A DNA stretch of 64,000 nucleotides from Thermoplasmatota archaeon (GTDB lineage Archaea; Thermoplasmatota; Thermoplasmata; UBA10834), in contig JAHIRF010000006.1 of assembly GCA_018818785.1 (NCBI GenBank), positions 223,636-287,635 on the forward strand, given 5' to 3'. The notes under the pieces were generated by a model. It was not told the DNA's origin. It did not search any database and saw only the letters and a list, made by a program, of their open reading frames with translations. The position numbers and the translations under genes are program-made. Below, piece after piece: positions 1 through 64,000 of the stretch. Position 1 is the first letter of the stretch; the number at the start of each line of letters is the position of its first letter.

Positions 1-1036
1 TGGCGATGTCATGAGGGGTCATTCCATCGATATTGAAGCTGAATATGCCGCCACGCATATTCGGATCGAATGGTTTCATGATGGCGACCTCTGGTGTTTG
101 CATGAGACCTCTGGTCATACGACGGTTGAGTCCGACCTCGTGGTCCCTGACATCATCCATCCCAACGGAATTGAGATAATCGACTGCTGCTCCAGTACCT
201 AGGATGCCGGAGTAATTCTGCAGTCCGGTCTCAAAACGCTCTGGAGGTGGGAGGAGGGTGAACTTGCCACCCCTGACTTCGGTCACCCCGTGACCGCCAT
301 ACATGATCGGTTCGATGTCAGCGGCAGCACCCTCATTCACATAGAAGATGCCTACACCGGATGGCCCCAGCATCTTATGGGCCGAAGCAGCGAGATAATC
401 CACCTCAAGCATACTCATATCCAATGGCATGCTCGGAGCCGCCTGGGCGGCATCGAATAGCACGCGCGCACCGTATGAATGTGCAATATCCACGACTTCC
501 CTTGCCGGTAGCGTATAGCCATGGACATTCGATGTCAGACACATCGCGACCAGCTTCACCCTCTTCGACATCCTTTCATGAAAGGCATCGACATCGAACG
601 TGGCATCGTCAGATGACTGGACGGAGATGTGTTTGACACCTTTCAATTCGCACACCTTGAATACCGGGACCTGGAGGGAATTGTGCTCATAATCAGTGGT
701 GACGACCTCGTCACCGGGTTCGAAGTCGTAACCAAGGATCACCGTATTCAGACCTTCCGTTGCGTTCTTCAGAAAAGCAATCTCGTTGGCGTTCTCTGCG
801 CCGAAGAAGCGAGCGACTTTCGAGCGAGCGTCGTCGCATCGTATGGACACTTCCGTCGCGAGCTTGTGAACACTTCTGCCCGCACATGATGGGAATGCAC
901 CATAGTATTCGTTCATAGCCTCCAAGACTTGAACCGGCCGCAGTGATTGGCATGCACTATCGAAATAGACCAGGGGATTGACCCCGGGCTCTGAACTCAG
1001 CAACGGGAAGTCCTGTCGGACCCTAGAGACGTCCAT
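1..1036 (-). CDS. Cysteine desulfurase, SufS/Csd-like (class V aminotransferase), 3' end off window
   Basis: This is a PLP enzyme of the class V aminotransferase fold that should take sulfur from cysteine to feed Fe-S or other sulfur acceptors. About 345 residues are visible from ATG at 1036 to the left edge with no stop. The N-terminal stretch VYFDSACQSLRP (residues 24-34) and the PLP-lysine motif SAHKMLGPSGVG (Lys221) are typical of the SufS group rather than IscS. The region that would hold the catalytic cysteine lies beyond the window, so activity cannot be confirmed. It is transcribed divergently from the IscS-like gene at 1178, sharing a 141-bp intergenic region. A selenocysteine lyase or a cysteine-sulfinate relative cannot be excluded. 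Confidence 0.85.
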   Translation of the reverse strand, partial: MDVSRVRQDFPLLSSEPGVNPLVYFDSACQSLRPVQVLEAMNEYYGAFPSCAGRSVHKLATEVSIRCDDARSKVARFFGAENANEIAFLKNATEGLNTVILGYDFEPGDEVVTTDYEHNSLQVPVFKVCELKGVKHISVQSSDDATFDVDAFHERMSKRVKLVAMCLTSNVHGYTLPAREVVDIAHSYGARVLFDAAQAAPSMPLDMSMLEVDYLAASAHKMLGPSGVGIFYVNEGAAADIEPIMYGGHGVTEVRGGKFTLLPPPERFETGLQNYSGILGTGAAVDYLNSVGMDDVRDHEVGLNRRMTRGLMQTPEVAIMKPFDPNMRGGIFSFNIDGMTPHDIA

Positions 1037-1177
1037 ATTGAACGCCCATGGATGTCGCTGGACCGTATTAGTCCTTTTCAGTTTGAGGTGGGTCCCCAAA
1101 CCGACATGCAGGACCGAAAACCCTCATTCACACCGGCAAACTTTTAAGACGACCAGTTATCATCACCTTCGTTCGTT
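1037..1177. promoter_or_regulatory. Divergent promoter region between two cysteine desulfurase genes
   Basis: The 141 bp between the two divergent start codons must hold both promoters. On the plus strand a TATA-like CTTTTAAG lies at about 1142-1149, some 30 nt before the ATG at 1178, which suggests a very short leader. No clear operator was seen. Confidence 0.4.
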
Positions 1178-2392
1178 ATGACAGCCAGCTCCAAGAGAAG
1201 GGTGTATTTCGACCATAGCGCGACCTCTCAGGTCTTGCCAGAGGTCTTGGAAGCCATGCTGCCCTTCTTCAGAGAGCGCTTCGGCAATGCATCGAGCATT
1301 CATTCCTATGGACGGGAAGCGAAGGCATCTATGGAGCTCGCCAGGAAGCATGTCGCTGCCTTGATCAACGCAGACCCGAGGGATATCGTCTTCACATCAG
1401 GAGGTACAGAATCGGACAACCTTGCATTGAAGGGAGTCGCGATGTACAAGGGCCGGACAGAAGGGCACATCATAACCAGCGTGATCGAGCACCCTGCAAT
1501 CCTTGAATCGTGCGAGTATCTGGAGCGCGTAGGTTTCGATATCACCAAACTGCCAGTCACCAGAGAAGGGCTTGTGGACGCTGCTGAATTGGAGAGGACG
1601 ATCAGGGGCGACACAGTACTCATATCCATCATGGCCGCGAACAACGAGATCGGAACGATTCAGCCGATCAAGGAAATAGGAAGGATCGCGCAGTCCAAAG
1701 GGATCCCGTTCCACACGGACGCGGTACAGGCCGCTGGAAAGATGCCGATCGATGTGAAAAAGGACGGCATGGACCTCTTGTCACTCTCCTCGCACAAGCT
1801 ACACGGACCCAAAGGCGTTGGGGCGCTGTATGTTAAGAAGGGCATCAAGATAGAACCGATGATGCACGGCGGAGGGCACGAGCACGGATTGAGATCCTCG
1901 ACGGAGAATGTGCCGGGAATAATCGGCCTGGGCAAGGCCGCGGAGCTCGCCAAACGGGATTTCGAACCGGTGACCGATCGCATGAGATCCCTTAGAGACA
2001 AGATCATAGACAGGATCCCGCAATTGGTCGAGAGATCCTATCTGAACGGTCACAGGACAAATCGACTCGTCAATAACGCACATTTCAGGTTCGATTTCAT
2101 CGAAGGTGAGGCGCTCATACTACAGCTGGATTTCAAAGGCATCGCTGCATCCACAGGATCTGCGTGCTCGACAGGATCCCTGGAACCGTCCCATGTACTG
2201 CTGGCACTGGGACTGACTCACGAGCAGGCGCACGGCAGCCTCAGACTCACATTGGGACGGGAAAACACCTATGAGGATGTAGATTACTTACTGGAAGCGT
2301 TACCCGGTGTGGTCTCGAAGCTGAGAGAGATATCCCCGTTCAACGAGGAAAGGCCCATGGGAGCCAGTGAGGGTGGAAGCTGTGTACACTGA
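1178..2392 (+). CDS. Cysteine desulfurase, NifS/IscS type
   Basis: This enzyme converts cysteine to alanine and passes the sulfur as a persulfide, normally to IscU. The 404-residue length is right for the family. Visible marks are His105 in IEHPA, the PLP lysine Lys207 in SSHKLHGPKG, and the mobile-loop cysteine Cys330 in STGSACSTG, which is the IscS (class I) arrangement. The ATG at 1178 sits about 30 nt after a TATA-like box. The 3' end overlaps the start of the scaffold gene iscU/nifU, so the two are probably translationally coupled and act as a pair. The IscS assignment is strong; use for nitrogenase specifically is not implied. Confidence 0.95.
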   Translation: MTASSKRRVYFDHSATSQVLPEVLEAMLPFFRERFGNASSIHSYGREAKASMELARKHVAALINADPRDIVFTSGGTESDNLALKGVAMYKGRTEGHIITSVIEHPAILESCEYLERVGFDITKLPVTREGLVDAAELERTIRGDTVLISIMAANNEIGTIQPIKEIGRIAQSKGIPFHTDAVQAAGKMPIDVKKDGMDLLSLSSHKLHGPKGVGALYVKKGIKIEPMMHGGGHEHGLRSSTENVPGIIGLGKAAELAKRDFEPVTDRMRSLRDKIIDRIPQLVERSYLNGHRTNRLVNNAHFRFDFIEGEALILQLDFKGIAASTGSACSTGSLEPSHVLLALGLTHEQAHGSLRLTLGRENTYEDVDYLLEALPGVVSKLREISPFNEERPMGASEGGSCVH

Positions 2393-2765
2393 GAAGGTTA
2401 TGGATCACTTCGCAAATCCGAGGAATGTCGGTGAGATACCCGATGCGGATGGTATCGGAAAGGTAGGGAATCCCCAGTGCGGAGATGTCATGTGGCTGTA
2501 CATCAAGGTCAGAGATGACATCGTCACCGATATCAAGTTCAAGACCTTTGGTTGCGGAGCCGCCATCGCGACGAGTTCCATGATCACGGAGTTGGCAATT
2601 GGTAAGACCCTGGAGGAGGCAAAGAAGATATCCAGACAGGATGTCGCTGAGTCGCTCGACGGCCTGCCACCTCAGAAGATGCACTGTTCCAACCTGGCAG
2701 CGGACGCATTGAGAAAGGCCATCGAGGATTATGAGACGAAGAAGGCAGCGAAGGCCAAGGCCTGA
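2382..2765 (+). CDS. Fe-S cluster scaffold IscU/NifU N-terminal type
   Basis: This is the scaffold on which [2Fe-2S]/[4Fe-4S] clusters are built from IscS-derived sulfur. With the GTG at 2382 (after the Shine-Dalgarno-like GAGGGTGG) the protein is 127 residues and begins like IscU (VYTEKVMDHF). An in-frame GTG at 2367 would add five residues. The three conserved cysteines are present: Cys33 with Asp35 in PQCGD, Cys58 in FGCGAA, and Cys102 in MHCSN. It overlaps the end of the desulfurase gene by 11 bp. The tail is lysine/alanine rich. No NifU C-terminal thioredoxin-like domain is fused. Confidence 0.93.
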   Translation: MYTEKVMDHFANPRNVGEIPDADGIGKVGNPQCGDVMWLYIKVRDDIVTDIKFKTFGCGAAIATSSMITELAIGKTLEEAKKISRQDVAESLDGLPPQKMHCSNLAADALRKAIEDYETKKAAKAKA

Positions 2766-2840
2766 TCCTCATATCATCATTGAGAGGCGGACCTTTCAGT
2801 AAAGTTCTTCTAGATGTAGGGGCAATCCACAACGAAGCCC

Positions 2841-3758
2841 ATGGCGGATTTGTCAGTCGATATCTGTGGTTTGAGCCTCAAGAACCCGACGATGCTTGCC
2901 TCAGGAGTTTTGGATGAGACAGGCAAGACAATGGCTTCAATCGCGCGCGCGGGTGCGGGCGCGGTGGTGACAAAATCGATCGGAAGAGAGCCCAGGCAAG
3001 GGCACGGCAGTCCATGCATCGTGGAGCTTGGTGACAGCCTGGTGAATGCCATGGGACTGCCCAACCCAGGCATAGATGTCTTCGGCAGGGAGCTGGAGGA
3101 GGCCAAGAAGGCGGGGGTGCCGATCATCGGGAGCGTGTTCGGAGGAGGCGAAGCCGAGATCGCAGAGATGGCTCGCTTGATGGCAGATGCGGGGGCTGAT
3201 GCAATCGAACTCAATCTCAGCTGCCCTCATGCCAAAGGATTCGGCGCGGAAGTCGGCTCGACCCCCGAGAGGGTGGAGAGCATCTGTAGAGCCGCCAGGA
3301 GCGGCTTGGATATACCGATGTTCGCGAAACTGACACCTAACACCTCGTCCATCGTTGATCTGGCAAAGGCCGCTGAAAGGGGTGGCGCGGACGCGATAGT
3401 AGCGATCAATACGTTGAAGGGTATGGTCATATCGCCAGAGGCAAGGATGCCGGTCCTCGCGAATAGGTTCGGAGGACTGTCTGGACCATCGATAAGACCC
3501 ATCGGGGTCAGATGTGTTTATGAGATAAGGGGCGCGGTTAAGATACCGATCATCGGCGTCGGAGGAATCGAATCAGGCAACGACGCACTCGAGTACATAA
3601 TGGCGGGAGCTAGCTCGGTCCAGATAGGGACAGCTGTCTGGAAGCACGGACCGGAGGTCTTCAGCAAGGTCTGTGAGGACATCTCAGAGTTCATGAATAG
3701 AAATGGCTTCGACAGGATTTTCGAGATGGTGGGGGTTGCCCATGAAGTCAAGCATTAG
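2841..3758 (+). CDS. pyrD: Dihydroorotate dehydrogenase, catalytic subunit (class 1B)
   Basis: This enzyme oxidises dihydroorotate to orotate in de novo pyrimidine synthesis, using FMN in a TIM barrel. At 305 residues it has the length of the heteromeric 1B type. Recognisable parts are the substrate/FMN region MGLPNPGID (residues 71-79), the catalytic-cysteine motif NLSCPH (Cys128) and the phosphate-binding IIGVGGIESGNDA near residue 240. It overlaps the start of pyrK by 17 bp, which fits the known PyrD2-PyrK2 complex that passes electrons to NAD. It starts 75 bp after the IscU gene on the same strand; PyrK needs a [2Fe-2S] cluster, so the placement is suggestive but may be chance. Confidence 0.95.
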   Translation: MADLSVDICGLSLKNPTMLASGVLDETGKTMASIARAGAGAVVTKSIGREPRQGHGSPCIVELGDSLVNAMGLPNPGIDVFGRELEEAKKAGVPIIGSVFGGGEAEIAEMARLMADAGADAIELNLSCPHAKGFGAEVGSTPERVESICRAARSGLDIPMFAKLTPNTSSIVDLAKAAERGGADAIVAINTLKGMVISPEARMPVLANRFGGLSGPSIRPIGVRCVYEIRGAVKIPIIGVGGIESGNDALEYIMAGASSVQIGTAVWKHGPEVFSKVCEDISEFMNRNGFDRIFEMVGVAHEVKH

Positions 3759-4524
3759 GATGTTGAAGGTCTCGGAACACATCGACGAGACACCGAACGT
3801 CAGGACAATCGTGCTTGACGGTTCGATCGAGGCTGAACCAGGACAGTTCGTCATGGTTTGGGTACCAGGCGCGGACGAATTCCCTATGTCGATATCATAC
3901 ATCGGGGATCAGATGGGGATAACATACCAGATCGTAGGGGACGGCACCAAAGCGCTCTCCATCAAACACGTGGGTGATCTCGTTGGCATTCGAGGACCCT
4001 ATGGTAAGGGATACACACCTATTGGCAGGAAACCGCTCGTTGTCGCTGGTGGGACAGGCATGGCAGCACTCTCACCGCTCATCGAGCGGCTCAAATTGAA
4101 TCAGTCGGAAGTCAGAGTCGTCATCGGTGCTCGGACGGCCAGGGAGATTCTGTTCAGGGATCGAGCGATGAAGGCTGGTGCTGAGGTCGTGATCACCACC
4201 GATGACGGGTCTGAAGGCGAGAAGGGATTCGCGACGGACATCGCTGTCCCGATCCTGCAGACCCGCGAGCATGACATCGTATACTGCTGTGGCCCTGAGC
4301 GGATGATGACGAAGCTCGCAGACAAGTGTAGCGAACTCTCGATACCGATGCAGGCATCTGTCGAGAGGTTGATGAAATGCGGGATAGGGATTTGTGACTC
4401 CTGCGCCATCGATGGACTGCACGTTTGCCGGGATGGACCGGTCTTCTCGATCGATGTTCTGAAGGGGTTCTCGGAATTTGGACGCACGAAGCTCGATGCG
4501 ACCGGGCGCAGAATCGACATATGA
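3742..4524 (+). CDS. pyrK: Dihydroorotate dehydrogenase electron-transfer subunit
   Basis: This FAD and [2Fe-2S] protein carries electrons from PyrD to NAD. The chosen ATG at 3742 follows a GGTGGGGG sequence and gives 260 residues; an upstream in-frame start at 3703 would add 13 unsupported residues. The flavin-binding PMSISY (about residue 48) and the nucleotide-binding VAGGTGMAAL (about residue 101) are visible. Four cysteines at 213, 218, 221 and 229 (C-X4-C-X2-C-X7-C) form the ferredoxin-like cluster site typical of PyrK. The gene overlaps pyrD by 17 bp. Confidence 0.94.
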   Translation: MKSSIRMLKVSEHIDETPNVRTIVLDGSIEAEPGQFVMVWVPGADEFPMSISYIGDQMGITYQIVGDGTKALSIKHVGDLVGIRGPYGKGYTPIGRKPLVVAGGTGMAALSPLIERLKLNQSEVRVVIGARTAREILFRDRAMKAGAEVVITTDDGSEGEKGFATDIAVPILQTREHDIVYCCGPERMMTKLADKCSELSIPMQASVERLMKCGIGICDSCAIDGLHVCRDGPVFSIDVLKGFSEFGRTKLDATGRRIDI

Positions 4525-4644
4525 ATCCGAGAACAACGCACCTTATCGTACTAAGATTCTTGATTTCGAATCGAAATCATGTCTCGCGCTTCACAAGTAG
4601 TACTGGCGTCTGCAGCTATTTACCATTCTATGAGCAGAATAGAA

Positions 4645-4660
4645 ATCCTTTTTAACTCGA
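4645..4660 (+). promoter_or_regulatory. TATA-like promoter of the 49-residue Cys protein
   Basis: The sequence ATCCTTTTTAACTCG lies about 40 nt before the TTG start at 4693. With transcription starting about 25 nt downstream (near 4680) it would leave a short leader that carries the ribosome site GAGGGA. Confidence 0.45.
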
Positions 4661-4692
4661 GTGCATCAGTGGGCGCCACATAGAGGGATAAC

Positions 4693-4842
4693 TTGCCACA
4701 GCAAGTAACGAAATGGAACCAGAGATACGAACAGATCGAGACTTCGTGCAGCGAGAAATACCATTGCACCCCGTGCACGTATCCGAACTGTCAGAGACAG
4801 GTCAGGTTGTCCAAGAGCGCAAAAGCATTTGGAAAGGAATAA
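4693..4842 (+). CDS. Small 49-residue four-cysteine protein, unknown function
   Basis: A short open frame starts at TTG 4693 and stops with TAA at 4840-4842. It encodes 49 residues with Cys19, Cys25, Cys28 and Cys33 (C-X5-C-X2-C-X4-C), a compact zinc- or Fe-S-binding pattern, followed by a basic tail. Support for a real gene: the ribosome site GAGGGA is 4 nt before the start, a TATA-like box lies about 40 nt upstream, and a perfect 10-bp hairpin follows 36 nt after the stop. It sits alone in the gap between pyrK and the convergent citrate-synthase-like gene. I do not recognise the family; nucleic-acid binding is a guess from the Cys spacing and basic residues. Confidence 0.6.
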   Translation: MPQQVTKWNQRYEQIETSCSEKYHCTPCTYPNCQRQVRLSKSAKAFGKE

Positions 4843-4878
4843 TCAGACTTGACTAAACCCTTTGAACCACCACACCAT

Positions 4879-4901
4879 CGGACCCGAGCATCTCGGGTCC
4901 G
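4879..4901. terminator. Perfect hairpin between convergent genes
   Basis: CGGACCCGAG and CTCGGGTCCG pair perfectly over 10 bp around a 3-nt CAT loop. The hairpin lies between the stop of the 49-residue gene (plus) and the stop of the synthase gene at 4906 (minus), so it can serve both directions. The plus side is followed by AT-rich sequence. Confidence 0.65.
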
Positions 4902-4905
4902 AAAT

Positions 4906-6150
4906 TCATTCTTTATCTTCAGAACAATCAGGGAGACCTAGGCCCGGCTTCAGGATCCCATCCACTATTTTCCAGAACTCATCATCGGAGATCCGGCCAT
5001 GATCCTCGCCGGCACGCTTTATGGCCCGCACGATATCGCATATCTGCTCCTGGCTGGCCTTGATATCCTTCTCTTCGAGCCTGTTCACGACGATATGGGA
5101 TCCAGAATGCTTGCCCAGGACCAGGCGGCGTCTATTGCCAACTTCCTCAGGGTTCACACATTCGTAGGTCAATGGGCAGTTGAGCACAGCGGCAACATGT
5201 ATCCCAGATTCGTGTGAGAAGGCATTAGGGCCCACCCACGGCTGGTTAGCTGGAATAGATAGGTCCGCAGATTCGAAGACTAGTTTCGTCAAATCTGTAA
5301 GGCCTTCCGTTCGGATTCCGACATCCTTCTTATAGAGGTGCTTCAGAGCCATCACAAGCTGCTCAAGAGACACATTACCAGCTCGCTCTCCAATCCCTCC
5401 AACGGTCGTGGCGATCGCCTCAGCGCCACTGGATAGAGCCGCTATCGAGTTGACGACCGCGAGGCCGAAGTCGTTGTGCAGATGAGCAGAGATGGGCAGA
5501 TCTATCGAGTCGCGTATCTTGCGAACGAGGTATTCGACTGCCTCGGGGCCTGCGCAGCCGAGTGTGTCGGTTATCCCCAGCCTCACCGCACCAGCCTCCG
5601 CAGATGCTTTGAAAAGGTCGAGCATGAAACCTACATCGGATCTTGTGCTGTCCTCGGAACTCATGCTCACCTTGAGGCCATGCGAACGCGCATGATCAAC
5701 GGCGACCACGGCCTTTTCGATCACCTGCTCCTTGGTCATCTTCAATTTGTATCTGAGGTGAAGTTCACTGGTCGCGATGAACAGCAGGACCATGTCGACA
5801 TCACACTCGATCGCGGCGTCGACATCTGCCGTCAACGTTCTGGACAGGCAGAGAATCTCTGAGTCCAGATTGAGAGAGGCTATTGACTTCACCGCCTTTC
5901 TCTCGCCATCTGAGACAGCAGGGAATCCGGCTTCGATCTGGTGCACGCGTATCTCGTCCAGTTTTCTGGCGATCGCGACTTTCTGATCGAGGGTGAAATG
6001 GATCCCAGGCATCTGTTCGCCGTCCCTCAGCGTGCTATCGTAGACGACGACATGTTCAGGAAACGCACGCTTTGAGATCGCGTTGTAAGGGCTGATAGCA
6101 GCGAACTTCACAACTGGTCGAATCCCATGCACGGTAATAATCTTGTCCAC
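4906..6150 (-). CDS. 2-isopropylmalate/homocitrate/citramalate synthase family (acetyl-CoA-dependent)
   Basis: A member of the DRE-TIM metallolyase family that condenses acetyl-CoA with a 2-oxoacid. The 414-residue protein shows the signature STLRDGEQMPG (residues 39-49, Arg42, Asp43) and the metal-binding HLHND (His223 and His225). It ends soon after the barrel and linker and lacks the C-terminal LeuA regulatory domain, which argues against a feedback-regulated LeuA. EDSTR after position 165 and the length suit homocitrate or citramalate synthases. The acceptor acid cannot be read from sequence alone. It is monocistronic here, convergent with the small Cys gene and divergent from tRNA-Cys. 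Confidence 0.85.
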   Translation of the reverse strand: MDKIITVHGIRPVVKFAAISPYNAISKRAFPEHVVVYDSTLRDGEQMPGIHFTLDQKVAIARKLDEIRVHQIEAGFPAVSDGERKAVKSIASLNLDSEILCLSRTLTADVDAAIECDVDMVLLFIATSELHLRYKLKMTKEQVIEKAVVAVDHARSHGLKVSMSSEDSTRSDVGFMLDLFKASAEAGAVRLGITDTLGCAGPEAVEYLVRKIRDSIDLPISAHLHNDFGLAVVNSIAALSSGAEAIATTVGGIGERAGNVSLEQLVMALKHLYKKDVGIRTEGLTDLTKLVFESADLSIPANQPWVGPNAFSHESGIHVAAVLNCPLTYECVNPEEVGNRRRLVLGKHSGSHIVVNRLEEKDIKASQEQICDIVRAIKRAGEDHGRISDDEFWKIVDGILKPGLGLPDCSEDKE

Positions 6151-6213
6151 GACGGAGGAATGATCGATGAAGAGATAGGCAGTTCCGAGCGGGTTTCATC
6201 ATGACTTCATGAA

Positions 6214-6226
6214 AACCATAAATAGA
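6214..6226 (+). promoter_or_regulatory. TATA-like box of tRNA-Cys
   Basis: CCATAAATAGAC lies about 30 nt before the tRNA-Cys 5' end. An almost identical CACCATAAATAGACA stands upstream of the histidine kinase at about 51301-51315, consistent with a strong general TATA element in this genome. Confidence 0.5.
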
Positions 6227-6251
6227 CAGTTTGTGATAGACGCCAGGCCAT

Positions 6252-6322
6252 GCCGGGGTGACAGAGCGGCCATGTGGCGGACTGCAGATCCGCATACAGG
6301 AGTTCAAATCTCCTCCCCGGCC
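6252..6322 (+). tRNA. tRNA-Cys (GCA)
   Basis: The acceptor strand GCCGGGG (6252-6258) pairs with CCCCGGC (6315-6321). The anticodon stem GCGGA/TCCGC encloses the loop CTGCAGA, giving anticodon GCA. The T arm AGGAG-TTCAAAT-CTCCT is complete. The D stem is only ACA/TGT. The discriminator base at 6322 is C and CCA follows directly in the DNA (6323-6325). Cysteine tRNAs normally carry U73, so this base is odd. The other features leave little doubt about identity. Confidence 0.95.
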
Positions 6323-6438
6323 CCACCCGTGTTACTTTCTGGCATTGAAAGCTTTATAGCCTATCTGGCATTATCGAATCGTGAGGGCAGCTTCTTTCTG
6401 ATATTGAGGCGCCAGAAACTTTGGATTACGGTGTGGAA

Positions 6439-6813
6439 ATGAAGACACCATGTGAACTCGTTGTTGGAAAAATCCTCCCTACGCTCAGGGCGTCTGTTGT
6501 AAGGGAACTTTCAGGCAAGTATAGGATGAAGCAATCGGAGATCGCCAAGAAATTAGGCATCACCCAAGCATCGGTGAGCCAGTATCTCAGCTCAACGAGA
6601 GGCGGCAACGCGAAGATGCTCGAGGATTTCCCCAAGATATTAGATTATGCGGATGAGATCTCGAAAAGGATAGTCGCTGGAGAGTCGAGGTACGAGTGGT
6701 ACGGCGTCCTCTGCAAGGCATGCACCGACATCCGGAGCGAGGAGCGCTTCTGCAAGATGCACAGGATATCCGCGAAGCTGAGCGGCTGTGAGATCTGCAA
6801 GAAGAAGCACTGA
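6439..6813 (+). CDS. HTH transcriptional regulator with C-terminal cysteine cluster
   Basis: A predicted DNA-binding protein of 124 residues. The helix-turn-helix is evident around residues 28-52 (MKQSEIAKKLGITQASVSQY). The C-terminal third has five cysteines (CKACTD, RFCKMH, GCEICKKK), which may bind metal or sense redox state. The family resembles the archaeal COG2522-type regulators. ATG 6439 follows GGTGTGGAA; in-frame TTG 6421 and GTG 6433 are weaker choices. The gene follows tRNA-Cys by 116 bp and ends before a bidirectional hairpin. Its target is unknown. Confidence 0.8.
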   Translation: MKTPCELVVGKILPTLRASVVRELSGKYRMKQSEIAKKLGITQASVSQYLSSTRGGNAKMLEDFPKILDYADEISKRIVAGESRYEWYGVLCKACTDIRSEERFCKMHRISAKLSGCEICKKKH

Positions 6814-6841
6814 ACGATTTCTTAGGAAAAAACATGGATAA

Positions 6842-6869
6842 CGGGCTTGGGCATTTCGCCCAGAGCCCG
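6842..6869. terminator. Hairpin between the HTH gene and the secreted-protein gene
   Basis: CGGGCTTGGGC and GCCCAGAGCCCG form a stem with one bulge around an ATTTC loop, between two convergent stop codons. It can end transcription from both sides. Confidence 0.55.
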
Positions 6870-6894
6870 ATAAATTGTTTGATTCGACTCTACC

Positions 6895-7701
6895 CTACTT
6901 TTCCAGAAGGCTGATCTCGATCATCGTGTAGGTCGCGCCGTATTCGGCTGCGTCCAGCGCGTAGTTGTCATCAGCGCCGTACATGCCAGGGTCGACCATT
7001 CCATCGATGGTGATCGAGTTGTACTGGATCGGTGTCTCCGTACCAGGGTATGTCACCAGCTCACAACCAATCAGCTCGAACGTCAGCCTGTATTGTCCAG
7101 CGGGAAGATCCTTCGTGTCCCAGTTGTAGCCGTAGAGCAGATTGCCCAACTGATTCACTTCGGCAGAGTACGCATCGGTCGGACCGTCTACCCAGAGACC
7201 ATCATATGTCGTCCCGGCCCAGATTTCATCAGCTACCTCACCGGTCGCGCTAAGCAGTTCGATCTTGAACGACGCACAGATGGTGTAGATGGTTATGCTC
7301 GGGTCAAGGATGTCCTGAAGTATCACCTCAGTCCTGATCTTGTCTCCCGCCCTCCAATCGTGAAGAATCAGGTTATCCGACCAGTCGGCCTGGACAACCA
7401 CATTTTCAGAGAACATATCATGCACCTCAGTTGGGAAGTTCGGGTTCGTGTAGGCCGTATCCACCTCGAACAGCGAGCCGTCCATGAAGATACCATAGCT
7501 CTTGTCATCGTCAGCGACGACTCTCTCACCGAAGTTTATGCTCTGGTTGAGAAAGAACGTGCCTGGATTATCGGGTCTGTCTCCGTTGTGCCCACCGTTG
7601 CTTCCACCTGCGTTCACTGATTGTGCAGCACTGGCCATGCCCGTAAAGGCGGCGGTCATGAGGACTACCAGCACCACAGCTGTCACACCGATTCTCTTCA
7701 T
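6895..7701 (-). CDS. Secreted protein, paralogue A of a tandem pair, unknown function
   Basis: A 268-residue exported protein. The ATG at 7701 follows GGGGGAG and begins a clear signal peptide (MKRIGVTAVVLVVLM, cleavage near ASAAQS). The mature part is acidic and rich in aromatic residues. Residues shared with the neighbour at 7991 include RTEVIL, a YTI-A-F block, the exactly conserved DGPTDAYSAEVNQLG and GYNWDT, so the two arose by duplication. No catalytic motif or C-terminal membrane anchor is visible. A longer in-frame start at 7806 lacks a ribosome site. Upstream it shares several sequence boxes with its paralogue. The function is unknown; an extracellular or S-layer-associated role is a guess. 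Confidence 0.75.
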   Translation of the reverse strand: MKRIGVTAVVLVVLMTAAFTGMASAAQSVNAGGSNGGHNGDRPDNPGTFFLNQSINFGERVVADDDKSYGIFMDGSLFEVDTAYTNPNFPTEVHDMFSENVVVQADWSDNLILHDWRAGDKIRTEVILQDILDPSITIYTICASFKIELLSATGEVADEIWAGTTYDGLWVDGPTDAYSAEVNQLGNLLYGYNWDTKDLPAGQYRLTFELIGCELVTYPGTETPIQYNSITIDGMVDPGMYGADDNYALDAAEYGATYTMIEISLLEK

Positions 7702-7740
7702 TTGTTTGTCTCCCCCTTTGTCTCCGACCGTCTTTGAACG

Positions 7741-7866
7741 GTCAGTGTTCGTACTGACTTGTTCTTCCGGCCGTAGCTTCTCAGGAAGTAAGACATCCAT
7801 ATTCACGATTTTGGTACAAGATTGAAACTAACAGCGCTAAAACACTGTACTGACTGGGGGTCAGTA
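7741..7866 (-). promoter_or_regulatory. Upstream regulatory boxes of secreted gene A
   Basis: Read towards the gene, this stretch holds TACTGAC-N5-AGTCAGTA (7847-7866, inverted repeat), TTTCAATCTTGTACCAAAATC (7808-7828) and AGTCAGTAC...ACTGAC (7741-7758). The same elements in similar order occur upstream of paralogue B. The inverted repeats look like operator half-sites for a dimeric regulator. Confidence 0.45.
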
Positions 7867-7990
7867 GAAGATGCGCCCCAACCGAAAGAGAAGACGATTA
7901 ACAGCGATAAAAAGAATATGAGAGGTGGTCGGCAGCCTTTGAGGCCGAGCACCAATTAAGGTTTTTCAGCGTTCTTGGATCCATAGACGC

Positions 7991-8746
7991 TTATCTGCCG
8001 CCAGCAGGTAGCAGGGTCATCTCGATCCAGGTCGAGCTCGAGCTGGAGTACACATCGGTAACATCAGTCGAGACATCATCGACACCAGTTATGGTTATTC
8101 CCTGAACCTCGGTGTTCTCGTACGGCACGTTGTCCGGCAAGGCCGAGTCGATAGAGAACGTCAATCTGTACGTTCCAGCCTTGCAATCCAGAATCCTCGT
8201 GTCCCAGTTGTATCCAAATAGCAACTGCCCGAGCTGGTTGACCTCTGCGGAGTACGCATCGGTCGGACCATCGGCCCAGAGACCCTCAGCGACAGTTCCG
8301 TCCCAGACGTTCCTCAAGACCGCTCCAGTGCCAGGGTCGATCTCCTGGATCATGAAGTGGGCCCTGATTGTATAGACGGACGCCTGATGCGCGTAGTCCC
8401 ACAGAATCACTTCGGTCCTGATCTTGGATCCGGCCTTGAACTGGTGAAGGACGACGTCGTCCGACCAGTTCGCCAATACGTTCACTGGCTCGCCGTAGGC
8501 CATCAGTTCGTTACCTGTCGTCTCGTTCACGAATGGACCGAGGTCGAACAGGCCACCGGTGGTATAGATACCCGCGGTGCCGCCGACGACTTCGCCGAAG
8601 GCGATATTCTGGTTCATCTCGAACCCCATCACATCGGGTTTGTCCTTCTGATTGCCGTTCTCTCCAGCGAGTACATTGACGGACATCGCAGAGAATACCA
8701 AAAGGGCCATAGCCACAACTGATACACAAAACTTCTTCGCGTTCAT
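7991..8746 (-). CDS. Secreted protein, paralogue B of a tandem pair, unknown function
   Basis: A 251-residue exported protein with ATG at 8746 after GGGGGAG and a signal peptide (MNAKKFCVSVVAMALL, cleavage near VLAGEN). It shares RTEVILWD, YTIRAHF, the DGPTDAYSAEVNQLGQLL region and GYNWDT with the downstream paralogue. The N-terminal mature part FEMNQNIAFGEVV matches FFLNQSINFGERVV in paralogue A. The C-terminus ends SSSSTWIEMTLLPAGGR without a membrane anchor. About 290 bp separate it from paralogue A, long enough for an independent promoter. I do not recognise the domain. Confidence 0.75.
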   Translation of the reverse strand: MNAKKFCVSVVAMALLVFSAMSVNVLAGENGNQKDKPDVMGFEMNQNIAFGEVVGGTAGIYTTGGLFDLGPFVNETTGNELMAYGEPVNVLANWSDDVVLHQFKAGSKIRTEVILWDYAHQASVYTIRAHFMIQEIDPGTGAVLRNVWDGTVAEGLWADGPTDAYSAEVNQLGQLLFGYNWDTRILDCKAGTYRLTFSIDSALPDNVPYENTEVQGITITGVDDVSTDVTDVYSSSSSTWIEMTLLPAGGR

Positions 8747-8790
8747 TTTTCTCCCCCTCATTACACAGTTCGAGAGCAGCATCACATCGA

Positions 8791-8899
8791 TACTGACTCA
8801 CGACTCATGTTAGTAGATGCGACGTCATCGAGGGTTAGATTATGATTCTGGTACAAGACTAGAAATCATGTGGAGTCAGTACGACATCGACCTTATAAT
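8791..8899 (-). promoter_or_regulatory. Promoter and regulatory boxes of secreted gene B
   Basis: On the minus strand a TATA-like GATTATAAGG (8891-8900) is followed by GTACTGAC (8875-8882), then ATTTCTAGTCTTGTACCAGAATC (8844-8866), then AGTCAGTA (8791-8798). The GTACTGAC copy lies between the TATA box and the expected transcription start, a typical repressor position. The layout mirrors that of paralogue A. Confidence 0.5.
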
Positions 8900-9005
8900 C
8901 GCACTATCAAGAACCCATTATTGATTACAGCGTGAAGAGAAAGGCGGGCGACCGTGGAAAGATCATGCCCTGATAAGTGGTTTCCGCGCTGCCTCACCAG
9001 CAACG

Positions 9006-9971
9006 ATGATATACGAGGCGCCTCAATGCCTGTCATTGACGCACATGTCCCGAGCTAGACCGTTTCATGACATCCTTGACACCGTGGGCAATACACCTAT
9101 CGTCAGGCTCAATCGGATGGTCTCGACAGAAGCCGCGGAAGTATATGCGAAGCTCGAATCGTTCAACCCCATGTCCTCTGTCAAGGACAGGATAGCCAAG
9201 GGAATGATCGAGGAAGCTGAGAAGAAAGGTAAGGTGAAGAACGGGACGACGATCATCGAGCCTACTTCGGGCAACACTGGCATCGGCCTCGCGATGGTGT
9301 GCGCAGTCAAAGGATACAGGCTCATCCTGACGATGCCTGAGACCATGAGCATAGAGAGGAGGAAGCTGCTCTCAGCACTTGGCGCCGAGATAGTCCTCAC
9401 CCCTGGCTCTGAGGGCATGATTGGCGCGGTGAAAAAAGCTACTGAAGTCTCACTGGCAACTCCAGATTCGTTCATCCCACAGCAATTCGAGAACAAAGCG
9501 AATCCGAAGACCCATCGAAAGACGACGGCAAAGGAGATCATCAAAGCAGTCCCGAACATCGACGCATTCGTAGCTGGCGTTGGGACCGGAGGCACTATAA
9601 CCGGAGTAGGGAGTGTTTTGAGAAAGAAGCTCCCCGGCATCAGGATCGTGGCGGTCGAGCCCGAGGAATCACCTGTTCTCTCAGGCGGACCCGCCGGCCC
9701 GCATGGGATACAGGGCATCGGCGCGGGATTTGTTCCGAAGATATTCGACGAGGGCATAGTCCAGGACATAATTCGAGTATCCACGGAAAAGGCCAAGGGG
9801 ACATGCAGAGACCTTGCCAGGAAGGAAGGCATCCTGGCAGGGATATCATCGGGCGCAGCCACCTACGCCGCGATCCAAATAGCAGAGGAGATGGGCAAGG
9901 GCAAGACAGTAGTAGTCCTTCTTCCCGACACTGGAGAAAGGTATTTGAGCACCGACCTATTTGGAGAATAA
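9006..9971 (+). CDS. cysK: Cysteine synthase (O-acetylserine sulfhydrylase)
   Basis: A PLP enzyme that makes cysteine from O-acetylserine and sulfide. The family signature is present: PLP lysine Lys60 in [11 protein letters not shown], the substrate loop PTSGNTGIG near residue 86 and the phosphate-binding [10 protein letters not shown] near residue 195. ATG 9006 gives 321 residues; Met14 (9045) would give 308, nearer to the family norm, and neither has a good ribosome site. A weak TATA-like sequence near 8972 favours 9006 as a leaderless start. It heads an operon with cysE 4 bp later and cysS, so the O-acetylserine route is intended. A cystathionine beta-synthase-like activity is less likely. 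Confidence 0.93.
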
Positions 9972-9975
9972 CTGT

Positions 9976-10698
9976 ATGGCAAAGGGCGCGAAGAGCGATC
10001 TGGACATAGTGATGGAGAGGGATCCAGCTCCGAAGAGCAGGTCTGAAGCCCTCCTGTTCAGCGCGGGACTCCATGCGATCAGGCTCTATAGATTGTCAAA
10101 CAGACTCTACCATAGGAAACACTTCATGACCGCAAGGGCGTTCAACTATCTCGCGCGCGTGCTTACGGGCTCGGACATACACCCTGGGGCGACGATCGGC
10201 GAGGGTTTCTTCATCGACCATGCGACAGGGGTAGTCATTGGTGAGACCTCTGAGATAGGCAACAATGTGTCCATCTACCAGGGTGTGACTCTCGGGGGCG
10301 TCCGCGCAGACAAGAAGAAGAGGCATCCGACTATCGGAAACAATGTGTCGATAGGCGCTGGTGCCACTATACTGGGCCCTGTCACCATAGGGGACAACGT
10401 CCGTGTGGGCGCAGGATCCGTCGTGGTCAAATCAGTCCCGCCGAACTGTACCGTAGTCGGCATTCCTGCGAAGATCGTCAAGCGCGAGGGTACGACCAGC
10501 ATAGATCTCCACCACGATGAGCTTCCCGACCCTGTGGTGAACGCATTCGTAGACATGTGCCATAGTCTCTCGGAGATGGAGTACAGACTAGAGATGATAG
10601 AGAAGAAGCTCGGCATGGAAACCGCGAAAAAGATGGCCTCCGCGAAGACCGAGGCCAGAGCTGAAGAATTGAGTTGCCCAGTCGAGCAGAAGGATTAA
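9976..10698 (+). CDS. cysE: Serine O-acetyltransferase
   Basis: This enzyme acetylates serine with acetyl-CoA to give the CysK substrate. The 240-residue protein has an N-terminal helical part and a left-handed parallel beta-helix of hexapeptide repeats (for example IGNNVSIYQGVTLGG and IGNNVSIGAGATILG). The catalytic-site motif FIDHATGVVIGE is visible, with the active-site His in DHATG. ATG 9976 is preceded by GGAG at 9963-9966, inside the end of cysK, so the two are coupled. The tail after the helix is long and charged and lacks the usual CysK-binding terminal Ile; the protein ends in EQKD. Confidence 0.93.
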   Translation: MAKGAKSDLDIVMERDPAPKSRSEALLFSAGLHAIRLYRLSNRLYHRKHFMTARAFNYLARVLTGSDIHPGATIGEGFFIDHATGVVIGETSEIGNNVSIYQGVTLGGVRADKKKRHPTIGNNVSIGAGATILGPVTIGDNVRVGAGSVVVKSVPPNCTVVGIPAKIVKREGTTSIDLHHDELPDPVVNAFVDMCHSLSEMEYRLEMIEKKLGMETAKKMASAKTEARAEELSCPVEQKD

Positions 10699-10730
10699 TA
10701 ATACCAGGGATAATCTCAATGGAGATATCC

Positions 10731-12209
10731 ATGGCCCTTATCATTCACAACACTCTCACACGCAATAAACAACCCTTCGAACCACTCATCAAGGGCAAGG
10801 TCGGGATATATGTCTGCGGCGTGACCGTCTACGACCATTCTCATCTGGGGCATGCCAAGTCAGCGATAAACTTCGACCTCATCGTGCGCTACCTGAGATA
10901 CAAAGGATACGATGTCACCCACATCACGAACTTCACCGATGTCGATGACAAGATCATCGCAAGGGCAAATGAGATGGGGATAGAACCTCTGGAATTGTCG
11001 CGGACGATGATAGAGAAGTACCACAAGGATATGAGTTCTCTGAAGGTCAAGAGGGCGGATGTGTATCCGAAGGCGAGCGAGACCATCCCCGACATGATCT
11101 CTATGGTATCCGGACTGATAGAGAGAGGATACGCATACGAATCGAATGGGTCGGTCTATTTCTCCGTCAGCAAGGCCAAGGAATATGGCAAGCTTTCAGG
11201 ACAGAGCCTCGACCAGATGGTCGCCGGAGCAAGGATCGAACCAGGCGAGGACAAGCGGGATCCGATGGATTTCGCGCTCTGGAAGGCAGCGAAACCGGGA
11301 GAGGTGTTCTGGGAGAGCCCGTGGGGAAAGGGCAGACCAGGTTGGCACATAGAATGTTCGGCCATGTGTTTGAAGCACATAGGGAAGACCGTCGACATAC
11401 ATGGCGGGGGCACCGACTTGGTGTTCCCTCATCACGAGAACGAGATCCTCCAGTCAGAGGCATATAACGACGCACCTTATGTCCGATATTGGATGCACAA
11501 CGGGATGCTCACGATCGACAGCGAAAAGATGTCGAAATCCCTCAAGAACTTCTTCTCCATCGAGGACATTCTCAAGAAGTACGCGCCAGAGGTACTGAGG
11601 TTCTTCATACTGAATGCGAGCTATCGAGCACCCCTCGACTACGATGAGGGATCATTGGACGAGACGAAGAAGGCGCTCGAGAAGCTCCAGAACAGCTACG
11701 GCTCGATGAAGAATGCCATTAGTCTCGCTTCAGGAACGGATGATGCGAAAGCCTTGACCGAGAAGGCCATGACAGACTTCGAGGCACGCATGGATGACGA
11801 CTTCTCGAGCCGAGAGGCCATCGCTGTGATGTACGATCTGACAAGAGAGGCGAACCGACTTCACTCTGATGGCAGGCTGAGCAAGCAAGGTGCTGAGAAC
11901 GTAGTGGCTGTGCTAGACAAGTTCAATGACCTGTTCGATGTGCTCACTGATAGAAAGACCAATGTGGTGAAGGAAGATAACGTCTCAGCCAGTGAACAAG
12001 TCTCAGCCGAGGTCTCTGGGGAGAACCTTGATGATGTGAGTGCTGATGAACTGGCGGATGAAGGACGCATAAGATTCTGGGTACTGAGACGGGAAACTGC
12101 GAGGAAGACCAAGGATTTCGCATATGCAGACAGGATAAGGAACAAGCTCGCAGAGTTCGGCATCGATATACAGGATTCGAAAGAAGGTGCCGTATGGAAG
12201 CGAAAGTGA
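10731..12209 (+). CDS. cysS: Cysteinyl-tRNA synthetase
   Basis: A class I synthetase that charges tRNA-Cys. The Zn-binding cysteine YVCGVTVYDHSHLGHAK (residues 27-43) includes the HIGH-like HSHLGH; the KMSKS loop is EKMSKSLKNF near residue 266; HxxH zinc ligands occur in FPHHENE. The start is ambiguous: ATG 10731 follows GGAGATAT at good spacing, while ATG 10719 would add four residues. It follows cysE by about 30 bp and overlaps the radical SAM gene. Having a direct CysS together with CysE/CysK means this organism does not need the SepRS/SepCysS route, at least by what is seen here. Confidence 0.95.
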   Translation: MALIIHNTLTRNKQPFEPLIKGKVGIYVCGVTVYDHSHLGHAKSAINFDLIVRYLRYKGYDVTHITNFTDVDDKIIARANEMGIEPLELSRTMIEKYHKDMSSLKVKRADVYPKASETIPDMISMVSGLIERGYAYESNGSVYFSVSKAKEYGKLSGQSLDQMVAGARIEPGEDKRDPMDFALWKAAKPGEVFWESPWGKGRPGWHIECSAMCLKHIGKTVDIHGGGTDLVFPHHENEILQSEAYNDAPYVRYWMHNGMLTIDSEKMSKSLKNFFSIEDILKKYAPEVLRFFILNASYRAPLDYDEGSLDETKKALEKLQNSYGSMKNAISLASGTDDAKALTEKAMTDFEARMDDDFSSREAIAVMYDLTREANRLHSDGRLSKQGAENVVAVLDKFNDLFDVLTDRKTNVVKEDNVSASEQVSAEVSGENLDDVSADELADEGRIRFWVLRRETARKTKDFAYADRIRNKLAEFGIDIQDSKEGAVWKRK

Positions 12210-13234
12210 GCCGTGAGACCGCAAAGAAGAAGGCCGAGATGTTGGCCGGTGGGGCGGTTCTGATACCAAAGGATTTCAGATTGCCGTTCCCTGCCAGCAG
12301 GTCCACAGCGGGTCCTGGAGCAGGTCATAGATCGGTCGTGTTCTCATTCGGCGGCACCAGGGCGAAGAAGGCGGTTTCGCGCGAAGGAGGAGAGTTCGAA
12401 CTCGTCGTTGAGGGAGATTCGTATTCGCTCATGAGAGGAGGGTTTTTGTTCATCGAGAAAGTTGAGCTCGTGCCAACACTGATGCATGCACCATTCCAGG
12501 CTTTTGTCAACATCGACAGCAGGTGCATCTACGACTGCAAGTTCTGCAACTCACCTAGATTGGCGGACGATGCGACGAAGAATCTCAGCGACGACAGGAT
12601 AATCGAGATGATCCTCGGAGCATCTAAGGAAGATGGTTTCCAAGCGGTTGCGTTCACAAGCGGCGTCGCAGAATCCCCGATGATGACCGTTCGTAGGATG
12701 GCGGGCCTCGTGAAGAGAGTGAAACAACTTCTGCCAGACACGCCCATCGGTGTCGAGCCTTATGCCACTAGACCAGATGAGGTCGAGATCCTCCTAGAAG
12801 CCGGTGCGGATGAGATCAAGATAAACATCGAGACCTTCGATAGAGACATATTCGAGAAGATCTGCGATGATATGGATTTCGATCAGATACTCCATGCGAT
12901 AAACCACTCGGGAGAGGTGTTCGGCGAGAATCGAGTCTGCTCGAACATAATATTCGGCCTCGGAGAGACCGACGAGAACATCCTAGAAGGAACCAAGGTG
13001 CTGGCGAACATGGGGGCAGTCGCGACGTTGAGGGCACTCCGGAGAGACGAACTCAATACGGCCGGACTGGAAGGGGCCCTCGGCCCGTTGGAACCTGTTT
13101 CCGCCGAGCGCATGCTGACGTTGGCGGACGGACAGAAGAAGATATTCACCGATTATGGATTATCCCCGCTCAGGTTCAAAACGATGTGCCACGCATGTCT
13201 ATCATGCGACATTGTCCCGTTCTGGGATGTATGA
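12194..13234 (+). CDS. Radical SAM protein, BioB-like, function unassigned
   Basis: The 346-residue protein carries the radical SAM motif C-X3-C-X2-C at Cys111, Cys115 and Cys118 (RCIYDCKFC), followed by the TIM-barrel elements seen in the biotin/lipoyl synthase branch (for example GLGETDENI near residue 255). A second cysteine group near the C-terminus, CHACLSC (332-338), could hold an auxiliary cluster or substrate. The gene overlaps cysS by 16 bp, so it is co-translated with cysteine metabolism genes, hinting at sulfur insertion or a modification that uses cysteine. An archaeal lipoate-synthase-like role is possible but not shown. ATG 12194 follows AAGGTG. Confidence 0.8.
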   Translation: MEAKVSRETAKKKAEMLAGGAVLIPKDFRLPFPASRSTAGPGAGHRSVVFSFGGTRAKKAVSREGGEFELVVEGDSYSLMRGGFLFIEKVELVPTLMHAPFQAFVNIDSRCIYDCKFCNSPRLADDATKNLSDDRIIEMILGASKEDGFQAVAFTSGVAESPMMTVRRMAGLVKRVKQLLPDTPIGVEPYATRPDEVEILLEAGADEIKINIETFDRDIFEKICDDMDFDQILHAINHSGEVFGENRVCSNIIFGLGETDENILEGTKVLANMGAVATLRALRRDELNTAGLEGALGPLEPVSAERMLTLADGQKKIFTDYGLSPLRFKTMCHACLSCDIVPFWDV

Positions 13235-13238
13235 CCCG

Positions 13239-14909
13239 TCACTTGTGAGTGAACACGCATCGGATCGTAGGCGACACCGATTCCACCCTGACAAAGGCGA
13301 ACCTCTCGAGCTGGACGACCGACTCATGTGCCTTGGATAGCAGTGGTTCTGCAAGTCCGTTCTTCGTGCTGCCGTCGGTCATGAGCACCTCCGCGGGAAC
13401 AGCATTTCCTGGGACCCAATGGACAATATGGACCCCTTCCTTGAGAACGGAAAGGTCATTCCCAGCATAGATCATCCTATCTTCCTTCAGTTCCACATTG
13501 CATAGGTCCTTCAGACGCAGTCTCGTGGGAGAGTCCTTCAGATCATTCCGGTCGATAAAGACATGCGCTCCGGGTGCGACTCTCATTTCCCTTGTCCCAC
13601 GTTCGGGATGTTCAGGATGAAACGGAGCCTTTGCGACCAGCTCGGAATCTGTTCCGGAGAATGTGAATCGGATAGGATCGTTCACGAAGAAATATCGATT
13701 CGCTCCATCATCGATTAGCTCCCTGTTGAATGTGAATAAGGTCTTCCAGGAGAATTCGATGTCGACTTCTTTGATGCCAGTCTCGACCCAGTAGCGTCTT
13801 ATGGCCTCTGACCTGACCCCTCGGCGCCTCATAGATGCGAGCGTGCCCAGTTGAGGGTCGTCCCACGATGTGTATAGGCCCTCTTTGATGCCGTTGGCCA
13901 TCTTTGAAGTCGATAGCTGGGCATCCTCGACCGATACGCGTCCGTAATGGATGTATTCCGGTCTCTTCCATCCGAAATAATCGTAGATATACTCCTGCCT
14001 ATGGGTGTTGTTCAGATGGTCCTTGCCCCGCAGGACATGGGTCAGGTCCAGCAGATGGTCGTCTATGGCTACGGACAAGTTCATGAGAGGATAGACCCTG
14101 TACTTCGAACCCGTCCTTGGATGAGGGGTGTCATCAATTCTGAGCGCGACGAAGTCGCGTATGGCGGGATTCGGATGCTGCAGATCGGTCTTGACCACAA
14201 TTGATGCTTCTTCGGGTTTGTAGGACCCGTCGAACATCTTGTCCCAGCGAACCATCTGCTCATCTAGCGGCTGCTCCCTGTGCTCGCACGCCTTCTTGTG
14301 ATTCTTCAGATCACGCCATGCATCGATCTTGCATGTGCAGACATATGCCTTCCCCATCTCGAGAAGCTTCTTGGCAATGTCGTAATAGATTTCGAACCGG
14401 TCGCTCTGTATCACGGTTTTGTGTATCTTGACTCCGAGCCAATCTAGATCTGCGGGTATCGTGTCATAACCGGAAGGGTCGATCCTTGCGGGATCGGTAT
14501 CCTCGAACCTGTTGTAGCATATCCCGCCGTAGCGTTTCACGTACTCATCGTTAAGGACGGCCATGCGACTGTGGCCTATGTGGAGGGGGCCGGACGGATT
14601 GGGAGCCATGCGCATACGGACCTCCCCCACGACACCCTTGAGGTCGGGTAGAGTGTTGTCCCTGTGCTTTGATTCCCGGACCAGCAGTTCTGGAGCGACC
14701 TCTTCCAAGGCCTTCTTCTGAGCATCTGGAGACAGACCGTTGACTTCGTCAATCACGCCCTTTGCCAGCGAAGACACTTCCTTCGCCTTTGGTCTGAGTT
14801 CTGGGTTCTCTGCCATGACCTTGCCCAGAACAGCACCCATCGTGGCTCTGCCATCGTAGAATACGGCGTTCTGGAGGGCATACTTGCGCACGATCGATTC
14901 TATGTCCAC
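13239..14909 (-). CDS. gltX: Glutamyl-tRNA synthetase, archaeal type
   Basis: A class I synthetase of 556 residues. The HIGH motif appears as PSGPLHIGHSRM and the KMSKS-like loop as LSTSKMANGIKEG, both in the archaeal/eukaryotic GluRS/GlnRS arrangement. The C-terminal half has the beta-barrel anticodon-binding domain. In archaea this enzyme is normally non-discriminating, also making Glu-tRNA-Gln for the GatDE amidotransferase; that is family knowledge. It is convergent with the radical SAM gene (4 bp between stop codons). ATG 14909 begins MDIESIV. Confidence 0.95.
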   Translation of the reverse strand: MDIESIVRKYALQNAVFYDGRATMGAVLGKVMAENPELRPKAKEVSSLAKGVIDEVNGLSPDAQKKALEEVAPELLVRESKHRDNTLPDLKGVVGEVRMRMAPNPSGPLHIGHSRMAVLNDEYVKRYGGICYNRFEDTDPARIDPSGYDTIPADLDWLGVKIHKTVIQSDRFEIYYDIAKKLLEMGKAYVCTCKIDAWRDLKNHKKACEHREQPLDEQMVRWDKMFDGSYKPEEASIVVKTDLQHPNPAIRDFVALRIDDTPHPRTGSKYRVYPLMNLSVAIDDHLLDLTHVLRGKDHLNNTHRQEYIYDYFGWKRPEYIHYGRVSVEDAQLSTSKMANGIKEGLYTSWDDPQLGTLASMRRRGVRSEAIRRYWVETGIKEVDIEFSWKTLFTFNRELIDDGANRYFFVNDPIRFTFSGTDSELVAKAPFHPEHPERGTREMRVAPGAHVFIDRNDLKDSPTRLRLKDLCNVELKEDRMIYAGNDLSVLKEGVHIVHWVPGNAVPAEVLMTDGSTKNGLAEPLLSKAHESVVQLERFAFVRVESVSPTIRCVFTHK

Positions 14910-15058
14910 GTCGCCTCGATTGATTGGTGCCTATAAGAAGTTTGACCAGATGATTGTGGGGACCAGTCGAAGAAGCCAGGCACGATCTTATCCATTTGAC
15001 CCTGACGAAAGGATAGAAATACGAATTAAATCATCCATCGACCGGTGATCATCTGTCC

Positions 15059-16318
15059 ATGAGGGCGATGCTGGACAAAATGGAAGAGACGGTCGTTATC
15101 AAGGGAAGGGTCTCGAAGGAGCTCGAGGTAACGAAGTACCTGCTGAAGGCTAGCACAAAGCCGATCCTATTCGAAGACCTCGAAGGCTATACGGCCGTGG
15201 GCAACCTATGGTCCACAAGAGAGAGGGTAGCCGCGGCCATGGGAACGACTCCTTCCGAGCTTCCGGGAAAGATGTTGAAAGCCATGGATTCGCCATCACC
15301 TCCACAAGAGATAGAGAATGCGCCCTTCGATAGGAACGTGCTAGATGATTTCGACCTCCGAGCATCTGCGATCCCGAGATTCTACAAGACCGATGGCGGA
15401 AGATATGTCACCGCGGGAGTCGTCGTCGCGGAACATGACGGAATCAAGAACATGTCGTTCCACAGATTGATGCTCCTCGATGAGCGCAGATTCGCTGTCA
15501 GAGTGGTCCCCAGACACCTACACGCACTGCACAAACGTGCGAAGGCGAAAGGTGAGGAACTCAAAGTGGCGGTCGCGATCGGCCTATGTCCGGCCGTGAT
15601 GCTGTCAGCCGCGATGAATCTGGAGCTGGGGAAGAACGAGTTGGATGTGGCCAATTCACTCAGACAGCTGTGCATGAACGAGCCTGTGTATGTCAAGAAG
15701 ATCAGGAACGGATTATTGGTCCCGGCATTCGCTGAATATGTGTTCGAGGGGAGATTGACCGACAGGATCGATGACGAAGGGCCTTTTGTCGACATCACTG
15801 GCACCGTCGACCCTGTCAGGAAACAGCCCGTGATGGAGATCGACAGGATATATCACAAGGACGACCCCATCTTCCAGATGATCCTTCCTGGCTGGGAGGA
15901 ACACTATCTCATGATGGGCATGCCCAGAGAACCAGTGATTAAGAGGGCGGTCAATGTCGCCGTACCCGAGGTACACGGAGTACGTCTCACGGAGGGCGGG
16001 TGCTGTTGGCTGCATGGGATCGTCTCTATCACCAAGCAGAAGGAAGGTGATTCGGTCAACGCCATAATGGCAGCCCTGGGTGCCCATCCATCGATGAAGA
16101 TGGTCACGATAGTCGATGATGACATCGACATATACAACGACCAAGAGGTCGAATGGGCGGTGTCGACCAGGTTCCAAGGGCATAAGGGCCTGGTCATGAT
16201 AGAGAATGCGAGAGGTAGCAGCCTTGACCCGAGTGCCGATGAGACCACGACAAAGATGGGGATCGACGCGACAAAGCCGATGGGGGTCGAAGGATTCGAC
16301 CGTGTGAAACCAGAGTGA
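15059..16318 (+). CDS. UbiD-family prenyl-FMN decarboxylase
   Basis: A 419-residue member of the UbiD family, which decarboxylates unsaturated acids using prenylated FMN made by UbiX. The N-terminal ILFEDLEGYTAVGNL and the central IPRFYKTDGGRYVTAGVVV and MSFHRLML blocks are family hallmarks. In many archaea the single UbiD homologue decarboxylates anhydromevalonate phosphate in isoprenoid synthesis; this is a reasonable candidate, but the window also encodes a classical mevalonate-pathway decarboxylase-like protein. ATG 15059 follows GGTGATC with good spacing, and a TATA-like GAATTAAATC lies near 15023. No ubiX is seen nearby. Confidence 0.85.
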   Translation: MRAMLDKMEETVVIKGRVSKELEVTKYLLKASTKPILFEDLEGYTAVGNLWSTRERVAAAMGTTPSELPGKMLKAMDSPSPPQEIENAPFDRNVLDDFDLRASAIPRFYKTDGGRYVTAGVVVAEHDGIKNMSFHRLMLLDERRFAVRVVPRHLHALHKRAKAKGEELKVAVAIGLCPAVMLSAAMNLELGKNELDVANSLRQLCMNEPVYVKKIRNGLLVPAFAEYVFEGRLTDRIDDEGPFVDITGTVDPVRKQPVMEIDRIYHKDDPIFQMILPGWEEHYLMMGMPREPVIKRAVNVAVPEVHGVRLTEGGCCWLHGIVSITKQKEGDSVNAIMAALGAHPSMKMVTIVDDDIDIYNDQEVEWAVSTRFQGHKGLVMIENARGSSLDPSADETTTKMGIDATKPMGVEGFDRVKPE

Positions 16319-16355
16319 CCATTTCGACGTCGAGTGAGCGATGATTCAGGCGCAA

Positions 16356-16368
16356 ACCATTAAATATA
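16356..16368 (+). promoter_or_regulatory. TATA box of the IscA-like gene
   Basis: ACCATTAAATATAG lies about 38 nt before the preferred ATG at 16401 and fits an archaeal TATA element. Confidence 0.5.
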
Positions 16369-16400
16369 GTCCATACCTCACTTCTAATGAAGTGAACCAA

Positions 16401-16718
16401 ATGGTCACCGTCACACCGAAAGCAATAGAGACGATAAAGGCGATCCTAGCCGAGGAGAAGAAGAACGAGCCCATCAGGATTTTCTTTGGAGGGCAATCAT
16501 GCTCCGGCCCAGCATACATGATGGGGTTCGACAAGCTCACTGAAAACGATGTCGAGATCAAGGTAGATGGGTTCACACTGATACACGAGAAGTCGCTTGA
16601 AGAGAACCTCAAGGACGCTGTCGTTGATTCCGTCGAGACCCCACAGGGCCCTGGAGTCGTCATACGGGTGAAGTCCACCGGTGACTCCTGCAGCGGCGGA
16701 TGCGCAGGATGTCACTAG
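16401..16718 (+). CDS. IscA/HesB-like Fe-S cluster carrier
   Basis: A 105-residue protein of the HesB/IscA family that carries or transfers Fe-S clusters. The fold marks are VTPKAIETIKAIL at the N-terminus, GGQSCSGPAYMMGFD in the middle and an EENLKDAVVD region. The usual C-terminal CGC is replaced by a richer cluster, CSGGCAGC. The preferred ATG 16401 gives the family N-terminus (MVTVTPKAI); an upstream start at 16341 would overlap the TATA box. It could donate clusters to the radical SAM and other Fe-S proteins in the window. Confidence 0.85.
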   Translation: MVTVTPKAIETIKAILAEEKKNEPIRIFFGGQSCSGPAYMMGFDKLTENDVEIKVDGFTLIHEKSLEENLKDAVVDSVETPQGPGVVIRVKSTGDSCSGGCAGCH

Positions 16719-16773
16719 TTTCATGGTGCCTACGAGAAAACATTCATAGGCCCAGGCGCGTTGTCAAGAGCTT

Positions 16774-19104
16774 GTGTTCCTAGAGCACAGGCTTATAAAA
16801 CCATCCAGCGTGGAACTTAGGGAGTACCAGGTCAATATCGCAAAGACGGCTCTCTCCGAATCCACCCTGGTCGTCCTTCCGACCGGACTCGGAAAGACTG
16901 TTGTTGCTCTAATCCTAGTGGCAGAGAAGCTGCTGGCGGGCGAGGGCAAGGTCCTGTTCATGGCTCCGACGAAGCCTCTCGTCGAGCAGCATTCGAAGTT
17001 CTTGAGCAACTATCTCCTCGACATCGAACCCACTGTTTTCACCGGGGAGGTGCCCCCAGCTCGTAGGGAGGATCTTTGGCGAGATAGTAGACTGGTCGTC
17101 TCCACACCACAGGTGATCGAGAACGATCTTAACGAGGAAAGAATCTCGCTGCGTGATGTTTCGCTCATCGTCTTCGACGAGGCACACAGGGCTGCAGGAG
17201 ATTACGCCTATGTGTCCATAGGAAAGAGGTTTGCGGAGACAACTGGGCTCGCCTTGGGTCTGACCGCATCTCCAGGCTCAGACGTGTCCAAGATAGCCGA
17301 GGTCTGTGAGAACCTGGCAATGACCAATGTGGAGATACGTTCAGAGCTCGATGAGGATGTGACCAGCTACACACAGGTCGTCAAGACCGAGTTCATAGGC
17401 GTCGGGATGCCGGAGGATATGGGCAGAGTGATCTACCTACTCCAGAGGATAATGGACGAGCAGGTGGCGAAGCTATCAGCCCATGGCTATCTCGATCCGA
17501 AGAAGCCTCCTACGACCAGGGATCTCCTGGAAGCCGGGAAGGTGATTCGAGCCAAGTTGAACGTCGGGACCAAGAATTACCATCTGTTCCAGGATGCGAG
17601 CGCCCAGTCGCTGGCGATGAAGATGAACCATGGCATCGAGCTGGCTCAGACGCAGGGAAAGGGGGCGTTGGAGAGCTATTTCTCGAAGTTGGTGAAGCAG
17701 GGTGAGGAGAAGGGAGGGCCAAAAGCATCCAGGGATCTGATAAAGGATGCGAGGTTCCAGCAGGCCAGAACCCACCTGCATAGCATGCAGAAGGACCACC
17801 CCAAGCTGGAGAAGATCATCCCCATCCTGAGATCACAGTTCCGGAGCAAGCCGGATTCGAAAGCCATTGTTTTCACGCATTACAGGGATACATGTGAGCT
17901 CCTCACGCAGAAGCTCACCGATGTGGAGGGGGTTCGACCGGTCAGGTTCGTCGGCCAGGCTAGCAAGGGAGAGGATCATGGGCTCAACCAGAAAGAGCAG
18001 AAGGAGATAATCGATGGGTTCCGCGCAGGGATGCACAACGTCTTGGTAGCGACATCAATCGCAGAGGAAGGGTTGGACATACCAGCTACGGATCTGGTGG
18101 TATTCTACGAGCCCGTCCCATCGGAGATACGCACGATCCAACGAAGGGGCAGGACTGGGAGGGAGCAGGCTGGAAGAGTCATCATATTCGTCACCCGGGA
18201 CACCAAGGATGAGGCATATCTCTGGTCCAGTCGGAGAAAGGAGATGCAGATGCGGAAGGAGCTGGATTCGCTCAGGAGAAAGCTCAGGCAGAGGAGGGGG
18301 CTTCCGGATACACCTTACGCCAGACCAGGACTCCCCAGAGAGACTCTGGAGAAGATGATGTCACCGGACCTTCCGTCTGGGCGGGAGGAACTGGCCAGGA
18401 AGGTTGCTGACCAGAAGGGGCAGAAATCACTTGCACAGTATGAAGGGACGCGGAGGCCAACACTCGATATCGCAGTGTCGACCAGGATCAGGGAATCTGC
18501 GGTCGCCCAGGGGTTGGAAGATGCTGGATTCAACATATGCCACGATGCCACTGCTGGCGCCGACATTGTCATATCCGAAAGAGTCAGCCTGATATTCAGA
18601 ACGGTTCAAGATTTCATAATCGGCCTGAATAACGGCACGATCATCTCCGACCTAGACAGGTTGAGGGGGTCATCGCAGCATCCGATCCTGATAGTCCAGG
18701 GGGAGCAGGAAGGAGAAGGCGACAGGAGACTCAACTCCGCAATCTATGATTTCCTAAACGGACTCATTTCAAGGAACGGATTGACAGTGCTATCGACTGC
18801 GAGCCCACAGGAGACCGCATCCGCGATCAAGACCCTTTACGGTCAGGAGAAACCAGACCTTGCTCACACATCGAGATCCAAGCAGACCTCATTCGATTCG
18901 CCTGGAGGGCATATGTTCCTCGTCCAGGGTCTCCCGAACGTGTCGGCTACACTCTCGACGAGGCTGATGAAACGGTTCGGTTCACCCGATGCGGCATCTA
19001 GGGCTAGCGTCGAGGAGCTCATGAAGGTCGATGGAATAGCAAAGATTATTGCAGAAGGCATCCATAATAGTCTCCGGAAGAGGGTTGGCGAGGAGTTGGA
19101 CTGA
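16774..19104 (+). CDS. Hef/FANCM-type helicase with degenerate XPF-like nuclease domain
   Basis: A 776-residue superfamily 2 helicase that acts on stalled forks. The Walker A GLGKT (38-42), DEAH box (135-138) and the motif VI region QRRGRTGR identify the helicase. Residues from about 560 align with the XPF/Hef nuclease, but the catalytic residues are gone: the VD-x-RE motif reads VSTRIRE and ERK-x3-D reads IFRTVQD. Two helix-hairpin-helix motifs remain near the C-terminus (about 705-770). So the protein is probably a helicase with a structural, non-cutting nuclease-like domain. The start is GTG 16774. It overlaps no neighbour but the zinc-ribbon gene starts 1 bp after its stop. Confidence 0.92.
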   Translation: MFLEHRLIKPSSVELREYQVNIAKTALSESTLVVLPTGLGKTVVALILVAEKLLAGEGKVLFMAPTKPLVEQHSKFLSNYLLDIEPTVFTGEVPPARREDLWRDSRLVVSTPQVIENDLNEERISLRDVSLIVFDEAHRAAGDYAYVSIGKRFAETTGLALGLTASPGSDVSKIAEVCENLAMTNVEIRSELDEDVTSYTQVVKTEFIGVGMPEDMGRVIYLLQRIMDEQVAKLSAHGYLDPKKPPTTRDLLEAGKVIRAKLNVGTKNYHLFQDASAQSLAMKMNHGIELAQTQGKGALESYFSKLVKQGEEKGGPKASRDLIKDARFQQARTHLHSMQKDHPKLEKIIPILRSQFRSKPDSKAIVFTHYRDTCELLTQKLTDVEGVRPVRFVGQASKGEDHGLNQKEQKEIIDGFRAGMHNVLVATSIAEEGLDIPATDLVVFYEPVPSEIRTIQRRGRTGREQAGRVIIFVTRDTKDEAYLWSSRRKEMQMRKELDSLRRKLRQRRGLPDTPYARPGLPRETLEKMMSPDLPSGREELARKVADQKGQKSLAQYEGTRRPTLDIAVSTRIRESAVAQGLEDAGFNICHDATAGADIVISERVSLIFRTVQDFIIGLNNGTIISDLDRLRGSSQHPILIVQGEQEGEGDRRLNSAIYDFLNGLISRNGLTVLSTASPQETASAIKTLYGQEKPDLAHTSRSKQTSFDSPGGHMFLVQGLPNVSATLSTRLMKRFGSPDAASRASVEELMKVDGIAKIIAEGIHNSLRKRVGEELD

Positions 19105-19105
19105 T

Positions 19106-19363
19106 ATGGCAACCAACGAGTGCCCGAGGTGCAACAGCCCCTGCATCATCAAGATCGTTGCGGAATCCAGCGAAGAATGGTGCGAGGTAGATGTCTGCAA
19201 GATGTGCGGAAGCATGTATCCTAGGAAGAAGAAGGCCAAATCCGCACAGGCGAAGGGCGTGACCGCCAGGAAGAAGGCGAAAAAGTCCTCAAGGGCTAGC
19301 TCCAAGAGTCCGAAAAAGGCGGCAGCCAAGAAGAAGACGGCAAAGGGCAGAAAAACCAGGTGA
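19106..19363 (+). CDS. Zinc-ribbon protein with lysine-rich tail
   Basis: An 85-residue protein with two cysteine pairs (CPRCNSPC and CKMCG) forming a zinc ribbon, followed by a tail of about 45 residues made mostly of Lys, Ala, Ser and Arg. Such tails bind nucleic acid and resemble histone H1-like or chromatin-associated tails. ATG 19106 overlaps the hef stop region (TGATATGG). The position after hef suggests a DNA-repair or chromatin role, but this is inference. Confidence 0.75.
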   Translation: MATNECPRCNSPCIIKIVAESSEEWCEVDVCKMCGSMYPRKKKAKSAQAKGVTARKKAKKSSRASSKSPKKAAAKKKTAKGRKTR

Positions 19364-19439
19364 TTTCTGAGCCAGCATGCCCATTATGCAAGCAGCAACG
19401 TTTATGAACCCACTGTCCATACGAGGGAATTCGAGGATC

Positions 19440-19715
19440 ATGGAATTCAAGCTGATAGAGAAGAAGAAGGATAGCATCAGAGTGGAGATACTTGATGCCG
19501 ACGAGACCCTCATAAACCCGCTGTTGCACGAACTGTTGCAGGACAAGAATGTCCAGAACGCAAGATACACAACAGGTCACCCACAGTTGGACAAGCCAGT
19601 GCTGACCGTCATTGTCAAGGATGGAAAGCCCCAGGCCGCGCTCAAGAAGGCCGCCAAGGCTCTGGCCAACCAGTACCTCGAGACAAGGCAACTTGTCGAG
19701 AAGCAGCTGGGTTGA
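19440..19715 (+). CDS. rpoL: DNA-directed RNA polymerase subunit L
   Basis: The archaeal Rpb11 homologue, 91 residues, which pairs with subunit D in polymerase assembly. The family pattern is clear: DADETLINPLLHELLQD, then ARYTTGHPQLDKPVLTV. ATG 19440 follows TCGAGGATC, and a TATA-like GTTTATGA lies about 40 nt upstream. An upstream in-frame ATG at 19377 is not supported by homology. The truD gene follows. Confidence 0.95.
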   Translation: MEFKLIEKKKDSIRVEILDADETLINPLLHELLQDKNVQNARYTTGHPQLDKPVLTVIVKDGKPQAALKKAAKALANQYLETRQLVEKQLG

Positions 19716-19759
19716 GCCGTACCGAAGCTTTTACATCAGAATGTCATTCTGAAGATCAC

Positions 19760-21040
19760 ATGAGAGAAAGCGAGCTGGGGCTAGAAGCGTTCCTCACTGA
19801 GGACCTGCCAGGCATCGGAGGCAGACTCAGGAATACTCCAGACGATTTCAAAGTCGATGAGATTTCCATAAAGCCCCCTGAAGACCCTGAGGGTCGTTTC
19901 GTGATTGCGCAGGTTTGGCACAGGAACTGGGAGGCGAACCGACTCGTCAGAAGATTGGCATCGAACCTCCATCTTGGAAGGAATCGTGTGGGATTCGCAG
20001 GGACGAAGGACGGCAGGTCCGTAGCAACCCAGTTGATGTCTTTCAATGCGCCCCTGGAGGATGTGCAGGCTCTCACAATACCCGAGGTCGAGATAAGGGA
20101 CGTGTACCGGGCCAAACGGATGATCTCGATAGGCGACCTCATAGGCAACAAGTTCGAGATCAGGGTATCGGATCAGAACCCTGCGGCTGATGTGCGATAT
20201 ATCTGCAAAGCGGTCGCTGACAGGGTCGAAGCTATCGGGGGATTCCCCAACTTCTTCGGCATACAGAGGTTCGGATCGGTGAGACCTATAACGCACCTCG
20301 TCGGCAAGGACCTCACCAAAGGGGACATAGAAGGAGCGGTCATGCGCTATATCGCGAACCCGTTGGACGAGGATTCTGAGATCAATGATGCCCGCAGAGC
20401 ACTCCAAGAGACTCGGGATTTCGAACAGGCACTCGCCGAGTTTCCCATGAAACTCACATTCGAGAGGATGATGATCGGACACATCAAGGATCATCCAGGG
20501 GATTTCCTGGGAGCTCTGAGGAGACTACCCAGCAACCTCCTGATGATGTTCGTTCACGCATACCAATCATTTCTGTTCAACGAGGTCCTGAGCGAGAGGA
20601 TGAGGAGGGGCATCGCGATCGATGAACCCGTGGTCGGGGACCTGGTGCTGCCTCTCGACAAGAACGGGCTTCCGGACCATGACAACCCGATTCCCGTCAC
20701 TGAGGACAACCTAGAGAAGGTGCGGAGGAACGCGAGGGAGAAGAAGGCGTTCGTGAGTGGGCTGTTATACGGGACCGATTCCAACTTCGCAGAGGGGGAG
20801 ATTGGCGAGATCGAGAGGAAGATCATAGAGGATGAAGGGGTCTCACGGATGGATTTCCAGATTGTAGGCCTGCGTGAAGCCTCATCCAAGGGGATCAGGC
20901 GAGAGTTGTTGGCGCTATGTAAGGACCTAGAGATCGAACACTTCGATGACTCGACAGTGTTCAAGTTCGCGCTGAACAAAGGATGCTATGCGACATGCCT
21001 GATGCGCGAATTCATGAAGACAGATATCTCCAAGTACTGA
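19760..21040 (+). CDS. truD: tRNA pseudouridine(13) synthase TruD
   Basis: This enzyme makes pseudouridine at tRNA position 13. The 426-residue length fits the archaeal form. The catalytic motif GFAGTKDGRSVATQ (Asp in TKDGR) is near residue 80, and the NFFGIQRFGSVRP motif follows near 172. ATG 19760 lies about 30 nt after a TATA-like GCTTTTACA, giving a leaderless transcript; the frame also opens at TTG 19712 overlapping the rpoL stop, but that start would lack support. It is downstream of rpoL on the same strand. Confidence 0.94.
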   Translation: MRESELGLEAFLTEDLPGIGGRLRNTPDDFKVDEISIKPPEDPEGRFVIAQVWHRNWEANRLVRRLASNLHLGRNRVGFAGTKDGRSVATQLMSFNAPLEDVQALTIPEVEIRDVYRAKRMISIGDLIGNKFEIRVSDQNPAADVRYICKAVADRVEAIGGFPNFFGIQRFGSVRPITHLVGKDLTKGDIEGAVMRYIANPLDEDSEINDARRALQETRDFEQALAEFPMKLTFERMMIGHIKDHPGDFLGALRRLPSNLLMMFVHAYQSFLFNEVLSERMRRGIAIDEPVVGDLVLPLDKNGLPDHDNPIPVTEDNLEKVRRNAREKKAFVSGLLYGTDSNFAEGEIGEIERKIIEDEGVSRMDFQIVGLREASSKGIRRELLALCKDLEIEHFDDSTVFKFALNKGCYATCLMREFMKTDISKY

Positions 21041-21093
21041 CAACGCTCACCCAACGGACCGAAGCCATTTTGTAGAGGGCATGGCGCTCATAG

Positions 21094-21294
21094 GTGTCGA
21101 GTGATTCTGTCGTGGCGAGAGACGATAAAAAGAAGAAGAAGATGCGCAAGGTACTGACATGCCCACAGTGCGGTTCAGCGGACCTATACTACGAAGCTGC
21201 CCTGATCACAGGGTACAAGTACCACTGCAAGAAGTGCAACTACATAGGCGCCTTCGTCATCGAGAAAGAAATCGAAGAGAATGAGTTTGATTGA
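21094..21294 (+). CDS. Small zinc-ribbon protein
   Basis: A 66-residue protein starting at GTG 21094. After a basic N-terminus (DDKKKKKMRK) it has CPQCGS and CKKCNY pairs about 20 residues apart, a TFIIS/S27-like zinc ribbon, and an acidic tail. It may bind nucleic acid or a polymerase or ribosome surface. The exact family is not recognised. It is convergent with the PAN gene, 39 bp away. Confidence 0.7.
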   Translation: MSSDSVVARDDKKKKKMRKVLTCPQCGSADLYYEAALITGYKYHCKKCNYIGAFVIEKEIEENEFD

Positions 21295-21333
21295 TGCCGC
21301 AAGCAGGGCATCGGAGGATATCCGACCCGGCCC

Positions 21334-22557
21334 TCAGGCGAACATCGGGCCGGATTCCATCGCCTTCTGGTCATCCTCGTCGAGCACCTTGTTGATGGCC
21401 TTCTCGAAATCGACCATGGAGACGACGTCACGGCTCTCCCTTATGGCGAACATCCCGGCCTCCGTGCAGACGGCTTTGATGTCGGCACCTGTCGCACCAT
21501 CCGACTTGGATGCCATCTCCTCGAGGTTGACCGACTCGTCGAGGTTCATACGTCGGCTGTGTATCTTGAATATCGAGGTTCTCGCCTCGTGGTTCGGAAT
21601 CGGTATCTCGATGATCCTGTCGAACCTTCCGGGTCTCAGCAAAGCCTCGTCCAGTATATCGGGGCGGTTGGTCGCACCTATGATTTTGACCTCACCCAAT
21701 GGGTTGAAACCGTCGAGTTCGGCCAGTATCTGCATGAGTGTGCGTTGAACCTCGCGATCGCCGGAGGTTGCAAGCTCAAGCCTCTTAGCGCCTACGCTGT
21801 CCAGTTCATCTATGAACACGATGGACGGGGCCTTCTGCCTGGCGAGATCGAACAGTTCCCTCACCAGTCTGGCGCCCTCTCCGATGTATTTCTGCACCAG
21901 CTCCGATCCGACGAACCGGATGAATGTGGCATTGGTCTGCTTCGCGACGGCTTTCGCCAGGAGGGTCTTACCAGTGCCCGGTGGACCGACTAGAAGCACG
22001 CCCTTCGGCGGGTCTATACCCACTTTCTTGTAGAGTTCCGGTCTGAGAAGTGGGTCTTCCACGGCTTCCCGTATCTCTATGATCTGGTCCTGCAAGCCCC
22101 CGATATCCTCGTAGACCGTGTCCGGCTTCGCTATTATCTCGGCGCCGACCACGATGGGGTCCAAGGATGGGGGCAGAACGCCCATTACTGCAAGCGTCTG
22201 CTTGTTCAGAGCGACTCTGGCACCAGCTATCAACAAATCGGATGATACGTAATCTGATGTGCTCACAACGAAGTCTGGTCCGGTCGAGCTCTTGACGACT
22301 ACCCGACCGTCAGCGAGTATGTCCTTGATCTGACCTATTATGAGCGGTGGGGTCTTCAATCGCTCAAGCTCGGCTTTGAGTCTCTTGAGTTCCTTCTGAA
22401 GGCGAATGAGCTCACCTTCAACGAACCTCTTCTCGCCTTCGCTTCTGCGGGCTTCCTCTACGAGTTCGAGGTTACGCTCCTCAAGGACCGCGATTCTCCT
22501 TTGTATCTCTTCAAACATCTCGGCGGATTGGTCCTGTTCCAATATGATGCACCCCAT
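21334..22557 (-). CDS. Proteasome-activating nucleotidase PAN
   Basis: A hexameric AAA ATPase that unfolds proteins for the archaeal 20S proteasome. The 407-residue protein has an N-terminal coiled coil (about residues 12-70), an OB domain, Walker A GPPGTGKT, Walker B IVFIDELD, and the second region of homology with RPGRFDR. The extreme C-terminus is GPMFA; the proteasome-docking HbYX motif would need Tyr at the second-last position, and here it is Phe. ATG 22557 begins MGCIILEQD. It is divergent from the MBF1-like gene with 86 bp between, where opposite TATA-like sequences can be seen. Confidence 0.95.
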
Positions 22558-22643
22558 TTTTCATGTCAAATCCGAGCTGGCAATGATATAAGGTTAAATA
22601 CGCTATTTAGCCTTTGCTGGTTCACGCAAGAGGCTTGGTCTTC
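22558..22643. promoter_or_regulatory. Divergent promoter region of PAN and MBF1
   Basis: The 86-bp gap holds CTTATATCATT on the minus strand (PAN) and GGTTAAATACG on the plus strand (about 22591-22601, MBF1). The TATA boxes nearly overlap, so the two genes may be regulated together. Confidence 0.45.
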
Positions 22644-23132
22644 ATGATTTGTGAGATGTGCGGGAAGAACGTCACCTTCTGCAAGAAGGTGACCATCGAA
22701 GGCGTGCATCTTGAAGTTTGTACCGAATGTGCAAAATTCGGCACGGAAGCACGAAAAGAGAAGGGCAAAGAGGCCACGGGACCGAAACCGGTGATAACAC
22801 AGCGATTAGAGTCCCGAGAGAAGAGATCCCGACCGCGAGACATATACGAAGGCGTCGAGAAGGATCTCGTAGACGATTATGCGGTACGAATCCGCGATGC
22901 CAGGCAGGTAAAGGGATTGACCCAGAAGGATCTAGCTGCGCGCCTGAACGAAAGGGTCACCATCATCAGCAAGATCGAGACGGGTGACATGAGGCCGGAT
23001 GAGAAACTCATCGTCAAGCTTCAGAAAGAGCTAGGTGTGACCCTGAAGGAGAAGGTCTCGACCGTGGTGGCGGCCAAGGAGTCTGGCCCGCAGACACTCA
23101 CCTTGGCAGATCTTATTAAGATGCAGAAATGA
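22644..23132 (+). CDS. Multiprotein bridging factor 1-like HTH protein
   Basis: A 162-residue archaeal MBF1. The N-terminal zinc ribbon (MICEMCGKNV, then EVCTECAKFG) and the C-terminal helix-turn-helix (GLTQKDLAARLNERVTIISKIE) are in the standard order. In eukaryotes MBF1 is a co-activator; in archaea it associates with ribosomes. ATG 22644 is Met11 of the open frame and lies about 45 nt after a TATA-like box. It ends 7 bp from the convergent DUF2240 gene. Confidence 0.92.
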   Translation: MICEMCGKNVTFCKKVTIEGVHLEVCTECAKFGTEARKEKGKEATGPKPVITQRLESREKRSRPRDIYEGVEKDLVDDYAVRIRDARQVKGLTQKDLAARLNERVTIISKIETGDMRPDEKLIVKLQKELGVTLKEKVSTVVAAKESGPQTLTLADLIKMQK

Positions 23133-23139
23133 TTCGCCC

Positions 23140-23628
23140 TCATTCTGCAGATACATCCCTGCTCATGACTGCGGACATGGCTCTGTCCAGGTGAGACTTG
23201 TCGACCTGCAATCCATAGGATGATGCCACGAGCAATGCGGCAGGCTCGATATCGATGCCGAGCAGCTCTTGCTTCTTGTTGACCTTGGACACGACCTCTC
23301 TCTTCGGCACTGATTTCGTTCTCACGATGCTCTCAACTATCTCAGAGAATAGATCCTGGGAACGCTTCGCACCCAACTTTATTGCTTCTGAGCTCGGTTT
23401 GAAATCAAGGGGCACCTCGGCAGATGTCCAATCAAAGGTCGGCATCAGGCTACCGTTCTTCTTCTCCAAGAATCCATCCGTGAGCCCTGCGTCCATCAGT
23501 TTCTGGGCATCCTTCGGAGAGAACCATCTCATATCCATCGATGCCGAGAACACAAACTCGCGCTCCGACAAAACATCCTTACCCTTGCGCTTGTAAAGGA
23601 CCGCGATACTCTTCTGCAAATCATTCAT
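23140..23628 (-). CDS. DUF2240-family archaeal protein
   Basis: A 162-residue protein of the archaea-specific DUF2240 group, which is predicted to bind nucleic acid but has no known function. It begins MNDLQKSIAVLYKRKGKDVL and contains a WFSPKDAQKLMDAGL helix-hairpin pattern. It overlaps the upstream HisA-like gene by 8 bp, so the two are one unit. Confidence 0.75.
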   Translation of the reverse strand: MNDLQKSIAVLYKRKGKDVLSEREFVFSASMDMRWFSPKDAQKLMDAGLTDGFLEKKNGSLMPTFDWTSAEVPLDFKPSSEAIKLGAKRSQDLFSEIVESIVRTKSVPKREVVSKVNKKQELLGIDIEPAALLVASSYGLQVDKSHLDRAMSAVMSRDVSAE

Positions 23629-24226
23629 TCGTTACCATGCTCCCGAAATCCTCTGTTACGATGTAGTCGACCTCGAGCTGTTCCAGTGCCGGTTGGTCGG
23701 TCATCGTCGCGAAGACTCCAAGGGTGAATCCGAGCTCCCTCTTGGCCCTAGATGCATCTTCAGCCAGTTCCCGCGGGACGAGTACGTTGGATATCCCTAT
23801 CTCCAACACGTCCCGAGAAAGGTCGAAGATGGCCCTGCCAGCGATTGAGGGGTCAAAACTCACGATCCCATCCCGGTAGTCTGCTTTGAAGGTAATGTTC
23901 TCGGACAACTTAAATGCTACCCCAAGCTCTTCGAGGCTGACGAGTGTTGCGGTGCCGACGACGGCGTTCTCCGCGCCCGTTATGAGCAGGTCTATGACGT
24001 TCTGACCGAACCTGAGCCCACCTTCATACATCGTGGGTATCCCTTCACATATCTCGCGCGCGACGTCGAGCTGAGGCTTGTTCTTTGTGATCCCGTCAAC
24101 ATCGGACAGATACAGCATGTCGAATTTGTCGGAAAGCTGCGCGACGATGTCTTCGGTCGACCCTTTCGGGTACGCGCGTCTCAGAAGGCTCCGACCATTC
24201 AACGTCATGCTCGGAATGATTCTCAT
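23621..24226 (-). CDS. HisA-related TIM-barrel protein (COG1411-like)
   Basis: A 201-residue protein resembling the N-terminal and middle parts of the HisA/HisF phosphoribosyl isomerase family (MRIIPSMTLNGRSLLRR, MLYLSDVDGI, GGLRFGQNVIDLL, AVVGTATLVSLEEL). It is shorter than HisA (about 240 residues) and of the archaeal group annotated as HisA-related, so it may not serve histidine synthesis. ATG 24226 is preferred over TTG 24232. It is coupled to the DUF2240 gene. Confidence 0.75.
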   Translation of the reverse strand: MRIIPSMTLNGRSLLRRAYPKGSTEDIVAQLSDKFDMLYLSDVDGITKNKPQLDVAREICEGIPTMYEGGLRFGQNVIDLLITGAENAVVGTATLVSLEELGVAFKLSENITFKADYRDGIVSFDPSIAGRAIFDLSRDVLEIGISNVLVPRELAEDASRAKRELGFTLGVFATMTDQPALEQLEVDYIVTEDFGSMVTNE

Positions 24227-24575
24227 GGACAATCAGTCGCAGAAGGTCTCCACATAGATAAACGTGACCGCATCGAATGGATTTGACATGATTCACACCA
24301 GATAACCTGGATGGAGATATGATGAAAAACCGAAGCCCCTCGAGCCAAGTGATAGACCCTTTGAAATCGGCTTCCTCGTAGTCGATGACGATGATTGGAC
24401 TATATCCTGGGACCACGATGAAGATAATGTGATCGCAGGAACTGGGTGATTCGAACTCATTCTAACCACCGAATACAGAAGTAGCAACGGTTATATAGAA
24501 GCACTAACATATACGAACTCCTAACCCCGCGACAGGGGGGAGGAACTGGTCAATCCAGATTGATTAAACGGAGGT
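24227..24575 (+). promoter_or_regulatory. Intergenic region with the thermosome promoter and leader
   Basis: This 349-bp gap has no convincing gene. Its right end holds the promoter of the chaperonin: TATA GGTTATATAG at about 24489-24498, a leader of about 55-60 nt with the small hairpin CCCC-GCGACA-GGGG (24525-24540), and a strong ribosome site GGAGGT just before ATG 24576. No palindromic heat-shock operator was identified around the TATA box. Confidence 0.5.
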
Positions 24576-26216
24576 ATGAAATTGATAGGCCAAACACCCA
24601 TTTTCATATTGAAAGAAGGAACCAAGAGAGAGAAAGGAAAAGGCGCGCAGTTCAACAACATTTCTGCAGCCAGAGCAATCGCCGATACTGTCAGGAGCAC
24701 ATTGGGCCCGAGGGGCATGGACAAGATGCTCGTTGACAGCATGGGTGATGTAGTAATAACGAACGATGGAGTGACAATCCTCAAGGAGATAGACATCGAG
24801 CACCCCGCGGCCAAGATGATCGTTGAGGTCGCCAAGACACAGGACGAGGAATGCGGGGACGGAACCACGACCGCAGTCATCCTTACCGGTGAACTCCTGA
24901 AGAAGGCTGAGGCACTCATTGAACAGAACATACACCCAACGGTCATATCCGGCGGGTACAGACTCGCGGCGCTGAAGGCGAGAGAGTTCCTTGACGAGGT
25001 ATCCATCAAGGTGGATTCCAAGGACAGGGACGTACTCGTCGACATCGCAAAGACATCAATGATATCCAAGAGCGTCGCCGGATCCAGGGAATTGCTGGCA
25101 AAGGTGGCAGTCGACGCGGTCTCAGCTGTTGCTGAGAAGAACAGCGAGGGAGCATGGACGGTCGATGAAGACGACATCCAAATCGTGAAGAAGCAGGGTG
25201 GCTCCACTGATGACACCACAATGATCGCGGGAATCATCGTCGATAAGGAAGCAGTTCACCCGGCGATGCCGAAGAAGGTAGAGAAGGCGAAGATCGCGCT
25301 CGTCGATTCGGCGCTCGAAGTCAAGAAGACTGAGATAGACGCGAAGATCGAGATAACCGACCCGAGCCAGCTGCATGCGTTCCTCGATGAAGAGGAGAAC
25401 ATGCTGAAGAAGATGGTCGAGACCGTCAAGAAGTCCGGCGCGAACGTGCTGTTCTGCCAGAAGGGCATCGACGATCTCGCACAGCATTACTTGTCGAAGG
25501 CCGGAGTATACGCGGTCCGCAGGGTCAAGAAGAGCGATATGGAAAAGCTCGCCAAGGCCACAGGCGCGAACCTCGTGACCAAGCTCGACGACCTGAAGGC
25601 AGATGACCTCGGTGTCGCCAATATGGTCGAAGAGAAGAAGATCGCTGATGACAGGATGACTTTCGTCACCGGATGCAAGAACCCGAAGGCCGTATCGGTA
25701 TTGATCCGGGGCGGCACGGAACACGTGATCGATGAGGTCGATAGGTCCCTGAACGATGCGATAAGCGTCGTATCGGTTGCATTCGAGGATGGAAAACTCG
25801 TGACTGGCGGAGGTTCCGCAGCGGCTGAGCTGGCGCTCAGGTTGAGAGACTTCGCGGCTTCCGTCGGTGGCAGGGAACAGATCGCAATCGATGCTTTCGC
25901 TAGCGCTCTGGAAGTCATTCCGACAGCACTTGCGGAGAACGCTGGTCTCGACCCGATCGATGTACTGATCGAGCTCAGACAAGCGCACAAGGCTGGAAAG
26001 AAGAATGCCGGCATCAACGTCTTCACTGGCAAGATCACAGACATGAAGAAGGAGAAGGTGCTTGAACCGATTCGCGTCGGAAGACAGGCGATCAGCTCCG
26101 CGACAGACGCTGCCGTCATGATCCTGAGGATCGATGATGTCATAGCATCCCGAGGCGGTCCGAAGGGACCACCTGGCGCAGGCGGTCCTGGCGGAGACAT
26201 GGGTGACTTCGAATAG
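24576..26216 (+). CDS. Thermosome subunit (group II chaperonin)
   Basis: A 546-residue archaeal chaperonin subunit that forms the double-ring folding chamber. Visible are the nucleotide-binding motifs [28 protein letters not shown] split over residues 33-62, [15 protein letters not shown], and the C-terminal Gly-rich tail [17 protein letters not shown] 24576 follows GGAGGT. It is followed on the same strand by grpE-dnaK-dnaJ, forming an unusual protein-folding cluster. Only one subunit gene is present here; other subunits may lie elsewhere. Confidence 0.96.
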
Positions 26217-26295
26217 ACGAAGACCCAAACCCCTTAAACCCATTACTTTCGTGAAAGGGCCGTGAGGCCCTGGATTGCACTGGAGGCAATCAGTG

Positions 26296-26895
26296 ATGGC
26301 TAACGATGAGACAAATGATACTGAGCACGCCGGCTCGAAGGAGGGGTGTGGTTCCGATGAGAAAGTCCCTCAGATACAGGACCCAGTATCAGAGTTGGAG
26401 AGAAGGATAGAGGACTTGACCGATACTCTTTTGCGTCTCCAGGCAGATTTCGACAACTATAAGAAGCGCGTCGCGAAGGAATGGAATGAGAGGGCAAGGA
26501 CCGCGACTGAGGGGCTGGTGCGCGACCTGCTCCCCGTACTGGACACCTTTGACAAGGCCTTCGAGGATACACAGAAGACCGATGATGCAGTTCATGACAG
26601 GAAAGGGCTCGAAGGGATCCATAGACAACTCCTGCAGATCATCCAGAGGCAAGGTTTGAGAGAGATAAGAACCGATTGCAGGTTCGATCCGTTCGAGCAT
26701 GAAGCACTGATGCGAGCAGAATCCGAGGATGCAGATGACGGAAAGATACTCGAGGTGTACCAGAAAGGATACAGCCTCGGAGGGAAGGTCATCAGACCGG
26801 CCAAAGTGAAAGTAGCCAAGAGGACCGAACTGGCTGAAATCACCGGACCGGACAATGATAATCACGATAATCCAGATGACGAGAAATCAGAATAG
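26296..26895 (+). CDS. grpE: Nucleotide exchange factor GrpE
   Basis: The DnaK nucleotide exchange factor, 199 residues. It has a charged N-terminal part, the long coiled coil (LRLQADFDNYKKRVAKEW), and the C-terminal beta domain ending in GYSLGGKVIRPAKVKV. ATG 26296 follows GGAGG by 9 nt. Only 29 bp separate it from dnaK. GrpE is of bacterial origin and occurs in archaea with the transferred DnaK system. Confidence 0.95.
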   Translation: MANDETNDTEHAGSKEGCGSDEKVPQIQDPVSELERRIEDLTDTLLRLQADFDNYKKRVAKEWNERARTATEGLVRDLLPVLDTFDKAFEDTQKTDDAVHDRKGLEGIHRQLLQIIQRQGLREIRTDCRFDPFEHEALMRAESEDADDGKILEVYQKGYSLGGKVIRPAKVKVAKRTELAEITGPDNDNHDNPDDEKSE

Positions 26896-26924
26896 GACAG
26901 AAGAAATAGAGAGGTGAGTGAAGA

Positions 26925-28805
26925 ATGGCAGAATCTAAGACCAAGGTCATAGGAATAGACCTGGGCACGAGCAATTCGGCAGCTGCTGTGGTAGAGGGCG
27001 GCAGGCCGACGATAATACCGAGTGCAGAGGGAACCAGCTTGGGAGGCAAGGCGTTCCCGTCGTATGTCGCTTTCACGAAGGACGGGCAGATGCTGGTAGG
27101 CGAACCAGCCAGGAGACAGGCGGTCTCCAACCCGGAAGGAACGATAATGGCGATCAAGCGGAAGATGGGGACGGACTACAAAACCAAAGTGCACGGAAAG
27201 GAGTACACGCCCCAACAGATATCCGCGTTCATACTGCAGAAGATAAAGCGCGATGCTGAAGCGTACCTCGGCACAAAGGTCGAGAAGGCAGTCATCACCG
27301 TCCCGGCATACTTCAACGATAACCAGAGACAGGCGACCAAGGATGCGGGAATGATAGCTGGCCTCGATGTGGTGAGGATAATCAACGAACCAACCGCGGC
27401 TGCCCTGGCATACGGACTGGACAAGTCCGAAAAGGAACAGAAGATACTCGTCTTCGATCTGGGCGGCGGCACACTCGACGTCACCATAATGGAGTTCGGC
27501 GATGGAGTCTTCGAAGTCATATCCACGAGCGGTGACACCCAGCTGGGCGGTACCGACATGGACAACACGATGGTGGATTACATCGCCAAGGAGTTCAAGG
27601 CAGATTCCAGCATGGATATCACAAAGGACAAGATGGCGATGCAGAGGGTCAGAGAGGCGGCAGAGAAGGCAAAAATAGAGCTATCCTCCACGCTCGAGAC
27701 GGAAATAAACCTTCCATATCTCAGCGCTGACTCTTCGGGGCCGAGGCACCTTACCATGAAGCTCACAAGGGCTAAGCTGGAAGAGCTGGTCAAGCCAGTT
27801 GTGGATAAGTGCCGTGGACCGACTATGCAGGCGCTTGAGGATGGGAAGCTGAGTGCAGACAAGATAGACAAGGTCATATTGGTAGGCGGTCCAACGAGGA
27901 TGCCCATCGTACATAGGTTCGTCGAGGGAGTCGTCGGGCCCAAGATCGTGAGAGGTGTGGACCCGATGGAATGCGTCGCCATGGGTGCTTCCATACAGGC
28001 AGGCATAATCGAGGGAAGTGTCACAGACATACTACTGCTCGATGTGACGCCTCTGTCACTGGGCGTCGAGACCCTCGGAGGAGTGTCCCACAAACTCATC
28101 GAAAGGAACACTACCATACCGACGAGGAAGAGCGAAGTCTTCTCCACAGCTGCGGACGGGCAGACAAGCGTCGAGATCCATGTCTTACAGGGAGAGAGAC
28201 CGATGGCTGCAGATAATGTCACGCTTGGTAACTTCCACCTTATAGGAATACCTCCGGCCCCGAGGGGTTTGCCCCAGATAGAGGTCACCTTCGACATCGA
28301 TGCCAATGGCATAATCGATGTCAGCGCGAAGGATCGAGGAACCGGCAAGGAGCAGAAGATAACTATCACAGCAACAACGAAGCTCGGCAAGGAAGACATC
28401 GACAAGATGGTCAAAGACGCAGAGAGATTCGCGGACGAGGATCTCAAGCGTAAGGAGAAGGCGGAACTGAGGAACAAGGCTGAGCAGAGGACATACGAGG
28501 TAACGCACATCCTGGAAGAGATGGGAGATAAGGTGCCACAGGACCTCAAGGAGAGCTTGACCAAATTATCCGAGGAGGTCAAGACCGCTCTGGCAGGCGA
28601 CGATCTGGAAATCATCAAGCAGAAGCTGGAGGAGCTAGACAAGGCTCTGCTGGAGATCGGCAAGAAGGTCTATGAGACCGCTCAGCAGGCGGCATCCCAA
28701 GAGCCCCAGACGCCTCCACCCAGTGGAGACGAGCAATCAGGTGGCGGTGATGACGGTTATGTGGACGCTGAGTACAAGATCGTCGACGATGATGACAAGA
28801 AGTGA
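26925..28805 (+). CDS. dnaK: Chaperone DnaK (Hsp70)
   Basis: The 626-residue Hsp70. The N-terminal phosphate loop [27 protein letters not shown] and [14 protein letters not shown] mark the ATPase; [14 protein letters not shown] begins the substrate-binding part. A charged C-terminal tail ends in [14 protein letters not shown], bacterial-like. It works with the adjacent GrpE and DnaJ. It lies between them with 29 and 76 bp gaps. Confidence 0.97.
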
Positions 28806-28881
28806 CCCAAACCTCTTTTTCCTATTTCCTCATTCTCTCGACCAGAATCGACTGAGAATGTAATGAGACGGTGATGATGCG

Positions 28882-30036
28882 ATGGTCCAGAAGAGAGACT
28901 ACTACGAGGTACTAGGGGTATCTCGAAACGCCGCGAAGGATGAAATCAAAAAGGCGTACAGAAAACTGGCCATGAAGTATCATCCTGACACCAACAAGGA
29001 GGATCCAAAGCAGGCAGAGGAGAAGTTCAAGGAACTCTCTGAAGCCTACGAGGTCCTCGCAGACGATGATAAGAAGACCAGATACGACCAGTACGGACAT
29101 GAAGGCGTCCAGAGCACATTCAGAGACGGCGGTTTCGACTGGTCGGATTTCACACACTTCGGGGATATCAGCGACATATTCGGTAATTTCTCAGGCTTTG
29201 GCGGGAGCATTTTCGATCAGTTCTTCGGCGGAGGGATGAGACGAACAGGCCCCGTCGAAGGTAGGTCTCTCAGATACGACATCGACATACCTCTTGAGGA
29301 AGCGGCGACTGGAATCGAGAAGGAGATCAGGGTACCGCACAGCATCGCCTGCAAGACCTGTGGTGGTATCGGCGCCAAGAAGGAGGACGTCAAGACATGT
29401 CCGACCTGCAAGGGCGCGGGACAGGTCCAGAGAGCGCAAAAGCGCGGAAACACATCTTTTGTGACCATCGCCAATTGTCCGACCTGCAGAGGGAGAGGAA
29501 ACCAAATCACGAAGAACTGTCCAGATTGCCAGGGACATGGAGCTGTCCAGACCACATCGACCTTGAAGGTATCGATCCCGAAGGGTGCCGAAGAGGGCAT
29601 GCGCCTTAGGATAAGAGGGGCTGGCGAGGCCGGCCCCAACGGAGGCCCGCCAGGGGACCTGTATATCATAATCCATATCGACGAGCATTCCGTGTTCGCA
29701 CGGGATGGAAGAGACCTATGGCTGGAGACACCGATCACTTTCACACAGGCGGCTCTGGGAGCACAGATCGACGTGCCCACGCTCAATGGGACCGCGAGAG
29801 TCACGGTACCACCAGGAACTCAGACGGGCACCGTTTTCAGACTCAAAGGAAAGGGCGTGCCGGACCTGAGAGGCTACGGCGAGGGGGACGAATTCGTGAA
29901 GGTCACTGTCCAGATACCGACCAAGTTGTCATCTGAACAGAAGGATCTCATGAAGCGACTAGGGGACTCACTCGGTGATTATGGCCGAGGGGGCACGAAG
30001 AAAAACAGATTCAGCAAGTTCGGTCGGAAGACATGA
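28882..30036 (+). CDS. dnaJ: Chaperone DnaJ (Hsp40)
   Basis: The 384-residue type I Hsp40. It has the J domain with HPD in [10 protein letters not shown], a Gly/Phe-rich linker ([13 protein letters not shown]), four zinc-binding CxxCxGxG repeats (CKTCGGIG to CPDCQGHG) and two C-terminal substrate domains. It stimulates DnaK. ATG 28882 follows GGTGATGATGCG. A T-rich stretch in the 76-bp gap after dnaK might partly terminate transcription. Confidence 0.96.
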
Positions 30037-30242
30037 ACGAGAACCGCTCTTACACTGAGGTACAGAGCAGATAGACGTCAGAGAATCGAACCGTGCTCGG
30101 GAGAGATCCGTAACATCCAGAGATTGAGCAGACTGGAGAGCGATGGATCCATCACAGTCTCCAAGAACCTCGCCCCCTGGTCGATGGTGGGCACATCTGG
30201 CTCACGGAAGCAATCGAATTGCGGAAGAACGGCGATCACCAG

Positions 30243-31202
30243 CTAGAACAGATGGTCGTCCGTCAGGCGGGACTCCCCGCCGACACCGCATCTGATGATC
30301 TCAAGACCCGCATCCTTCAATCTTGTCTCAACCTCGGCGATATGCTCTGGATGTGTGTTGACGTATACGGTGGCGCCAGTATCTATCGAGAAGTATGCGG
30401 GGACCCCTTCGGACCGCATCTTCCTGACCTCGAGTATCACCTTCACCGTCTCTGGTCTCCAAAGGATCGTCTCATCTATGCCGGTCATCGTTATTCCGTG
30501 CAGGATCAGAGAGTCCCTCTCAGCCAGCATCCCTATGCGGTCGATATCCCTCTTCGTGATGGCGTTCTCCATCTCTGAGAGGGCGCCGTGGACGTATGCA
30601 AGCCGCGAATGGAAGAAGGGTGATCCCAGCACCGATCTATGCGCATTCTCCGTGTACTTGAAAGCGGGGATGAGAGCTACCAGGATCCCCATCTCGAAAT
30701 CCTCGGACGCGATCTGGTATGAATACGATTCCTCATCATCATGGCCAGCCTTCCATCTGGAGAATCCTCCGGTGACGGAGCGCGATGCGGATCCTGCGCC
30801 ACGACGCGCAATGATGGAAATCTGTTCAAGGGACAGATCCAGCTTTGCAGCATCGCATGAAGCTACTGCGAGCGCAGCGAATCCTGAGGCAGACGACCCC
30901 AACCCCACGTTCGATGGAAAGTTATTCTTCGAGACCATCCTGAAATGGTCTTCGATACTGGCTCTCGCCCGTACGACATCAACGACTGAAAGTACCCTCT
31001 CGAGCTCCCTCCCAGTCAGAGTGCGTGAGTCGACCTCCGCCACATCCTCTTCGAAATCGCCGAATTCAATAGTTGTGTGGCTTGCTGTGGGAGACGTCGA
31101 GACTGATATAGAATCGTGATATGGCAGTCGGAGCTGCTCGTCCTTAAGTCCGTGATATTTGATTAGCCCTTGAATCGGATACGCCATGGCTGATGATTTC
31201 AT
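30243..31202 (-). CDS. Mevalonate-pathway decarboxylase family (MvaD-like)
   Basis: A 319-residue GHMP-family protein of the diphosphomevalonate decarboxylase group. The phosphate loop VGLGSSASGFA (99-109) is present. The three residues used for decarboxylation in characterised enzymes seem kept: Lys15 in IKYHGL, Arg141 in GSASRS and Asp274 in SIDTGATVYV. This favours a decarboxylase over the mevalonate 3-kinase branch of Thermoplasma, though the substrate (mono-, bis- or diphosphomevalonate) cannot be read. ATG 31202 follows GAGGTGAGACG and lies 9 bp after the archease stop. Confidence 0.85.
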   Translation of the reverse strand: MKSSAMAYPIQGLIKYHGLKDEQLRLPYHDSISVSTSPTASHTTIEFGDFEEDVAEVDSRTLTGRELERVLSVVDVVRARASIEDHFRMVSKNNFPSNVGLGSSASGFAALAVASCDAAKLDLSLEQISIIARRGAGSASRSVTGGFSRWKAGHDDEESYSYQIASEDFEMGILVALIPAFKYTENAHRSVLGSPFFHSRLAYVHGALSEMENAITKRDIDRIGMLAERDSLILHGITMTGIDETILWRPETVKVILEVRKMRSEGVPAYFSIDTGATVYVNTHPEHIAEVETRLKDAGLEIIRCGVGGESRLTDDHLF

Positions 31203-31211
31203 CGTCTCACC

Positions 31212-31616
31212 TCACACATCGAAGAGTACGACCAGTGTCTTATGAGCATCATTGAATTCTAGCTTGTGATACGTCACACCCTTGACGACAGAACGTTTCG
31301 TATGTCGCTCGTCATCGAATTCCTCTCCATGGATATGTGCATCCAGTTTGTTTCCATCCAAGATGATGTCGAACCTGCTGAACACCAAGTTCTCGGCATC
31401 ATGCAAGAAGAGCAGTTCCTGCAAGAAGTCGACGAGAAGCTGTTCCCTTGTTCCTGCTTCAATCTGTATCCTCATCTCACCAGTCGGCTGTATCTTGCTC
31501 ACATCGGTCATCTGATCGAACAAAGCGTATGCCGCGTTCGCGAATCTCTCCTCCAAGGTCTCTCCATGGGCTTCGACCATCGCGTCGGCAGTGTGTTCCA
31601 ACAGCCTGTATCTCAT
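31212..31616 (-). CDS. Archease
   Basis: A 134-residue protein that assists the RtcB RNA ligase and some tRNA methyltransferases. The N-terminus MRYRLLEHTADAMVEAHG is the archease hallmark, and GVTYHKLEFNDAHKTLVVLFDV near the end carries metal-binding residues. ATG 31616 lies about 27 nt after a TATA-like TTGATATATGC, so the transcript is probably leaderless; an upstream frame start at 31709 runs into nth. It is in one operon with the decarboxylase gene. Confidence 0.92.
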   Translation of the reverse strand: MRYRLLEHTADAMVEAHGETLEERFANAAYALFDQMTDVSKIQPTGEMRIQIEAGTREQLLVDFLQELLFLHDAENLVFSRFDIILDGNKLDAHIHGEEFDDERHTKRSVVKGVTYHKLEFNDAHKTLVVLFDV

Positions 31617-31650
31617 GCAGATTGACAGTGGACTTGAGCATATATCAACT

Positions 31651-32334
31651 CTATGCTTCAAACCGTGATTGGTGATGATCACATAGGTGAGATATCTGGC
31701 ATTGCTCACATCGAGGGTTCTGAGACCTGCATATTGCCCGTCCGTGTTCGATCAGATTGATGTGGAAGGGATAGAACCTCCGTAAAGGCACAATCTTCGC
31801 AAGCTCCTCCTGGGCAGACTCCCTGGAGGTCTTCTCGCAGATCAATCCGAGCCTACGGGACACTCTATGTACGTGAGTGTCGACGGGGAATGCAGGCATT
31901 CCCAGTGAGAACAGCAGAACAATCGCACGAGTCTTTGGTCCCACGCCTTTCATTCCAGCAAGCCATCTGTCCGCCCCTGAAGGCGTCATCTGCCTTAGAA
32001 AACTCAGCTCTAGCTCTCCCCGCTCGGAGCGAATATACTCAAGGGCATCCAATATCCTATGCGCCTTGATTTCGGCTAACCCCCCTGAGCGAATTATCTT
32101 GGCGATTCTCGCTGGATCCTCGCGCTCCATGGACTCCCATGTCGGATACTCCTTCTTCAGGGCCAGGTAGCTCCTATGAGAATTGAGATCGGTCGTATTC
32201 TGAGAGAGTATGGTCTCGACCAGGGTATCGAGTGGATCATCATTTGGGACAACCTTGTCGTCACCATAGCATTTTACGAGCAGACTGTCGATCTCAGCCG
32301 CCTTTTTCTTCGCATCTCGTCGTGATGCCTGCAT
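31651..32334 (-). CDS. nth: Endonuclease III (Nth)
   Basis: A base-excision glycosylase/AP lyase for oxidised pyrimidines. The 227-residue protein has the helix-hairpin-helix MKGVGPKTRAIVLL with the catalytic Lys, the catalytic Asp in FPVDTHVHR, and the [4Fe-4S] ligands C-X6-C-X2-C-X5-C at the C-terminus (CRSQNPRCEQCQISHLC). ATG 32334 follows GAGGATATCG, 8 bp after the pmbA stop, so it belongs to the tldD-pmbA-nth unit. Confidence 0.94.
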   Translation of the reverse strand: MQASRRDAKKKAAEIDSLLVKCYGDDKVVPNDDPLDTLVETILSQNTTDLNSHRSYLALKKEYPTWESMEREDPARIAKIIRSGGLAEIKAHRILDALEYIRSERGELELSFLRQMTPSGADRWLAGMKGVGPKTRAIVLLFSLGMPAFPVDTHVHRVSRRLGLICEKTSRESAQEELAKIVPLRRFYPFHINLIEHGRAICRSQNPRCEQCQISHLCDHHQSRFEA

Positions 32335-32342
32335 CGATATCC

Positions 32343-33731
32343 TCAGCCAGTCGTCACTTTGACATTGCTGAATCTAATGCTAGGCATTAGATTATTGCCA
32401 TAATCCGTGATATCTGCACCTATCCGTGAGATTCCTTTGATGAGTTCCAACAGATTTCCAGATATCATGACTCCCCTCGCCCCACCGACTATCTGTCCCT
32501 TACGTATCTTCAGACCCGGGTTCGCAACGAAGGAGAAATCACCCGTCTCAAGATTGCTCGTATGGACGCCCTGACCAGACCATACGAGATATCCATCGTC
32601 GACCTCCGCAACAAGATCCTCGAGCATCCCACTGCCAGGTCGGATCTGGAGGTTCAGGGGAGATGAGGATACTGCCCCGGTTAGCTGGTTCCTGACAGCG
32701 TTCCCAGTCGATGACCTATGGGCCTTCGCGCCATAGTAGTTGTCCCAGACAAAACCGTTCACGACACCTTCTTTTATCAGCGTCTTCTTCTTCGTCGGCA
32801 TGCCTTCATCATCGAACTGCTTGGATCCGCCTGCACCACTTAGAACAGGATTATCATAGATCGTGAGTTCCTTGGGGGCAATCTGCTCCCCCAATAATTC
32901 CGATAGAAACGAATTCTTTCTAATGACGCTCTGGCCGGACAGGGATTTCTGCATCATTATGTTCAGAAGGCCGGAGTCACTGTCCCCGAGTGCGGCCGGA
33001 CTGAAAACTACATCACATTCACCGGTATGGGACCCTGCTATGACCGAGGATTTGAGTGCGATCTCGGCACTGTCCCGACCGATTTTCTCGAAGTCCATAT
33101 TCGTCGAACGAGACATCGATCCCTGAGCGGACTCCGCTGTGACCGAGGACCCACTTCCCCAGAGCGACACGCAGAAGGCCTGCAGTGCGGTCTCCCGCCT
33201 ATGAGCTTCTATTCCGGACGAATTGAGCACGCCTGTCGACTGGATTGAACATTCTACACCCCCAAGGGTGACGGAAATGGGTTCGGCGACCGATCGGGCA
33301 CCTTCTATCATCGTCTCGGCCATATCCTTAAGCCCGTTGAGTTCAAGAGAGATGAGTCCGGAATCGAACAGACCCTTGACCTCAGGATACTTGCCCTTCG
33401 AGCAGGGGAATCCAGGCCAATCCAAATCCGGTTGGTTAGAAGCTGTGAGCGCTTTCGCGCTGCGCATGCACTTCTCGATGTCCTTTGATCTGAACGAACT
33501 GCAGAATGATGCGCCTGCCCTGGCATCGCGGACCACCCTGATTGACAGACCCGTGCTCTCGACGACAGTAGCCGAGTTGATACGGTTCGTATCAATCATC
33601 AGGCATCGGGAGGATTTGGAATACGCGAAGGCTTCGAACTCATTCAAGCCCAGCCTTCTCGCATGATCAGGGATGGTTTCAAGGACTTCTCTCAACTGGG
33701 TCTCCTGCCCGAGCGGTTTGAGGGTCATCAT
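32343..33731 (-). CDS. PmbA/TldE-type subunit of the TldD/PmbA metalloprotease
   Basis: A 462-residue protein, the subunit without the metal-binding motif of the TldD/TldE protease, which matures peptides such as microcins and degrades unfolded peptides. The PmbA fold is shown by LNSSGIEAHRRETALQAF and the C-terminal GARGVMISGNLLELIKGI. No HExxxH is present. ATG 33731 overlaps the tldD stop (ATGATGACC), so the two are translationally coupled as in bacteria and archaea. Confidence 0.92.
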   Translation of the reverse strand: MMTLKPLGQETQLREVLETIPDHARRLGLNEFEAFAYSKSSRCLMIDTNRINSATVVESTGLSIRVVRDARAGASFCSSFRSKDIEKCMRSAKALTASNQPDLDWPGFPCSKGKYPEVKGLFDSGLISLELNGLKDMAETMIEGARSVAEPISVTLGGVECSIQSTGVLNSSGIEAHRRETALQAFCVSLWGSGSSVTAESAQGSMSRSTNMDFEKIGRDSAEIALKSSVIAGSHTGECDVVFSPAALGDSDSGLLNIMMQKSLSGQSVIRKNSFLSELLGEQIAPKELTIYDNPVLSGAGGSKQFDDEGMPTKKKTLIKEGVVNGFVWDNYYGAKAHRSSTGNAVRNQLTGAVSSSPLNLQIRPGSGMLEDLVAEVDDGYLVWSGQGVHTSNLETGDFSFVANPGLKIRKGQIVGGARGVMISGNLLELIKGISRIGADITDYGNNLMPSIRFSNVKVTTG

Positions 33732-35128
33732 CCAGACCCCCCGAAGACGATAGCTCCTTTCTTCAGACTCATATGAGGACCACCATCGCTGGTCGCCATA
33801 TACTGGAATAATTTCCCGCAATAACTCGATTCGATTTCGAAATCATCTCCAAGGCCGTCGATCATCTGCAACGAATCGACTGCAATCCCGCTGAACGCGA
33901 GGTCGCGGACCGGCTTTGATATCTCGCCATCACGAATCTCATAGCATTCTTGGATACCGACCTGAAAACTCGAATTGGTCTCGGTCTGGCCACCTTTGAC
34001 GTCCACACAATAGTAACCGAACTTCTTGTCCTCAAGTAATTCATCGAGAGACATGTCGCCCCCTGCAAAGTATGTGTTCCTCATCCTGATTATTGGGGGC
34101 ACCCGGTAGGATTCCGCTCGTGCGTTTCCTGTTGGAGGGGTCCCGAGGCGGGCAGCCCATTCTCGGTCCGTCATCTGCTCGCCCAGAACCCCGTTCCGTA
34201 TCAGGACCGCATCTCTCGCAATCACACCCTCGTCATCAATCTTGATGTTGCCAAAACCATCGTTGATTGACGGAGAATCTAGTATCGTGATGTTCTCCGG
34301 AGCAACCCGCTTTCCTTCAAGGTCACCGAAGGCACCGGTGGAGAAGGAATCCGCTTCGGCAAGATGTCCGAGCGCCTCATGGGCGAGCATGCCAACGACT
34401 CTTGGGGAAAGGATGCACGGAAATGTCCCGCGTTTCGCAGGAATTCCATTCATCTGACCCTGAATACGTTTCACCAGTCTATCAGTTATCGTTTTCGCAG
34501 TCTCTTTCTTCTCGAAGAAGTCCCAACCACGAGTCACTGTTCCCACTTCGTCCCTGGACGAAACGGAACGACCAGCGACCCGCCCCGATGCGGAGGTCAT
34601 GAGACCTGCAAGTGAGACATCGGTCACAACACATGTCCCTTCACTGGTGACCAGCAGTTTCTGACCAGATGTATCACGATAATTCGTCACGGACGTCGTG
34701 ATCCTCGGATCGGAATGGATTATACCCAGACATATCTCCTTCAGGAACGAGATCTTTTCATCCATATCGATTTCTTGGAGAGGTTCCCGCGTGCGCGAAC
34801 GCACATGCCGCTGAATCGGCTTGATCTTACACAATTCGGCAGGAGCCTCACCGTCCCTAGGTGGGACCACTGATGCGGCTTTCGCAGCATTCCGTATGGT
34901 TGATTGGATGTCTCGGAAACCATCGGATACAGAGAAACCCCAGCAACCATTATTCAACACACGCGCGGAGTGCCCGGATTCATATCTGCGAGAAATGACT
35001 TCGACACCAGAATCGCATTGGTTGATCGCAGTGTGAACTGTGGATTCCGATCTCAATTCGACATAATCGAGGGAGCTGCATAATCGTGACCCCAAAGCTT
35101 TCGCCAGACGGTCAGAGAGGTCGTTCAT
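33728..35128 (-). CDS. TldD metalloprotease subunit
   Basis: The catalytic subunit of the TldD/TldE protease, 466 residues. The zinc motif HEALGHLAEAD (HExxxH, near residue 248) is intact. Further family blocks are LDSPSINDGFGNIKIDDEG and the C-terminal GQTETNSSFQVGIQECYEI. ATG 35128 lies about 15 nt after a TATA-like AACTATAGTACC on the minus strand. It heads the tldD-pmbA-nth unit. Confidence 0.94.
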   Translation of the reverse strand: MNDLSDRLAKALGSRLCSSLDYVELRSESTVHTAINQCDSGVEVISRRYESGHSARVLNNGCWGFSVSDGFRDIQSTIRNAAKAASVVPPRDGEAPAELCKIKPIQRHVRSRTREPLQEIDMDEKISFLKEICLGIIHSDPRITTSVTNYRDTSGQKLLVTSEGTCVVTDVSLAGLMTSASGRVAGRSVSSRDEVGTVTRGWDFFEKKETAKTITDRLVKRIQGQMNGIPAKRGTFPCILSPRVVGMLAHEALGHLAEADSFSTGAFGDLEGKRVAPENITILDSPSINDGFGNIKIDDEGVIARDAVLIRNGVLGEQMTDREWAARLGTPPTGNARAESYRVPPIIRMRNTYFAGGDMSLDELLEDKKFGYYCVDVKGGQTETNSSFQVGIQECYEIRDGEISKPVRDLAFSGIAVDSLQMIDGLGDDFEIESSYCGKLFQYMATSDGGPHMSLKKGAIVFGGSG

Positions 35129-35244
35129 CGAGAATAGGTACTATAGTTCCTATTCAAAAAGGATGCTACATAGATGCATATACCAGTTCAATGCAGGAAC
35201 GATGATTGTTGGCTCTGGTTCTGTCAATTATTGGGTGGTGGTCA

Positions 35245-35436
35245 TCATGACCGCCCGACCGATCGATTCGTCCAATTCGGCTCCGACCGTACGCCCTTCG
35301 CTGGGTCGTAGAGGATCATCACCACGTCATGCTGGAACGCGCCGGGCCTGAACCGTAAGGCCCCTGCCACCCCTTCCGGGAAGGCTGTCTGCAGCAGGTT
35401 CATGCCGGCGTTGACATGCCTATATGCAGAACCGTT
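35245..35436 (-). pseudogene. Possible remnant of a TnpB-type (IS605 OrfB) C-terminus
   Basis: An open minus-strand stretch encodes RHVNAGMNLLQT followed by a Gly/Phe-rich run and ends at a TGA at 35245. DRxVNAxxNLL is the RuvC-III region of TnpB proteins; here Asp of DR is Tyr. No N-terminal part, zinc ribbon or flanking ends are seen, and the nadX promoter lies beside it. I read it as a decayed piece of an insertion sequence in the tldD-nadX gap. It could also be a chance open frame. Confidence 0.35.
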
Positions 35437-35478
35437 GCCTCTGAAAGCTTTTATATCCCTCGGGATTTCCTCCAGAAC

Positions 35479-36285
35479 GTGAAGATCTGCGTCATCGGAT
35501 GTGGCGCGATTGGCACGACAATCGCGAAGGCAGTGGACGACTTCCCAGAGGTGGAAGTAACATATCTGACTGATCGGTCCCAGGAATGTGCGACCAGGCT
35601 TCAGGAGCATACGAAGAAGGTTGTCTATGTTCCAGATATTGTGCCAATCCTTGGGGAGATCGGATTGGTGGCCGAGGCTGCCAGTCAAGACGCTGCCAGA
35701 TATTATGTGCCCCTCGCTCTTTCAGCAGGGGTGAATGTTCTAGTCATGAGCGTCGGAGTCTTCCAGGACGAGGAGTTCCAGGCGGACACTCACCGATTAT
35801 CGAAGCGAAAGGGTGCCAAAATATTCATCCCGAGCGGGGCCATAGGAGGGATCGACGCTCTTTCCTCGGCGAGCATGGAGGAGATAGATGAGGTGACGCT
35901 CACGACTACGAAACCTCCATCGGCCTTCGGTCCCAGCGCATATCTGGAATCCAGGGGGATCATCCCCTCAGAAATCCGCGTAAGGACGGAGCTGTTCCAC
36001 GGTTCTGCCAGGGAGGCGGTCAAACACTTCCCCCAGAACATCAATATCGCTGCCACGATATCGCTTGCAGGGGTCGGTTTCGAGAAAACCACGATAAGAA
36101 TAGTCTGCGACCCGCAGGTAAAGACCAACGAGCACAATTTGAGGGCGAAGGGAAAGTTCGGCGAACTGGACGTGGTCACGAGAAACCTACCATCGCCGCG
36201 CAATCCGAAGACGAGTTACCTGGCAGCATTGTCCGCAATATCGGCCATACGGAAGATCACGGGACATATGTGGGTTGGAGTCTAG
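35479..36285 (+). CDS. L-aspartate dehydrogenase NadX-like
   Basis: A 268-residue NAD(P)-binding enzyme that oxidises aspartate to iminoaspartate for NAD synthesis. The Rossmann motif VKICVIGCGAIGTTIAKAV starts at the GTG, and the family blocks IPSGAIGGIDALSS and the catalytic-His region FPQNINIAATISLAG are present. GTG 35479 lies about 27 nt after TATA GCTTTTATATCC, so a leaderless transcript is likely; the frame open from 35416 includes the promoter. No nadA/nadC are seen next to it. Confidence 0.9.
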   Translation: MKICVIGCGAIGTTIAKAVDDFPEVEVTYLTDRSQECATRLQEHTKKVVYVPDIVPILGEIGLVAEAASQDAARYYVPLALSAGVNVLVMSVGVFQDEEFQADTHRLSKRKGAKIFIPSGAIGGIDALSSASMEEIDEVTLTTTKPPSAFGPSAYLESRGIIPSEIRVRTELFHGSAREAVKHFPQNINIAATISLAGVGFEKTTIRIVCDPQVKTNEHNLRAKGKFGELDVVTRNLPSPRNPKTSYLAALSAISAIRKITGHMWVGV

Positions 36286-36334
36286 GCTCATTAACCTCTT
36301 ATATCGTGATGCATATTATTCTGCCAGTGATGAC

Positions 36335-37420
36335 TTGTCGACGAAGGAAAAGTGCATCTTTGCATCTATGAAGACAGAAGTGGATGCCGTTGTGCTCATG
36401 AATGGTACGGACCCGAACCTGGACACGAGCTTCTTCTATGCCACGGGCATTCCGAACGGCCTTTTCGAGGGATGCATAGCCATTGTCACCCCTAAGAAGA
36501 CCGAAGTGATCAGCTCGGAGCTGGAAGAACTCAGCGCAGTGACCTCGGGAGTCAGAACGGCGGTGTTCGAAAGTACTGAACACCGTACCAAGTTACTAGA
36601 AAGGAAGCTCAGGGGGTACCGGGCGATAGGCATCAACGCGCGTGAACTGACACACGCCAATTATCTCAAGATCAAGAAAGCGGCCAAGGGAATCAAGTTG
36701 CTCGATGTTTCACAGGACATCGAGAACGCTCGGATGCTGAAGCAGCCCGATGAAATCGTCAGGATCAAGAAAGCCTGCAAGATCGCGACATTGGTCGCCG
36801 ACAAGATACCGGAGATGGTCTCGGAAGGGGACACTGAGACCGAAGGGGCCGCGGAACTCAATCATATGATGATGAGGCTCGGAGCCACTGGACCGGCTTT
36901 CGTCACCGCAGTGGCTTTTGGTGCGAGTAGTGCTGAACCGCATTACTATCCCGGTCAGAAGAAGCTGAGGAAAGGACAATTCGCCTTGTTCGATTTTGGC
37001 GCTGAGTACAAGAGATATGTATCGGACGTGACCAGGACTTTCATATGTGGAGAGTCGAATCCAAGGCAGAGGGAGATGTACGAGACGGTCCTGGAAGCAC
37101 AGATGGCGGCCATCGACGCAATACATGCGGGTGTCAGTGGAAAGGAAGTGGATCTGGTGGCTAGGAGCATCATCGACAGGAGCAAGTTCAGAGGGCGGTT
37201 CATCCATAGCACGGGACACGGTCTGGGAATGTCCGTACATGATCCCGGGGCGATATCATACGCAAGGGACATGGTCCTTAAGGAAGGAATGGTCCTGACG
37301 GTCGAACCCGGAGTATATATAAAGGGGTTCGGTGGGGTGCGTATCGAGGACGATGTGCTGATCACAAAGAAGGGCTGCCAGATACTCACTCCGTGCACGA
37401 AGGAGTTCAGGAGCATCTAG
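36335..37420 (+). CDS. Xaa-Pro aminopeptidase/prolidase family (M24) peptidase
   Basis: A metal-dependent peptidase of the pita-bread fold. The five ligands are visible: FDFGAEYKRYVSDVTRTF (two Asp), HSTGHGLG (His), TVEPGVY (Glu) and VRIEDDVLI (Glu). The start is uncertain. The frame opens at TTG 36275 inside nadX, but a TATA-like TCTTATATCG at about 36296-36305 points to TTG 36335, giving 361 residues; ATG 36368 would cut into the N-terminal domain. Its stop overlaps the convergent membrane gene by 4 bp. Confidence 0.88.
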   Translation: MSTKEKCIFASMKTEVDAVVLMNGTDPNLDTSFFYATGIPNGLFEGCIAIVTPKKTEVISSELEELSAVTSGVRTAVFESTEHRTKLLERKLRGYRAIGINARELTHANYLKIKKAAKGIKLLDVSQDIENARMLKQPDEIVRIKKACKIATLVADKIPEMVSEGDTETEGAAELNHMMMRLGATGPAFVTAVAFGASSAEPHYYPGQKKLRKGQFALFDFGAEYKRYVSDVTRTFICGESNPRQREMYETVLEAQMAAIDAIHAGVSGKEVDLVARSIIDRSKFRGRFIHSTGHGLGMSVHDPGAISYARDMVLKEGMVLTVEPGVYIKGFGGVRIEDDVLITKKGCQILTPCTKEFRSI

Positions 37421-37800
37421 AAGATTGCCAGCATACGTATATCGAAGAATCGTTGCGCGATCTCTTCAACCAGATAGATTAGGATGACCCCTAGGAAAGA
37501 AATGACCAGAGAAGCAGCCCAATCATCGGAGACCGGAAGTTCCTCCACCAGGACGAATCTGACGACCACGACGAGCACTACGAAAGCGAACAACAACCCG
37601 AGGTCGCCGAAATCCGCCTCTGAGGCGATGTTTCTGAGAAGCGGAATCACCAGTACGGCCATGAAGGATACGAGCACGAGGCGTAGAGCATAAGATCCGT
37701 CCATCGACCAATCTCCGCCCACCAGAGACGCGCTGACGAAGAAGATCAGTGTCACGAGTATCAATGCTATGATCATTACGATAAGTTGCTCGATACTCAT
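37417..37800 (-). CDS. Small membrane protein, four predicted helices
   Basis: A 127-residue hydrophobic protein with membrane segments near residues 5-27, 38-56, 66-86 and 96-112, and charged loops. I do not recognise the family. It ends tail-to-tail with the M24 peptidase gene and is followed upstream by the pyruvate-kinase-like gene on the same strand. Confidence 0.65.
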   Translation of the reverse strand: MSIEQLIVMIIALILVTLIFFVSASLVGGDWSMDGSYALRLVLVSFMAVLVIPLLRNIASEADFGDLGLLFAFVVLVVVVRFVLVEELPVSDDWAASLVISFLGVILIYLVEEIAQRFFDIRMLAIF

Positions 37801-37838
37801 GGTCCTACCACTATTGGGACGACCGTCTCCAGCATATG

Positions 37839-38438
37839 TTACTTTCGCTTCCCCTTCCTCTTTACCCTTGGAATCGCCAGTATTTCACGTATTTCGAAGT
37901 CGAAGAAAGAGTTTGCATGCGCGGGCCTGACGATGCAGGCGGTATCTGCACCGGTGCCAGTGCCCCCGATGGCCATGACCTCGAGGTCCCCGCATGGAAT
38001 CGCACCATTATCGGCAGCCATCACGGTGATCTCGACACATACCTTGAGTCCTTGGCCGAAGAGTGCTCGCAACGATTCGGAAATCGCTTCAACCCGAGAT
38101 GCGCCACCTAGCTCTTTCGTGATGGAACGTTCGATGCCAGATAGCACGTGTGACGCCCTCACGATCCGAACGCCTTTGGACCGGAGTGAATCCTCGACAT
38201 CCTGTTCCATCTCGCATTCTCCCTCCGTCTTGAATCCGCAATGATGGGTGACGGCGACGACATTGATTGGCCTGTCCCCAACTCTGGAAAGCAACCTCTC
38301 GACAGTATACCCGGAATTGCTGGCGACGACAATGTGTGTGATGCCACCGAGCTCCAACCGTCTGGTCACGGCGTCCATGACCTGATCGGTATTTCTCTTG
38401 CCAGGCGAATCGAAATATCGAATGGTCGAATCAATCAT
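37839..38438 (-). CDS. Pyruvate kinase C-terminal-domain-like protein
   Basis: A 199-residue stand-alone homologue of the pyruvate kinase alpha/beta (C-terminal) domain (COG1751 type). It contains ITHIVVASNSGYTVERLLSR, AVTHHCGF, a C-terminal MAIGGTGTGADTACIVRPA and ends with a basic tail. It lacks the catalytic barrel, so it cannot be pyruvate kinase. These stand-alone domains may bind nucleotides or sugar phosphates; the function is unknown. Confidence 0.8.
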   Translation of the reverse strand: MIDSTIRYFDSPGKRNTDQVMDAVTRRLELGGITHIVVASNSGYTVERLLSRVGDRPINVVAVTHHCGFKTEGECEMEQDVEDSLRSKGVRIVRASHVLSGIERSITKELGGASRVEAISESLRALFGQGLKVCVEITVMAADNGAIPCGDLEVMAIGGTGTGADTACIVRPAHANSFFDFEIREILAIPRVKRKGKRK

Positions 38439-38534
38439 GTGAGTGAAAGGGGATCCAATCAGATATGAACATTGCGCAAGCCAGTCGGTATTTGAGATAA
38501 CGCTTATCTACGGAGAATCGATTAAGGGGGTTAC

Positions 38535-39542
38535 GTGGCCATATTCTTCAACGAGGAATTCTACGGACATGTGCAGGACCCATTCCACCCTGAATCACCA
38601 GAGAGACTACGTGGGATAGTGCAGAAGTTGAAAGCCCACGATCTGTGGGGGGATGTAAGGGCGTCGAAGATGGGACAGAGGGCACACCTTGAACTCGTCC
38701 ATGATAGAGATTATATCGACTTCATCGAGACCTGCGGCGAATGCAGCCTGACCATGGACACCAGGGTCCATCACGAGACCTATGCAATAGCCGCCCTGTC
38801 CGCTGAGTGCGCGATCGATGCTGTGCGGTTCTCCAAGGAATCTGGAAAACCAGCCCTGGCGATGACGAGGCCTCCTGGCCACCATTCAGGACAGAACTAT
38901 GGGATGGGATTCTGCTATTTCAACAACATATCGATAGCTGCAAAGTATCTTCTTAAGAATGGGGATAGAAAGATCGCCATCGTCGATTTGGATGTCCATC
39001 ACGGAAACGGGACGGAGCAGATATTCGCTAGCGACCCTCAGGTCCTTTACATATCCACGCATCAGATGGGCATCTTCCCAGGAACTGGAAATGTGGATTT
39101 CGTCGGCAAAGGGGAAGGAAAGGGGTTCAACTTCAACATGCCATTCCCGTCTGGATGTGGAGACTCCACATACGATGTGGCTTACAGCGATTTCTTGAAG
39201 CCGGTACTGGAACAGTTCGACCCAGATGCGATACTAGTGAGCCTGGGAGTGGATAACCACTACAGGGACCCTCTCGCATCCCTCAGCCTGTCTTCGGATG
39301 GACATGTACGACAGGTCAAGAGCCTTTTGGAGCTGGCCAAGAGCTGCAGAAACAGGGTCACGTTCATGCTCGAGGGGGGGTATGATGTACCTTCACTGGC
39401 GGAAGTGGTTGCAGGAGCCTATGGCGCAATGCAAGGAATCGAGGTGCCACTGGACTTCATGGACATGATAGACAATAGTTGCCTCGGACGCAACGTGATT
39501 GAACGATGCAAACGCAACGCGTCCGAGTATTGGGACCTATGA
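38535..39542 (+). CDS. Histone deacetylase/AcuC-family amidohydrolase
   Basis: A zinc-dependent deacylase of 335 residues. The family motifs are RPPGHHSGQNYGMGFCYFNN split at residues 112-131, the zinc ligands DLDVHHGNGTEQ, and VSLGVDNHYRDPL. In archaea such enzymes act on acetylated lysines of chromatin proteins or on polyamines; the substrate here is unknown. GTG 38535 follows AGGGGGTTAC. It is convergent with the CBS gene (3 bp apart). Confidence 0.92.
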   Translation: MAIFFNEEFYGHVQDPFHPESPERLRGIVQKLKAHDLWGDVRASKMGQRAHLELVHDRDYIDFIETCGECSLTMDTRVHHETYAIAALSAECAIDAVRFSKESGKPALAMTRPPGHHSGQNYGMGFCYFNNISIAAKYLLKNGDRKIAIVDLDVHHGNGTEQIFASDPQVLYISTHQMGIFPGTGNVDFVGKGEGKGFNFNMPFPSGCGDSTYDVAYSDFLKPVLEQFDPDAILVSLGVDNHYRDPLASLSLSSDGHVRQVKSLLELAKSCRNRVTFMLEGGYDVPSLAEVVAGAYGAMQGIEVPLDFMDMIDNSCLGRNVIERCKRNASEYWDL

Positions 39543-39545
39543 CTT

Positions 39546-40700
39546 CTATTTCCGTTTCTTGACCAGGTCGAGCCGCTTCTCGTGATCCCTCTTGACATTC
39601 TTCTCGAGTGTGTTGAGCAGTTCGTCCGCAGCCTTGTATAAATCCCAATCAACAATCTTGCCGTAGTACATGTTCTTCGCAGTGGTGAGTCTTGCACCCA
39701 GGCCGTACTTGCTCTTCAAGCCTTCCGGATGGTGTACGCTCGCATGGAGGGTGAACACCCGGGGTGATTCGAACCTATCAATCCGCTTCATGGCTTTACC
39801 AATGAGTTCGTAGAGAACGTCGTACACCTCTGGATCATCGAAGTCGAGGCCAGTTATCTGGACATAGACGCCCTCTCTCGGCTTGAGACTGATGACCTGC
39901 TCCATCAGGTCGAACTGGGACACGACCCCGATGAGCTTGTTCCCATCAGTAACGAACAGAGTGGACAGGTTCTTCTTGAGCATGATTGAGACCGCCTTCT
40001 CGACGGTATCTGTGGGGGAGATGTAGACAGGGGATCGGTTCATGACGCTCCCCACTCGAATGTCAGCAGCCTCCCGGTCCGAGCCCTTGATCTCATTCGG
40101 AGGCTTCGAAGCCTTTGGCGACCACATCACGTCCATGATCTCGGTCATGCCTATGGCACCGATCAAAAGACCGATATCATCGACGACTGGCAACCCCTTT
40201 TCATCCAAGCCCTTCATGATGATCTGGGCCTTTCGGATGGTCTCCTTCTCTGTGACTGACTGAGGAGTCTTGCTCATGAAATCCTGGACCTGACGGCCTT
40301 TCAATTCATCGACCTGCGGCAGGATCCTTACGATGTCTGTCCTTGACAGGAAACCGACCATCTTGCGGTTCCTGACTACAGGGGCCCCGCGGACACCGGC
40401 CAACATCAGTTCCTCGGCCGCATGCAGTATGCTCATGTCTTCCTCCAGATTCGGACAGGGGATCATGATATGCTCGACTTTTGCCGTCAGCGGAACGTTC
40501 CTCCGAGCCAATAGAGCCTTGTAGCTAATCAGACCCAGCGGTTTGCCGCCCTCTACAATGGGTATCTCCCGGACCTTGTTCTTCCTCATCTTCGATATCA
40601 TTTGGGAAACGGTCTCTCCCTTGTCTGCGGTCAACGGAGACTGGGTCATTATGTCCTTCACGAGTAACTTGTCTATCGCAATAGCCTTCAAATCAAACAC
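39546..40700 (-). CDS. Four-CBS-domain protein fused to an HPF/S30AE-like domain
   Basis: A 384-residue protein with four CBS motifs (about residues 10-65, 72-130, 140-195 and 215-275), which bind adenine nucleotides. The last 110 residues resemble the ribosome hibernation factor (HPF/S30AE) fold: VFTLHASVHHPEG followed by a helix DLYKAADELLNTLEKNVKR very like HPF. The likely role is an energy-sensing ribosome-binding protein; this is inference. It starts at GTG 40700 and is divergent from the pgk leader. The HPF-like assignment is by sequence pattern and should be tested structurally. Confidence 0.8.
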   Translation of the reverse strand: MFDLKAIAIDKLLVKDIMTQSPLTADKGETVSQMISKMRKNKVREIPIVEGGKPLGLISYKALLARRNVPLTAKVEHIMIPCPNLEEDMSILHAAEELMLAGVRGAPVVRNRKMVGFLSRTDIVRILPQVDELKGRQVQDFMSKTPQSVTEKETIRKAQIIMKGLDEKGLPVVDDIGLLIGAIGMTEIMDVMWSPKASKPPNEIKGSDREAADIRVGSVMNRSPVYISPTDTVEKAVSIMLKKNLSTLFVTDGNKLIGVVSQFDLMEQVISLKPREGVYVQITGLDFDDPEVYDVLYELIGKAMKRIDRFESPRVFTLHASVHHPEGLKSKYGLGARLTTAKNMYYGKIVDWDLYKAADELLNTLEKNVKRDHEKRLDLVKKRK

Positions 40701-40815
40701 TCCATTCTTGAATCATTGTGGCAAAAACAGCTGTTGAACGTATCCACATTTACCAATCGCCACTCCCCATCTAAATACTTTCTATCTGCTTCCTCTCGCT
40801 GATAGTAACGCCAAG

Positions 40816-40826
40816 GATTTATATGG
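40816..40826 (+). promoter_or_regulatory. TATA box of pgk leader transcript
   Basis: GATTTATATGG lies with its centre about 27 nt before the ATG at 40849. Transcription is therefore expected to begin at or close to the first base of the leader open frame. Confidence 0.55.
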
Positions 40827-40848
40827 AACGTTCATTGTGGTACACCAG

Positions 40849-40902
40849 ATGATTTCCGCAGTCTGCTCCGGGTCTGCCGGAGCATGGGGGCTTCGGTGTT
40901 GA
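40849..40902 (+). CDS. 17-residue leader open frame upstream of pgk
   Basis: A short frame, ATG 40849 to TGA 40900-40902, encodes 17 residues with two cysteines and one tryptophan. It starts about where transcription is predicted to start. It contains a perfect 8-bp hairpin, TGCTCCGG-GTCTG-CCGGAGCA (40864-40884). It could be a leaderless regulatory peptide acting on the downstream pgk, or the hairpin could be the functional part and the frame chance. No run of one amino acid codon suggests classic attenuation. Confidence 0.35.
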   Translation: MISAVCSGSAGAWGLRC

Positions 40903-41006
40903 AGAGCGTTTCAGGAGGTTCGGCGCACAAGCGCGGGCCGATTCACGCGGGCGACGGACGTCGCAAGGAAATGGTCTCCGACAGGACGTGTGAAGGAGCG
41001 AGTCGG

Positions 41007-42230
41007 ATGGGATTTCATACACTGGACGACTTTGATCTGAAAGGCAAGAAGGTGCTTCTCAGAGTCGACATCAATTCACCTGTGAATGAAAAGACCCTGA
41101 TGCTCGAGGATGGGTCGAAGATATTGTCTTCCGTCCCCACCATCAGAGAGCTGCTCGATCGTGGAGCCAAGGTTGTTGTCCTGGCCCATCAGGGAAGGCC
41201 TGGCGATTATGATTTCATACCATTGAACGAGCACGCGAACTTCCTTACCAGGTATCTCGGAAGGAAGGTGAAATATGTCGATGATTTATTTGGCGGATAC
41301 GCCCAGAAGGTCATAGACAGCATAACCGAAGGCGAGTGCGTCCTGATGAAGAATGTCAGATTCTTCTCGGAAGAGCAACTCAGTCGAACCCCTGACGAGC
41401 ATGCTCAATCTGAACTCGTGAAGGAGCTCTCACCAAGGTTCGATTTATTCGTCAATGATGCTTTCGCATCATCCCATAGGACTCACGCATCGCTGGTCGG
41501 ATTTGCGAGTGCGATGCCTTCTGCCGCTGGGAGACTCCTCGAAAAGGAAGTATTGACTCTGACAGAGGTATTCCAGAATCCTAAGAGACCATCGACTTAC
41601 ATATTCGGAGGCAAGAAGCTCTCCGATGCGCTGCAGGCGATCTCCAAGCTTGTCGAGGAGGACAGCGTGGACCACGTCTTGGTGGCAGGACTTGCAGGTT
41701 ATGGATTCCTATGGTGTCTCGGGAAGAGAGTAGGCTCGAGAACAGAGGGATTGATAGAGAGGGATGTAGCAGGATCCGAGGTCGCTGAATCTGCGAGGAG
41801 ACTCTACGAAAAGCATTCGGAGAAGATCATCCTACCATCAGATGCTGCAATAGACGTCGAAGGGGAACGGGCGGAGTTCGAGATCGATGGACTCCCTGTC
41901 GATGCCGGGGTCCTTGACATAGGATCCAAGACCATCGCCGCATACTCTGCAATCATACTCAAATCGAAGACTATATTCCTATCCGGACCTCCAGGAGTCT
42001 TCGAGAGGGAGGCCTTCGCGACTGGGACAAAGGCGATCTACGAAGCGATGGTGGAATCAGGGGCTTTCTCAGTCATAGGTGGAGGGCATTCAAGCGCGGC
42101 GGCCAACAAGCTAGGCCTCATGGACAGATTCTCGTATTGCAGCACGGGAGGAGGTGCCCTGGAACGGTTCATGCTGGGCAGACCGATGCCCGTCCTGGAG
42201 GCACTGAGGCTCTCCGCGAAGAAATTCTAG
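41007..42230 (+). CDS. pgk: Phosphoglycerate kinase, archaeal type
   Basis: A glycolytic/gluconeogenic enzyme that interconverts 1,3-bisphosphoglycerate and 3-phosphoglycerate. The 407-residue protein has LLRVDINSPVN, VVLAHQGRPG, FVNDAFASSHR and the nucleotide-binding VIGGGHSSAAANK. ATG 41007 with GGAG at 40995-40998 gives the family N-terminus (MGFHTLDDFDLKGKKVLLRVD); in-frame upstream codons from 40884 have no homology. The gene has a leader of about 158 nt, long for this window. It is convergent and overlapping by 4 bp with a GfcR-like regulator, a group known in haloarchaea to control sugar metabolism genes. Confidence 0.95.
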   Translation: MGFHTLDDFDLKGKKVLLRVDINSPVNEKTLMLEDGSKILSSVPTIRELLDRGAKVVVLAHQGRPGDYDFIPLNEHANFLTRYLGRKVKYVDDLFGGYAQKVIDSITEGECVLMKNVRFFSEEQLSRTPDEHAQSELVKELSPRFDLFVNDAFASSHRTHASLVGFASAMPSAAGRLLEKEVLTLTEVFQNPKRPSTYIFGGKKLSDALQAISKLVEEDSVDHVLVAGLAGYGFLWCLGKRVGSRTEGLIERDVAGSEVAESARRLYEKHSEKIILPSDAAIDVEGERAEFEIDGLPVDAGVLDIGSKTIAAYSAIILKSKTIFLSGPPGVFEREAFATGTKAIYEAMVESGAFSVIGGGHSSAAANKLGLMDRFSYCSTGGGALERFMLGRPMPVLEALRLSAKKF

Positions 42231-42865
42231 TCGTACGGGAAGCCTTTCTTGGCAGCTCCTCCGAGGATCGTACCGCCGAGAGATCTCGATCGGATGAGCC
42301 CTCTGAGCGGCACACCATCGATCTCGTTCAAGCTGCTCTTGTTCACGATGACAAGGACCAGGACCGGATCTCCTCCAGCCTCGCGGATATCTGTTATGGC
42401 GCCTTTGATCGTCGCGCCGGTACTGAGGACATCGTCTATGACGATGATCTTCTTGCCATCACCTGGAGATGCGAAGTTCGAACTGAAAGCTCCGCCGGAC
42501 TCCGTCTCCGAATGCGGCCGATATACCCCGAAATCGAGACCCATTGTCTCAGAAAGCTTTGTGGCGAATGGGATTCCGTTGATTGATATACCCAGGACCA
42601 CATCGGCCAGTTTGTCCCTCTTCGAGAGTTCCTCAAGGGCTATGTCCGCAAGCATTTCAGACAGGAGTCCTATCCTGTATCCTGACACTCCGATGGATCT
42701 CCATCCGATCTTCACATCGGATGGCGGCAATCCTTCGGCTCCGTATTCAATCAGATAGTTGACTGTATCAATCGAAAGGTGCAATTCATCTGCAATCTCC
42801 CTCACACTCAAGCCCTTCTTCCTGAGCACTTTGGCGTTGGCGGCTAGCTCCTTCACATCTACCAT
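42227..42865 (-). CDS. GfcR-like transcription regulator (HTH plus phosphoribosyltransferase-like domain)
   Basis: A 212-residue protein with an N-terminal helix-turn-helix (LSVREIADELHLSIDTVNYLI, about residues 19-39 by parts) and an orotate-phosphoribosyltransferase-like domain with the PRPP loop IIVIDDVLSTGATI. This architecture is that of archaeal GfcR/PurR-type regulators rather than PyrE. In Haloferax GfcR activates sugar-degradation genes; here it sits end-to-end with pgk, overlapping by 4 bp. Whether it regulates pgk is inference. Confidence 0.85.
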   Translation of the reverse strand: MVDVKELAANAKVLRKKGLSVREIADELHLSIDTVNYLIEYGAEGLPPSDVKIGWRSIGVSGYRIGLLSEMLADIALEELSKRDKLADVVLGISINGIPFATKLSETMGLDFGVYRPHSETESGGAFSSNFASPGDGKKIIVIDDVLSTGATIKGAITDIREAGGDPVLVLVIVNKSSLNEIDGVPLRGLIRSRSLGGTILGGAAKKGFPYD

Positions 42866-42892
42866 CTTACCACGGTGCGGAAGAGTAGCTTG

Positions 42893-43807
42893 TTACGATA
42901 TTAACCTTTCTCCACGGACGATAGCCAGCGATTCAACCATAGCCAATAATGTGCGATTAAGGGGTGCAGGAACGGCAAGGGATGAGGCGTACTTGCACAT
43001 GATGCCAGTTATATGAGATATCTCGGTTCTTCTGCCCATCTCGACATCCCTCAACATACTAGACCTGTTTGAGGACGTTCCCATTACCACTTGATGTACT
43101 CGCTCAGTCAGAGATCCATGTGGGAGGGGTATCCCGGCCGCATTGGAGATGGCGACGCATTCCGAGCATACTTCATCCATCAAGCGAGATATAACATCGC
43201 TATCCAACAGAGCGCCGTTCGAGACGCGCAATACCGCAGTCAGAGGGTTTATCGAAGCGCTCACGATCGCCTTGGACCATATCTCCTCAATCACATTCTC
43301 GTTGGTGGTCGTCGGGATCCCTGATTGGGATAGTGCATCGGCGATCTTACGCGCGCCATCTGGGTCGATATCGGACCCAATCACCGTCCGGCCTAACCCA
43401 GAGAGTCGAACAGTGCCAGGTGATTCGAGCATCGCTCCCATGGTCGTCGATCCGCCAAAGGCCTTCGCACCTTTCCAGGACCTCAATGCTTCGAGATTCC
43501 CCAGGCCATTCTGTAGTGTGAGCACCATGGTGTCCTCCCCGATCACAGATCGACAGATAGCGATGGCAGATTCTGTATCGTATGCCTTGACTGCCATTAT
43601 CAGCAAGTCTGGCTGAGAAATATCGTCAAGTGCGGTCCTCGCATCCAGGTGGACGGATATATCTCGACCACCCATGATTCTCAATCCGCCGTTAGTGATC
43701 GCAGCGATGTGAGGATCCCTACCTACCAGGGTAAGCTCGTGCTTCGAGGATAACAAACCTCCAATCGCACTGCCCAGGGAGCCCGCACCAAATACACAGA
43801 TACGCAT
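42893..43807 (-). CDS. Ketopantoate reductase family (PanE/ApbA)
   Basis: A 304-residue NADPH-dependent reductase of ketopantoate, a step to coenzyme A. The Rossmann motif ICVFGAGSLGSAIGG begins at residue 3, and the catalytic Lys lies in IEEIWSKAIVSASINPLTAV, the family block. In archaea coenzyme A synthesis often uses this enzyme. It lies 27 bp from the GfcR-like gene on the same strand. Confidence 0.88.
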   Translation of the reverse strand: MRICVFGAGSLGSAIGGLLSSKHELTLVGRDPHIAAITNGGLRIMGGRDISVHLDARTALDDISQPDLLIMAVKAYDTESAIAICRSVIGEDTMVLTLQNGLGNLEALRSWKGAKAFGGSTTMGAMLESPGTVRLSGLGRTVIGSDIDPDGARKIADALSQSGIPTTTNENVIEEIWSKAIVSASINPLTAVLRVSNGALLDSDVISRLMDEVCSECVAISNAAGIPLPHGSLTERVHQVVMGTSSNRSSMLRDVEMGRRTEISHITGIMCKYASSLAVPAPLNRTLLAMVESLAIVRGERLIS

Positions 43808-43911
43808 CGATTGACACCCACTGTGACCCGTCTATTTGTGAGTTTTTGCCCGACGCGCATTGTCCGCGGCTGTATGAGCTAGCCTCGCGGGCTCAAATAC
43901 ATGATGTACTG

Positions 43912-44222
43912 TCATTTTCTTGACAACGGCCATTGCTTGTTCTGAGATATGCCATCACCTGCAGATACGTATATCGGTCTTCCCGACCCGCTCGTGGAAT
44001 ATTCATAGCCGAAGACCCCGTTATTCAGCCAGACTTCTCGGGGGTTCTTGCATGCCCTCCCGCAGAGGGTTCCATCGAGCAGCTTCTTGGCAACTCCTAT
44101 TGTCAGGATCCCCCCCATTCCAAGCATGCATGACAGGCAATGTCAAATCGCTCAGGGTGGAGTGTACCATCCCTGTCATAGATGAGAACTGTCCGTTCAT
44201 TCAATGGTTCAGATAGCGGCAT
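43912..44222 (-). pseudogene. Possible small gene interrupted at a G7 run
   Basis: Two minus-strand frames meet at a run of seven G (44111-44117). The first, from ATG 44222, reads MPLSEPLNERT...CHACLEWGG and stops soon after; the second continues as ILTIGVAKKLL...GSGRPIYVSAG and stops at 43912. One added G would fuse them into a protein of about 104 residues with several cysteines. It may be a frameshifted gene, a sequencing error or two chance frames. It fills part of the 500-bp gap between panE-like and the prepilin peptidase gene; the rest of the gap holds nothing recognisable. Confidence 0.3.
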
Positions 44223-44308
44223 GATTGGATTATGATAGTCGAATCGGACAATCAGATTTGCGAATGCAATCTCGAATGACTTAAGTATGGAAATAATAAT
44301 GCTCTCGC

Positions 44309-45202
44309 GTGGACGATACAACATTCATAACTATCATCCAAATAATCGCAACAGGTTCTATCCTTGGGTACGCATCATATCTCGATTTTAAGACAAGAAG
44401 AGTCAGCAACCGATTCTGGATAGTTCTGTCGGTGATCGCTATCGCCATCCTCTCGTTGAGGATGGTCATCGAAGAGGTGCGGCTTGAATATCTCCTGATA
44501 TTGGTACCTATCCTTGCCATTCTCGCCGATGTCTACATCGATTTCCGAGACGATAGCCCATTGGCAGGACTCGCCCCATTGCTCGAATATGGCTGCGCAA
44601 TCGCATCCACGATCATCCTTGCATACATGTGGAGAGATGACGAATATTTCCTCCATCTGATGACAATCCCTGTGATGATGTTCGCGATAATAGTGATGTA
44701 CGCCTTCGACATCATCCGCGGAGGAGCGGATGCGAAGGCCTTGATTGCGCTCTCGATCATGTTCCCATTCTACCCTCAGATCGACATCTTCCCGATAATT
44801 GCATTGGGAGATTGGTATACCGAGGTCTTCTTCCCGTTCTCGTTCATCGTCCTTGTAAATGCAGCGATTCTGGTCGCGTTCCTGCCAATCCTATTCGTTG
44901 TGAAGAATATCGCATCTAGAGAATTCGAGATACCATATGCGTTCCTCGGGTACAAGATGGATGCAGATGAAATCCGTGGAAAACATGTCTGGCTCATGGA
45001 ACATATCGTCGATGGAAACCATGTGCGACATACAAAACCGCGGAGAAAGGAAGAACTTGAATCAGAGGTTGAGCTACTGGTCGCCGCCGGTCATGAACGT
45101 CTCTGGATCACTCCAAAGGTGCCTTTCATCATCCCGATATTCGCAAGCTTGGTGTTCACGACAATCGTGGGCAACATACTTCTACCCATCATGAACCTCT
45201 GA
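44309..45202 (+). CDS. Archaeal prepilin/preflagellin peptidase (PibD/FlaK-type)
   Basis: A membrane aspartyl protease of the A24 family that cleaves class III signal peptides of pilins and archaellins. The 297-residue protein has about six membrane helices. The first catalytic Asp is Asp26 in SYLDFKTRRVSN and the second is Asp141 in IIRGGADAKAL (GxGD-like). The C-terminal part has a large soluble loop before a last membrane helix. GTG 44309 opens the frame. It overlaps tail-to-tail with the glycosylase gene by 21 bp. Confidence 0.9.
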   Translation: MDDTTFITIIQIIATGSILGYASYLDFKTRRVSNRFWIVLSVIAIAILSLRMVIEEVRLEYLLILVPILAILADVYIDFRDDSPLAGLAPLLEYGCAIASTIILAYMWRDDEYFLHLMTIPVMMFAIIVMYAFDIIRGGADAKALIALSIMFPFYPQIDIFPIIALGDWYTEVFFPFSFIVLVNAAILVAFLPILFVVKNIASREFEIPYAFLGYKMDADEIRGKHVWLMEHIVDGNHVRHTKPRRKEELESEVELLVAAGHERLWITPKVPFIIPIFASLVFTTIVGNILLPIMNL

Positions 45203-45832
45203 AGGACAAATCCCGGAGAATGGACAACCTAGACATAGAGGGGTTGCGAGACAATGTGTTTTGCAATGAGTCACGACTAGTGCGTGTGCCAGGGAGAGTC
45301 TTCGAACATCCCTGCCAATCGCATCCTCGACCTCAGTCTTGACCTTGTCATAGGATCGACCAAGACCCAGCCCTAGCCGATCAAAGAGGCGGAATGCATA
45401 GGAATCCACGACGAAGCTTGGATGCCCAAGCGCGTAAAGGAGTATTGTATCGGCGGTCTCTGGGCCGATACCGTCCAGAGATAGCAGTTCTCCACGAAGC
45501 TGGGCAGTTCGTATACCCTTCATGAGCTTGATATCCCCGTCATATCGATCGATCAGGTATGCGGAAAATGTCCTCAGATACCTGGCTTTCTGTCTATAGA
45601 ATCCTGACGGGCGAATCAGTTCCTGTAAGCGTGATTCATCGAGTCCCATTATTGCTCGTGGATCGAGAACCTGGGCGCATTTTAGATTGGCAATGGCGAT
45701 CTGGACGTTCTTCCAGGATACGCGCTGTGCCAGGATGGCGCCCACGATGACTTCGAAGACTGATTCAGAAGGCCACCATTCATCCCGTCCACACCCTCTC
45801 TCAAGGGCCTCGATCACGTCCCGCAGGTCCAT
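45182..45832 (-). CDS. HhH-GPD DNA glycosylase with Fe-S site, lacking the lyase lysine
   Basis: A 216-residue endonuclease III-superfamily protein. The helix-hairpin-helix is LDGIGPETADTILL; where Nth has Lys, this has Glu, so it should act as a monofunctional glycosylase, as in the MagIII-like group. The catalytic Asp is kept in FVVDSYAFR. The C-terminal cysteines CLATPLCLGCPFSGIC suit a [4Fe-4S] cluster, with one spacing shorter than in Nth. Alkylated bases or mismatches are the likely targets. It follows amrS by 15 bp. Confidence 0.85.
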   Translation of the reverse strand: MDLRDVIEALERGCGRDEWWPSESVFEVIVGAILAQRVSWKNVQIAIANLKCAQVLDPRAIMGLDESRLQELIRPSGFYRQKARYLRTFSAYLIDRYDGDIKLMKGIRTAQLRGELLSLDGIGPETADTILLYALGHPSFVVDSYAFRLFDRLGLGLGRSYDKVKTEVEDAIGRDVRRLSLAHALVVTHCKTHCLATPLCLGCPFSGICPSEVHDG

Positions 45833-45847
45833 TCCAGAATTATCCTC

Positions 45848-46876
45848 CTAGAGTGGGACTATCAGGTTCAGCGATCTGCCGCACTTGCTGCAGACACCGT
45901 CCTTGGACATATTCATCGATACGAAGAAGCCATCACGTTCGATCATCAGGGAGCCGCAGTCCGGACAGTACGTGTTCTCCTTATCGGCAGCATGGACATT
46001 CCCCAGATATACATATTCAAGACCCGAGGCTTTCGCGACTCGGTACGCTCGCTCCAATGTGGATGTCGGCGTGCGTGGCACGTCCGTGAGTCTGTAATCA
46101 GGATGGAATGCTGAGAAGTGAACAGGAACCTCTGGGCTCAGCTTGTCGTTCACCCACCGGGAAAAATCCCGGAGTTCCTCTTCAGCGTCGTTGTGCTTTG
46201 GGATAACGAGATATGTCAACTCAATGTGAATATTCAACTCATGGGCTATCTCGCATGTTCTGAGAACCGGCTCAAGGCGAGCCCCGCAGACATTCCTGTA
46301 AAATGCATCTTTAAAGGCCTTCACATCGATGTTCATGGCATCTATAAGGCCGTGGAGTTCCCTGAGTGGGGTCTCCTGTATGAAACCATTCGTCACATAG
46401 CTGGTCTTGAGGCCATGCGCGTGTGCGACCTTGGAAGCAACCGTTGTGAATTCGTGCCAGATTATAGGTTCGTTGTAGGTCCAGGATACGGAAGACGCGC
46501 CGGCATTCTTGGCATAGCGGACCACATCATCCGGCGTGATGGTCACCAGCTCTGAATCAGATGGATCCGCTCGGGAGATGCCATGGTTCTGACAATGACT
46601 ACATGAGAGGTTGCAGCCAACACTCCCGAACGAGATCGCAGTCGACCCCGGAAGGAAATGGAATAGCGGTTTCTTCTCGATCGGGTCAGGATGGATCGAG
46701 GATGCTCTTCCGAATATCAGCGAATAGAGCTTAGATGAGCGATGTTCCCGCACTCCGCATATTCCGCGCTTTCCATCGGAGATCAAGCATGCATGAGGGC
46801 ACAGGTTGCATCTGACCTTACCTCCCTCGATCGAGTAATGAAGCGCTTCATGCCTTGCGAATTCGGAAGTGCTCAT
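45848..46876 (-). CDS. AmrS-type radical SAM protein
   Basis: A 342-residue radical SAM protein of the AmmeMemoRadiSam (AmrS/PflA-like) group. It has an N-terminal cysteine set (CNLCPHAC, GICG), the radical SAM C-X3-C-X2-C at Cys88, Cys92 and Cys95 (CNLSCSHC), and two C-terminal CxxC pairs (YCPDCG, CSKCG). Members usually travel with Memo and AMMECR1 proteins, not seen here; the substrate is unknown. ATG 46876 lies inside the end of thiL (29-bp overlap), so the two are coupled; an upstream frame start at 46936 is unlikely. Confidence 0.88.
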   Translation of the reverse strand: MSTSEFARHEALHYSIEGGKVRCNLCPHACLISDGKRGICGVREHRSSKLYSLIFGRASSIHPDPIEKKPLFHFLPGSTAISFGSVGCNLSCSHCQNHGISRADPSDSELVTITPDDVVRYAKNAGASSVSWTYNEPIIWHEFTTVASKVAHAHGLKTSYVTNGFIQETPLRELHGLIDAMNIDVKAFKDAFYRNVCGARLEPVLRTCEIAHELNIHIELTYLVIPKHNDAEEELRDFSRWVNDKLSPEVPVHFSAFHPDYRLTDVPRTPTSTLERAYRVAKASGLEYVYLGNVHAADKENTYCPDCGSLMIERDGFFVSMNMSKDGVCSKCGRSLNLIVPL

Positions 46877-47825
46877 ATCCGAGATTCTCCAGTTTCTCCC
46901 TTCGTCCATTGTCGATAAGGATGTTCTCCTCACCACTCGTCACTTTGCCTATCACCGTCAAGGGGCAACCGACCTGTTCTGACAGAGCTGCGAGGTCGGC
47001 CTCGCGCTCCCTCTTCATAGTGAACAGAAGTTCGAAATCGTCACCGAAATTGAGCACCAGGTCCTTCTGGCGCTCAGCGTCCTGGAATGCCAAGCAGACC
47101 TCCGAAGCCTTCGGAATCAGGGCATAGTCGATCTCGTGGGTCAATCCCGAATTCCTGGATAGCTCGAATATGGATGCAGAAAGACCATCTGAGATATCCA
47201 TGCAGGAAGTGACACAACCCGAGGACCCTAGCACCATGCCTTCCTTAATCCTCGGCCATGGTCTTTTGAGTTGATCCTCAGCCTCCTTCAGGCTGAGACC
47301 ACGCTTCAAAGAAAAGAATCCGGAGCCTGCCCTGCCCAGGCAACCAGTGACTACAATCAGATCCCCTGGCCTCGCACCCTTTCTGAGCAGGATCTTATCC
47401 TTGTCGACTTCGCCAACCGCGGTTCCACAGAGGATGAGGTCTTCGTGCTCCTTGGTGTCCCCGCCAACAATCGAAGTGCCGAACCGGAGGGCACAGTCAT
47501 TCATTCCATCGACCATCTGCTCCAGGAAGTCTATCGGATGCCCCTTGGTTATGCCTATTGCGGTCACTACGCCCAGAGGTCTGCCACCCATTGCGGCGAT
47601 GTCGCTCAGGTTCACTGCCACCAGCGACCAGCCGATGTCATATGGACCCATGCCCTTCGGGATATGTGTCTTGGTGACCATCATGTCCGTGGTTACCAGC
47701 AGATACTTGTCGCCAATGTCCATAGCTGCGCAGTCATCCCCGATGCCTACGGGGACATCGCTCTTGACGATCCTGTCGATAACCCTTATGGCCTCGCGCT
47801 CACCCAGGGTCCCGAGAGTCTTCAT
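46848..47825 (-). CDS. thiL: Thiamine-monophosphate kinase
   Basis: Phosphorylates thiamine monophosphate to the diphosphate cofactor. The 325-residue protein has GIGDDCAAMDIG, VNLSDIAAMGGRPLG, IVGGDTKEHEDL and the C-terminal FGDDFELLFTM, all family blocks. ATG 47825 (Met7 of the frame) lies about 27 nt after TATA CTTAATTATG and gives the usual N-terminus; 47843 would lie too near the TATA. It overlaps the amrS gene by 29 bp. Confidence 0.94.
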   Translation of the reverse strand: MKTLGTLGEREAIRVIDRIVKSDVPVGIGDDCAAMDIGDKYLLVTTDMMVTKTHIPKGMGPYDIGWSLVAVNLSDIAAMGGRPLGVVTAIGITKGHPIDFLEQMVDGMNDCALRFGTSIVGGDTKEHEDLILCGTAVGEVDKDKILLRKGARPGDLIVVTGCLGRAGSGFFSLKRGLSLKEAEDQLKRPWPRIKEGMVLGSSGCVTSCMDISDGLSASIFELSRNSGLTHEIDYALIPKASEVCLAFQDAERQKDLVLNFGDDFELLFTMKREREADLAALSEQVGCPLTVIGKVTSGEENILIDNGRREKLENLGYEHFRIRKA

Positions 47826-47951
47826 GGATGATACAAGATTCATACGACATAATTAAGCCTTCTTAAGACCGGACCAAAAGAGACCCGACGCTTACCGTGA
47901 CAAACCTTAACGTACTAATACAGGAAGCTCTATTGCTCGCCGGTATTCCGC

Positions 47952-49193
47952 ATGCGCATAGAGGTCAAGTATGGGGATGGAAGGGAGGTCGCTGACCTCC
48001 CAGACGAGAACATCGGCGAAATTGTGCACCCGAAGGAGTTGCCGCCAGTCGATGAAGGCCGACTCCTCGAAGAGGCAATCGCCAACCCATTCGGTTCGGA
48101 CAACCTCGACAATTTCCTGAAAGGAGCCAAGAACGTTCTGGTCATCGTCAATGATGCGACTAGACCCACTCCGACAGGTAGAATACTGAAGGAGATCAAC
48201 GCACACCTTGAGAGCTCGGATGTCAGTTACATCATCGCGACGGGTATGCACCGGGCACCCACAGAGGAAGAGTATCGGTTCATCTTCGGGGAGATGTACG
48301 ACCGGATCAAGGAAAAGGTAGTAGCCCACGATTCGAAGCATAGCGAGATGATGTTCATCGGGACTTCGAAGAACGGCACGGAACTCAGGTTGAACCGCAA
48401 GGTCATGGATGCGGACAGGATCCTTGTGATAAGCAGCGTTGAGCCACATTACTTCGCAGGATATACCGGGGGCAGGAAATCGTTCCTGCCAGGCGTGGCG
48501 GCGTATGAGACCATAGAACAGAACCACAAGCTAGCCCTGAAGCTGGAAGCCCAGTCCCTCAGATTGAAGGGGAACCCAGTACACGAAGATATGGAAGAAG
48601 TCGTCCACGCTCTGAGAGATAAACGCATTTTCACGATAATGGTTGTCCTGGACAAGGACCACCGGATATGCCATGCATCTGCCGGGGACCTGAAACGAGC
48701 TTTCCGAGGCGCCGTCAAGAAGGCGGATGAGGTGTTCGTCGTCAAGCTGAAGGAAAAAGCAGATGTCGTGGTCGCGGTGACCGCGTTCCCATATGACATC
48801 GACCTTTATCAATCGCAGAAGGCGTTAGATAACGCAAAATACGCTGTGCGGGACGGTGGGGTGATCATACTGGTCAGCGCCTGCAGAACCGGGGTGGGTC
48901 CAGAAACCTTCCTGAACCTCCTTGGGAGCGCAAATACACCAAAGGACGTGCTGGACAAGATATCGCACACATACAAGCTAGGCTATCACAAGGCCGGGAA
49001 GATGGCTGAGATAGGTCTCAAATGCAGAATGATGGCAGTTACCAAACTCGACCCTGCAATCGCTAGAAAAGCACACATGGAGCCGATGCCCACCCTGCAG
49101 AAGGCCATCGATACGGCAATATCGGAACTAGGGCCATCATCCAAGGTGACCTTTATTATGGACGCGGTGATTACTGTGCCACAAGTTCAGTGA
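47952..49193 (+). CDS. LarA-like nickel-pincer racemase/epimerase
   Basis: A 413-residue homologue of lactate racemase LarA, whose nickel-pincer cofactor binds a Lys and interconverts 2-hydroxyacids. Visible marks are Arg71 (DATRPTP), His100 (GMHRAP), His166 and Lys176 in EPHYFAGYTGGRKSFLPG. LarB, LarC and LarE for the cofactor are not in the window. The substrate is not settled; LarA homologues act on many 2-hydroxyacids. It starts near a TATA-like stretch and is followed 34 bp later by an Fe-S reductase-like gene. Confidence 0.88.
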   Translation: MRIEVKYGDGREVADLPDENIGEIVHPKELPPVDEGRLLEEAIANPFGSDNLDNFLKGAKNVLVIVNDATRPTPTGRILKEINAHLESSDVSYIIATGMHRAPTEEEYRFIFGEMYDRIKEKVVAHDSKHSEMMFIGTSKNGTELRLNRKVMDADRILVISSVEPHYFAGYTGGRKSFLPGVAAYETIEQNHKLALKLEAQSLRLKGNPVHEDMEEVVHALRDKRIFTIMVVLDKDHRICHASAGDLKRAFRGAVKKADEVFVVKLKEKADVVVAVTAFPYDIDLYQSQKALDNAKYAVRDGGVIILVSACRTGVGPETFLNLLGSANTPKDVLDKISHTYKLGYHKAGKMAEIGLKCRMMAVTKLDPAIARKAHMEPMPTLQKAIDTAISELGPSSKVTFIMDAVITVPQVQ

Positions 49194-49227
49194 ACACCAC
49201 GGGCTTCATCACCGATCGGCGAGTTAT

Positions 49228-50337
49228 ATGGCAGGCAAGAAGATAAAGGCGGACCGGGCAAGGAAACTCGAGAAGGAGATGCTGACTTGCACTTTATGCG
49301 GCTTCTGCAAGAGCGTCTGCCCCTACTTCGAAGACAACCAATGGGATCCATCAGTTGCCAGAGGCAAAGTGATTCTTGCATACGGTCTTGCGCGCGGCGA
49401 GATACCCGCTGACGAGTCTGTCGTGAAGCGACTATACCAATGCACCACCTGCAAAGACTGCGAACGACGGTGCCCGTCTAACATCCAGGTAGTCGATATA
49501 GTCGAAGCCGTCAGAGCGGACATCGTCGAAGCCGGTTGTGGTCTCGATGCACATACTAAGATCAAGGAGAATGTCAAGAAGACGGGGAATCCATATGGTG
49601 AATCCGCAAAGGTCGACTTTGGATGGCCCATCAAAGAAGCTGAGGTAGGATATTTTGTGGGATGTACTGCGAGATACAGACTTCCTGAGATTGCCAGACA
49701 CACCATCTCGATCCTGAAGAAGCTTGAAGTAGATTTCACGATGGTCGAGGAGGTCTGCTGCGGAAGCACGCTCGGAAGGACTGGCCAGGATGAAAAGCTC
49801 GCATCGGAACTGATGAGGACGAACTTCGAGGCTGTGAAGAGGTTAGGCGTGAAGACTCTGATATTCACATGTGCGGGATGCCTCAGAATGTTCAGGAAGG
49901 AGTATCCTAAGCACTTGGAACTAGGCTTTGAGGCCCTCCACCTCACAGAGTTCCTCGCAAGAAGGAAGCTCGAATTCAAACCGTTCAAGAAGAGGATCGC
50001 ATACCACGATCCTTGCCACATGGGAAGGCACCTGAAGGTCTATGATGACCCCAGGAAGATACTGAAGATGATCCCAGAATCGACCTATGTGGAATTGAAG
50101 GATAGCAAGGATTCAGCGAAATGCTGTGGCGGTGGAGGAGGCGTACGTTCAGCTGATCCCAACGCTGCTCAGAGGATAGCCTCACGAAGGGTGAAGGCGG
50201 CTTCTGATGTTGCGGATATCCTGGTCACCGCATGTCCATTCTGCGTGACCAACCTTAGGTTCGGAAATGACCTGATCAAGGTCGATGTGGAGATAAGAGA
50301 CATAGCTGAAATAGTCGATGACCTTCTCATCGAATGA
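49228..50337 (+). CDS. Fe-S oxidoreductase with two ferredoxin and two CCG domains (HdrD/GlpC/GlcF-like)
   Basis: A 369-residue soluble electron-transfer subunit. The N-terminus has two 4Fe-4S motifs (CTLCGFCKSVCP and CTTCKDCERRCP), followed by two CCG domains (VGCTARYRL...EVCCGSTLG...TCAGCL, and YHDPCHMG...KCCGGGGG...ACPFC). Such proteins pass electrons from FAD-linked 2-hydroxyacid oxidases or to heterodisulfide. Next to a LarA homologue, a lactate-type 2-hydroxyacid oxidation role is reasonable; no FAD oxidase gene is nearby. ATG 49228 begins MAGKKIKA. Confidence 0.85.
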   Translation: MAGKKIKADRARKLEKEMLTCTLCGFCKSVCPYFEDNQWDPSVARGKVILAYGLARGEIPADESVVKRLYQCTTCKDCERRCPSNIQVVDIVEAVRADIVEAGCGLDAHTKIKENVKKTGNPYGESAKVDFGWPIKEAEVGYFVGCTARYRLPEIARHTISILKKLEVDFTMVEEVCCGSTLGRTGQDEKLASELMRTNFEAVKRLGVKTLIFTCAGCLRMFRKEYPKHLELGFEALHLTEFLARRKLEFKPFKKRIAYHDPCHMGRHLKVYDDPRKILKMIPESTYVELKDSKDSAKCCGGGGGVRSADPNAAQRIASRRVKAASDVADILVTACPFCVTNLRFGNDLIKVDVEIRDIAEIVDDLLIE

Positions 50338-50353
50338 TGACGGTGAGGATACC

Positions 50354-51220
50354 GTGGCTGAAAGGAAGACGACGAAGAGCCTACCATATTCAGTAAAGAT
50401 CGGCACATGCACATTGAAGTTGGACATCCCTAGAATCATCGGGATCCTGAATGTCACCCCTGATTCGTTTTCAGGAGATGGGATCGCAGGAGACGCTCGC
50501 ACCGCAATCGAGCGAGGAGAGATGATGTTCGATTCGGGAGCGGATATCGTCGACATTGGTGGAGAATCGACCAGGCCAGGAGCAGCGCCAATATCGGAAG
50601 AAGAAGAGATTCGCAGGACCATCGAAGTCGTAGAAGCACTTGCGAGACGGCATCCTGGGAGAATCTCCATAGACACCCACAGACCGAGAGTCGCTGAGAG
50701 CGCGATCTATGCTGGAGCAACCATCATAAACGATGTGACAGGTCTCCGTGATGGTGAATTGAGGAAGGTCGTCGCGGATCATGGTGCGACCGCGATCATC
50801 ATGCATATGAAAGGGGCGCCGAGGACCATGCAGACAAGACCACGATACAGAGACGTGGTCACTGAAATCAAGGCATTCCTCAACGATCGCATAGAAGAAG
50901 CGGAGAGTGACGGAATAGGATCGAGGAATATAATGATCGATCCTGGCATCGGCTTCGGCAAGACCTTGGACCATAACCTACAGATCCTGTCCAGATTGAG
51001 GGAGTTCAGGAGCATGGGAAAGCCAATCGTGATAGGCGTCTCGAGGAAATCATTCATTGGGAAGATAACGGGGCTGCCCCCGGAGCAGCGACTGGAAGGC
51101 TCGATCGCAGCCGCAGTCATGGCTGTAAGGAATGGCGCTGACATTGTAAGGGTCCATGATGTCTCCGAGACGGTGAGGGCATTGAAAGTCGCCCATGCGA
51201 TTATCCAGGCTGAGGATTGA
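50354..51220 (+). CDS. folP: Dihydropteroate synthase
   Basis: Joins a pterin diphosphate to an aromatic amine in folate-type cofactor synthesis. In archaea the acceptor may differ (methanopterin route). The 288-residue TIM barrel has IIGILNVTPDSFSGDG, DIVDIGGESTRPGA, and the C-terminal GVSRKSFIGKITG. GTG 50354 follows GGTGAGGATACC; the frame is open from 50318, overlapping the Fe-S gene. It shares its strand with the larA-like and Fe-S genes. Confidence 0.93.
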   Translation: MAERKTTKSLPYSVKIGTCTLKLDIPRIIGILNVTPDSFSGDGIAGDARTAIERGEMMFDSGADIVDIGGESTRPGAAPISEEEEIRRTIEVVEALARRHPGRISIDTHRPRVAESAIYAGATIINDVTGLRDGELRKVVADHGATAIIMHMKGAPRTMQTRPRYRDVVTEIKAFLNDRIEEAESDGIGSRNIMIDPGIGFGKTLDHNLQILSRLREFRSMGKPIVIGVSRKSFIGKITGLPPEQRLEGSIAAAVMAVRNGADIVRVHDVSETVRALKVAHAIIQAED

Positions 51221-51300
51221 CGGACTTCTTGTCAGCATATTGAGTGTTCGATCAGAGAATGGTAAGCACCAATGTATATAGTCTGTCGGCCATTCCAATC

Positions 51301-51315
51301 ACCATAAATAGACAT
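51301..51315 (+). promoter_or_regulatory. TATA-like box upstream of the histidine kinase
   Basis: CACCATAAATAGACA lies about 65-75 nt before the start at 51378. Almost the same sequence precedes tRNA-Cys at 6214. Confidence 0.4.
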
Positions 51316-51377
51316 CTTGGGCTCGGTGCCTGTGACACAAGCAGAGATGTAAGAACCGCTTGGACCAGGTGATTCCT

Positions 51378-53198
51378 ATGAAGGAGCAAGAGAACGGCAA
51401 CGGCCCCATTAAGGTCAGTGATCGACCGGAAGAGCGGGGGCGAGCGACTCCCGGGAATCGGGATGGGAAGACTCCCATCGCAGCCTATGGGCTTTTTGCG
51501 CTCAAGCGAGTTTTGGGCATGGATGTCGGCTACTTCGAGAAGGAGCTAACATACCGTGCAGGCCTCGAATCGGCGGCACAATGCCTCAGCGACCTTCTCA
51601 CACCACGGGAAGTGGACGACCCCCAAGAACTCCTGGCATCAATAGTTGATGTGTGCGCCAGGGGGGGTTTCGGCCAGATAGCCGTTCACCGAATAGACCT
51701 AATCCACCAGCTGATCGAATTCACTTGTCATGATTCTGCGGAGACCATAGGGTATCTGCAAAGTGGAGAGATCCAGAGGAGCCCCTCATGTTCATACACA
51801 TCGGGATTCCTCGCGGGAATTGGCAAGTTGGTCTTTCCTGTAGAAGGCAAGGAGGAAGGAGACGACGAGATCATTGGAATGGAACTCGAATGCATCTCCA
51901 AAGGAGATAGTATCTGCAGATTCATCGTAGCACCGAAATCGGCCCTGGCACAAATGGGGTTGAGGGTCCAACCAGTTAGGGAATCCATATCTGAGCACAC
52001 GCTAAGACTGAATGAAGAAATCCTGGCGCGGAACCTCGACCTGCAGAATCTCAACCTGGACCTGGAGAGGCAGGTCAGGAAGAGGACCGAGGATTTGACA
52101 CGGTCCGATGAGAAGTACCGGTCCCTGATCGACCTCTCGCCGGACCCGATTGTGATCTGCACACTCGGCGGTATGATGAGAACAGTCAATGAAGCTGCAT
52201 ATGAGATGCTCGGATGCAGATCAGACGATGAACTCGTAAACGCAGGGATCGAGACCTACCTTCTGGACGGAAAGGATGCCTGGGACAGATGCGTCTGGCA
52301 GATCGATAAGGAAGGAATCGCCAAGGGTCAGACCATTGTCTTCATTGGCAGAGACGGCCAGAAGATCGTTGGAGACATATCCGCCCGATTCACCACAATC
52401 CACTCGGAGAAATGCGTGCACCTAGTCATAAGAGATGTGTCTGAGAAGAGTCTTTTGCGCGTAAAGATGGAGCAGGCGATGAATGACTCAGCGTTCTTCA
52501 ACGACCTGTTGTCGCATGACATCATCAACTACATGACCGCTTCAATGCACTTCCTCGATACTATGAGGAGGTCAGCAGATCTTTCGGATAAGGATAGAAA
52601 GGCGGTCGGCGTGGTCGCCAAGAATATCAAGGGAGCTTTTGAACTGGCTGCTGTCGTCCGCGATCTATCCAAAGCGGATGCGCTCGACGGGGAAGAAAGC
52701 GAATCCAGGGATTTATCCCAAGCTATGTCCGAGGCGGTTGAGGAGACAAGAACGATATTCTTCGACAGGAAGGTCTCGATCTCCATGGAGGTGCCCAGGA
52801 ACGGATGCTATGCAAGAGCTAACCCGCTCCTAGGCAGACTCTTCGTGAACTTACTGACCAATGCAGTCAAATTCGATTCGAAGCCGGAGGTCAAGATCAA
52901 AGTCATTGCTCAGGTCGAGACTCATAATAACAAAGAGTTCTGGTGCATCAGAATAATGGATAATGGCAAAGGTATACCGGACCAAGATAAGGAGAAGATT
53001 TTCGAAAGATATTTCAGAGGGGACGACACCGTACCTGGAACTGGTCTGGGCCTTCATGTGGTGAGAAAGATCGCAAACGCCTGTGGGGGGATCATCTGGG
53101 CAGAAAATCATGTGCCTGGAGATCATAAAAAGGGCACTACCATGGTCGTCCTGCTCGAGAAGGTTCCGGAGAGAACAGAACATAGACTGGCGAAATAG
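51378..53198 (+). CDS. Sensor histidine kinase: V4R-like, PAS, HisKA and HATPase domains
   Basis: A 606-residue soluble signalling protein. The N-terminal third resembles the V4R (4-vinyl reductase) ligand domain (MELECISKGDSICRF near residue 170). A coiled coil (about 205-250) leads to a PAS domain (YRSLIDLSPDPIVI, about 255-360), then the phospho-accepting His in LLSHDIINY (about 380), then the ATP-binding N box (NLLTNAVKF), G1 (DNGKGIP) and G2 (GTGLGLHVV). No membrane segment is seen. ATG 51378 follows AGGTGATT. No response regulator is adjacent; V4R often binds small hydrophobic molecules. Confidence 0.88.
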   Translation: MKEQENGNGPIKVSDRPEERGRATPGNRDGKTPIAAYGLFALKRVLGMDVGYFEKELTYRAGLESAAQCLSDLLTPREVDDPQELLASIVDVCARGGFGQIAVHRIDLIHQLIEFTCHDSAETIGYLQSGEIQRSPSCSYTSGFLAGIGKLVFPVEGKEEGDDEIIGMELECISKGDSICRFIVAPKSALAQMGLRVQPVRESISEHTLRLNEEILARNLDLQNLNLDLERQVRKRTEDLTRSDEKYRSLIDLSPDPIVICTLGGMMRTVNEAAYEMLGCRSDDELVNAGIETYLLDGKDAWDRCVWQIDKEGIAKGQTIVFIGRDGQKIVGDISARFTTIHSEKCVHLVIRDVSEKSLLRVKMEQAMNDSAFFNDLLSHDIINYMTASMHFLDTMRRSADLSDKDRKAVGVVAKNIKGAFELAAVVRDLSKADALDGEESESRDLSQAMSEAVEETRTIFFDRKVSISMEVPRNGCYARANPLLGRLFVNLLTNAVKFDSKPEVKIKVIAQVETHNNKEFWCIRIMDNGKGIPDQDKEKIFERYFRGDDTVPGTGLGLHVVRKIANACGGIIWAENHVPGDHKKGTTMVVLLEKVPERTEHRLAK

Positions 53199-53219
53199 GG
53201 ATAGTGTGTGGTACTTGAG

Positions 53220-53250
53220 TGGGCCCGTCGCGATTTGAACACGAGTCTAT
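53220..53250 (-). other. tRNA 3'-end fragment at left island boundary
   Basis: On the minus strand the T arm TCGTG-TTCAAAT-CGCGA is followed by the acceptor strand CGGGCCC and discriminator A, without CCA. The matching 5' acceptor strand (GGGCCCG) and anticodon arm are absent upstream, where the integrase coding sequence begins within 15 bp. It looks like the displaced 3' part of a tRNA used as an attachment site; a complete copy would be expected outside the window. Confidence 0.55.
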
Positions 53251-53265
53251 AATGCCACTACTGGC

Positions 53266-54480
53266 TCAATCCTCAATCAGCAGGGATTGAGATTTCGAGG
53301 TAGACCACGCTTCCTCAAGGTCATTGATTGCATCCTGCTCCCGACGCCTAGCATAATACAGTTCGGTCGTTCTAGTCGTCTTATGACCCATGAGAACGCT
53401 GATGCTATCAATCCGCGCGTTCATGTTAATGGCGCATTGACCAAAAGATCGGCGCATCATCTGAAAGCCGAATCTGAGACCAAGTGACTGCTCATATTTC
53501 CCTTTGATCTGGAGAGCGTATGTGCTTGACCAGCGTGATATCGAGCCGTCGCTTCGGAAGCAAGGCACCAAGGGGTTGCTTCCGAGATTCTCGATACCCA
53601 TTCGGGCCAATTCCCGTTCTCGTATCATGAGGAAATGAGCAATTGCGTCCCGTCCTGGTGAGACCATCTTCACATTTCGCACCTTGCCCCAAGTTCCCTC
53701 GCCTTTTGGGTGCCTGACCACAAGAATCCATTCAGACTGATAGAAGTCAGACATATCTGCAAAGCGTACCTCCTTTGGCCTCAATCCAGAATAAGCTCCG
53801 AATAGCACCAATCCAAGAATTCCAAGCGCTCTTGTGTCTCCGTCATTGGCGAGTTCCGACAATCTGCTGACAACCCTTTGCACTTCATCAATAGATGGGC
53901 AGGGCAACGGACCGGAGCTGCCCGAACCAGTCCGTATCAACCGTTTTGCTCTCATCCTCGCAATAACAGCATTTCCCTCAGATTCGAGGAAGACTGACAA
54001 TGCACCCAATAGACAAGTCTGAGTGCTCGGAGCCATTCTGCCATTACGCAGTTCAGTTTTTCCAGACATATACTCGAGAAGAGCCCCAATCTCCCGTTCA
54101 CTAATCATCTCTGGATTTGTGGATATCTCATAGCCGTTCTTCTTGAGAAGTTGCAGGATATCATGAATCTGGTGCAGCTTCCGGGATAGGTTACCATGAG
54201 AGACGGACTCATAGAATGGTCTCATATCCTTGAGGAATACCTCGAGCCTACTCAAGAACGGATATCGACCCATCGATCTCCGTCCACGCTTAGGCCCTGA
54301 GCGACCTGATCTGCCTCGTTGTCCCGAGTGGGTTTTGCTCGGGATATCATGTTTTCCCTTCTGGCGACGAGTTGTCCCGTCCTCTCCGCCAAAGGGGGTA
54401 TTCTCCACCGAGGACGTAAACTTAACGGACGATTCGTAACCCCCTTCTTCGGAGGAGCCATTGGAGGACGCTGGCTTCAT
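53266..54480 (-). CDS. Tyrosine recombinase (integrase)
   Basis: A 404-residue site-specific recombinase. The N-terminal 70 residues are low-complexity and basic; a core-binding domain follows; the catalytic domain has Arg234 (YSGLRPKEVR), Lys259 (RHPKGEG), Arg343 in QMMRRSF (the usual His of HxxR is Gln340), His366 (LMGHKTT) and the nucleophile Tyr375 or Tyr376 (ELYYARR). The variation in HxxR is known in archaeal integrases. It begins 3 bp from the serine recombinase stop and is the last gene of the operon. It is not split by the tRNA fragment, unlike SSV-type integrases. Confidence 0.88.
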   Translation of the reverse strand: MKPASSNGSSEEGGYESSVKFTSSVENTPFGGEDGTTRRQKGKHDIPSKTHSGQRGRSGRSGPKRGRRSMGRYPFLSRLEVFLKDMRPFYESVSHGNLSRKLHQIHDILQLLKKNGYEISTNPEMISEREIGALLEYMSGKTELRNGRMAPSTQTCLLGALSVFLESEGNAVIARMRAKRLIRTGSGSSGPLPCPSIDEVQRVVSRLSELANDGDTRALGILGLVLFGAYSGLRPKEVRFADMSDFYQSEWILVVRHPKGEGTWGKVRNVKMVSPGRDAIAHFLMIRERELARMGIENLGSNPLVPCFRSDGSISRWSSTYALQIKGKYEQSLGLRFGFQMMRRSFGQCAINMNARIDSISVLMGHKTTRTTELYYARRREQDAINDLEEAWSTSKSQSLLIED

Positions 54481-54482
54481 GT

Positions 54483-55109
54483 CTAATTCTCAACCCGTTT
54501 AGTAACCCTGACCTTTCGAAGGCGTTTCTTGACCCCCTGATGGCTCATTCCTATCTTCTCGGCTATCTGCTTCAATGACAATCCTTCGGCTCGTAGACGC
54601 AGAATATCGCTATCAGAGATGTCAAATCGAGGCCTGCCGAGGGTCTTCCCTTCGGCTCTTGCCCTAGCAAGCCCGTCCATCGTCCTTTCCCGGATCAGCT
54701 CAAGCTCGAGCTCGGAAACCGCGCCTAATATCGTGTAAAGCAGCTTGCCCGCAGGACTCGAAGTATCGATCTCTTGGTCGCTGCAGATAAGGCCGACATT
54801 GGCTCGCTTGAGTTCATCTAGCAGGTTGTGCAGATTCCGGACAGAGCGACCAATCCGGTCAATTCGTACAATTAGAACCGCATCGAATCTATGTCCTCGC
54901 GCGAGTTTCATCATTCGATCAAGGCCGGGACGGCTTGCCTTCCCTCCACTCGCAATGTCGATAAACTCCTCGAAGATTTGCCATTCCCTATGGGCTGCGA
55001 ATCTCCGGAGCTTAAGTAATTGGTTCTCGGGAGTCTGTTCCTTGTCATGACGGGAGACTCTGGCATATAGGGCCACTGTCATCTGCTCTTTGTTCGATTT
55101 CTCATTCAT
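54483..55109 (-). CDS. Serine recombinase (resolvase/invertase family)
   Basis: A 208-residue small serine recombinase. The catalytic Ser is Ser19 in YARVSRHDK; further family blocks are LIVRIDRIGRSVRNLHNLL and the LIRERTMDGLARARAEGKTLGRP linker. The C-terminal Hin-like helix-turn-helix (SLKQIAEKIGMSHQGVKKRL) binds DNA. ATG 55109 follows GGTGAATCC, 4 bp after the winged-helix gene stop. Such enzymes invert or resolve DNA; the target sites here are not identified. Confidence 0.88.
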   Translation of the reverse strand: MNEKSNKEQMTVALYARVSRHDKEQTPENQLLKLRRFAAHREWQIFEEFIDIASGGKASRPGLDRMMKLARGHRFDAVLIVRIDRIGRSVRNLHNLLDELKRANVGLICSDQEIDTSSPAGKLLYTILGAVSELELELIRERTMDGLARARAEGKTLGRPRFDISDSDILRLRAEGLSLKQIAEKIGMSHQGVKKRLRKVRVTKRVEN

Positions 55110-55113
55110 GGAT

Positions 55114-56043
55114 TCACCTGTAGGAGATATCTGGCGTTGAGTCTGGACTACTGGAGATTGGATGGTAGGCGTGATTTCGATTGATGGACTGGAGAATCTC
55201 AACGGCCTGAATCATCGCCTTTGTCAGCGCACCCAGCTCTGATTCGATAACCTTCATGGACTTTGAGAGCTTGACCTGCGCATTGCGCGTCTCAATTAGT
55301 GTCTTATTGAACTCGGTTGAATCAACGAGCATCTTGATTACGCGAGTCTTATCATCGTCATTTTCAGGCCCTTGAATGTCAATTTCAACGGGATAATGCG
55401 ACCCCGCGAGGACGACATCAGAACCGCCTACCCTTATTCGTCTATTCACGAGTTCGACGGGCAGGGATAGATGTTCATGGCCTTCGCGATTGGCGACCAT
55501 GTTTTTGAGATCATCAAGGAGTTCCTTGGAGAAGAAGCTGCGAATTGCCTCCTCCCATCCATTACGGAGCCATATTTGACCCTTACCTGAGGCCGCGCTG
55601 ATGCTCAAGCTCATGCTTGGGACCTTTATGACAATCATCGCGCGGTTCTGCTTTCCATTTCGAAATTCGCCAACCTCCCGAGCGATTTCAAGATCCGTTT
55701 CCGAAAGTGCGACTTTATAGGTTACTCGATGGCGGTTCTGAGTCAGGAATGGAGCCCTGCCAAGCGTGGGGGGCACCTTCTGCCAGTGTCTACTAGACTG
55801 GTTTTGAATTATGGATAGAGCACTGCCTGAATCCTTAACTCGAAATGTCAATTCATCACGAGCATCTCCTGATCGCTGGATTAGACCCTTCGTTTCGAAG
55901 CGTGCAAGAGCCTTGTAGACTGTGTTTCTCCTGGGCTTCTTCGATTCAAGCGACAGATTCCTAATGAGGTGGTCTATTGTGAACCATTTATCTGGGCTAT
56001 TGTTGAGAATGATGAGAACTCGTCTGGTGACACTCAGGCCCAT
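55114..56043 (-). CDS. Winged-helix DNA-binding protein, first gene of recombinase operon
   Basis: A 309-residue protein. The N-terminal 60-70 residues form a winged helix (WFTIDHLIRNLSL, NTVYKALARFETKGLIQR). The middle is a basic mixed region and residues 240-290 are predicted helical, perhaps a coiled coil. I do not recognise the rest. It overlaps neither neighbour but is only 4 bp from the serine recombinase, so it may regulate or direct the recombinases. Confidence 0.7.
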   Translation of the reverse strand: MGLSVTRRVLIILNNSPDKWFTIDHLIRNLSLESKKPRRNTVYKALARFETKGLIQRSGDARDELTFRVKDSGSALSIIQNQSSRHWQKVPPTLGRAPFLTQNRHRVTYKVALSETDLEIAREVGEFRNGKQNRAMIVIKVPSMSLSISAASGKGQIWLRNGWEEAIRSFFSKELLDDLKNMVANREGHEHLSLPVELVNRRIRVGGSDVVLAGSHYPVEIDIQGPENDDDKTRVIKMLVDSTEFNKTLIETRNAQVKLSKSMKVIESELGALTKAMIQAVEILQSINRNHAYHPISSSPDSTPDISYR

Positions 56044-56194
56044 TAGGCACCCTCCCTTAGGGCGGACACGATGACCGTCATTGACATTCCCTGCACTGGC
56101 TCAGTGCATTCGCAAAAGGTTGGAGGGTAGCCTAATGTCCATTCATCATCCTGTAATGCTGCAGGCGATACGGACGAGGCTCTCCCCTCAAGAT

Positions 56195-56707
56195 TCACCT
56201 CTTTTCCTCCGTTTGCGAATCGAAAATAGCAATCTCAGATTCATCATGTGATTGAGCAGATTGTGATGGTTCGGGAGGTCTATCTCCAAACGGACCTTTA
56301 TTGCCGTTTCTCGACGCCGATTCATTTCCGCACTCTCTGAGCCCGTCGACCGGCGTTCTACCGCTAGTTGCTCCAGGAACATAGCCAAGGTCCCGGAGCT
56401 GCCGAATTATCGCTCTCCGAACAAAGGAACTCTTATTCGGGAACTGGCGCGGGAGGTCCTGCAAGACAGCTTCGATTAGCTGCGAGATTCGCATCGGCAT
56501 CTTAGCGCTCACTATGAACATCTTTCTTCTATGGCTCGCATTATTCCGAGTTTTCCGCTCAACATTGAGGCCTTTACGAGGCTCAAGCACCTCTCTTGAA
56601 ATCAAGTGCTCTACAAATCTCGAGAACGGAATCAACCCAGCGGCCATCTTACCCTTTATCAGGACTTCCTGATCTATCGAAATCAACACTTTCTTTCGTC
56701 TATACAT
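56195..56707 (-). CDS. Tandem ribbon-helix-helix-like protein
   Basis: A 170-residue protein with two stretches that look like ribbon-helix-helix modules: KVLISIDQEVLIKGKMAAGL followed by FSRFVEHLISREVLE (residues 6-42), and FIVSAKMPMRISQLIEAVL with SSFVRRAIIRQLRDLG (about 64-108). The last 50 residues are hydrophilic. Such proteins are element repressors or copy-control factors. It is divergent from the 56743 gene with 35 bp between starts, so overlapping promoters are likely. Confidence 0.65.
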   Translation of the reverse strand: MYRRKKVLISIDQEVLIKGKMAAGLIPFSRFVEHLISREVLEPRKGLNVERKTRNNASHRRKMFIVSAKMPMRISQLIEAVLQDLPRQFPNKSSFVRRAIIRQLRDLGYVPGATSGRTPVDGLRECGNESASRNGNKGPFGDRPPEPSQSAQSHDESEIAIFDSQTEEKR

Positions 56708-56742
56708 CGATATATTTGAAAACGAGAAGACTATTACACCTC
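56708..56742. promoter_or_regulatory. Overlapping divergent promoters in the island
   Basis: GATATATTTG (56709-56718) lies about 27 nt before ATG 56743 (plus). On the minus strand TGTAATAGTC (about 56729-56738) lies about 25 nt before ATG 56707. The boxes are so close that the two genes must exclude or co-regulate each other. Confidence 0.45.
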
Positions 56743-58014
56743 ATGCCAACAGTGTTAAAAGTACAAGATTCTGCATCTGGCCATTTCGCATGTTCATTTG
56801 AAAGTAGGGTAACAGAATGGCCTGAGAATGGCGAACGAGGATATCTTAGGACCCCTCCAAAAGGTCAACTCGTCAAACAGGTTTTTGAAGATTGGAGCAC
56901 AGGAAAGCTGACCTCTGGACTCGAAAATGAACTCTCAAGGCGACGATTGAATCTCTGGAATATTTGTAGAATCGTTTGTTGTGATCACTGTCAATTCTTT
57001 GAATCGGGCTCAGATGCCAAACATGAAATGGACCCTCTATCTTCTAAAATGGCATTCAACAGATTCTATGTGAGCGATGTTGAGGATATGTCATTCAGAC
57101 GAGCCCTCGTGATCCTATATATCTTCGGCAGCAATGGACGGACAGGAAATGGCCGCCCAATGGGCTATCTTGATGAAGACATTGCGAAGTTCGCAGGCGT
57201 GAGTACAAGAAAGTCGAAAGAACGGATTATCAAGCTATTCACCGATTATGGCTATCTTAAGAAACACAACCTCAAGGGGAGAATACGGTATAGCTACAAT
57301 CCTGTTGGGCGTAGCACGATGATGCGTGCCCACAAATTGACCATCAGGGATGATGCGAGTAAGATCATGAGACATGCGCTCAAGGATGTGGAGCGGAAGA
57401 AGATCGAGGCTATCATGGGGACCTATGTCACTGGCGATGTTCCCCCTCCACCATTCATGAACACCTTGATCTTCTCACTCCGGATGTTCAGCCTACTATG
57501 GAATTATCAGCTGGAAGCATCAATAGACTACGAATCTAAGGAGAAGAACGGGAAGCGGAATAATGTCGTGCTCGCGCCAGGCAGCAAGGAAGCCGCAGAG
57601 TACACAAAAAATCTGGTGTATTGCCATTTGGATGCCTTCATGAACTCGTCGTCTCCTATCAAAAAGAGTGACAAGAGACAATGTCTTGAATATCGCGAGA
57701 AATTTAAACCTGGGATGAAACGGAATAACCATAGCGTCAGGAGCCCAGTATTGGTCTGGGACCTGCAGAAGGCATTCGCTCTTTATGATGACCTTAATGA
57801 TCCAGGATCAAGAATCTTATGCGATGAACCTGGATGCTCCGGGAGGTCATGGAGCACGATGAATGATGAGAATGGCGCTGCAATGAAAAGAAAGACAGAC
57901 CAACATTTTGGCAGACGAAAGAAAAGACCTGCAAAACCTGGCAGTCAACTGACATATTGGGAGAATTTCGTAACCGGGATGGTCGAATCGATTGAACAGA
58001 TGTATCGAGATTGA
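56743..58014 (+). CDS. Large winged-helix protein with cysteine motif, unknown function
   Basis: A 423-residue protein whose gene is poorer in GC than the core genes. Cysteines cluster at 75, 79, 80 and 83 (CRIVCCDHC), with another group near the end (LCDEPGCSGR). A winged helix is likely at about 140-190 (YLDEDIAKFAGVSTRKSKERI, LFTDYGYLKKHNLKGRIRYSYN). Without recognisable catalytic motifs it might be a replication or transcription factor of the element. ATG 56743 lies about 27 nt after a TATA box, so a leaderless transcript is expected; the frame is open further upstream from 56596 but crosses the promoter. Confidence 0.65.
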   Translation: MPTVLKVQDSASGHFACSFESRVTEWPENGERGYLRTPPKGQLVKQVFEDWSTGKLTSGLENELSRRRLNLWNICRIVCCDHCQFFESGSDAKHEMDPLSSKMAFNRFYVSDVEDMSFRRALVILYIFGSNGRTGNGRPMGYLDEDIAKFAGVSTRKSKERIIKLFTDYGYLKKHNLKGRIRYSYNPVGRSTMMRAHKLTIRDDASKIMRHALKDVERKKIEAIMGTYVTGDVPPPPFMNTLIFSLRMFSLLWNYQLEASIDYESKEKNGKRNNVVLAPGSKEAAEYTKNLVYCHLDAFMNSSSPIKKSDKRQCLEYREKFKPGMKRNNHSVRSPVLVWDLQKAFALYDDLNDPGSRILCDEPGCSGRSWSTMNDENGAAMKRKTDQHFGRRKKRPAKPGSQLTYWENFVTGMVESIEQMYRD

Positions 58015-58366
58015 TGACTTGACAAAACTTGACGTCCCCTTTAGATGACTGGCACCTAGTTCAAGCATACAATTTTAGAGTGAAAGCTCCACTCATTCCG
58101 AGGTATTAATTAAGATAGTATGTCGCAAGGGATCACTTACTATCCAATCGCATCAGAACATGATTACGCATCTCGCTATATCAATTCACAAAGGTCATGG
58201 AGTCCATGATATCGACTCATGCACAAAACAAAATCATGATAATATCTAACACCATATAATAATGACTGGCACCTCAATATTCGGATACTCAACAGAAAAT
58301 ATTCGAAACTCAGTTCCACACTATTAATATAGATATATTATCGGAACCATCCAGCGAGGAAACAAG
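58015..58366 (+). other. AT-rich intergenic stretch with direct repeats
   Basis: About 350 bp of AT-rich DNA without a gene. It contains the 13-bp direct repeat ATGACTGGCACCT at 58045-58057 and 58262-58274, a palindrome-like CATGGAGTCCATG (58197-58210), and several short ATGAT/ATCAT words. This is the kind of region where an element's replication origin or partition site could lie, but no origin protein box was recognised. Confidence 0.35.
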
Positions 58367-58410
58367 TGAGAGAAGCCCTTAAGCCATTGAAGACGATTCA
58401 GGGAGCGCTC
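58367..58410 (+). promoter_or_regulatory. Repeated promoter module, copy 1
   Basis: GAGAGAAGCCCTTAAGCC at 58369-58386, followed by ATTGAAGACGATTCAGGGAG, is the first of three copies of a module in the island. It precedes a 19-residue frame and the 58481 gene. CTTAAG may act as part of a TATA/BRE. Confidence 0.55.
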
Positions 58411-58417
58411 AACGGAA

Positions 58418-58477
58418 ATGGCGATGATGAGTTCTTGCATGTTATGTGTGCAAGGAAGGCATTGGGAAGAGGAATGA
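58418..58477 (+). CDS. 19-residue leader open frame
   Basis: ATG 58418 to TGA 58475-58477 encodes 19 residues starting MAMMSSC. Its first codons, after GGAA, match the start of the secreted-protein gene at 59951 (GGAAATGGCGATG), which follows copy 3 of the same promoter module. It ends 3 bp before the GTG of the next gene. It may be a coupled leader or the remnant of a gene start after duplication of the promoter. Confidence 0.35.
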   Translation: MAMMSSCMLCVQGRHWEEE

Positions 58478-58480
58478 GGG

Positions 58481-58807
58481 GTGACAGGCATTCCGGATTC
58501 GGGAAGTCGCGATAGACCAGATAGGTACCAACAATACACTCTTTTCGATGTCGTCGATAGACTTCATGACATAGAAAACAGAATAGAGGCAATAGAGTCT
58601 GGCATTGAGGAACAAAAGGAGCGCGAGTACCACAACTATGTGCGAAATACAGGTATCGCTTTCGTCACTCTTTCTCTTGCAGGATACAGTTTATCGCTCG
58701 CATTGCCAGATTCCTCGTATGGCCTAATCAGTACTGTGGTCGGAATTGCAGGAATAATACTCGTGTATGTATCGCTGTTTATATCAAGGAAGAGGAAAGG
58801 AACTTAG
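58481..58807 (+). CDS. Small membrane protein with N-terminal coiled coil
   Basis: A 108-residue protein from GTG 58481. Residues 20-50 form a coiled coil (FDVVDRLHDIENRIEAIE). Two membrane segments lie at about 55-73 and 82-102, before a basic end RKRKGT. No family is recognised. It is the first of three membrane/surface genes following identical promoter modules. Confidence 0.6.
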   Translation: MTGIPDSGSRDRPDRYQQYTLFDVVDRLHDIENRIEAIESGIEEQKEREYHNYVRNTGIAFVTLSLAGYSLSLALPDSSYGLISTVVGIAGIILVYVSLFISRKRKGT

Positions 58808-58843
58808 CTCTGACCAATGCTCCGCTGATTGAATCAATCCGTG

Positions 58844-58892
58844 GGAAAAGACCATGGGGACGGAGAGAAGCTCTTAAGCCATCGATAGGCAT
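58844..58892 (+). promoter_or_regulatory. Repeated promoter module, copy 2
   Basis: AAAAGACCATGGGG then GGAGAGAAGCTCTTAAGCCA (58862-58881) and TCGATAGGCATTCCC. With copy 3 the similarity begins earlier, at the AAAAGRCCAT. It precedes the 58923 gene by about 40 nt. Confidence 0.55.
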
Positions 58893-58922
58893 TCCCATTT
58901 CGGGAATCCTGGGTGGTTACTC

Positions 58923-59900
58923 TTGAGTGAAGATAGTCTTACCGCAATTGCGATTATCGTTTCGGCTGTCTTGGCGATCATTGGCTATGTTTTCAATTCG
59001 AAGGCTGCCCGGGATCTAGAAAGGTCCAAAGTCTACAGACAGACGAAACTAGATGCGTATAGAGAGATGAACGCAGCAATCACGGATATTACCTACGTGT
59101 ATGAATCATGTCGACAATTGCTGACGCAAATGAAGCTCACCAAGCCTGATGATTCCTTTGCCCCAATCATCATGGAGTATGTCTCGCACCTAAGAGACTC
59201 CGAAAGGAGTTTGGGGACGGACATTGCAGATAGAATCATTCAAACGCACGAAGAGTTTGTCGATGAGCAGATGCAGGACTCAGAGAACAAGGAAGACCGA
59301 GCGTCGGAACATATCTTCGTGAGATATGCCGCTGTCTCTGCGAACATACTAAGCCGGAGAGTGATTAGTCAGGGAATAAAACGCATGGAAATGGCTAGAG
59401 CTAATGCAGCTCTCGTTTCAGAAGAGCCAGGCACCGTGCGAACAGACCTCCAGAATCTCATTAGTCATCTAACAGTGCATTGGGAACTCACTTCCGATGC
59501 AATAGCCAATGAACTAAAGCGCCACCAGGATGGCCTGAATGCATCTGAGATTGTATCGAACAGTAGGGATGAGGAATTGGCTTCGAAGATTGCAGAAGCT
59601 ACGAAGACTATGAAAGATGATTTGAACAAGGCAATGGTCTCCTCTTGGTTTTCATTTCCGTTGAAGAGACCTCAGCACCGGGAACAGTCCGAGCACGGAG
59701 TCTCGTCCAGCGTCCTTGCACTTAGCCAAATCTCAATTGCCTTGCTCATCGCTGGATACACTGTAATCTTCTCGGTCCTGATTGCCGAGGGTTTTGCTCT
59801 TAGTTCCGTCTATTGGGGCGGAGTTATGTTGATACTCGTCGGTGGATATGTCGCCGTCAAATCAATACAGCGTCATGAATCATCTGAGAAAAGGCCATAG
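58923..59900 (+). CDS. Membrane protein with long cytoplasmic helical region
   Basis: A 325-residue protein from TTG 58923, preceded by GGGTGGTTA. A single N-terminal membrane segment (about 5-22) is followed by about 235 mostly helical residues and two C-terminal membrane segments (about 265-285 and 290-310), ending in a basic tail. The helical region resembles coiled-coil spacer proteins with no catalytic motif. Both ends anchored in the membrane suggests a bridging or surface-sensing role; the function is unknown. Confidence 0.6.
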   Translation: MSEDSLTAIAIIVSAVLAIIGYVFNSKAARDLERSKVYRQTKLDAYREMNAAITDITYVYESCRQLLTQMKLTKPDDSFAPIIMEYVSHLRDSERSLGTDIADRIIQTHEEFVDEQMQDSENKEDRASEHIFVRYAAVSANILSRRVISQGIKRMEMARANAALVSEEPGTVRTDLQNLISHLTVHWELTSDAIANELKRHQDGLNASEIVSNSRDEELASKIAEATKTMKDDLNKAMVSSWFSFPLKRPQHREQSEHGVSSSVLALSQISIALLIAGYTVIFSVLIAEGFALSSVYWGGVMLILVGGYVAVKSIQRHESSEKRP

Positions 59901-59942
59901 AGGTGGGAGAGAAGCCCTTAAGCCTTCGAGAGCGATTCTGGA
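59886..59942 (+). promoter_or_regulatory. Repeated promoter module, copy 3
   Basis: AAAAGGCCATAGAGG then GGGAGAGAAGCCCTTAAGCC (59905-59924) and TTCGAGAGCGATTCTGGAG. It overlaps the end of the 58923 gene and drives the surface-protein gene at 59951. Confidence 0.55.
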
Positions 59943-59950
59943 GTGAGGAA

Positions 59951-61015
59951 ATGGCGATGCTCGCAAAGACGGGGGCTGCGTATTCGATAATAGGCTTGCT
60001 CGTGATCGGAATGTTTCTGTGCGTTTTACAGCCCGCGGAGGCAACATCAGGGAGTATAACGGTCAATCCAGGTGAGACAAAATACGTTAGTTTCGGGACC
60101 TGCGTCGACAATGACGTTTTACTGTGGTCTCTGGAAATATCAACCTGGAGCACAATCTTCACTTACTGGTTGCAGAAACCAGATGGAGGGCACCTGACTC
60201 TCGAATCCTTGACGTGGGGGAAGGTTGTTAATTATCCGGGAGAATGGAAGCTTGGATTCAGCATAGACTCATCTGGATGGTGGAGCGCGACCTTATACTA
60301 CACGACATACAGGGTCACGCCAAGTATAGTCATCTCGACCCCGCACGACTCATCATACATCAATCAGGCACAGATAGATGTCTCGGGAACCGTTGATGGA
60401 TACGCGGATGCTGTGGCGGTTAGTCTTGACGATATTCACTACGACACTGCGGACATCTACCTCGGAAGCTGGAGCCGACAGGTGACTTTGACAGCGGATG
60501 GCGACCATACAATTTACGCAGAGGCCACTTTGAACTGGGGAAGCTACGCCGTCAAGTACTACGATTCTGTGACAGTGACCCTCGATAGAGTCCTCCCCGA
60601 GGTCAACATAGTGGTACCAAGCGATAGCGGGCTTGTCAGGGATAATTATGTGGACATCAGCTGGCAATGTTCGGATGAATGCGGTATAGCCAAGACCGAG
60701 ATGAAGATTGACAGTTGGGGATGGAGCACTGTAACAGGAAGCAGCTACAACGATTTCAGGCTGTCAACAGGTGAACATACTATTCAGATTCGCGTCACCG
60801 ACATGGCCGGCAACCAGGCAACCGATTCCACAACATTTACCGTTGATGCACGAGCGTTGAGCTTCGACGGCCCCTACTACGGTTTACCATTGGTGGGCAT
60901 AGTTCTGGGCATAGTGATTGTTGCCATTACTCTGGTTTTGCTATTACGACGAAGGCGTGGAGGTGCCGCTATCGCAACCGCGCCGGAGGAGACCTCGCCG
61001 GAATCGGCCCAATGA
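59951..61015 (+). CDS. Surface protein with signal peptide, Ig-like repeats and C-terminal anchor
   Basis: A 354-residue exported protein. ATG 59951, after GGAGTGAGG, opens a signal peptide (MAMLAKTGAAYSIIGLL, cleavage near AEATSG). The mature part contains two Ig-like (Big/bacterial surface) repeats around VSGTVDGYADAVAVSLDD and ISWQCSDECGIAKTEM, the latter with a cysteine pair, and an RVTDMAGNQATDSTTFTV end typical of such domains. A membrane helix at about 305-328 followed by RRRRGG anchors it. The frame is open from 59903 but that start precedes the promoter module. Adhesion is a reasonable guess. Confidence 0.7.
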   Translation: MAMLAKTGAAYSIIGLLVIGMFLCVLQPAEATSGSITVNPGETKYVSFGTCVDNDVLLWSLEISTWSTIFTYWLQKPDGGHLTLESLTWGKVVNYPGEWKLGFSIDSSGWWSATLYYTTYRVTPSIVISTPHDSSYINQAQIDVSGTVDGYADAVAVSLDDIHYDTADIYLGSWSRQVTLTADGDHTIYAEATLNWGSYAVKYYDSVTVTLDRVLPEVNIVVPSDSGLVRDNYVDISWQCSDECGIAKTEMKIDSWGWSTVTGSSYNDFRLSTGEHTIQIRVTDMAGNQATDSTTFTVDARALSFDGPYYGLPLVGIVLGIVIVAITLVLLLRRRRGGAAIATAPEETSPESAQ

Positions 61016-61052
61016 AGCATTCCTTCGGGCGAGAATAGCCTTGATTCCGACC

Positions 61053-61772
61053 CTATGGCATCTTAGAAATGGTCACGTGTGCCTCATTGATCATTGCGCC
61101 AGATTCTTGGTCGAATCGAGGAGGCATTGGCGTCCGCTGATGAAATAGGTCAGGGAACTTGTCCTCCAGGGACATGAGCAGCTCGTGGGCAATCTGGCGG
61201 AGGCACGCAAGAGCAACATTCTCATAAATCATTTCTTTGCCGTCAACGATGAAGGTCCAGTGAAGCGCGTTGTGCTTTGAGAGGTCCACGTATCGCTTGT
61301 CTGGTTTCGGATCAACATGCGCTCCACCGTCCTGGTTGGCAACTTTGGTCACAAGGTACTCCCGTGTAAACTCACCTCCGTCTGGAACTCGGATAACGGG
61401 CTGGGTCCACCATGTGTCAAAGGGTACCTTCTTGGGCGGTTCGCTCGAAGGAAATCTATCAAGGAGAGGTTGAGGTTCTCCCCCATCAGGACCCATCGAT
61501 ATCCACAACAATGTAGGAATGAAATCCATACCCTCGCGGGGGAAATTCCTTGCGGTATTATAGAATCCCATATCATTCTTGACGAAAAGCTGTTCCAGTA
61601 CAGATGTTGAATTGGGGGGCTTATCGTGAAGGAGGACGCGCATTATCCCAGCAAGTCTCTTTCCCTCAGCGGTATCTCCTTCGTCAAAAGACTTTGCTGA
61701 TTTTAGCATGAAGCCTACCTGTTCGAACAATTGCCTCATAAGGTCATCACGTGTTCGACGCACAGAATTCAT
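61053..61772 (-). CDS. Hypothetical protein, mobile-element-associated
   Basis: A 239-residue protein. ATG 61772 follows GGGGGTGGCA, much better than the long frame from 62054, and gives MNSVRRTRDDLMRQLFEQVGF. The motif AEGKRLAGIMRVLLHD is shared, as far as I recall, with a widespread family of hypothetical proteins. No enzyme motif is seen. It is divergent from the 62028 gene; the 255-bp gap between starts holds no other gene. Confidence 0.6.
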   Translation of the reverse strand: MNSVRRTRDDLMRQLFEQVGFMLKSAKSFDEGDTAEGKRLAGIMRVLLHDKPPNSTSVLEQLFVKNDMGFYNTARNFPREGMDFIPTLLWISMGPDGGEPQPLLDRFPSSEPPKKVPFDTWWTQPVIRVPDGGEFTREYLVTKVANQDGGAHVDPKPDKRYVDLSKHNALHWTFIVDGKEMIYENVALACLRQIAHELLMSLEDKFPDLFHQRTPMPPRFDQESGAMINEAHVTISKMP

Positions 61773-62027
61773 TGCCACCCCCTGTACTGAGAGGGAACGC
61801 GGAATATTAACCTTCCCTCCTGGGAGGTGATAAAGAACTGAAAGAGGTTTGGCGAGGGGCAAATGACCCCTCGTTTCTGTTGCCTTCCAAAGACGCAATA
61901 AAACGGGTATGATGTACCTAAATCGGCCGAGCCAGTCAGTTTCGTGGTCCCTAATGTCAATGACCCAATTGGCCATTAGAAAAGACAATAGAGGTGTAAC
62001 GGTCTTCGGAGCTGAGGTGGTTGGAGG

Positions 62028-62843
62028 ATGAAACGGACCAAGTCTCAGATACAAGGTGATGTTCTGGATTCGCTTAGGAAAGGCGATTATGATAGACTGG
62101 ATGGCGTTCTATCGAATCTAGAATCCATAGGTCAGAATGAAGCCGCTTTTCAGGCATTCATATTGGCAGGTTTTGAAGGTTATGCAAGCTATACAAACAT
62201 GCTGCTAAAAGTTATTCCGAAAGCTGAGAATAATCCAATAGTCCAATTCCATATCCTGCACGAGATGCTTCTTCATGCTATGTTCTCGGACATGGATGGG
62301 TATAGAAAAGAATTACAGAATCTTCCGCTGAAACAAATTTCGGCCTCGATTGTGGAAGCACATAAAGCACTGTCTGATTCGCCTCCATCATTCTCGAATC
62401 AGAATTATCTGGCTGCAAGAGAACTATTCACTACTTATTTTGAGAACTACAAGAAGATGTTTACGATGCTCCACAGAGTATCAAAGAGCCTTGACGATGA
62501 TGACATGGATAGATTTCCCAAGTGGAACAGGTTTCCCTCTGGCGAGACGAGCAGGTTCTCTGGATTTATGCCTAATCCGAATGATACACTAATCAGAAAC
62601 GCAATATCCCATAAATGGATTCGCAAGCTGGATGATAGCAGGATCGAAGTCGAAGACAAGGTCGCTAGAATTCGCAAGGTCATGCGTGCGACATATATGG
62701 ATAAACGACTAGCTTGGTTGGTCTTGAGAGTCAGAATCGTCAACTCTGTCCTGAACTTGAGTGGAGTCACTTCTAACGGTATGTTTCTGGCAGCACTTCG
62801 GGCAGAGAAGGTCCGAAGAAGAAAGGAATCTATGAAACCCTGA
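62028..62843 (+). CDS. Hypothetical helical protein
   Basis: A 271-residue mainly helical protein from ATG 62028, with an ideal ribosome site GGTTGGAGG directly before it. A segment near residue 190 reads NDTLIRNAISHKWIRKLDD, similar to the RNAxxH stretches of HEPN-like and abortive-infection proteins, which is only a hint. The C-terminus is basic. It precedes the HEPN gene by 63 bp on the same strand. Confidence 0.55.
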   Translation: MKRTKSQIQGDVLDSLRKGDYDRLDGVLSNLESIGQNEAAFQAFILAGFEGYASYTNMLLKVIPKAENNPIVQFHILHEMLLHAMFSDMDGYRKELQNLPLKQISASIVEAHKALSDSPPSFSNQNYLAARELFTTYFENYKKMFTMLHRVSKSLDDDDMDRFPKWNRFPSGETSRFSGFMPNPNDTLIRNAISHKWIRKLDDSRIEVEDKVARIRKVMRATYMDKRLAWLVLRVRIVNSVLNLSGVTSNGMFLAALRAEKVRRRKESMKP

Positions 62844-62906
62844 GACCAATTTGCTCCTCTGACCAAATATCAATGTGATTGAAATCAGAGAAAAGGGATC
62901 TGGGTA

Positions 62907-63761
62907 GTGCAGGATGAATCGCCCGGCAAGTCTTTAGTCCTGAAATTCTTACATATGAATACAATGCAGCAATCCATGCAGCAGCTGCTGACAGACATGA
63001 TGATGTCATTGCGCAATCGCTATGACATTAATGATGAGAAGATGGTCATGATAAAGGAGTTCATAAGAGTGAGCAAGAACGATCTTGACGCATCGAGAAT
63101 CCTGTATGATCACGAATTATTTGCATTGGCTGTTTTTCACTTACAGCAGGCTGTGGAGAAAGCGATAAAAGCTCAATGTTTGCTATCAGGCCTGATTTCG
63201 GAAAAAGAAATCAGAACAATACAGCATGAATCGCTCAGGGGCCAACAAATCATTGCGAATAGGTTTTCAGAACTCGTGAAGGTACACGCACAAGAGAACC
63301 CGAATCTGGATGTTGTTCCCAGACTAGATGAGATTATGGGTGAGAAACGGCTTGAGATGGCAAGAATTGATGGAAATGGAATCGACACCATTCTATCTGC
63401 CTATGATAGGCAAATAGAGTCCCTAGACATTGCCAAACTACTGACGACTGAGAAGCTAGAGCCAATACTTTCTGAAATCAGACGAAACAGCCCAGACCTC
63501 GAGATATCCGACAGTGATGCTCAAGCGATATTAGATCAGTTTAAGGAATTGGGTCCAAGTCTAATCTGCACTGCAGAGAACTTTACATTCCTTTTTGTTG
63601 CCTCAGCGATTACATTTCCACATGCAGTCTGTACACGATATCCTGGAGGCGAAATGAGCCCCAAGGACTACAATCCATCACTGGGAATAGTCAACCGCCA
63701 ACCAGAGTTGACCAAGCGATTCGATAAGGTAATTGAGTACTTGGAACTCCAAGTTAGATGA
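62907..63761 (+). CDS. HEPN-domain protein
   Basis: A 284-residue protein. The core KNDLDASRILYDHELFALAV, HLQQAVEKAIKAQCLL and the following IQHES (residues about 52-110) match HEPN domains, often found in toxins and defence RNases. The standard RX4-6H pair is not clearly visible in the second half. GTG 62907 is the frame start; ATG 62955 (Met17) is an alternative. No adjacent MNT nucleotidyltransferase is seen, so it may act alone or with the 62028 protein. Confidence 0.65.
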   Translation: MQDESPGKSLVLKFLHMNTMQQSMQQLLTDMMMSLRNRYDINDEKMVMIKEFIRVSKNDLDASRILYDHELFALAVFHLQQAVEKAIKAQCLLSGLISEKEIRTIQHESLRGQQIIANRFSELVKVHAQENPNLDVVPRLDEIMGEKRLEMARIDGNGIDTILSAYDRQIESLDIAKLLTTEKLEPILSEIRRNSPDLEISDSDAQAILDQFKELGPSLICTAENFTFLFVASAITFPHAVCTRYPGGEMSPKDYNPSLGIVNRQPELTKRFDKVIEYLELQVR

Positions 63762-63837
63762 AGGCTTGGATGAGCTCTTGCCATTATTCGATGCCCCATG
63801 ACTATGTTGATCCAGATTGAAATCAGAAAAAGGAAGT

Positions 63838-63872
63838 CTGGCTCGCATCGGGTTCAAATCCCGGCGGCCGCA
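63838..63872 (+). other. tRNA 3'-end fragment at right island boundary
   Basis: CTGGC (3' half of an anticodon stem), TCGCA, then T arm TCGGG-TTCAAAT-CCCGG and the acceptor strand CGGCCGC with discriminator A. The 5' acceptor (GCGGCCG) and anticodon are missing. It differs from the left fragment and points the opposite way. Confidence 0.6.
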
Positions 63873-63891
63873 CGTCCATTCTTCTGAGAAA

Positions 63892-63902
63892 AGGATATAA
63901 AG
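63892..63902 (+). promoter_or_regulatory. TATA-like box of the right-edge gene
   Basis: GGATATAAAGC lies about 50 nt before the ATG at 63946 and outside the island. Confidence 0.5.
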
Positions 63903-63945
63903 CGGAATTGTGTCAAGGAGTCGAGTTCGAAGAGGAAGTGGTAGA

Positions 63946-64000
63946 ATGATGGAGCGGTTCGGTGCGTATCTAGTGTCAAAGCCAAAAAGGGCAGTTCAAA
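63946..64000 (+). CDS. Start of a gene cut by the right edge, possibly an RND/MMPL-type transporter
   Basis: Only about 18 codons are visible: ATG 63946 (or ATG 63949) then ERFGAYLVSKPKRAVQ. The ribosome site GAGGAAGTGG is upstream, with a TATA box near 63895. The pattern MERFGxYLVxxPK resembles N-termini of MMPL/RND exporters, but this is too short for certainty. Confidence 0.45.
   Translation, partial: MMERFGAYLVSKPKRAVQ

Follow-up and report, generated by a model that had tools for sequence, protein, structure and literature searches.

Two recombinases of unrelated type, encoded side by side in one tight operon, appear from gene order and phylogeny to form a real functional unit on a plasmid-like element that is integrated at a proline tRNA gene in a Thermoplasmata archaeon; the second enzyme probably resolves copies of the element. 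The window, by which we denote the whole 64,000-nucleotide stretch of DNA analysed, contains the integrase end of this element and stems from a Thermoplasmata MAG (Table 1). Its tyrosine recombinase (Tyr) is almost certainly the tRNA-Pro(GGG) integrase, which would insert the element at, and excise it from, the 3′ end of that tRNA gene. The small serine recombinase (Ser) is probably translated from the same message and is most likely a resolvase, which would act on directly repeated element sites and thereby convert dimers, tandem insertions and cointegrates into single copies, such that the integrase would always meet a monomer. The third product, a winged-helix protein (wHTH), is most likely a local regulator of the operon, possibly acting via a palindrome upstream of its own gene. 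To the complete scheme, with Tyr integrating and excising, Ser resolving copies and wHTH regulating, we assign about an even chance of being correct.

Table 1. Coordinates of the recombinase operon, its att end and the neighbouring features in the window.
Feature	Position	Strand	Properties and basis
att core, displaced fragment of the tRNA-Pro(GGG) 3′ end at the Tyr end of the element	53223-53250	-	28-bp exact copy
Tyrosine recombinase (Tyr; tRNA-Pro integrase)	53266-54480	-	404 aa; ORF and family searches
Small serine recombinase (Ser)	54483-55109	-	208 aa; N-terminal catalytic domain, C-terminal HTH
Winged-helix protein (wHTH)	55114-56043	-	309 aa; wHTH at the N-terminus, central domain of unknown fold, long C-terminal helix
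Candidate operator, perfect palindrome TGCACTG-GCT-CAGTGCA	56092-56108	.	Upstream of the wHTH gene; sequence
170-aa protein	56195-56707	-	Ribbon-helix-helix-like by eye; upstream of the operon, same strand
Divergent 423-aa protein	56743-58014	+	Winged-helix-like stretch by eye; family searches
Putative promoter module 1 (AGAAGCCCTTAAGCCATTGA)	58371-58390	+	Pattern search
Putative promoter module 2	58866-58885	+	Pattern search
Putative promoter module 3	59910-59929	+	Pattern search
Cargo: three membrane/surface proteins	58481-61015	+	108, 325 and 370 aa; each behind a module

The genes for wHTH, Ser and Tyr are arranged head-to-tail on the minus strand and are separated by 4 bp (wHTH/Ser) and 2 bp (Ser/Tyr), which bears out the reading frames, strand and 2–4-bp spacing of the original prediction. 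Ser starts at the ATG at 55109 and stops at 54483; an upstream TTG at 55202, whose longer frame would run into the wHTH gene, is the less likely start, given that homologues begin near the ATG. Ser matches the Pfam family Resolvase (E 4e-43) and a PHROG annotated as ‘DNA invertase’ (E 9e-50), and displays the full features of a small serine recombinase: the Ser/Arg/Asp catalytic set (R17, S19, D51, R60, D84, R85 and R88), invariant across aligned homologues, a C-terminal HTH (residues 166–205) and a size within ∼180–210 residues. An assignment as an IS607-type transposase was rejected because the HTH is C-terminal rather than N-terminal and the neighbouring genes do not encode TnpB; the match to IS607 was partial (residues 4–89) and far under the cut-off. 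For Tyr, the Pfam Phage_integrase match (E 6e-6) falls slightly short of the gathering score, and further matches were obtained to a PHROG integrase (E 4e-12) and, via the family profile, to archaeal Xer structures (E 3e-23). Its catalytic residues are R234, K259, R343, H366 and Y376/Y377; a Gln replaces the usual histidine of HxxR, a position that is variable in intact relatives too. Residues 8–73 of wHTH match a FUR-type winged helix (E 3e-5). AlphaFold prediction of this protein without an alignment reached a mean pLDDT of 44, insufficient for a fold search, with values of ∼70 for the wHTH and ∼80 for the C-terminal helix and poor values for the middle part.

That Tyr carries out integration is shown by three findings: an att core, an intact tRNA gene and an empty site in related genomes. 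The core lies 15 bp beyond the Tyr stop codon and is identical to C7:85181-85208, which lies within the intact tRNA-Pro(GGG) gene on contig C7. In three related genomes (G150, G002 and G084) rps9, tRNA-Pro and the kinase gene are contiguous, and the tRNA-kinase distance is only ∼30–55 bp. In the present genome, rps9-tRNA-Pro lies on C7 and the histidine kinase gene that flanks the element (51360-53198) on C1, each next to element DNA; the island has therefore been inserted at tRNA-Pro between C7 and C1. The 404-residue Tyr reading frame is intact in the element; hence, the integrase gene is not split by integration. C1 ends at the end of the window and C7 1.8 kb past the tRNA; both contigs stop inside the element, the middle of which is unassembled. 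The C7 arm carries two further promoter modules in the same relative orientation as the three modules in the window. The end of C7 is a 142-bp exact repeat of the start of C4 (C7:86845-86986 and C4:1-142), including a tRNA-like sequence; this repeat likely caused the assembly break, and a search for overlapping contig ends that would close the gap between C7 and C1 found no overlap.

The tRNA-Pro site looks like an integration hotspot, because G069 and G016 carry a Tyr-like 3′ end directly after the same tRNA. On C7 (L005:10210-10400), two C-terminal Tyr remnants, along with a piece of a second tRNA, are located right after tRNA-Pro; these are traces of earlier integrations. A viral origin was rejected, as the Tyr profile gave only one relative among viral contigs. 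Relatives of Ser were found on 2570 plasmid records.

To see whether the gene order recurs, as the original prediction had proposed to check, a survey was made of up to 400 genomes of the class and, in addition, of named genomes. Ser immediately precedes Tyr, in the same orientation, in 15 archaeal loci from 12 genomes, the window included; among the named hosts are Methanomassiliicoccales archaeon PtaU1.Bin124 (L108) and Thermoplasmata archaeon SG225.bin4 (L110 and L112). The arrangement is thus more than chance, and the proposed coupled unit is borne out. The premise that elements use one recombinase class fails in this group. In most archaeal loci the spacing between the two genes ranges from a 14-bp overlap to ∼20 bp. 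The order was also seen in three bacterial loci (L120, L154 and L173) as against about 130 bacterial or viral-contig loci without it, raw counts that are biased since loci were chosen by Ser similarity and six of them were used in the profile; the trees are independent of profile scores. Not all Ser copies are complete: contig ends, gaps or decay have truncated those at L085, L086, L088 and L134. Of ten downstream proteins checked against Pfam, three of them bacterial, nine match Phage_integrase; the identity of the L316 protein as a Tyr rests on the family profile. At about half of the loci the Tyr gene ends at a tRNA gene or fragment (L080, L082, L083, L087, L088, L134, L311, L313 and the window), the intron-bearing tRNA of L087 and the fragments of L080 and L082 being identified by eye. 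Searches of the openly licensed literature yielded nothing on point for archaeal Ser-Tyr operons.

In the Ser tree, a quick tree with several long branches, two archaeal clades are in tandem with Tyr in 8/8 and 6/6 cases, and L087 and the bacterial cases are placed elsewhere; the order seems to have had more than one origin. Within the linked clades, Ser identity extends down to about 45%. In the Tyr tree the Ser-linked integrases are scattered (12 changes versus a shuffled mean of 14.8), which marks Ser as an add-on to integrases that is not bound to a single lineage of them. Judged by these trees, Ser seems to depend on the company of an integrase, and integrases do not seem to need Ser. It is conceivable that both enzymes merely gather at the att end of mobile elements and are independent, with no joint function. 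The multiple origins of the order fit this reading, as does the fact that Ser without an adjacent Tyr is common elsewhere; the consistent linkage over such deep divergence and the selection implied by overlapping or near-touching frames speak against it, and we consider it improbable.

Alternatively, Ser might aid Tyr in integration or excision: at the att site it could set directionality or play an architectural part, or it could be a second integrase with access to other targets. This would suit the archaeal-clade Ser, which is always paired with an integrase, has swapped partners and shows no other conserved partner, and it would suit frames that usually touch or overlap. However, many Tyr relatives reside at tRNA genes without Ser, others in this genome included, and a mere binding factor would have no need of the full catalytic set that Ser retains. 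We judge such an auxiliary role unlikely. An unlikely further reading is a two-recombinase module in which Ser would be the obligate partner of interchangeable Tyr integrases, for example by governing directionality or copy number at att; if true, the two recombinase superfamilies would share the work within a single reaction pathway.

Multimer resolution, in our estimation, would be the most economical role for a small serine recombinase that is coupled, retains its catalytic residues and resides on a plasmid-like element. Ser has its closest full-length relatives of solved structure in a DNA invertase and in the Tn3 and γδ resolvases; resolvase and invertase are not separable from the Ser sequence alone. 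At two loci (L313 and L316), a symmetric array of the type CGATAAC-N18-GTTATCG is located directly upstream of Ser, a position typical of Tn3-type res sites. Six half-sites, GATAAC or GTTATC, with identical N18 spacing occur within ∼140 bp before Ser (L313:924-1100 and L316:8066-8210), between Ser and a D5-type primase gene recognised by eye; the array could be a res-like site or the replication origin of the adjacent primase. The recognition helices speak against a simple Ser specificity for the array, because the window and L108 have a similar helix yet lack the array and L316 has the array with a different helix. No such array was found in the window, and no palindrome near Ser is shared across the loci. 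A shared Ser-binding palindrome was rejected as a candidate: apart from the L313/L316 array, exact inverted half-sites were not clearly above shuffles.

Could Ser instead be a DNA invertase and switch some segment of the element, such as the promoter modules or the surface-protein cargo? Its best PHROG and PDB matches are both invertases, and the cargo includes membrane and Ig-domain proteins. The 20-bp module core near AGAAGCCCTTAAGCCATCGA, counted with up to two mismatches to a degenerate pattern, occurs in 12 copies in the genome, all within integrase-bearing islands (window 58371, 58866 and 59910; C5:167054-170614; C1:27285-45772; C7:85552 and 86811). Seven of these copies belong to two other islands, both of them Ser-less, as the genome has no Ser gene apart from that of the element. 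The five modules that the element itself carries, three in the window and two on the C7 arm, share a single orientation, and the inverted-repeat search suggested by the original prediction, run over the assembled part of the element, detected no convincing inverted pair around them. Inversion of the 58–60-kb modules by Ser was rejected on these grounds; an invertase role for Ser as a whole has, in our view, only a small probability. The division of labour that had been proposed is supported for integration by Tyr and unsupported for inversion or resolution of modules by the other enzyme.

We read the modules as promoters of the element. A following gene of at least 80 codons could be assigned for eight of them, of which seven start at 10–37 nt and one at 90 nt downstream of the core; they look like plain promoters because of this mostly short distance to the assigned start codons. 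The products behind them are small membrane and zinc-ribbon proteins. Similar modules are found near the Ser-Tyr loci of G084 and G061, with copies in related genomes at L081, L082 and L084. A tRNA-3′-end-like sequence, GGCTCGCAYMGGGTTC..CCCGGCGGCCGCAC, recurs at window 63840-63875, at C7:86848-86885, at C4:108-142 and on C5 just before 170058; three of its copies closely precede promoter modules or a module-like sequence, resembling a cassette boundary.

The three-gene order, which had been predicted to recur, was seen with a wHTH gene directly upstream of Ser in the window, L087 (G042), L108 (Methanomassiliicoccales PtaU1.Bin124) and L311 (G155), but the wHTH proteins are not one family. Only those of L108 and L311 are homologous to each other; the family found via L108 has 12 members, mostly encoded close to a Ser gene. 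A single family was rejected on hhalign probabilities of 1–3% between the window, L087 and L108-type proteins, as was homology between the window and L087 proteins, whose alignment (23% identity) is not significant. The place upstream of Ser would therefore seem to be a recurrent position rather than that of one conserved protein.

The 170-residue protein upstream of the operon has no match in Pfam, and family searches with the divergent 423-residue protein, possibly a replication or regulatory protein, gave no match. A 333-residue ORF at 61053-62054 matches PHROG 7805 (E 7e-43), a family of unknown function; the DNA encoding its N-terminus (about 61880-61950) is a repeat that also occurs near the Ser-Tyr loci L081 and L082. 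The 284-residue protein at 62907-63761 contains a HEPN domain (E 6e-9) and is possibly a defence or toxin gene product.

Tyrosine and serine recombinases are unrelated enzymes that are usually studied apart, and archaeal serine recombinases have hardly been studied so far. A Ser clade that is always encoded with a tRNA-type integrase, yet swaps partners, suggests selection for joint use. The defined gene pair, att site and empty site offer a test of how both classes share the life cycle of one element.

In comparison with known systems, the element has in common with archaeal tRNA-targeting elements of the pNOB8 type (class II integrases; reviewed in PMC8371274) the intact Tyr gene beside the att core of a tRNA 3′ end and the intact tRNA at the opposite end, and differs from them by the Ser gene coupled directly upstream of the integrase; the review mentions archaeal serine recombinases only in transposons. 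With the Tn3/γδ and Sin-type plasmid resolvases, Ser shares the small architecture, the catalytic residues and the C-terminal HTH, but in the window it is without a demonstrable res site with accessory subsites and belongs to an integrase operon instead of lying beside transposase or partition genes. The Gin/Hin/Cin-type invertases have the same domain order and provide the closest PDB and PHROG matches; unlike for these enzymes, no inverted crossover sites or invertible segment were found around Ser in the assembled part of the element. Phage P1 encodes the tyrosine recombinase Cre and the invertase Cin as separate genes with unrelated tasks. Both recombinase classes are thus present on one element there as here, whereas in the archaeal element their genes are adjacent and co-conserved.
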